IMG/VR virus record: IMGVR_UViG_3300020437_000122
Span: 1 to 23,763 of that record
From: a virus
Direction: 5' to 3' (one strand)
DNA: 23,763 nt
The translations under genes and the position numbers were made by a program. The notes beneath the pieces were generated by a model. That model saw only the letters and a list, made by a program, of their open reading frames with translations, was not told the origin of the DNA and made no database searches. This document shows, piece after piece, positions 1 to 23,763 of this stretch. How positions within the stretch are numbered: the first letter of the stretch is position 1; each line of letters opens with the position of its first letter.

Positions 1-2
1 TC

Positions 3-551
3 AAACAACAGAACAATTACATAGTCTTACCAGACTTTGTGATGGCTGTCATGAACATATTTCCTTTTAATGACAAACATAATCTCAATATGTTTGACCT
101 TAGATATCAATTAAGACTCAATGACTTATATGATTTAACTGCAACAAATGTGTTGTATTATGAAATGGTTCAACAACATATTAGATTATTAGATAACATT
201 TTAGTTGGTCGACAACCTATCAGATTCAATCAACATATGAATAGATTGTATCTTGATATGGATGTAGATATGATTAATGCAAACGAATTTTTAATTATAG
301 AATGTTATAGAAAATTAGACCCTACAGACTTCACCGACATATACAACGATATGTGGTTGAAGAAATATGCGACTGCGCTATGTAAATATCAGTGGGGTGA
401 AAACTTATCTAAGTTTCAAGGTATACAGTTACCAGGTGGTGTGACACTAGATGGTCAACAATTGAAACAAGAAGCACAAGAAGAAATACAAAGACTCGAA
501 GAAGAGTCAAGATTAAATCATGACATGTTACCTATGGACATGATTGGATAA
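3..551 (+). CDS. 13: gp13-like neck protein, C-terminal part (5' end outside window)
   Basis: The reading frame is open to the left edge, with in-frame residues KQQNNYIVLPDF before the first internal GTG/ATG codons at about 39-42, so this is the C-terminal part of a longer protein and those starts are internal. Residues such as NMFDLRYQLRLNDLYDL, PIRFNQHMNRLYLDMD, WLKKYATALCKYQWG and LPGGVTLDGQQ match my memory of the neck protein gp13 of T4-like marine phages, which together with gp14 closes the portal vertex after packaging and joins head to tail. Its place directly before gp14 and gp15 supports this. The tail end is an acidic helix (QEEIQRLEEESRLNHD). Recognition is from remembered family pattern and synteny, with no search run. 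The family is usually longer than the 182 residues seen, in keeping with 5' truncation. Confidence 0.75.
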   Translation, partial: KQQNNYIVLPDFVMAVMNIFPFNDKHNLNMFDLRYQLRLNDLYDLTATNVLYYEMVQQHIRLLDNILVGRQPIRFNQHMNRLYLDMDVDMINANEFLIIECYRKLDPTDFTDIYNDMWLKKYATALCKYQWGENLSKFQGIQLPGGVTLDGQQLKQEAQEEIQRLEEESRLNHDMLPMDMIG

Positions 552-555
552 TGAT

Positions 556-1410
556 ATGCCAACAAATGTTTTTTTCAACCACGCAGTCTCAACAGAACAA
601 CAACTATACGAAGATTTAGTAGTTGAGTCTTTAAGACTATACGGACACGAAGTATTCTATCTTCCAAGAGAAGTAGTAGAAGAAGATACCATACTAAACG
701 AAGATGTTCAATCTAAGTATGGCGATGCGTATTCAGTAGAGATGTATATCGAAAACACCGATGGTTTCGAAGGTGAGGGTGATTTGATGTCTAAGTTTGG
801 TATTCAAGTTAGAGACCAAGCGACATTCGTAATCTCACTTAGAAGTTGGGAAAGATTCATATCATTAGATTCAAACCTCGCAACATCATTTAGACCTAAC
901 GAAGGCGACTTAATATACTTCCCATTATCAGGTTCTATGTTTGAAATTAAATTCGTAGAACATGAAGACCCATTCTATCAAGTGGGTAAACTATTTGTAT
1001 TCAAACTCAGAGCAGAACTATTTGAATACAGTCAAGAAGACTTCGATACAGGTATTGGTGATATCGATATGATTGAAGATGAACAGGCATATTCATTATC
1101 GATGACAATGAACAATGGAAACAATACAGACTTTGTTGCGAATGAGAATCTATCTAAGAGTGGCACAGTTGTTGCAGAAGTTGTATCATGGGCTAACACA
1201 ACAAGTAAACTACTTGCGAAAGATATTACAACAACACTTGCCGCTGGTGATGTATTAGTTGGTGCAATATCAGGCGCACAATATACAATTGCATCTATAG
1301 ATGATAGAATGACATTCTCAAATGATGCATCTGCTCAGAACTTGGCATTTGAACAACAAGACGGCAACTACTTAGACTTGTCAGAAACTAACCCATTTGG
1401 TGAACCATAA
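556..1410 (+). CDS. 14: gp14-like neck protein (head completion)
   Basis: 284-residue protein. I chose ATG 556 (MPTNVFFNHAVSTEQQ) over the in-frame TTG at 544, because gp14 homologues start with a short M-x-T-N-x-x-F-x segment followed by the helix with LYEDLVVESLRLYGHE, as here. No clear ribosome binding site lies upstream; the start is 4 bases after the gp13 stop, so translational coupling is likely. Motifs seen include GHEVFYLPRE, EDTILNED and DQATFVISLRSWERF, typical of gp14 in marine T4-like phages. gp14 binds gp13 in the neck. Residues about 200-255 look like a separate small beta-rich module (TLAAGDVLVGAISGAQYTIASID) added after the core; similar modules occur in gp15 and gp18. The stop codon overlaps the gp15 start as TAATG. 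Confidence 0.85.
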   Translation: MPTNVFFNHAVSTEQQLYEDLVVESLRLYGHEVFYLPREVVEEDTILNEDVQSKYGDAYSVEMYIENTDGFEGEGDLMSKFGIQVRDQATFVISLRSWERFISLDSNLATSFRPNEGDLIYFPLSGSMFEIKFVEHEDPFYQVGKLFVFKLRAELFEYSQEDFDTGIGDIDMIEDEQAYSLSMTMNNGNNTDFVANENLSKSGTVVAEVVSWANTTSKLLAKDITTTLAAGDVLVGAISGAQYTIASIDDRMTFSNDASAQNLAFEQQDGNYLDLSETNPFGEP

Positions 1411-2774
1411 TGTTTGGAACTTATTTTTACAATGAAACAATAAAGAGATGTGTATCAGTATTTGGTACCATGTTTAATAATATACAATACAAGAAAGTCA
1501 AATCAGATGGCACTGTATTAACATCTCCTATTGTTCCTTTATCTTATGGACCAAAACAAAAGTTCTTAGATAGAATCGCAGAAGAACCAAATCTATCTGA
1601 TAAAAATAGAAGTGCGATATCATTGCCTCGTATGGCATTTGAACTTACAGGTTTTGAATATGATGTTCAAAGACAACAAAACAAATTACATAGAACAATT
1701 AAGAGTGCATCAGAATCAGATGGCAAAAGAGGATTTCAATACGCACCTGCACCATACAATTTAAACTTCACATTATCTATTCTTACAAAGAACATGAATG
1801 ATGCATTACAAATCGTAGAACAGATATTACCGTATTTTCAACCAGAGTATACAGTCACGATGAAGATGGTTGATACTATGTCAGAAAATAGAGATGTGCC
1901 GATTGTATTAAACAGTGTATCATTTCAAGATGACTATGAAGGAAGTTTTGAAGATAGAAGAATCATAGAATACACTTTAGATTTTACAATGAAAACATAC
2001 TTCTTTGGTCCTGTATATACAGGTAATATTATTAAATCAGTTCAAGAAAGAACATTCATAGGTGATGGTAATAATCAATTTACAACTACTCAAATCAATG
2101 CGGCTGGTCTAGTAAAAGAAGTTAAACACTATGAACCTGCTTTCGCTGAAGTAGCAAACGCAGTATCTAACTCATCTACAGTGACATTCGCAACTGCAAT
2201 CAACAGTAAGATTAGTGTAGGTGATGAAGTATTTGGCACAGGCAACTCTAGTAATCCTACAATATCATCTATTGCATCTAATAAACTATCAATGGTATTA
2301 GGTGCAAACATTACAATAGCTGCCGATACTAAATTAAAGTTTGTTGGTTCAGTAGACCCAAGTGATTCATTTGTAGTTGCAGAAGATGTTCAATTCTTTG
2401 ATGATGGTGTAATCGACCAATACAGTGAAGGCAACTCAACAGATTATAATATTAGAGTTTCTAATTCTGGTTCTGGAAACAGATTCAACTATGGTGGTAC
2501 AGAACAATACACATTTAATTTTGTCAGAGGTGCCACATATAGATTCTTCCAAGAAGACTCTTCTAACACATCTCATCCACTTAGACTTTCTACTACATCA
2601 AATGGAACACACGGTGGTGGTTCAGAATATCTCACTGGCGTATCATACAATGGAACACCAGGACAAGACAATGCATGGACTGAGATAAGAGTGGCAAGTG
2701 ATGCACCTGCAAATCTATACTACTATTGTAAGAATCATAGTGGTATGGGCGGTGTTATAAATATTACTGGATAA
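1410..2774 (+). CDS. 15: gp15-like tail terminator / sheath stabilizer with C-terminal cupredoxin-like domain
   Basis: 454 residues, much longer than the roughly 270 of T4 gp15. Residues 1-210 carry the core family pattern (MFGTYFYNETIKRCVSVFG, GFEYDVQRQQNKLHRTI, NLNFTLSILTKNMNDALQI, EYTLDFTMKTYFFGP). gp15 forms the ring that ends the tail tube and sheath and docks onto gp14. Residues about 248-312 form a small beta module with a GD turn (SVGDEVFGTG). Residues about 345-454 resemble a small cupredoxin-type beta sandwich: H389 in SHPLRLS, then YYYC(440)KNH(443)SGM(446)GG, the C-x2-H-x2-M spacing of a type 1 copper site. This domain type is common in marine phage structural proteins, as I remember it. 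The start overlaps the gp14 stop. A late promoter box lies inside its last codons. Confidence 0.85.
   Translation: MFGTYFYNETIKRCVSVFGTMFNNIQYKKVKSDGTVLTSPIVPLSYGPKQKFLDRIAEEPNLSDKNRSAISLPRMAFELTGFEYDVQRQQNKLHRTIKSASESDGKRGFQYAPAPYNLNFTLSILTKNMNDALQIVEQILPYFQPEYTVTMKMVDTMSENRDVPIVLNSVSFQDDYEGSFEDRRIIEYTLDFTMKTYFFGPVYTGNIIKSVQERTFIGDGNNQFTTTQINAAGLVKEVKHYEPAFAEVANAVSNSSTVTFATAINSKISVGDEVFGTGNSSNPTISSIASNKLSMVLGANITIAADTKLKFVGSVDPSDSFVVAEDVQFFDDGVIDQYSEGNSTDYNIRVSNSGSGNRFNYGGTEQYTFNFVRGATYRFFQEDSSNTSHPLRLSTTSNGTHGGGSEYLTGVSYNGTPGQDNAWTEIRVASDAPANLYYYCKNHSGMGGVINITG
2756..2763 (+). promoter_or_regulatory. Late promoter TATAAATA upstream of gp16
   Basis: An exact copy of the T4 late -10 box TATAAATA sits in the final codons of gp15, 17 bases before the gp16 ATG. 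It belongs to a 16-base stretch (GGTGTTATAAATATTA, 2751-2766) repeated identically before gp20 at 8092-8107. T4 late promoters need only this box plus gp55, which is encoded at 18360-18902. The coding constraint of gp15 does not explain the shared flanks. Confidence 0.7.
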
Positions 2775-2780
2775 TATATT

Positions 2781-3179
2781 ATGAGTGAAATAGATTCAAA
2801 ACTGGATGCCATATTGGATATCGAATCTGATATCAAAGAAAAGACAGCAGTTGTCAAACTTCCAGACAGAACAGAAAATGTCGAAACAGACTATCGATAT
2901 GCAAGAGAAAATCTTTACAATCTTGTAGAGAGAGGACAAGATGCAATCGATGGTATCTTAGAACTATCAAAAGAAACAGAACACCCAAGAGCCTATGAAG
3001 TTGCAGGTCAACTTATTAAAACAGTGGGTGAGACAGCAGAAAAACTCATAGACTTACAAAGCAAATTAAAGAAATTAGAGGGCGAAGAACAAAAAGTGGG
3101 AACTCAACATAATCATTTATATGTTGGTTCAACTTCTGAACTACAGAAGTTTTTGAAAAAAAAGAATGTTAAAGAATGA
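2781..3179 (+). CDS. 16: gp16-like terminase small subunit
   Basis: 132-residue, largely helical and charged protein directly upstream of the terminase large subunit region. Segments DYRYARENLYNLVERGQDAIDGILELSKETEHPRAYEVAG and LIKTVGETAEKLIDLQ are typical of the gp16 family, whose rings recognise DNA and regulate the gp17 packaging ATPase. The length is shorter than T4 gp16 (about 164). It starts 6 bases after the gp15 stop without an obvious ribosome binding site; a TATAAATA box lies just upstream. The last 14 bases overlap the start of the methyltransferase gene. The C-terminus is basic (KKKNVKE) and encoded by a run of eight A. Confidence 0.8.
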   Translation: MSEIDSKLDAILDIESDIKEKTAVVKLPDRTENVETDYRYARENLYNLVERGQDAIDGILELSKETEHPRAYEVAGQLIKTVGETAEKLIDLQSKLKKLEGEEQKVGTQHNHLYVGSTSELQKFLKKKNVKE

Positions 3180-3918
3180 AGAACTACTAAGATTCTTTAA
3201 AACTGCATATTGTTTTACTGATTCTCAGAGAAACACCGCATACGAAAATTGGATATCTGAGAATGTAAAAGATAAAATAGTAATAGATTTGGGCGCAGGT
3301 TCAGGTATACTATGTTATCTCGCAGTTAAATATGGTGCTAAGAAAGTATATGCCTTAGAAAGAAGAGGCAGACTCATTCATAGAATGAAAGAAATACTAG
3401 GTGACACTGTAGAGTATATACATGCAGATTTATTAGAAACTGAATTACCAGAATGTGATATCTATCTACATGAATGGTTGACATCAGAGTTTTGGAATGA
3501 GAAAAGATTTCTTAGAAACTTCTATGAAGAAGGAGATAAAGAACTCGAAGTTGGTCACATACTAGATTTAGTAGAGTATGCAAAGAAAAATAATTTTATA
3601 GATAAGTTATATCCTAATACAGTTGAACTATCAAGTATAGAAGGAGAATCTATAACAGAGTATGAAGACATAAAACTATACTCTCATGGTAAGTATTCTA
3701 GACAGTTTATAGAAGAACACTACAGTGATTTAACATTGAATTCAATATACAAAAACAGAGTAGATAGTAAAGAAATCATATGGAAAGGACATATAAAAGA
3801 TTTAAAGTATATGCAAGTTAATAATTATCTAGGTTGGATATTATCTTTTGATAACGAGTATGAAGTTAGTAATCACTTACCTATATCTCATTGGGGGTTA
3901 AGACATGGTGCAGGCTAA
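3166..3918 (+). CDS. PRMT-like class I SAM-dependent methyltransferase inside the terminase operon
   Basis: 250 residues. Motif I is VIDLGAGSGILC (38-49), followed by AVKYGAKKVYALE with acidic E65 to hold the SAM ribose; this resembles protein arginine methyltransferases (PRMTs). Residues 102-112, HEWLTSEFWNE, have two glutamates (E103, E112) nine residues apart, the spacing of the PRMT double-E loop that binds the substrate arginine. Near the C-terminus, SHWGLRHG (241-248) resembles the PRMT THW loop. The middle (about 120-215) is divergent and the usual long PRMT beta barrel is reduced. The gene overlaps gp16 by 14 bases and gp17 by 14 bases, so it is translationally integrated into the packaging operon. 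The target is unknown; a packaging or capsid protein is one guess. It could instead modify a small molecule or host protein. Confidence 0.75.
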   Translation: MLKNEELLRFFKTAYCFTDSQRNTAYENWISENVKDKIVIDLGAGSGILCYLAVKYGAKKVYALERRGRLIHRMKEILGDTVEYIHADLLETELPECDIYLHEWLTSEFWNEKRFLRNFYEEGDKELEVGHILDLVEYAKKNNFIDKLYPNTVELSSIEGESITEYEDIKLYSHGKYSRQFIEEHYSDLTLNSIYKNRVDSKEIIWKGHIKDLKYMQVNNYLGWILSFDNEYEVSNHLPISHWGLRHGAG

Positions 3919-5482
3919 GAATGAGGGTTATCTAGGTAATAATCTAATCAAGAGAGCAGGTGTAGAAACATCTTATACCGAAGAACAACTAGTAGAATAT
4001 CAAAAATGTTCCGAAGACCCCTGCCATTTTATAGAAACATATACTCAGATTATATCACTTGATGAGGGTTTAGTTCCTTTTGAACTTCGTGGATATCAAG
4101 AAGAGTTAATCAAACACTACAATGACAACAGATTTAGTGTAGTATTGGCTGCTAGACAGTCAGGTAAATCAATCACATCTTGTGCGTATCTACTATGGTA
4201 TCTCCTGTTCACTCCAGAAGTCACTGTGGCGATTCTGGCGAACAAAGGGGCAATCGCAAGGGAAATGATTGCGAGAATCGTAACCATGTTAGAAACCGTT
4301 CCTTTCTTCTTACAACCAGGAGTTAAGATACTAAACAAAGGTAATATTGAGTTTGGTAATGATAGTAAGATAGTGGCAGCCGCAACATCTTCATCATCAA
4401 TTCGTGGTATGTCAATTAACATGTTGTATCTCGATGAGTTTGCTTTCGTAGAAGATGCAGAAACATTCTATACTGCGACATATCCTGTAATCACATCTGG
4501 TAAAGATTCTAAAGTTATTATCACATCTACTGCAAATGGTGTAGGTAATATGTTTCATAAGATATATGAATCAGCAGTTCATGACCAATCTGAATATAAA
4601 AGTTTTTTAATTAACTGGTTTGATGTGCCAGGTCGTGATGAAGAATGGAAGAAAATGACCATTGCAAACACATCTGAGGCACAGTTTGAACAAGAGTATG
4701 GTAATAGTTTCTTAGGAACAGGTAATACACTTATCAATGCAGACACATTATTAGGTATGAGAGCGATAGACCCCGATTGGCAAAAAGACAATATACGAGT
4801 ATATGAAAGACCAAAAGCAGGTCATAACTATGTTGCAACAGTCGATGTATCGCAAGGAAGAGGTATAGACTATTCTACTTTTAGTATCTTCGATGTATCA
4901 GTCAAACCATTTAAACAAGTTTGCACATATAGAGATAACATGATAAGCCCCATGCTGTTTCCGGATTTAATAAATAAGTATTGTAGACCATATAACGAAG
5001 CCCTTGTTATAATCGAAAACAATGCAGAGGGTTCTATGGTCGCAACACAACTACATTATGATATCGAATATCCAAATGTTTTTGTTCAAGGTATGACAAA
5101 ATCAACAGATATTGGTATCACAATGAGTAGAAAGATAAAAAGAGTAGGTTGTTCAACCTTAAAAGAACTGCTTGAAGAAAATAGATTGACTGTAGTAGAC
5201 AGACACACAATTACAGAATTGATGACATATGTAAATAAAGGGTCATCATTTGAGGCAGATAGAGGTTATCATGACGATATGGTAATGAATTGTGTTCTAT
5301 TTTCATGGTTTGTGACAACCGATTTCTTTACGAATCTAACAGATACAGCAGTGAAAGATTTATTATATGCAGAACAACAGAAGTTGATAGAAGATGATAT
5401 GTTACCAGCAGGTGTATTTGGAGAACAAAGAGATGATGATACCTTTGTAGACTCTACAGGCACAAGATGGTATTCAGAATGA
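3905..5482 (+). CDS. 17: gp17-like terminase large subunit (packaging ATPase and nuclease)
   Basis: 525 residues, the motor that pumps DNA into the prohead and cuts headful lengths. ATPase domain: Walker A RQSGKS (84-89), Walker B MLYLDE (173-178), coupling motif STANG (208-212). Nuclease domain (RNase H fold): D314 in ATVDVSQGRG, E371 in IIENNAEGS, and D457/D458 in YHDDMV, corresponding to the D-E-D metal triad of T4 gp17. Slightly shorter than T4 gp17 (610). The start at 3905 lies within the methyltransferase gene (14-base overlap) and has no strong ribosome binding site, so coupling is likely. Gene order gp16, methyltransferase, gp17, gp18 is otherwise classical. Confidence 0.97.
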   Translation: MVQAKNEGYLGNNLIKRAGVETSYTEEQLVEYQKCSEDPCHFIETYTQIISLDEGLVPFELRGYQEELIKHYNDNRFSVVLAARQSGKSITSCAYLLWYLLFTPEVTVAILANKGAIAREMIARIVTMLETVPFFLQPGVKILNKGNIEFGNDSKIVAAATSSSSIRGMSINMLYLDEFAFVEDAETFYTATYPVITSGKDSKVIITSTANGVGNMFHKIYESAVHDQSEYKSFLINWFDVPGRDEEWKKMTIANTSEAQFEQEYGNSFLGTGNTLINADTLLGMRAIDPDWQKDNIRVYERPKAGHNYVATVDVSQGRGIDYSTFSIFDVSVKPFKQVCTYRDNMISPMLFPDLINKYCRPYNEALVIIENNAEGSMVATQLHYDIEYPNVFVQGMTKSTDIGITMSRKIKRVGCSTLKELLEENRLTVVDRHTITELMTYVNKGSSFEADRGYHDDMVMNCVLFSWFVTTDFFTNLTDTAVKDLLYAEQQKLIEDDMLPAGVFGEQRDDDTFVDSTGTRWYSE

Positions 5483-5501
5483 TTGTTAGATAAATAAAAT
5501 A

Positions 5502-5509
5502 TATAAATA
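5502..5509 (+). promoter_or_regulatory. Late promoter TATAAATA upstream of gp18
   Basis: Exact TATAAATA in the 76-base gap between gp17 and gp18, in the context ATATAAATAAAAG that is repeated before gp22 (10734-10746). Between this box and the gene is a 7-base inverted repeat, TTTTACA / TGTAAAA (5524-5538). The gp18 ribosome binding region TTAACAGGAGAAAA (5543-5556) is also shared with gp22, so these two high-output structural genes appear to use a common start design. Confidence 0.8.
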
Positions 5510-5523
5510 AAAGTGTAAACAAC

Positions 5524-5538
5524 TTTTACAATGTAAAA
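5524..5538. repeat. Inverted repeat in gp18 leader
   Basis: TTTTACA, one base, TGTAAAA: a perfect 7-base palindrome between the late promoter box and the gp18 ribosome binding site. It is too tight for an RNA hairpin loop, so a DNA-binding site or chance in AT-rich DNA are the options. Confidence 0.35.
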
Positions 5539-5558
5539 TACATTAACAGGAGAAAAGT

Positions 5559-7559
5559 ATGGCATTTCAAGTTTCACCAGGCGTTCAAGTCAAGGAGATT
5601 GACTTATCGAATGTTGTCCCAGCTGTTTCCTCTACACGAGGCGCATTTGCTGGCATATTTCAATGGGGTCCTGTTGATGAAGTAAAAACAGTTTCAGACG
5701 GACAACAGTTAGTGGATGAGTTTTATAAACCAGCTAATACTGACGCTGGGGCTGAAGACTTCTATTCAGCAGAATCATTCTTGAAATATGGTTCTTCACT
5801 TTCCGTAGTTAGAATTGCAAACACAGGTTTGTTTTCTGCTAACCAAAGTGGGAACTCATCAACATTATTAAAACACTCTGATGATTACATCAATACATAC
5901 AAATCTGGCGGGGCTGCAGGTACAGTTGGAAAATGGATTGCAAGATGTGGTGGTGCTTTAGGTAACTCACTTAAAGTATCAGTTTGTGCATCTTCAAATG
6001 CATATTTCAATGACAATGTATCTTTAGTCAATGATAGTTCTAACTATGCTGTGGGTGCTACTGCAATCACAGTTGATGCAGGTGCATCATTCTTAGTTGG
6101 CGATATCATTAAGTTCGCTTCTCACTCACAACTTTACAGTGTGACAGGTATCTCATCAAACACCTTAACTATTAAGGCAATCAATCAACCAAGTGCAGGC
6201 TTAGTAAATGCAGTTGCTGATAACGAACAAGTTGATAGATATTGGGAACACTATGCATTATTTGATAAGGCACCAGGAACATCAGCAGGCGCTGCCGCTG
6301 CTGGCGCATCAAATGATGAGATTCATGTTGTTGTAGTAGATGAAGATGGATTATTCACAGGAACAAAAGATACAGTTCTAGAATCATTTGGTTTTGTATC
6401 ACTTGCTTCTGACGCTAAAGATTCAGTAGGTAACTCAAACTATTATAGAGATGTAATCGAGAGTCAATCACAATACATTTATTGGTCAGGACACTCAACA
6501 GCAATGTTAAGTTCTGCCAACGAACAAAGGTCACTCGCAACAGCAGTTGGTTCTGCTTTCAGTAGACCTGCACTTCCAGAGAATTCATCACTATCAGGTG
6601 GTGCATATGGAAGAGCAAACCCAACAGTCGCACAAAAGTCCGATGCATGGACAAAACACTTTGGCGATGCAGAATTAATAGACATATCATTCCTAATCGT
6701 AGGTTCTACATCTACTGATGCTGGGGGTGGTTCTGAGTCTGCTCAAGATACACTTGCAGACCATAACAGTCTAGTAAACAATGCGATTCAACTTGCAGAG
6801 TTGAGAAAAGATTGTTTAGTAGTTGCATCACCACGAAGAACATCTTGTGTAGGTGTTTCAAGTGAAGCAACTCAAAGTTCAAATGTTATCGCAGATTTCG
6901 CTGCTGTGACATCTAGTTCTTACGCAGTGTTAGACAGTGGTTGGGTTTACCAATACGAAAGATACAATGACAAATATTGTTGGATTCCAGGTAATGGACA
7001 TACCGCAGGTATCATGGCAAGAAGTGATTTACTTCAAGATTCATGGTTCTCACCTGCTGGGTTCTCTAGAGGACAATATCTAGGCATAACAAAACTTGCA
7101 TTTAATCCGAAACAGGCATCTAGAGATGACCTATATCGTGCAAGAATTAACCCAATCGTCACATTCCCAGGTCAAGGAACAGTATTATTTGGAGATAAAA
7201 CTGCATTGAGTTCACCATCAGCATTTGATAGAATCAATGTAAGAAGACTCTTCATTACATTAGAGAAAGCAATTTCAACTGCCGCTAAGGCACAATTATT
7301 TGAATTCAACGATTCATTTACTCGTGCTCAGTTTAGGGCTGCTGTTGAACCTTTCCTAAGAGATGTTAAAAACAGACGAGGTTTAGTAGACTTCTCAGTA
7401 GTTTGTGATGAAACAAACAACACTGATTCAGTGATAGATAGAAACGAATTTGTATGTTCTATCTTCGTGAAGCCTAATAAATCTATTAACTTTATTACAT
7501 TGAACTTTGTCGCTACTAGAAGTGGCGTTCAGTTTGAAGAAATCTACGGAGCAGTTTAA
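5559..7559 (+). CDS. 18: gp18-like contractile tail sheath protein
   Basis: 666 residues, close to T4 gp18 (659). The N-terminus MAFQVSPGVQVKEIDLSNVVPAVSSTRGAFAG... and segments such as GPVDEV, FSPAGFSRGQYLG, LAFNPKQASRDDLYRARINPIVTFPGQGTVLFGDKTA and RINVRRLFITLEKAI are diagnostic of the contractile sheath family. The sheath polymerises around the gp19 tube and contracts on infection. Residues about 155-206 (AVGATAITVDAG...FLVGDIIKF...YSVTGISSNTLTIK) look like an inserted beta module like those in gp14 and gp15. The start is set by a strong ribosome binding site, AGGAGA, 8 bases upstream. Preceded by a TATAAATA late promoter. Confidence 0.97.
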   Translation: MAFQVSPGVQVKEIDLSNVVPAVSSTRGAFAGIFQWGPVDEVKTVSDGQQLVDEFYKPANTDAGAEDFYSAESFLKYGSSLSVVRIANTGLFSANQSGNSSTLLKHSDDYINTYKSGGAAGTVGKWIARCGGALGNSLKVSVCASSNAYFNDNVSLVNDSSNYAVGATAITVDAGASFLVGDIIKFASHSQLYSVTGISSNTLTIKAINQPSAGLVNAVADNEQVDRYWEHYALFDKAPGTSAGAAAAGASNDEIHVVVVDEDGLFTGTKDTVLESFGFVSLASDAKDSVGNSNYYRDVIESQSQYIYWSGHSTAMLSSANEQRSLATAVGSAFSRPALPENSSLSGGAYGRANPTVAQKSDAWTKHFGDAELIDISFLIVGSTSTDAGGGSESAQDTLADHNSLVNNAIQLAELRKDCLVVASPRRTSCVGVSSEATQSSNVIADFAAVTSSSYAVLDSGWVYQYERYNDKYCWIPGNGHTAGIMARSDLLQDSWFSPAGFSRGQYLGITKLAFNPKQASRDDLYRARINPIVTFPGQGTVLFGDKTALSSPSAFDRINVRRLFITLEKAISTAAKAQLFEFNDSFTRAQFRAAVEPFLRDVKNRRGLVDFSVVCDETNNTDSVIDRNEFVCSIFVKPNKSINFITLNFVATRSGVQFEEIYGAV

Positions 7560-7569
7560 GGAGAAATAA

Positions 7570-8067
7570 ATGGCAAGTATAGACCAATTTAAAGCACAAC
7601 TCTTAGGTGGCGGGCCGAGAGCCAACCGTTTTAGAGTTTTTATACCAAGGTCTGGCGATAAGATTGAATTCTTATGTCAGTCAGCACAGATTCCTGCTGC
7701 TCAGGTAGGTGTAGTTGAACAACAGTTCAGAGGACATGTTCTAAAACTCGCAGGAGACAGAACATTTGAACCTTGGACAGTGACTATAATTAATGATGTA
7801 GAGTTCAGTTCTAGAACAGCTCTAGAAGCATGGCAAACAGATATCCAACAACTTGACAGTGGTGAGGGTATCACATCATTAGACTACTTAGTAGACAGAG
7901 CATTTGTCGAACAATTAAATAAAGATGACTCAGTTCTTGCGAGATACGAATTCTTTAATATGTTTCCTACTTCAATAGGTGCGATTGACTTATCATACGA
8001 GACAGTCGATGCATTGGAGACATTTGATGTTGAATTCCAGTATTCTCATTGGGAAAGAGTCCTTTAA
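7570..8067 (+). CDS. 19: gp19-like tail tube protein
   Basis: 165 residues, almost identical in length to T4 gp19 (163). The pattern FKAQLLGGGPRANRFRVFIPRSGDKIEFLCQSAQIPAAQVG at the start, GDRTFEPWTVTIINDVEFSSRTALEAW in the middle and MFPTSIGAIDLSYETVDALETFDVEFQYSHWE at the end is typical of the tube fold of T4-like phages. Monomers stack in rings to make the inner tube through which DNA leaves. Ten bases separate it from gp18, with ribosome binding site AAGGAG upstream, so the two are co-expressed. Confidence 0.95.
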   Translation: MASIDQFKAQLLGGGPRANRFRVFIPRSGDKIEFLCQSAQIPAAQVGVVEQQFRGHVLKLAGDRTFEPWTVTIINDVEFSSRTALEAWQTDIQQLDSGEGITSLDYLVDRAFVEQLNKDDSVLARYEFFNMFPTSIGAIDLSYETVDALETFDVEFQYSHWERVL

Positions 8068-8075
8068 TTTAGTGA

Positions 8076-8099
8076 ATAACACCTCTAATAGGGTGTTAT
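8076..8099. repeat. Hairpin overlapping the gp20 late promoter
   Basis: ATAACACC (8076-8083) pairs perfectly with GGTGTTAT (8092-8099), 8-base loop (closing U-G possible). The right arm shares its last three bases (TAT) with the TATAAATA box at 8097. No U tract follows, so a classical terminator is unlikely; it could be an RNA end-stabilising hairpin for the gp18-gp19 message or a protein site over the promoter. Confidence 0.5.
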
Positions 8100-8104
8100 A
8101 AATA
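8097..8104 (+). promoter_or_regulatory. Late promoter TATAAATA upstream of gp20
   Basis: Exact T4-type late box five bases before the gp20 ATG. With the usual distance of about six bases from box to transcription start, the first RNA base would fall at or next to the A of the start codon. The 16 bases 8092-8107 are identical to 2751-2766 before gp16. Confidence 0.7.
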
Positions 8105-8109
8105 TTATT

Positions 8110-9642
8110 ATGGAAATTTTTGGGTTTGAAATAACTCGTAAGAAAGATGAATTACGAGTAAAAGATGTGCAAAAGAAGTCTCAGGCTTCTTTTGTAGCAC
8201 CTGTCGAAGATGATGGAACTCCCATTATTCAACAATCGCCAGGTGGTTTCATATCAGGCGGAGCATATGGTTCCTATGTTGATATGGAAGGCGGTATCAA
8301 GAATGAGGTCGCACTTATTCAAAGATACCGTGAAACATCTCTTGTGCCAGAATGTGATATTGCTATCGATGATATAGTAAATGAATGTATAGTTTCAGAT
8401 ACCCAAGATAGAATTGTATCACTCGATTTAAGAGATGTAGAACTCTCAGACAGCATCAAAGAAAAGATGCATAACGAGTTTAAAACAATCCTATCTTTGA
8501 TGAAGTTTCATCAAAACTCACATGAACTATTCAGAAAATGGTATGTCGATGGCAGAATCTACTTTCATAAAGTAGTAGATTCTAAAAGACCACAGGCAGG
8601 CATACAAGACCTTAGAAACATTGACCCGATGAAAATCAAGAAGGTCAGAAATGTTGAAAAGGAAAAAGACACAAAAACAAAAATTGATATAATAAAGAAA
8701 GTTGAAGAATTTTATGTCTTCAGCGATAAAGGTTTTAATAAAGGCAGTGCCAATGAAGGCACTACTGTAAAGATTGCACCAGAAGCGATTAGTTATACAA
8801 CTTCTGGTATGTTAGATTACACAAAGAATGTTGTAATCGGATATTTGCATAAGGCATTGAAGACTGCTAATCAGTTATCAATGATGGAAGATGCACTTGT
8901 TATTTACAGAATATCAAGGGCACCAGAAAGAAGAATCTTCTATATTGATGTTGGTAACTTACCAAAAGCAAAGGCAGAACAATACCTTGCAGATACAATG
9001 AACAAGTATAGAAATAAACTTGTTTATAACGCAGACACAGGCGAAATCAAAGATGATAGACGCCATATGTCGATGTTAGAAGATTTTTGGTTACCACGAA
9101 GAGAGGGTGGTCGAGGAACAGAGATTACAACTCTTCCAGGTGGTCAGAATCTTGCAGAGATAGAAGATATAGAATACTTTAAAAAGAAACTGTATCGTTC
9201 TCTAAATGTGCCTAGTTCTAGATTAGAAGCAGATAATGGTTTTAATATGGGCAGAGCATCTGAAATATCTAGAGACGAACTTAAATTTAATAAGTTTGTT
9301 AAGAGACTTCAAATGAAGTTCTCAAAGGTGTTTACAGATATTTTAAGAACACAATTAGTTCTTAAAAACATCGTCTCTGGTGAAGAGTTCGATGCGTTTA
9401 AGGATTTTATACATTATGATTTTGCGACAGATAATCACTTCAGCGAATTAAAAGAAGGAGAGATTATGAGAGAAAGATTTGACTTACTCTCACAAGCAGA
9501 GTCTTATGTTGGGACATACTTCTCTAAAGAATATGTTTTTAGAAATGTATTACACATGAGTGAAGACGAGATAAATGCCATTATGGCACAAATCGAAAAC
9601 GAGGGTGGTGGAGAAGAAGACGAAATGGGAGATGAATTCTAA
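8110..9642 (+). CDS. 20: gp20-like portal protein
   Basis: 510 residues (T4 gp20: 524). Hallmarks of the T4-like portal are VALIQRYRETSLVPECDIAIDDIVNECIV, KWYVDGRIYFHKVVD, IDPMKIKKVR, YRISRAPERRIFYIDVGNLPKAKAEQYL, DRRHMSMLEDFWLPRREGGRGTEITTLPGGQNL and LNVPSSRLEADNGFNMGRASEISRDELKFNKFV. The dodecameric portal starts head assembly, is the channel for packaging, and binds gp17 and later gp13/gp14. The C-terminus is acidic (GGGEEDEMGDEF). No ribosome binding site is seen ahead of the ATG, which sits directly behind a late promoter box. Its stop overlaps the next gene as TAATG. Confidence 0.97.
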   Translation: MEIFGFEITRKKDELRVKDVQKKSQASFVAPVEDDGTPIIQQSPGGFISGGAYGSYVDMEGGIKNEVALIQRYRETSLVPECDIAIDDIVNECIVSDTQDRIVSLDLRDVELSDSIKEKMHNEFKTILSLMKFHQNSHELFRKWYVDGRIYFHKVVDSKRPQAGIQDLRNIDPMKIKKVRNVEKEKDTKTKIDIIKKVEEFYVFSDKGFNKGSANEGTTVKIAPEAISYTTSGMLDYTKNVVIGYLHKALKTANQLSMMEDALVIYRISRAPERRIFYIDVGNLPKAKAEQYLADTMNKYRNKLVYNADTGEIKDDRRHMSMLEDFWLPRREGGRGTEITTLPGGQNLAEIEDIEYFKKKLYRSLNVPSSRLEADNGFNMGRASEISRDELKFNKFVKRLQMKFSKVFTDILRTQLVLKNIVSGEEFDAFKDFIHYDFATDNHFSELKEGEIMRERFDLLSQAESYVGTYFSKEYVFRNVLHMSEDEINAIMAQIENEGGGEEDEMGDEF

Positions 9643-9827
9643 TGTCAGATATAAGCAAAGATATAGTAAACCAGATAGAGTCTGGTAAATTAACAGATGC
9701 CAAAGACAGTATACAACAAGGCATCAAACAGAAAGCTGCTGAGATAGTAGACATGAAAAGAGTTGAAATGTCAGTAGATTGGGCAAATGAAGAAAACTTG
9801 GAAAGAAATAACGAAGACGCTGAATGA
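9642..9827 (+). CDS. Small acidic protein, possible gp67-like prohead core protein
   Basis: 61 residues, overlapping the gp20 stop (TAATG). Charged and helical: ISKDIVNQIESGKLTDAKDSIQQGIKQKAAEIVDMKRVEMSVDW. Position directly between portal and prohead protease is where T4 and its marine relatives encode the small core protein gp67, which helps build the internal scaffold and is cut during maturation. The A-x-E-I-V-D-M-K-R-V-E pattern resembles what I remember of the short gp67-like proteins of marine phages (a K-rich helix ending in K-x-x-V/E). Assignment rests mainly on synteny and composition. Its last 41 bases overlap the next gene. Confidence 0.6.
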   Translation: MSDISKDIVNQIESGKLTDAKDSIQQGIKQKAAEIVDMKRVEMSVDWANEENLERNNEDAE

Positions 9828-10095
9828 GGCAAAGTTTAAACTTCCTCGTGATCAGAAAGAAGTCAAAAAGACCGCAGAAAAAGTAGGTGGTCGAACTGTC
9901 GATATACGCTTCGCAGAAGATAAGCGAGGCAAAGTTCATGTATATATCGATGGTATGAGTATGGGTGACCCATACATTAACATGAAGAAAGCAGAAAAAG
10001 AGATGAAGAATATAAAGAATGTAATCAAACAAATGGGTGAAGAGAACATCTCAAAGGAAGAAATATTAGGAGTAATAAATGAAATTAATATCTGA
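9787..10095 (+). CDS. Probable prohead core protein (gp68 position)
   Basis: 102 residues, basic and charged. Lies where T4 has gene 68, between gp67 and gp21. Near the N-terminus is TLNE(14)|A(15)KFKL, which fits the (L/I)-x-E|(A/G) cleavage rule of the T4 prohead protease, a hint that it is a core protein processed on maturation. The middle reads VGGRTVDIRFAEDKRGKVHVYIDGMSMGDPY, a compact beta segment, followed by a lysine-rich helix. The start at 9787 overlaps the previous gene by 41 bases, a large overlap for this genome; no better in-frame start with a binding site is seen. It overlaps the gp21 start by 17 bases. T4 gp68 is longer (about 141), so homology is not established. Confidence 0.6.
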   Translation: MKKTWKEITKTLNEAKFKLPRDQKEVKKTAEKVGGRTVDIRFAEDKRGKVHVYIDGMSMGDPYINMKKAEKEMKNIKNVIKQMGEENISKEEILGVINEINI

Positions 10096-10732
10096 ATTTG
10101 TAGACTACGCAGTAGAACCTGTTATTGTTGAACAGAACGAAAAAGGACAAAAAGAATACTTCATCGAAGGACCTTTCATGCAGGCAGAAATTAAAAACAG
10201 AAATGGTCGTGTATATCCAAAAGATATAATGAAGAAAGAAGTAAACAGATATGTTAAAGAATTTGTAGAGAAAGACCGTGCTTTCGGAGAATTAGGACAT
10301 CCAGAGGGTCCAACAATCAATTTAGACAAAGTATCTCACATGATTACCAAACTAGAAGAAGATGGTAATAATTTCATGGGGAGAGCAAAAATTTTATCAA
10401 CACCGAATGGAGAGATCGTAAAGAATCTTATAAATGATGGTGCTAAACTAGGAGTATCTTCTCGTGGTCTAGGTTCACTAGAACAAAAGAATGGTGCTCA
10501 GTATGTTAAAGGCGACTTTCAGTTGGCAACAGCCGCTGATATAGTCGCAGACCCTAGTGCTCCAGAGGCTTTCGTAGAAGGCATCATGGAAGGAGTCGAG
10601 TGGGTGTATGAGAATAATATCCTCAAAGCTGTTGAAGTCGAGAAGATGCGTGATGATTTACGCACTGCAAAACTCAATAAGTTAGAGGAAGTGAAATTAA
10701 ATGTATGGAAAAAGTTTGTTGAGAACTTATAA
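10079..10732 (+). CDS. 21: gp21-like prohead core protease
   Basis: 217 residues (T4 gp21: 212). Serine protease of the T4 prohead family: H74 in FGELGHPEG and serines S127/S128 in LGVSSRGLGSL are the likely catalytic His and Ser, with DPSAPEAFVEG (158-168) downstream as in the family. It sits in the prohead core, is activated after shell closure and cuts scaffold and capsid proteins after (L/I)-x-E. Possible self-cleavage points FVE|G and IME|G lie near 165-172. The start has ribosome binding site AGGAG 7 bases upstream and overlaps the previous gene by 17 bases. Confidence 0.95.
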   Translation: MKLISEFVDYAVEPVIVEQNEKGQKEYFIEGPFMQAEIKNRNGRVYPKDIMKKEVNRYVKEFVEKDRAFGELGHPEGPTINLDKVSHMITKLEEDGNNFMGRAKILSTPNGEIVKNLINDGAKLGVSSRGLGSLEQKNGAQYVKGDFQLATAADIVADPSAPEAFVEGIMEGVEWVYENNILKAVEVEKMRDDLRTAKLNKLEEVKLNVWKKFVENL

Positions 10733-10734
10733 CA

Positions 10735-10742
10735 TATAAATA
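10735..10742 (+). promoter_or_regulatory. Late promoter TATAAATA upstream of gp22
   Basis: Exact late box in the 44-base gap between gp21 and gp22, in the context ATATAAATAAAAG shared with the gp18 promoter. The following leader holds TTAACAGGAGAAAA (10761-10774), identical to the gp18 leader. It probably drives gp22 and gp23 together up to the terminator at 13527. Confidence 0.8.
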
Positions 10743-10776
10743 AAAGAGTTAGCTAAAAACTTAACAGGAGAAAAAA

Positions 10777-12174
10777 ATGGCAGACTTAGAAAAAAACCTA
10801 GAACAAGCTATAGAAGAGGCAATGCAACCTGATTCTAAAGCTGAAAAAGGAGATTCAAAGCCAGTTAAACAAGGATCATCTGATGCCGCTAAAATTGAAA
10901 GTGGTAAGGGTGAAGTCGTCAAACCTGAAGAAAATCCTGTTGACAAAGCAGTTGCATCTGTAAAGAGTGCTGAAAAAGGAACCAAAGAAGTTAGTGGAGA
11001 CGCTCAACAGAAAGGTGAAGCACCAGCAGAACCGCAAGTTAAATTGAAAAAAGTTTCAGAAGAAGAAGATTCAGAAGATGAAAAACCTTCAAAAATGGAA
11101 ATGATCAAAGCTATGGTCAACAATATGAAAGGGATGGACAAAGAAAAACTTATGGCAATGTATAAAGAAATGAGCCATGAGGACGATGAAATGGACGAGT
11201 CCTTGACCAAGGCTGAAATCGCAAGAAATATCGTAGAACTTATGAAAAAGAAGGATGACGATGAAGTAGAAGAAGGATACTTGAAGTCTATGAAAATGGA
11301 TGACAAGAAGCTCAAAGAAGAGGAAGATTCAGAAGACGAAGACGAGAAAGAAGATGAGGACGAAGATCAGAAAGAAATGATGATGAAGAAGTCCAAAAAA
11401 GAAGAAGTCGAAGTTGAATCTGATCTTGTAGAGATGGAAGTAGAAGACGACCTAGAAAAAATCTCAGAGGCTCTTGAACTTTCAGAAGAAAACCAAGAGA
11501 AAGCAAGAACAATCTTTAAAGCAGCTGTATCTTCAAAAGTATCTGAAATCAAAGAACAACTCGAAAGTGATTTCGAAGAAAATTTAAAAACCTCAGTAGA
11601 ACAAGTCAAAGGCGACCTTGCGGAAGCAGTTGATAAGTATCTAACATATTGTGCAGAAGAGTGGACGAAAGAAAACGAACTTGCAATTGAAAGAGGTTTG
11701 AGATCAGAAATGACTGAAAACTTCATAGAAGGACTAAAAACATTGTTCGTAGAACATTATGTTGATGTTCCAGAAGACAAGTATGATGTTATTGATGAAC
11801 TCGCAAATCGTCTTGATGAGATGGAAGAAAAACTTGACAACGAAGTCCATAAGAATATGGAAATAGTTGAAGAGAATGATTCTCTCAAAAGACAAAATGT
11901 AGTGAGAGAGGCATGTCTTGACTTGTCTGAATCACAACAAGAAAAAATGGTTTCACTATCAGAGGGTGTAGACTTCGTAGACCAAGAAGACTTTGCAGAA
12001 AAGGTTTCAGAACTCAAAGAAGCTTATTTCCCAACATCTGACAGTGATACTATCTCAGAAGAAACTGTAGTTGAAGAAGGAACTGGAGACTTTGCATCAG
12101 ACGAAGAGACTGTTCTTTCAGGAGATATTGCAAGATATTCTGAGGCAATAAGTAAACTAAAACCATTAGGTTAA
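10777..12174 (+). CDS. 22: gp22-like prohead scaffold protein, enlarged and highly acidic
   Basis: 465 residues, against about 269 in T4. Directly between gp21 and gp23, the fixed place of the main scaffold. The C-terminal half (about 225-465) is coiled-coil-like and matches the scaffold pattern (ALELSEENQEKARTIFKAAVSSKVSEIKEQLE; DKYLTYCAEEWTKENELAIERGLRSEMTENFIEGLKTLF; ELANRLDEMEEKL). The N-terminal 220 residues are low-complexity E/D/K-rich, including long runs of E and D around 180-205. Candidate gp21 sites (L/I)-x-E|(A/G) are frequent (ISE|A, LAE|A, FIE|G, LKE|A), as expected for a core digested to peptides. Strong binding site AGGAGA precedes the ATG. Confidence 0.93.
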   Translation: MADLEKNLEQAIEEAMQPDSKAEKGDSKPVKQGSSDAAKIESGKGEVVKPEENPVDKAVASVKSAEKGTKEVSGDAQQKGEAPAEPQVKLKKVSEEEDSEDEKPSKMEMIKAMVNNMKGMDKEKLMAMYKEMSHEDDEMDESLTKAEIARNIVELMKKKDDDEVEEGYLKSMKMDDKKLKEEEDSEDEDEKEDEDEDQKEMMMKKSKKEEVEVESDLVEMEVEDDLEKISEALELSEENQEKARTIFKAAVSSKVSEIKEQLESDFEENLKTSVEQVKGDLAEAVDKYLTYCAEEWTKENELAIERGLRSEMTENFIEGLKTLFVEHYVDVPEDKYDVIDELANRLDEMEEKLDNEVHKNMEIVEENDSLKRQNVVREACLDLSESQQEKMVSLSEGVDFVDQEDFAEKVSELKEAYFPTSDSDTISEETVVEEGTGDFASDEETVLSGDIARYSEAISKLKPLG

Positions 12175-12196
12175 TTAATATTTAAAGGAAAAATAA

Positions 12197-13501
12197 ATGT
12201 TTTTATCAGAAAATTACATCGATAAGTGGGAGCCAATTCTAGAACATTCCGATTTGCCAAGCATTGAGGATAACTACAAGAAAGCCGTCACAGCAGTAAT
12301 TCTTGAAAACCAAGAGAAAGCACTTGCTGAAGAGCGAGTAGCTCTTGAAGAAGCTGCACCTTTAAATGCTACTGGCACTGGAATTAGTAATTGGGACCCA
12401 ATCCTAATCTCACTAGTTCGAAGAGCTATGCCAAATCTCGTTGCTTACGACATTTGCGGTGTTCAACCAATGACTGGTCCTACAGGACTTATCTTCGCTA
12501 TGAAAGCAAGATATCAAGACTATCCATCAGGAAATAGACTTGCACAATCAGAAGCTATGGGCGTAAATGAAGTTAGAACTGCACATTCAGCAGCTGCTAA
12601 CACTGATAACGCTGGTGTAGATTCTGACCCAGAAGGCGACCCATTTGCATCTTCAAGTGCTTATGAGAACGCTACTTCAACAGGAATGAGCACAGCTACA
12701 GCTGAAGCTCTTGGTGATGCGGCTAATAACGCATTTGCTGAGATGTCATTCACAATTGAGAAATCAACCGTGACTGCTGTATCCAGAGCATTAAAAGCAG
12801 AATACACTCTAGAACTTGCACAAGACTTAAAAGCAATCCACGGTCTTGACGCTGAATCTGAGTTAGCAAACATTCTTTCAAGTGAAATACTTGCAGAGAT
12901 TAACAGAGAAGTTGTGAGAGAAGTAAACAACCAAGCAAAAACTGGTGCTGCTGGCACTGCTTCTGCTGGTACTTTCAACTTAGATGTTGACGCTAACGGC
13001 AGATGGTCAGTTGAGAAGTTCAAAGGTTTATTGTTCCAAATCGAAAGAGAAAGTAATGTAATCGCAAAAGAAACAAGAAGAGGAAAAGGTAACTTTATCC
13101 TTTGTTCTTCTGATGTTGCTTCTGCATTATCAATGGCAGGCGTATTAGACTACGCACCTGCACTTAACACTTCATTAAATGTTGATGACACAGGCAATAC
13201 ATTTGCTGGTGTTCTTAACGGAAGAGTTAAAGTATATGTTGACCCATATGCTGGTGCAGACTACATGACAGTTGGTTATAGAGGTTCTAACCCTTATGAC
13301 GCTGGTATGTTCTATTGCCCATATGTTCCACTACAAATGGTGAGAGCAGTTGGTGAGAATACTTTCCAACCAAAAATCGGATTCAAAACAAGATACGGAA
13401 TGGTATCTAACCCATTTGTTGGTGCTACACCTGCAAACGGACTTGCATCTGACGGAACAAACCAATACTACAGAAAAATTAAAGTTTCTAACATTCTTTA
13501 A
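12197..13501 (+). CDS. 23: gp23-like major capsid protein
   Basis: 434 residues, shorter than T4 gp23 (521) as is usual for marine relatives. Diagnostic segments include NWDPILISLVRRAMPNLVAYDICGVQPMTGPTGLIFAMKARY, EMSFTIEKSTVTAVSRALKAEYTLELAQDLKAIHGLDAESELANILSSEI, ETRRGKGNFILCSSDVASAL, KVYVDPYAG and QPKIGFKTRYGMVSNPF. A predicted maturation cut is VALEE(52)|A(53)APLN, after which the 52-residue N-terminal delta peptide would be lost. Ribosome binding site AAAGGA precedes the ATG. The gene is followed at once by a strong intrinsic terminator. It probably shares a transcript with gp22 (22-base gap). Confidence 0.98.
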   Translation: MFLSENYIDKWEPILEHSDLPSIEDNYKKAVTAVILENQEKALAEERVALEEAAPLNATGTGISNWDPILISLVRRAMPNLVAYDICGVQPMTGPTGLIFAMKARYQDYPSGNRLAQSEAMGVNEVRTAHSAAANTDNAGVDSDPEGDPFASSSAYENATSTGMSTATAEALGDAANNAFAEMSFTIEKSTVTAVSRALKAEYTLELAQDLKAIHGLDAESELANILSSEILAEINREVVREVNNQAKTGAAGTASAGTFNLDVDANGRWSVEKFKGLLFQIERESNVIAKETRRGKGNFILCSSDVASALSMAGVLDYAPALNTSLNVDDTGNTFAGVLNGRVKVYVDPYAGADYMTVGYRGSNPYDAGMFYCPYVPLQMVRAVGENTFQPKIGFKTRYGMVSNPFVGATPANGLASDGTNQYYRKIKVSNIL

Positions 13502-13526
13502 TCGTAGTAAGAAAGTTTCGACTTTT

Positions 13527-13556
13527 AAAGGGGTCTTTTTTAAGACCCCTTTTTTT
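13527..13556 (+). terminator. Intrinsic terminator after gp23
   Basis: A perfect 11-base stem, AAAGGGGTCTT (13527-13537) with AAGACCCCTTT (13542-13552), four-base T loop, and a run of T to 13556. This is the clearest rho-independent terminator in the window and ends the late head-gene transcript. Confidence 0.93.
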
Positions 13557-13566
13557 ATGCACTAAA

Positions 13567-13589
13567 TATAATTGTATCATAAAGATACA
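13567..13589 (+). promoter_or_regulatory. Possible TATAAT promoter with hairpin, upstream of the 73-residue gene
   Basis: TATAAT at 13567-13572 is followed at once by an inverted repeat TGTATC / GATACA (13573-13578 and 13584-13589, 5-base loop). No good -35 element is seen because that place is taken by the terminator arm. A separate promoter would make sense after the strong terminator. The gene behind it has ribosome binding site GGAGG at 13611. Confidence 0.35.
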
Positions 13590-13620
13590 GACATAACACA
13601 CATACACACAGGAGGAAATT

Positions 13621-13842
13621 ATGTCAAATGTAATAACCAAATCAGGCTTTGAAATACGAGCCGACTTACTCAATCAAGCACAAGGTCTGTTAGAAGGAAA
13701 CATCTACAGAAACAATGAGGCGATTGTAGAACACAATAACAACTTCCCAAACGATAGAAAACCTTATGGTGACCAATTCGTGTCAACAGAAGAAGTTATT
13801 GCAACTGCAAGATTACTCAATGAGTTTGTAAACGAGAAGTAA
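13621..13842 (+). CDS. Small conserved-looking protein of unknown function between gp23 and the gp3-like gene
   Basis: 73 residues with a good ribosome binding site (GGAGG, 5 bases before the ATG). Sequence: MSNVITKSGFEIRADLLNQA at the start, an asparagine-rich middle (EHNNNFPNDRKPYGD) and a helix VSTEEVIATARLLNEFVNEK at the end. No signal peptide or membrane segment. Short proteins with a G-F-E-I-R-x-x-L-L start are, as I recall, found at this place in marine T4-like phages, where the function is also unknown. It is isolated between a terminator upstream and a UUCG hairpin downstream, so it may be a single-gene transcript. Confidence 0.7.
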   Translation: MSNVITKSGFEIRADLLNQAQGLLEGNIYRNNEAIVEHNNNFPNDRKPYGDQFVSTEEVIATARLLNEFVNEK

Positions 13843-13848
13843 GGTATT

Positions 13849-13868
13849 TGGGGAACTTCGGTTCCCCA
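13849..13868 (+). terminator. C(UUCG)G hairpin between the 73-residue gene and the next tail gene
   Basis: TGGGGAAC (13849-13856), loop TTCG, GTTCCCCA (13861-13868): an 8-base perfect stem closed by the very stable C(UUCG)G loop. Such hairpins are known between T4 genes. The following bases (TTTAGAT) are a poor U tract, so it may be a weak terminator or an RNA-stabilising element. Confidence 0.7.
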
Positions 13869-13885
13869 TTTAGATAAATAGTAGT

Positions 13886-14431
13886 ATGGCTATTAAAACA
13901 GATATCAACAGGTCGATACTTAACAGAAATAACTTTAAACTATTAATAGATAAAGTTCCTACTGTAGAGTATTATGTTCGAACAGTAAACATTCCAGGCA
14001 TCACATTCGGAGAAACAGTTCAAGCTGCTGGGGTTGGTCTTGATGCATTTTTTCCAGGTGATAAGGCATCATTCGATACACTAGAAGTATCATTCATTGT
14101 TGACGAAGACTTAGAGAACTTCTCAGAGATATACAATTGGATAGACTCTATAGTTCCTTTGAGTGACCCAAAACTATTTGAAACATATACTGAGACTGCA
14201 AAGACTAGAACAAATGTTCTTGCATCGATTGACAATGACCAAAATCAATATTCTGATATTACATTAGTCTTAAATACAAACAAAAACATACCAAACAGAT
14301 TCATAAGATTTCACGATTGTTTTCCTATATCATTAGGGTCGATTGAACTAGAATCTGGTGCTGATGCTGAACCAGCAACAGTAAGTGTATCATTTAGATT
14401 TACATACTACGAAATTAAAACCACCTCGTAA
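13886..14431 (+). CDS. Tail-tube-fold protein, probably gp3-like tail completion protein
   Basis: 181 residues. Segments NRNNFKLLIDKVPTVEYYVRTVNIPGI, FFPGDKASFDTLEVSFIVDEDLENFSEIYNWIDSIVP and a final RFIRFHDCFPISLGSIELE...VSVSFRFTYYEI have the outline of the tube-protein fold, like gp19 in the same window (which also ends with FPTSIGAIDLS and FDVEFQY). Its place between gp23 and uvsY is where T4-like phages carry gene 3, the tube terminator/completion protein; T4 gp3 is 176 residues. I therefore favour gp3-like, but a gp19 paralogue or a baseplate tube initiator (gp54-like) is possible. No strong ribosome binding site; a degenerate GATAAATA box lies 10 bases before the ATG. The stop is followed at once by the uvsY promoter region. 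Confidence 0.7.
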   Translation: MAIKTDINRSILNRNNFKLLIDKVPTVEYYVRTVNIPGITFGETVQAAGVGLDAFFPGDKASFDTLEVSFIVDEDLENFSEIYNWIDSIVPLSDPKLFETYTETAKTRTNVLASIDNDQNQYSDITLVLNTNKNIPNRFIRFHDCFPISLGSIELESGADAEPATVSVSFRFTYYEIKTTS

Positions 14432-14432
14432 A

Positions 14433-14449
14433 ATCACACCTTTTGTGAT
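14433..14449. repeat. Inverted repeat ATCACA/TGTGAT touching the uvsY -10 box
   Basis: ATCACA (14433-14438), five bases, TGTGAT (14444-14449). The last T is the first base of TATAAT at 14449. It could be a hairpin ending the upstream message (no U tract follows) or an operator-like site that would block the promoter. Confidence 0.5.
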
Positions 14450-14454
14450 ATAAT
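14449..14454 (+). promoter_or_regulatory. TATAAT promoter for uvsY (extended -10, apparently leaderless)
   Basis: TATAAT preceded by TGA gives an extended -10 (TGNTATAAT). No convincing -35 hexamer is seen at 16-18 bases. The box ends 9 bases before the uvsY ATG, so the transcript would begin about two to three bases before or at the start codon; no ribosome binding site is visible. The same 9-base spacing is found at gp55. Confidence 0.55.
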
Positions 14455-14463
14455 ATATACATT

Positions 14464-14907
14464 ATGACTTTAGATGAAATCAAATTACAGTGGGAAAAGG
14501 ATTGCGAAGTAGATGATATCGAACTAGATAAGTCATCACTAGAAGTTCCTAAATTACATGCAAAGTATTCTGATATGCTTTCAAGTAAAATTCTATTACT
14601 CAAAAAATACAATCAAGATTATAACGAACTACTAAAGTATAAATGGTTATGGTATACAGGTAAATTAGATGATGACCAAATACAAAAGTTTGGTTGGAAG
14701 ACAGACCCATTCGATGGTCTAAAGATAATGAAGAATGATTTTAATTATTTCTTCAACGCAGACAACGATTTAAAAACACTCAAAGCAAAAATAGAATATC
14801 TAGAAGTCACCGTTGATTTCTTGAAAAGATGTATGGACAATATTACATGGCGCCATCAAACAATCAAGAACACAATAGAGTGGCGTAAATTTATGGCAGG
14901 TCAATAA
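14464..14907 (+). CDS. uvsY: UvsY-like recombination mediator
   Basis: 147 residues (T4 UvsY: 137). UvsY loads the UvsX recombinase on single-stranded DNA covered by gp32. Recognisable features are the N-terminal LDEIKLQWEKDCEVDDIELDKSSLEVPKLHAKYSDML, the lysine/tyrosine-rich KYNQDYNELLKYKWLWYTGKLD, and the C-terminal helix LEVTVDFLKRCMDNITWRHQTIKNTIEWRKFMAGQ with its conserved WR/I-W-R-K-F end. Position after gp23 and the gp3-like gene is the usual one. It has a TATAAT box immediately upstream instead of a late box, in keeping with earlier expression than the structural genes. The stop overlaps a 28-codon gene as TAATG. Confidence 0.93.
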   Translation: MTLDEIKLQWEKDCEVDDIELDKSSLEVPKLHAKYSDMLSSKILLLKKYNQDYNELLKYKWLWYTGKLDDDQIQKFGWKTDPFDGLKIMKNDFNYFFNADNDLKTLKAKIEYLEVTVDFLKRCMDNITWRHQTIKNTIEWRKFMAGQ

Positions 14908-14993
14908 TGATAGATGCACTAATAAATGTTTTTTTAATAACATCAATAATGTTAGGCATAGCAGTCATATGGTATGAGGACTTTATAAAATGA
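14907..14993 (+). CDS. 28-residue single-span membrane peptide
   Basis: Tiny reading frame whose ATG overlaps the uvsY stop (TAATG) and whose stop overlaps the next ATG (ATGA), exactly filling the space between two genes. The peptide starts MIDALINVFLITSIMLGIAV and ends IWYEDFIK: one hydrophobic stretch of about 19 residues (4-22) with a charged tail. The hydrophobic character and tight overlaps on both sides argue for a real, translationally coupled gene. Function unknown; I do not recognise it. It is one of four small membrane proteins between uvsY and gp55. Confidence 0.65.
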   Translation: MIDALINVFLITSIMLGIAVIWYEDFIK

Positions 14994-15676
14994 CATTAGG
15001 ACAATATTGTATTATCTATAATCAGTATTTCACTGAAAGAGAATGTGATGCAATACAAACAGCAGCTGAAACAATAGAGTTAGAACAAGGTCGAATTGGT
15101 AATGGTGAAACTGACCCCGATGCGCCTAGAGGTGAAGCTTCTGGAACTAACGATGACTTTATTAGACAATCAGATGTAAAATGGTTGATGCATCATTTCT
15201 TACCAGAAGATATATCGCAAAAGATTACAGATGGTATCAATCAAGCAAACTTAGATGCGAACTGGATGTTTCAGTGGGACCATATAGAAAATCATCAATA
15301 CACTATCTATAGACATAGACCAGATGCAAAAGTCACAGGAGATTTTTATACATGGCATACAGACTCAGGTGCAACAGCACAATCAGAAGGTGGTCGTATT
15401 AGAAAGATAAGTTCAACAATTCAATTATCAAATCCAGATGAATATGAAGGTGGTCATTTTCAATGGATAGAACCTGTTGGTTTATTTGATAAACTCAAAT
15501 CAACAGGAGTGCAAACTGTAAATGTAGACCCATACATACAGACTGCACCATTCAGTGCGAAAGAAAGAGGTTCATTTATAATCTTTCCTTCTTTTGTTCA
15601 TCACCAAGTGCAACCAGTGACTAGAGGAACAAGAGTATCTTTAGTTAGTTGGTATCACGGTCAACCTTATGTCTGA
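14990..15676 (+). CDS. 2-oxoglutarate/Fe(II)-dependent oxygenase, PKHD (prolyl-4-hydroxylase-like) type
   Basis: 228 residues. The iron ligands are H123 and D125 in WHTDSG and H205 in FVHHQVQPVTRGTRVSLVSW; R215 would hold 2-oxoglutarate. The SFIIFPSFVHHQVQPVTRGTR pattern is close to that of the bacterial PKHD hydroxylase family (YbiX/PiuC: LHxVxPVTRGxR). These enzymes hydroxylate a substrate using O2 and 2-oxoglutarate; the phage substrate is unknown. Such genes are common in marine T4-like phages. The start overlaps the 28-residue membrane gene (ATGA) and the end overlaps uvsW by 8 bases, so it is embedded in the recombination operon. A second, distinct oxygenase is at 22258. Confidence 0.92.
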   Translation: MTLGQYCIIYNQYFTERECDAIQTAAETIELEQGRIGNGETDPDAPRGEASGTNDDFIRQSDVKWLMHHFLPEDISQKITDGINQANLDANWMFQWDHIENHQYTIYRHRPDAKVTGDFYTWHTDSGATAQSEGGRIRKISSTIQLSNPDEYEGGHFQWIEPVGLFDKLKSTGVQTVNVDPYIQTAPFSAKERGSFIIFPSFVHHQVQPVTRGTRVSLVSWYHGQPYV

Positions 15677-17081
15677 AACAGTTAGAGTAGAAAAATTAGA
15701 TGAAGTCTTCATGAGAGTTCATTGTGATGATGGTCTTGCAAAAGACTTACATGACTTCTTTTCGTTTACAGTTCCTGGTGCCAAGTTCATGCCGTCTTAT
15801 AAGAACAAATATTGGGATGGCAAAGTTAGATTATTCTCTATCAAAACAAATAAGATTTATATAGGTCTATTACCATATGTCGATGAGTTCTGTAGAGAAA
15901 GAGGTTTTAACTTTGAAGGTATACAAGATGTAATAGGAGAGAAACAAAGAGCAACAGAAGAACTACATCAGTTTATAGAAGAACTAAACTTACCTTTCTC
16001 GCCAAGAGATTATCAAATGGAAGCATTTAGAACTGCTGTGCAATATGGCAGACAACTTTTACTTTCACCAACTGCAAGTGGTAAATCATTAATCATTTAT
16101 TTACTCGCAAGATATTATAACAAGAAAACAATTATTATAGTGCCGACTACATCACTCGTAGAACAAATGGCAAAGGACTTTATAGATTATGGATATGATG
16201 AAGAGATTTGTAAAATTTATAGTGGTCAACCTGTGTTTGATTCAGCAATCACGATTACAACATGGCAAAGCTTTGCTAAGGCACCTAAAGAAGTAATGCA
16301 ATCATTTGATGTTGTAGTAGGAGATGAAGCGCATTTATTTAAGGCACAAACACTAAAAGGTATCTTAGAGAAGATGAAGACTACTGCAATTAGAATCGGC
16401 ACAACAGGAACATTAGATGGTTCTGAATGTCATAGATTACAGTTAGAAGGTATGTTTGGTCCTGTAAAGAAAGTCATATCGTCATACCAACTTATGGAAG
16501 AAGGAACGATTGCAAAAATTAATATACAATGTGTCATACTCCGTCATACTAAACAGAAGAAAATGACCTATCAAGAAGAGATGGACTATCTATGTTCTAG
16601 TGAAGAAAGAAATAAATTTATTACAAATCTAGTTTCATCGTTAAAAGGTAATACATTAGTATTGTTTCAGTATGTAGAAAAACATGGTGAAGTATTATAT
16701 CCTATGTTAGATGGCAGAGTAAAAGATTTACATTATGTATTCGGTGGCACTGATACAGAAGACAGAGAGAAAGTCAGAGAACTTGTAGAGAAATCAAATG
16801 ATAGTGTGATACTCGCATCATACGGAACATTCTCTACAGGTATCAATATTAAGAAGATAGATAATGTAGTGTTTGCAAGTCCTTCGAAGTCTAGAATTAG
16901 AAACTTACAGTCAATTGGTCGTGGTCTTCGTAAGGCAGATGGTAAAGATAGTATGAGATTGTTTGATATCGCAGATGATTTACAATGTGATAATTTTACA
17001 CTCCGTCACTTGAAAGAAAGAATAAATACCTATAACGAGGAAAACTTTCCTTACGAACTAAAACAATTTGACTTAAAATGA
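15669..17081 (+). CDS. uvsW: UvsW-like superfamily 2 helicase
   Basis: 470 residues (T4 UvsW: about 500). Residues 1-100 fit the N-terminal DNA-binding domain (FTVPGAKFMPSYKNKYWDGKVRLF). Helicase motifs: Q-like FSPRDYQ (110-116), Walker A SPTASGKS (133-140), Ia IIIVPTTSLVEQM, DEAH box GDEAH (218-222), III GTTGTLDG, motif V ASYGTFSTGINI, motif VI QSIGRGLRK (414-422). UvsW unwinds branched DNA and R-loops, remodels forks and moves T4 from origin- to recombination-dependent replication. The stop overlaps the next ATG (ATGA). Confidence 0.96.
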   Translation: MSETVRVEKLDEVFMRVHCDDGLAKDLHDFFSFTVPGAKFMPSYKNKYWDGKVRLFSIKTNKIYIGLLPYVDEFCRERGFNFEGIQDVIGEKQRATEELHQFIEELNLPFSPRDYQMEAFRTAVQYGRQLLLSPTASGKSLIIYLLARYYNKKTIIIVPTTSLVEQMAKDFIDYGYDEEICKIYSGQPVFDSAITITTWQSFAKAPKEVMQSFDVVVGDEAHLFKAQTLKGILEKMKTTAIRIGTTGTLDGSECHRLQLEGMFGPVKKVISSYQLMEEGTIAKINIQCVILRHTKQKKMTYQEEMDYLCSSEERNKFITNLVSSLKGNTLVLFQYVEKHGEVLYPMLDGRVKDLHYVFGGTDTEDREKVRELVEKSNDSVILASYGTFSTGINIKKIDNVVFASPSKSRIRNLQSIGRGLRKADGKDSMRLFDIADDLQCDNFTLRHLKERINTYNEENFPYELKQFDLK

Positions 17082-17581
17082 CAACACCAAAAGATTTAGT
17101 ACCAGAAAGATACGAAGTTATCAAACTAAAATCAGGCGCAGAGATTGTTGGTATGACTAGAGATTGTGGCGACCATTTAGAGATTACTCTTCCTATGATA
17201 TGCCAACTATCACTAGTTCCAGGAACACCAAGAACTAATGCTGTCTTTTATCCTTATGCACCTTTAAGTGCTGATGAGATTATTAATATACCTAAGTTCG
17301 AAATCATACATAGAAATCTTATGAACGAGCAATTCGTTCCTTACTATGACGATGCATCTTCTAGATGGTTCGATATGATTGAGAACAAATCTATACCTCT
17401 TGCAACAGTTGAAGATAAGAAAGTATCTGAAATCATGCGTAGGTCAATTGATAGAATGATGTCAAGAATGACTGAGGCACCAGATGAACAATTCATAGAA
17501 GAACAGTTAGAAGATATGGATTGGGAAATGGAAGAGTTCGAATTATCTGAAGCACCAACAGATAAAAAAAAGTTGCACTAA
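17078..17581 (+). CDS. Conserved-type hypothetical protein with Sm-like N-terminal half and acidic tail
   Basis: 167 residues. The N-terminal half (PERYEVIKLKSGAEIVGMTRDCGDHLEITLPMICQL) has the K-L-K-S-G-x-E-I-x-G pattern of small Sm/LSm-like beta barrels in marine phages, followed by an apolar stretch FYPYAPLSADEIINIPKFEII. The C-terminal half is helical and acidic (EEQLEDMDWEMEEFELSE). No catalytic motif is evident. It overlaps uvsW by 4 bases (ATGA), so is co-translated with it. Comparable genes follow or flank uvsW in marine T4-like phages as I remember. An RNA- or protein-binding role is a guess; the family name is uncertain. Confidence 0.75.
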   Translation: MTTPKDLVPERYEVIKLKSGAEIVGMTRDCGDHLEITLPMICQLSLVPGTPRTNAVFYPYAPLSADEIINIPKFEIIHRNLMNEQFVPYYDDASSRWFDMIENKSIPLATVEDKKVSEIMRRSIDRMMSRMTEAPDEQFIEEQLEDMDWEMEEFELSEAPTDKKKLH

Positions 17582-17685
17582 TTTTCACAAACTTTTATTT
17601 TAGGGCTAGTAATTTACTAAATAACAGTGTATAATCCACAGTGATAATACATTATTTGTAAAACATATATTAACCTGGAGAAACC
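17582..17685. other. Intergenic region with promoter elements before the membrane cassette
   Basis: 104 bases. It holds a 13-base palindrome TAGTAA-T-TTACTA (17607-17619), a TATAAT box (17630-17635) preceded by TG, a second CAGTG/ATAAT copy directly after (CAGTGTATAATCCACAGTGATAAT spans 17625-17648), and a ribosome binding site GGAG at 17677-17680 for the next gene. No tRNA or terminator is seen. Confidence 0.6.
17630..17635 (+). promoter_or_regulatory. TATAAT promoter for the small membrane cassette
   Basis: Perfect TATAAT. The position of a -35 at 17 bases (17607-17612) coincides with the left arm of the palindrome TAGTAA/TTACTA, which is not a good -35, so an activator or repressor site is possible. 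Transcription would start near 17642, giving a leader of about 45 bases. Confidence 0.5.
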
Positions 17686-17847
17686 ATGTCGAAAGCAATT
17701 GCAGTTGCGAAGAGCATGGTGGGAAAATTCGAAGACCTGAGAGAAGTGCTACCAAGCATCATTGAAGCCCTAGAGTTCGTGACACTATTGACTCTTCCAA
17801 TCTTATTACCGTTCGCTATAATGTTTTTAGCATTAGCACAATACTAA
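17686..17847 (+). CDS. 53-residue membrane protein, first of a three-gene cassette
   Basis: Begins MSKAIAVAKSMVGKFEDLRE, continues with an amphipathic helix (VLPSIIEALE) and ends in a strongly hydrophobic span of about 21 residues (32-50, TLLTLPILLPFAIMFLALA). Ribosome binding site CTGGAG is 5 bases before the ATG, the best in this cassette. The stop overlaps the next start (TAATG). No family recognised. One span with the N-terminus probably in the cytoplasm; possible roles include superinfection exclusion, membrane anchoring or lysis timing, all guesses. Confidence 0.75.
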   Translation: MSKAIAVAKSMVGKFEDLREVLPSIIEALEFVTLLTLPILLPFAIMFLALAQY

Positions 17848-17945
17848 TGTCTAAAGAAAGAGTAGAAAAAATTAGAGATAACCTAGAGGTGTTTTGCCTC
17901 TGGGTTATCTTCATATTAGCAACAGGTGGGATAGTTCAAATATGA
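17847..17945 (+). CDS. 32-residue membrane peptide, second of the cassette
   Basis: Starts on the stop of the preceding gene (TAATG) and ends on the start of the next (ATGA). Charged N-terminus MSKERVEKIRDNLE, then hydrophobic VFCLWVIFILATGGIVQI. The first four residues MSK- repeat the beginning of the 53-residue neighbour. Its coding sequence contains a long perfect hairpin (17876-17910), so the selection on these bases may be for RNA structure as well as protein. Function unknown. Confidence 0.6.
   Translation: MSKERVEKIRDNLEVFCLWVIFILATGGIVQI
17876..17910. repeat. Long hairpin inside the 32-residue membrane-peptide gene
   Basis: AGATAACCTAGAGG (17876-17889) pairs with CCTCTGGGTTATCT (17897-17910): 14 base pairs with one U-G, loop TGTTTTG. 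No U tract follows, so it is not a standard terminator. It covers codons 11-21 of the peptide and lies just before the start of the third cassette gene at 17942, where it could block or couple translation, or mark an RNA cleavage point. Confidence 0.75.
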
Positions 17946-18223
17946 AACAACAATATGACCCTGTCTGGAAAAGATGGCAAACAGTTCCGTCTGCCGTAGA
18001 AGATTGCGCCGATGTCACTTCCGGCTATGAACAACAACTTGAACTCTTACTAAATAAACCTAGAGATGCGACTCCTAAAGAAGCAGAAGATTGGTATGAA
18101 GAAGAGTTGAAGTGGTGGGGAGATAGACAATTGAAAATAGTTGCGATTGCTACTGTAGTTCAAATATCCGCACTAGGATTTATGGCAGCTGTAATGTTGT
18201 TTAATCAAAGTGTATTTGGATAG
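17942..18223 (+). CDS. 93-residue tail-anchored membrane protein, third of the cassette
   Basis: I chose ATG 17942 (MKQQYDPVWKRWQTVPS), which overlaps the previous stop as ATGA, over an upstream in-frame ATG at 17894 that lies inside the hairpin and the preceding gene. Residues 1-62 are polar and acidic, with tryptophan/glutamate-rich EAEDWYEEELKWWGDRQ before the membrane; residues about 65-88 (KIVAIATVVQISALGFMAAVMLF) form one span near the C-terminus. Topology suggests a cytoplasmic N-terminal domain. No family recognised. It ends a run of three overlapping genes that each encode a single-span protein. Confidence 0.75.
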   Translation: MKQQYDPVWKRWQTVPSAVEDCADVTSGYEQQLELLLNKPRDATPKEAEDWYEEELKWWGDRQLKIVAIATVVQISALGFMAAVMLFNQSVFG

Positions 18224-18359
18224 GTCCTGACCCTGGCGACAAAGCTATCATATCATACTAACCTCGATTCTGAAAAGGGGTTTTCTAAAAAACTTTTAAA
18301 AAAATAAATACTAAAAACCACTTACAATCATTGAAGGAACCTAGTATAATAACTACATC
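18224..18359. other. Intergenic region upstream of gp55
   Basis: 136 bases. It holds no reading frame I can support. A weak AT-rich hairpin (GTTTT 18280-18284 with AAAAC 18289-18293, extended by AAAA/TTTT across a GGG bulge) lies in the middle and is followed by A-rich DNA, so it is not a convincing terminator. The gp55 promoter box is at its end (18345). The first 40 bases (GGTCCTGACCCTGGCGACAA...) are more GC-rich than the rest and unexplained. Confidence 0.5.
18345..18350 (+). promoter_or_regulatory. TATAAT promoter for gp55 (apparently leaderless)
   Basis: Perfect TATAAT ending 9 bases before the gp55 ATG, the same distance as at uvsY. TTACAA at 18322-18327 is 17 bases upstream but matches TTGACA poorly. 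The segment AAAACCAC about 27 bases upstream of the box is also seen 28 bases upstream of the uvsY box. GAAGGAAC (18333-18340) is too far upstream of the ATG to be the ribosome binding site if transcription starts downstream of the box. Confidence 0.55.
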
Positions 18360-18902
18360 ATGGCAAAAAACGCAAAACAAAATGAACACTATGTCAACAA
18401 CAAAGAGTTCACACAAGCAGTCGCCGAGTTCAACGAAAAAGTAAAACTCGCCGAATCAAAAGGCAAAACGCCACCACAAATGTCCAACTACATAGGAGAG
18501 TGTATCTATAAGATTGCAACTCGACTATCTACGAGGCCTAACTTTATAAACTATACCTACAGAGATGAGATGATATGTGATGCAATTGAAAACTGTATTC
18601 AGTATATCGGGAACTTCAATGTAGAAAAATCTAACAACGCATTTGCATACATTACTCAGATTTGTTATTACGCCTTTCTTAGAAGGATACAGAAAGAGAA
18701 GAAACAAGTCTTCATCAAACAACAGATGACTATGGATATAACCGCAGATACATTTGAAACAATAGATGGTGATACAACTGGTATGACTAATACTAATGTA
18801 GAGTGGATGCAAGAAAACATGACACAAGTCCAATACGAACCGAGGAAATCAAAACGAAAGACATCTACTAAGACTAAAGGTCTAGACAAATTTACTGAAT
18901 GA
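18360..18902 (+). CDS. 55: gp55-like late-transcription sigma factor
   Basis: 180 residues (T4 gp55: 185). The region SNYIGECIYKIATRLSTRPNFINYTYRDEMICDAIENCIQYIGNFNVEKSNNAFAYITQICYYAFLRRIQKEKK is a sigma region 2-like segment with the typical DEMI-DAIENC-x8-NF and A-F-A-Y-ITQI-x-x-AF-RRI-KEK pattern of T4-like late sigma factors. It directs RNA polymerase to TATAAATA boxes with help of gp33 and the sliding clamp gp45, neither of which is in this window. Four exact late boxes stand upstream of structural genes here. A basic C-terminal tail (RKSKRKTSTKTKGLDKFTE) follows. The stop overlaps gp47 (ATGA). Confidence 0.95.
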   Translation: MAKNAKQNEHYVNNKEFTQAVAEFNEKVKLAESKGKTPPQMSNYIGECIYKIATRLSTRPNFINYTYRDEMICDAIENCIQYIGNFNVEKSNNAFAYITQICYYAFLRRIQKEKKQVFIKQQMTMDITADTFETIDGDTTGMTNTNVEWMQENMTQVQYEPRKSKRKTSTKTKGLDKFTE

Positions 18903-19966
18903 AAATAGCGATACTTAATGACACACACGCAGGTGTTCGTGGTGATATGATTGAGATGGCCAAATATCAAGGTCGTTTCTATGAAGAAGTTTTCTTCCCA
19001 TATCTAGATGAACACAATATAAAGCAAATCTTACACTTAGGCGATTACTTCGATAGAAGAAAGTATGTAAACTTCTCTTCATTAAAGTATAATCGTGAAC
19101 ACTTCATAGAGCCTATGTTAGAGAGAGACATCAAAATGGATTTGATTCTAGGTAATCATGATGTCTATTATAAGAATACTAACGAAGTAAATGCACCAGA
19201 GTTATTACTATTCGAAAGTGATAACATCAATATCATTTCAGAACCAATGGTCAAAGAATACGATGGTATTCCTCTTGCACTTGTTCCTTGGATAAACAAT
19301 GAGAACTACGCAGATAGTATAGACTTTCTATTAAGTGCAAGTTCAGATACATGTTTTGGTCATTTCGAAATCGAGGGCGCCTTGATGATGCCAGGTATGA
19401 CATGTCAACATGGTCTAGACCATACATATCTAAAACGATTTGACAAAGTATACAGTGGTCACTTTCATCAGAAATCAGAAGTAAAGAACATCAAGTATCT
19501 TGGTTCTCAAATGCAATTTACATGGTCAGACTATGGCGATGAGAAATACTTTCATATCTTTGATACTGAAACAAGAGAGATGACACCGATACATAATCCT
19601 TTGACTATGTTTGAAAAATGTTTCTATGATGATACAAAAGAATCATTTGAAACTATTAGTAATAAAGATTATTCAAAATTCACAGGCAAATTCACAAAAG
19701 TCATAGTGGTAAACAAAGACAATCCATACTGGTTCGATAGTATGATTGATAAACTTCATGCCGCTAATCCTCTTCATGTAGTTGTTGTCGATGACCATAA
19801 ACATATGGACTTGATGGACGATGAAGACATTGAAGGAGTAGAAGACACTCTAACTATATTAGAAAAATATATCGATGGTCTTGAAATACAAGGTCAGAAA
19901 AAACCACTTCTAGAATTGATGACTTCGTTGTATAATGAAGCACTAGAAGAACACAACTATCTATGA
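18899..19966 (+). CDS. 47: gp47-like recombination nuclease subunit (SbcD/Mre11 type)
   Basis: 355 residues (T4 gp47: 339). Calcineurin-like phosphoesterase motifs: D8 and H10 in LNDTHAG, GDYFDRRK with D49, GNHD (85-88), then GHFEIEG and YSGHFHQKSE. With gp46 it resects double-strand breaks for recombination-dependent replication and degrades host DNA. Start overlaps the gp55 stop (ATGA), and the end overlaps the gp46 ATG by 4 bases, so the subunits are translationally coupled. No homing-intron or intervening gene separates the two, unlike some relatives. Confidence 0.96.
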   Translation: MKIAILNDTHAGVRGDMIEMAKYQGRFYEEVFFPYLDEHNIKQILHLGDYFDRRKYVNFSSLKYNREHFIEPMLERDIKMDLILGNHDVYYKNTNEVNAPELLLFESDNINIISEPMVKEYDGIPLALVPWINNENYADSIDFLLSASSDTCFGHFEIEGALMMPGMTCQHGLDHTYLKRFDKVYSGHFHQKSEVKNIKYLGSQMQFTWSDYGDEKYFHIFDTETREMTPIHNPLTMFEKCFYDDTKESFETISNKDYSKFTGKFTKVIVVNKDNPYWFDSMIDKLHAANPLHVVVVDDHKHMDLMDDEDIEGVEDTLTILEKYIDGLEIQGQKKPLLELMTSLYNEALEEHNYL

Positions 19967-21681
19967 TTAATTTTAAAAAGATACGATACAAGAACTTGTT
20001 ATCGTCTGGAAATAAATTCACTTCTATTGACCTTGATAGGTCACAAACTACATTGATTGTAGGAGATAATGGTGCAGGTAAGTCTACATTACTTGATGCA
20101 TTATGTTTTGGTCTATATGGTAAAGGGTTTCGTAATCTAAAGAAAGATTTACTAGTCAACTCTATCAATCAGAAAGAACTGATTGTAGAAATAGAATTCG
20201 AAGTAGGAAGAAAGAACTACAAAGTTGTTCGTGGTGCAAAACCAAACAAGTTTGAATTATATACTAATGGCACTCTTATCAATCAAGATGCCACAATGAA
20301 AGATTATCAAGAACATCTAGAAAAGAATATTTTAAAGATGTCTTATCGTTCTTTTACTCAGGTCGCAGTTTTAGGTTCTGCTAACTTCACTCCTTTTATG
20401 CAGTTGAGGTCAGTAGAAAGAAGAAGACTTGTAGAAGACTTACTAGATATCTCTATCTTTTCTACAATGCAAGACATTCTAAAAAAGAAGGTCACGCAAC
20501 ATAATATAGATGTAAGAGAAACAAATCACGAAATAGAATTACTAGAAGAAAGAATCAGTGGTCTAAATGAACAGATGCAACTACTGGCAAAGAATCGTGA
20601 TAAGAAAATTAAGAAGTATGAGAATACTATATCTGAAACTCAAACTAATATAGACAAAGTATTTAAAGAGATTGGTATACATGATACAGAAGTTAAAGAG
20701 AAACAGAATCTAATTAAGAACAAAGACTCAAATGAAAAGAGACTTAAAGAAACATTAAGTTTAGAGAAACAACTTGAAACTGCAAAGAAGAAAGCAGACC
20801 AAGATGTATTATTCTTTCAAGAACACGATGATTGTCCAGTATGTAAACAAGGATTAAATGAAGACCACAAGACGAAATGTATTACAGAACGCAAAGCTAA
20901 ATCGGCAGAAATCGAGAAGGCGATGTCAGAGATTAGCAAAACAATCGAATCATGTCATGATGAGATACAAAGAATCAACAGTGTTCAAGGAGAAATAGAC
21001 GAGATACAAAGACAAATAGGTTTACATCAAACTGAGATACTATCTAATCAAAAGTATATCGAGAAACTCAATGGTGAGATTAAAGATTTACAAAAAGAGA
21101 TTAGTGGTGATTCAACAGTGAATGATAGATTAACTACTGCTGAAGATGATTTAGATAAACTACATGCAAAGAAAGAAAGTCTAACTGATAGACAACATTA
21201 CTTTGACCTTGCAACAACTCTATTGAGAGACCAAGGTGTAAGACAAAGAATCATTAAACAGTATGTTCCTGTTATGAATAAAATGATAAACAAGTATCTT
21301 GCTAACTTAGAATTTTATGTTGGGTTTGAATTGAATGAATCATTTGAAGAAACAATCAAATCAAGATTTAGAGATGTATTTAAGTATGATAACTTTTCAC
21401 AAGGTGAGAAGATGAGAATTGACCTTGCATTGTTATTTACATGGCGTGCTGTCGCAAGATTAAAGAACTCAGTTAATACAAACATACTAATACTTGACGA
21501 GGTATTTGATAGTTCACTTGACTCACAAGGCACAGATGATTTCTTGAAACTACTAAACGCATTGAATGAAAAGACAAATGCATTTATCATATCTCACAAA
21601 GGTGACCAACTATATGATAAGTTTGAAGAAGTAATCAGATTTGAAAAATATAAAAACTTTAGTCGCATTGCGATTTCATAA
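19963..21681 (+). CDS. 46: gp46-like recombination nuclease subunit (SbcC/Rad50 type ATPase)
   Basis: 572 residues (T4 gp46: 560). Walker A GDNGAGKS (34-41), long charged coiled coil (about 170-420) with a zinc hook CPVC (291-294) in the middle, ABC signature FSQGEKMRIDLAL (478-490), Walker B ILILDEVFDSSLD (508-520) and the D-loop/H-switch ISHKGDQLYDKF near the end. Its ATPase gates DNA access of gp47. All key residues are present, so it should be active. The gap to the deformylase gene is only 8 bases. Confidence 0.97.
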   Translation: MINFKKIRYKNLLSSGNKFTSIDLDRSQTTLIVGDNGAGKSTLLDALCFGLYGKGFRNLKKDLLVNSINQKELIVEIEFEVGRKNYKVVRGAKPNKFELYTNGTLINQDATMKDYQEHLEKNILKMSYRSFTQVAVLGSANFTPFMQLRSVERRRLVEDLLDISIFSTMQDILKKKVTQHNIDVRETNHEIELLEERISGLNEQMQLLAKNRDKKIKKYENTISETQTNIDKVFKEIGIHDTEVKEKQNLIKNKDSNEKRLKETLSLEKQLETAKKKADQDVLFFQEHDDCPVCKQGLNEDHKTKCITERKAKSAEIEKAMSEISKTIESCHDEIQRINSVQGEIDEIQRQIGLHQTEILSNQKYIEKLNGEIKDLQKEISGDSTVNDRLTTAEDDLDKLHAKKESLTDRQHYFDLATTLLRDQGVRQRIIKQYVPVMNKMINKYLANLEFYVGFELNESFEETIKSRFRDVFKYDNFSQGEKMRIDLALLFTWRAVARLKNSVNTNILILDEVFDSSLDSQGTDDFLKLLNALNEKTNAFIISHKGDQLYDKFEEVIRFEKYKNFSRIAIS

Positions 21682-21689
21682 ATAAGAAT

Positions 21690-22322
21690 ATGTATCAATT
21701 AATAGAAGAAGCATCACAAGTATTAAGAACACCGCCACCTGTGTTTGACTTTGAGAATCCTGCTGAACCACCAGAAGAGATTGCAAAGAACATGGCAGAG
21801 GCAATGGAGAAGTTTGGTGGTTTAGGTCTTAGTGCAAATCAAGTTGGTCTTCCATATAGAATGTTTGTGATGAGAACGATGCATGAAGGAGAAACAGAAT
21901 CTAAAGTTGTTCCTTATTTCAATCCTGAACTCACCAGAGTATCACAAGAGACTGAACTAATGAAAGAAGGTTGTCTATCCTTTCCTGATATCTATCTAAT
22001 GATAAAAAGGTCAAAGACAATCGAATTCAAATATCAAGATGTTGAGGGCAAAGAACACACCGTAATGTTAGAAGGATTAGGTGCAAGATGTGTTCAACAT
22101 GAAATAGACCATTTGAATGGTATACTGTTCTTGCAAAGAGCATCAAAACTTAAATTAGAAAGGGCGATGAAAGCAAGACCAAAAGAGAGGCGAAAAAGAT
22201 TAGAGTATGAAAAAAGAGTTGCACTCGCAAAATACTTCCAAGAGCTACGAGCCAAAGATGATAGCGAATCTGATGAATCCTCAGATTTGCCAAGAACTGA
22301 TTCAATTTCACAAGAGTCATAG
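21690..22322 (+). CDS. def: Peptide deformylase
   Basis: 210 residues. All three deformylase motifs are present: GLGLSANQ (44-51, variant of GxGLAAxQ with S48 and N50), EGCLSFP (93-99, C95 metal ligand) and HEIDHLNG (137-144; H137 and H141 metal ligands, E138 catalytic). It removes the formyl group from new proteins. Phage-encoded deformylases are known from marine T4-like cyanophages, usually much shorter; this one keeps a C-terminal extension of about 50 residues, first basic (RAMKARPKERRKRLEYEKR), then serine/acid-rich. No strong ribosome binding site; a degenerate CATAAATA lies 5 bases before the ATG. The 3' end overlaps the oxygenase gene by 65 bases. Confidence 0.95.
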   Translation: MYQLIEEASQVLRTPPPVFDFENPAEPPEEIAKNMAEAMEKFGGLGLSANQVGLPYRMFVMRTMHEGETESKVVPYFNPELTRVSQETELMKEGCLSFPDIYLMIKRSKTIEFKYQDVEGKEHTVMLEGLGARCVQHEIDHLNGILFLQRASKLKLERAMKARPKERRKRLEYEKRVALAKYFQELRAKDDSESDESSDLPRTDSISQES

Positions 22323-22845
22323 ACATCTAACAGGCGTAGGCGATGGTTCTGATTACACAGGCATCAGATTCATGCATATTCACACACCATGGGTGCGTAA
22401 AGCAATCGCAGAAGTAATTGTAAATTTAACAGGAGAAATTAGAAAGATATCTAATCAGATAGTCTATCCTGAAATGATTGCACTCAATGAGTGGCCTATT
22501 GGTGGTATTCAACATCCACATTTAGATACATATTCAAATCAAGAAATAAATCATGGCACAAGTCCAGACAAACCATCTAGAGAATGGACTTGTATTCTAT
22601 ATCTAAACAGTAATTATCATGGTGGTCGAACTTATATACCTGATGGTGAAGTGTTCGAACCTATGACAGGTCATGGTCTACTATTTCAAGGTATCTACAT
22701 ACCACATGGTGTTCAGAAAGTTCGAAGACACCCAAGACATACAATATCATTTTGGTTTTCTACTGATATCGATAGATGTATGCCAATCAATCCTGTAGAA
22801 GATTTATCACTCGATGAAGATTCTTGGCGATTACAAAGTCAATAA
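22258..22845 (+). CDS. 2-oxoglutarate/Fe(II)-dependent oxygenase (prolyl hydroxylase-like), second copy type
   Basis: With start ATG 22258 the protein has 195 residues: iron ligands H88 and D90 in HPHLDTY and H150 in GIYIPHGV, with R160 before TISFW as 2-oxoglutarate binder. The jellyroll strands WTCILYLNSNYHGGRTYIPDG and GHGLLFQGIYIPHGVQKV are typical of the P4Hc/2OG-Fe(II) family. It differs from the oxygenase at 14990 and lacks the VTRG motif, so it is not a recent duplicate. The start is uncertain: in-frame ATGs at 22207, 22258 and 22273 all lie inside the deformylase gene and none has a good ribosome binding site. Substrate unknown. Confidence 0.88.
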   Translation: MIANLMNPQICQELIQFHKSHRHLTGVGDGSDYTGIRFMHIHTPWVRKAIAEVIVNLTGEIRKISNQIVYPEMIALNEWPIGGIQHPHLDTYSNQEINHGTSPDKPSREWTCILYLNSNYHGGRTYIPDGEVFEPMTGHGLLFQGIYIPHGVQKVRRHPRHTISFWFSTDIDRCMPINPVEDLSLDEDSWRLQSQ

Positions 22846-22848
22846 AAT

Positions 22849-22945
22849 CAACCCCTTATAACTCCCCATAGTTCAATTGGATAGAACAACTGCCTTCTAA
22901 GCAGTAGGTTCCAGGTTCGAATCCTGGTGGGGAGGCCAGGGGTTG
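22849..22945. repeat. 8-base inverted repeat bracketing the tRNA gene
   Basis: CAACCCCT (22849-22856) and AGGGGTTG (22938-22945) are perfect complements on either side of the tRNA. In a precursor RNA they could pair outside the acceptor stem, leaving five unpaired bases on the 5' side. The right arm overlaps the CCA end and the TTGACA element of the following promoter. Confidence 0.55.
22862..22938 (+). tRNA. tRNA-Arg, anticodon UCU
   Basis: A complete cloverleaf. Acceptor stem CTCCCCA / TGGGGAG (7 pairs), D stem GTTC/GAAC, anticodon stem ACTGC/GCAGT with loop CTTCTAA and anticodon TCT, five-base variable loop, T stem CCAGG/CCTGG with loop TTCGAAT, discriminator G and an encoded CCA end. It reads AGA (and AGG by wobble). 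By eye AGA is the dominant arginine codon in the neighbouring genes, so the tRNA fits the phage's own needs. Confidence 0.97.
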
Positions 22946-22972
22946 ACAATGGGGCTGCTTTTTTTGTACCAT
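22943..22972 (+). promoter_or_regulatory. Promoter, TTGACA / 18 bases / TACCAT (copy 1)
   Basis: TTGACA at 22943-22948 and TACCAT at 22967-22972 with an 18-base spacer containing T7. Aligned without gaps to copy 2 (23708-23737), it shares GGTTGACAATG, the T tract and GTACCATATA. It lies just behind the tRNA and 28 bases before the 70-residue gene, which has ribosome binding site AGGAG. Confidence 0.75.
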
Positions 22973-23000
22973 ATACTATCAAATCAAAAAAGGAGACAAG

Positions 23001-23213
23001 ATGAGTAATATGATAAACGACCAAATAATAGACGGCATCATATCAGATGTCGCTGACATGGACAAAGTCCAAGTCATGAACGCATTATCACCTGCAAATC
23101 TAAAGAAAGTCGCTGCCTTTACAGGTGGGGGTTGCATTGTAGATTTTGCAAGAGATATCTTAATAGACCAAATGTGGGACAATGTAGTTGATATGGGAGG
23201 TCCTTGTGGTTAA
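23001..23213 (+). CDS. 70-residue protein of unknown function
   Basis: Good ribosome binding site AGGAG 6-7 bases before the ATG, behind promoter copy 1. Sequence begins MSNMINDQIIDGIISDVADM, then VQVMNALSPANLKKVAAFTGGGCIVDFARDILIDQMWDNVVDM and ends GGPCG. Acidic, helical, with two cysteines; no membrane span or known motif. Position after a sigma-70-like promoter and next to other tiny genes is typical of early phage genes that act on the host, but nothing in the sequence proves this. Confidence 0.75.
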   Translation: MSNMINDQIIDGIISDVADMDKVQVMNALSPANLKKVAAFTGGGCIVDFARDILIDQMWDNVVDMGGPCG

Positions 23214-23517
23214 GAGAAGTTATCCTAAGAAGTTTAAAGACACTGTAAATGTTGCAGGTAGGTCTTATAAAAGGTGGGGTGTGACAGGCACATTCTCAAC
23301 AACTGATGATTCAGTTAATTGGTGTGAAGGCAAATACTATGTCGCACCAGGAGACATCGTAAGATGGCACTCTAACAATCAAATACCTTTTGGTGATATA
23401 TTATTAGATTTATGTGAGGCGTTAAAAATTACGCCTAAACAATTAAGAGTTTCATCTGAACTCAGAGAAAAAGAAACAGATGAATTTTGGGCAAACTATT
23501 TTAAGGAGGAAAAATAA
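23206..23517 (+). CDS. 103-residue protein of unknown function, GTG start
   Basis: The GTG at 23206 is preferred over an upstream in-frame TTG (23188), because a strong ribosome binding site GGGAGG (23195-23200) lies 5 bases before it; it overlaps the previous gene by 8 bases. The N-terminal part is basic (VKRSYPKKFKDTVNVAGRSYKRWG), the middle has tryptophans and a CEGKYYVAPGDIVRWHSNN stretch, and residues about 66-84 (FGDILLDLCEALKITPKQL) look like one helix pair, reminiscent of a small helix-turn-helix half, though too weak to assign. The C-terminus is charged. No family recognised. Confidence 0.75.
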   Translation: MVKRSYPKKFKDTVNVAGRSYKRWGVTGTFSTTDDSVNWCEGKYYVAPGDIVRWHSNNQIPFGDILLDLCEALKITPKQLRVSSELREKETDEFWANYFKEEK

Positions 23518-23711
23518 TGGGACATCCAACAGATACACAAATAATGAATAAACTCATAGAGATAGGAGATAATCTTGAAAGTAAACTTAATGAATTAGAA
23601 TCTTCATTAGATAGTTTATCTTCAACAATTAGTTCTCTTGAAGGTGATATAAGTTCTATATCATCAGAGGTAAGTAATATTGAATCTATGGTCAGTTCGC
23701 TCGAGGGTTGA
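23517..23711 (+). CDS. 64-residue serine-rich coiled-coil protein
   Basis: Start overlaps the previous stop (TAATG) with ribosome binding site AAGGAGG upstream. From residue 7 on the protein is a continuous heptad pattern (IMNKLIEIGDNLESKLNELESS, then L/I-S-S repeats such as SLSSTISSLEGDISSISSEV and SNIESMVSSLEG). This suggests a small parallel coiled-coil oligomer, such as an anti-host adaptor or a trimerisation rod. No known family. The stop codon TGA is part of the TTGACA element of promoter copy 2. Confidence 0.75.
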   Translation: MGHPTDTQIMNKLIEIGDNLESKLNELESSLDSLSSTISSLEGDISSISSEVSNIESMVSSLEG

Positions 23712-23737
23712 CAATGACCTTCATTTTTTAGTACCAT
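23708..23737 (+). promoter_or_regulatory. Promoter, TTGACA / 18 bases / TACCAT (copy 2)
   Basis: TTGACA at 23708-23713 overlaps the stop of the coiled-coil gene; TACCAT at 23732-23737; spacer 18 bases with T6. Same extended elements as copy 1 (GGGTTGACAATG and GTACCATATA). The next ATG is only 6 bases after TACCAT, so the message would be leaderless or start inside the gene unless TSS lies closer. Confidence 0.7.
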
Positions 23738-23743
23738 ATAAAC

Positions 23744-23763
23744 ATGACAGAAAAAATTAGAAA
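23744..23763 (+). CDS. Start of a gene running out of the window
   Basis: ATG 7 bases behind promoter copy 2 opens a frame reading MTEKIR up to the window edge. No ribosome binding site is visible. Too short to identify; it may equally be a chance ATG. Confidence 0.3.

Follow-up and report, generated by a model that had tools for sequence, protein, structure and literature searches.

Three overlapping genes between uvsW and gp55

The stretch of DNA analysed here (the window) is a virus record of 23,763 bases that carries, in a T4-like order, gp23, uvsY, a gene for a 2OG oxygenase, uvsW, a gene for a 167-residue protein (orf167), a cassette of three small ORFs, gp55, gp47, gp46 and a peptide deformylase gene. 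The identity of gp55 comes from a PHROG match (E 5e-59) and the remaining gene names from reading of the window and synteny with annotated relatives. The cassette (Table 1) sits between the uvsW operon and gp55, with orf167 and gp55 as its direct neighbours. The orf167 product (window 17078-17581) has a weak match to a PHROG named 'methylamine utilization', a name used in related phages that looks unsupported since the only Pfam match, to DUF5774, lies below the cutoff. The closest cultured matches to the window are Methylophilales phage Melnitz and the Pelagibacter phages Mosig and HTVC008M, whose 68-70% identity covers at most about one quarter of the region. Five annotated relatives from culture (Mosig, HTVC008M, Melnitz, S-PRM1 and P-TIM68) have a short orf167-gp55 interval that holds at most one small ORF, and the cassette thus does interrupt the recombination/late-sigma (uvsW/gp55) block, as a preliminary description of this DNA had it.

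Table 1. Features of the cassette and its leader (positions in the window)
Feature	Position	Strand	Description
TAAATA element	17618..17623	+	late-promoter-like; common to relatives
Hairpin	17627..17652	+	just downstream of TAAATA; from folding z-scores in relatives
P1, 53 aa	17686..17847	+	single-span membrane microprotein, predicted one long helix
P2, 32 aa	17847..17945	+	single-span microprotein, resembles an orphan signal anchor
P3, 93 aa	17942..18223	+	predicted disordered cytosolic tail, one long membrane-crossing helix, tiny C-terminal tail
P3 residues 6-11, DPVWKR	17957..17974	+	optional second tail motif, D-x(1-2)-WKR
P3 residues 32-37, QLELLL	18035..18052	+	matches hexameric beta-clamp-binding motif
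P3 residues 39-47, KPRDATPKE	18056..18082	+	conserved element leading into helix start (residue 45)
P3 residues 66-87	18137..18202	+	predicted membrane span, conserved Q74

Re-reading of the coordinates and Kyte-Doolittle profiles bore out the description of overlapping ORFs of 53, 32 and 93 codons, joined by TAATG and ATGA and each encoding one hydrophobic segment (19-residue maxima of 2.4 for P1, 2.0 for P2 and ~2.2 for P3). The MSK start common to P1 and P2, to which attention had also been drawn, is incidental: relatives begin MTT, MTQ, MSQ, MIK and others. Short ORFs in AT-rich DNA are no evidence of genes on their own. Here, the frames are intact and under purifying selection, with dN/dS below 1 except in a single P2 pair that has no more than seven differences, and the order P1-P2-P3 is kept across many uncultured marine T4-like contigs. 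For these reasons P1, P2 and P3 can be taken firmly as real genes in a conserved arrangement. When P1 is compared between two phages (window 17686-17847 against L006:3745-3906), synonymous differences number 1 in 37 sites, versus 24 in 103 for gp55 of the same pair; the far lower divergence of P1 hints at recombination or constraint at the RNA level.

As stated at the outset, none of the three proteins is recognisable: P1, P2 and P3 are without a match in Pfam or PHROGs. Several versions of P1 and P3 used in tblastn found no relatives in cultured phages, a PDB profile search gave no structural match for P3, and a pattern scan of 84,980 prokaryote species (one genome per species) gave no bacterial relatives of P1 or P3.

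Upstream of P1, a TATAAT promoter with a palindrome at the -35 position had been proposed as the cassette's own. GTATAAT is no more frequent than chance would have it (four in the window versus 5.3 expected) and relatives do not preserve it as a -10 box, having GTATCAT, GTATAAC or GTATGAA in its place; we have dropped this candidate. By contrast, 25 of 41 relatives have TAAATA no more than 90 nt ahead of P1. Fully intergenic copies on the + strand number eight in the window versus 2.2 expected from mononucleotide shuffles, an enrichment of the kind expected of T4-type late promoters, and expression of the cassette is probably late. The TAAATA element is followed by a hairpin, with which the late mRNA probably begins. 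Judged by per-lineage folding (the automatic alignment was gapped), this segment has a mean folding z of -2.1 in 27 relatives, where the neighbouring segments average -0.4 (upstream) and +0.4 (downstream), and pairing is kept as the stem sequences vary between lineages; taken alone, the hairpin of the window is weak (z -1.2 to -1.3).

At the gp55 start (window 18344-18360), GTATAATA is found at a fixed distance before the gene, 16 nt in 15 loci and 13 nt in 11, and is itself preceded by CTTACA. Transcription of gp55 would then start at or near the ATG, and the late sigma factor may therefore come from an mRNA with little or no leader.

Arrangement in relatives and other settings of P3

Pattern scans of IMG/VR identified 44 P3 loci and 31 P1 loci; with alignments added, the totals were 103 candidates for P3, of which 80 were retained, and 64 loci for P1, reduced to 86 contigs, many of which have in common the gene order uvsY-2OG-uvsW-orf167-P1-P2-...-gp55. 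Thirty-six dereplicated contigs include the whole orf167-gp55 interval, with P1 present in 35, P2 in 32 and P3 in 25 (28 if three P3-C-terminal-like forms are included), counts that describe order and pairing rather than prevalence, as the contigs were fetched by P1 or P3 searches. The interval spans 686-2264 bases and can have P4, P7, P8, Pm, an EF-hand protein and an alternative oxidase as extra members, in a fixed relative order. With 16 gene arrangements in 36 sites, the locus is a hotspot of small membrane genes. The alternative oxidase is present at four of the 36 sites, with oxidase-like genes lying between the cassette and gp55 at L029:4254-4832, L033:4262-4834, L014:4230-4841 and L071:4906-5481; the L029 copy matches Pfam PF01786 (E 4e-68) and the other three were assigned by similarity.

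The strict gene order, the pairing of P1 with P2 at 31 of 36 sites and the recurrence of the whole set close to curli genes in another phage background (L034/L147) support the view that P1, P2 and P3 form a unit. This much of the earlier proposal stands, but the lysis control that it put forward for the trio is disfavoured. Small single-span proteins behind a probable late promoter are what a holin/antiholin or lysis-timing cassette might look like, but the T4-lysozyme-like gene of a 140-kb relative (G001) is ~28 kb from its cassette, P3 is also found in nucleotide-metabolism operons, and among the window neighbours, orf167 and gp55, there is no endolysin or spanin gene adjoining the cassette. 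A role in lysis is unlikely, and we give it very little credence.

As small phage membrane proteins, P1-P3 are reminiscent of the T4 superinfection proteins Imm and Sp, but they are single-span, are conserved as a trio and have no Pfam or PHROG similarity. The cassette might encode a superinfection-exclusion or envelope-modifying set, in which variable single-span proteins block DNA entry of competing phages. The single spans would fit, as would the combinatorial nature of the hotspot, expected of fast-evolving competition genes. Against this, the proteins lack similarity to a known family, P1, far from being variable, is strongly conserved, and the cytosolic motifs of P3 are left unexplained. 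No evidence was found in support of superinfection exclusion or membrane remodelling, the other roles offered in the preliminary description, and we regard the exclusion model as rather unlikely.

Away from this site, P3 adjoins nrdA/nrdB, glutaredoxin, c-type cytochromes, iscU, EF-hand proteins and gp46/47, and its neighbours include uvsW too. Apparently exported EF-hand proteins recur beside it (L029:3609-3863, L036:2645-2893 and L018:4200-4490), membrane-anchored c-type cytochromes are encoded directly upstream of it or one gene off (L102:4555-4995 and L134:4349-4780), and in the 140-kb relative an IscU-like gene (L229:633-1055) adjoins the DNA polymerase gene. P1-P3 could be accessory membrane subunits, of the size of CydX or CcoQ, for respiration or redox reactions during infection, in keeping with cytochrome c, glutaredoxin, nrdAB and iscU beside P3 elsewhere and with the alternative oxidase and EF-hand genes within the interval itself in some relatives. 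Most sites, the window included, are without such genes, however, and in P1-P3 there are no conserved metal ligands apparent and no Pfam family match. We consider such a function improbable.

An involvement in curli (type VIII) secretion, with P1-P3 as anchors or leader-derived parts of the phage system, appears equally improbable. csgG is present in 11 of the 13 contigs tested, but curli genes are widespread in pelagiphages (PMC7029224, PMC9599517). In L034/L147, no more than a few kb separate P1-P2-P3 from the csgF and csgG genes, and in L128 (1797-2303, 4953-5786) CsgF carries a fused leader resembling P2 and a curlin-like protein one resembling P3; L219:2246-2713 has another P2-like CsgF leader, the likeness being by eye. 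The cassette thus shares with the curli module its phages and the resemblance of P2 and P3 to the CsgF and curlin-like leaders. It differs in that P1-P3 are usually away from csg genes (csgG is ~15 kb from the cassette in the 140-kb contig) and are not described in the passages of PMC7029224 and PMC9599517 that were covered. HTVC008M has csgG (PMC9599517), yet no detectable P1 or P3, and the co-occurrence may mirror a common phage lineage. The L128 fusion also suggests an N-in/C-out topology for P3, since the P3-like leader there sits on a curlin-like protein.

The N-terminal tail of P3

The features common to P3 homologues are a tail at the N-terminus, KPRDATPEE, a W that does not vary and a membrane helix in which a Q is conserved; D-x(1-2)-WKR is found in 23 of 58 tails. 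Just before KPRDATP, all 41 divergent representatives (<75% identity) carry Q-x-x-[L/F/I]-x-[L/F], in which Q is invariant, position 6 is only L or F, and positions 3 and 5 are free. The spacing between this motif and KPRDATP varies by one residue, and the two are therefore separate elements.

The bacterial clamp-binding motif has been given in a review as Q-phi-x-[L/M]-[F/L] or Q-phi-x-[L/M]-x-[F/L], the hexameric LQLELDF being, according to the same review, the most abundant phage-display binder (PMC11139829). The published hexameric consensus is fitted exactly by 24 of the 41 P3 representatives, including the window's QLELLL. None of the patterns used to fetch P3 included the clamp-type motif. 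The stricter form QLx[LF]x[LF] is present in 34 of the 41 tails, versus a mean of 0.15 of 41 in shuffled tails, and occurs once among the window ORFs, in P3; in other ORFs of the same contigs, the published-type motif gives ten matches in 200,362 residues. As a sequence signal, the clamp-binding motif in P3 is strong.

AlphaFold leaves residues 1-40 of P3 at low confidence (pLDDT ~50) and predicts a single helix from 45 to 92, which would leave the motif exposed, as a linear peptide beside the membrane helix; clamp-binding motifs are expected in accessible, disordered or loop segments, and this one lies in a predicted disordered segment. The phages' own proteins end differently. In T4, gp55 and gp33 have a C-terminal gp45-binding motif (PMC9690074), which is resembled by the ends of the phage polymerase in the 140-kb relative (SLDSFFG) and of gp55 (GLDKFTE) but not by QLxLxL, and the P3 motif would therefore be of host type.

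A proposed link of P3 to the host sliding clamp

The most specific clue to what the cassette does is this beta-clamp-type motif, which points to DNA replication. We tentatively prefer a reading in which P3, anchored in the membrane, hooks the sliding clamp of the host, and P1 and P2 serve as its partners in the membrane. Three inner-membrane microproteins would be made together, probably late. A single helix would carry P3 across the membrane and leave the N-terminal tail on the cytosolic side, where QLELLL may grip the beta sliding clamp (DnaN), presumably that of the host rather than of the phage, and P1 and P2 would set assembly or location. A clamp held at the membrane might be denied to host polymerases, shutting off host replication or repair; alternatively, clamp-dependent factors might be drawn to a membrane-associated site of phage replication. 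Broader, and held with more reserve, is the proposal of a widespread, phage-only family of P3 clamp hooks, common to unrelated marine phages, swapped as a module with P1 and P2, and holding the host clamp at the inner membrane during infection.

The spacing and tolerance of the motif are as expected of a clamp motif, its predicted disordered setting fits, and P3 has nrdAB, gp46/47 and uvsW among its neighbours. Several observations stand against the clamp hook. A short motif is only suggestive, the P3 homologues are not independent, and the tails stray from the published consensus at position 4 (F in 11 and I in two of the 41) and at position 2 (not L in five). Next to the motif, KPRDATPEE is conserved even more strongly, for which clamp binding gives no reason. 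Probable late expression suits host shut-off poorly, and P3 is in some cases fused to curlin or adjacent to cytochrome c, IscU or alternative oxidase, which suggests other functions.

Among bacterial clamp-binding proteins, the P3 tail may resemble the N-terminus of Hda, in which the clamp motif is likewise placed in a disordered segment. Unlike Hda, P3 has neither an AAA+ nor any other folded domain and is membrane-anchored, and its clamp motif is a putative one. Searched with an Hda profile, the window had a single match, below the cutoff, where gp46 begins (P-loop region), and none in P3. The staphylococcal phage proteins Twort gp168 and G1 gp240 halt host replication via DnaN (PMC3594737); P3 is likened to them by its proposed target, the host sliding clamp, and differs in being a membrane microprotein of marine T4-like and other phages.

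Many uncultured marine phage contigs encode P3 homologues, none of them annotated. Should P3 bind DnaN, these dark-matter membrane microproteins would as a family gain a direct function, and one that is easily tested, a membrane-tethered mode would be added to the ways in which phages take over host replication, and a natural clamp-binding peptide would be supplied. Conservation of motifs of this kind makes small phage genes, usually ignored, readable.
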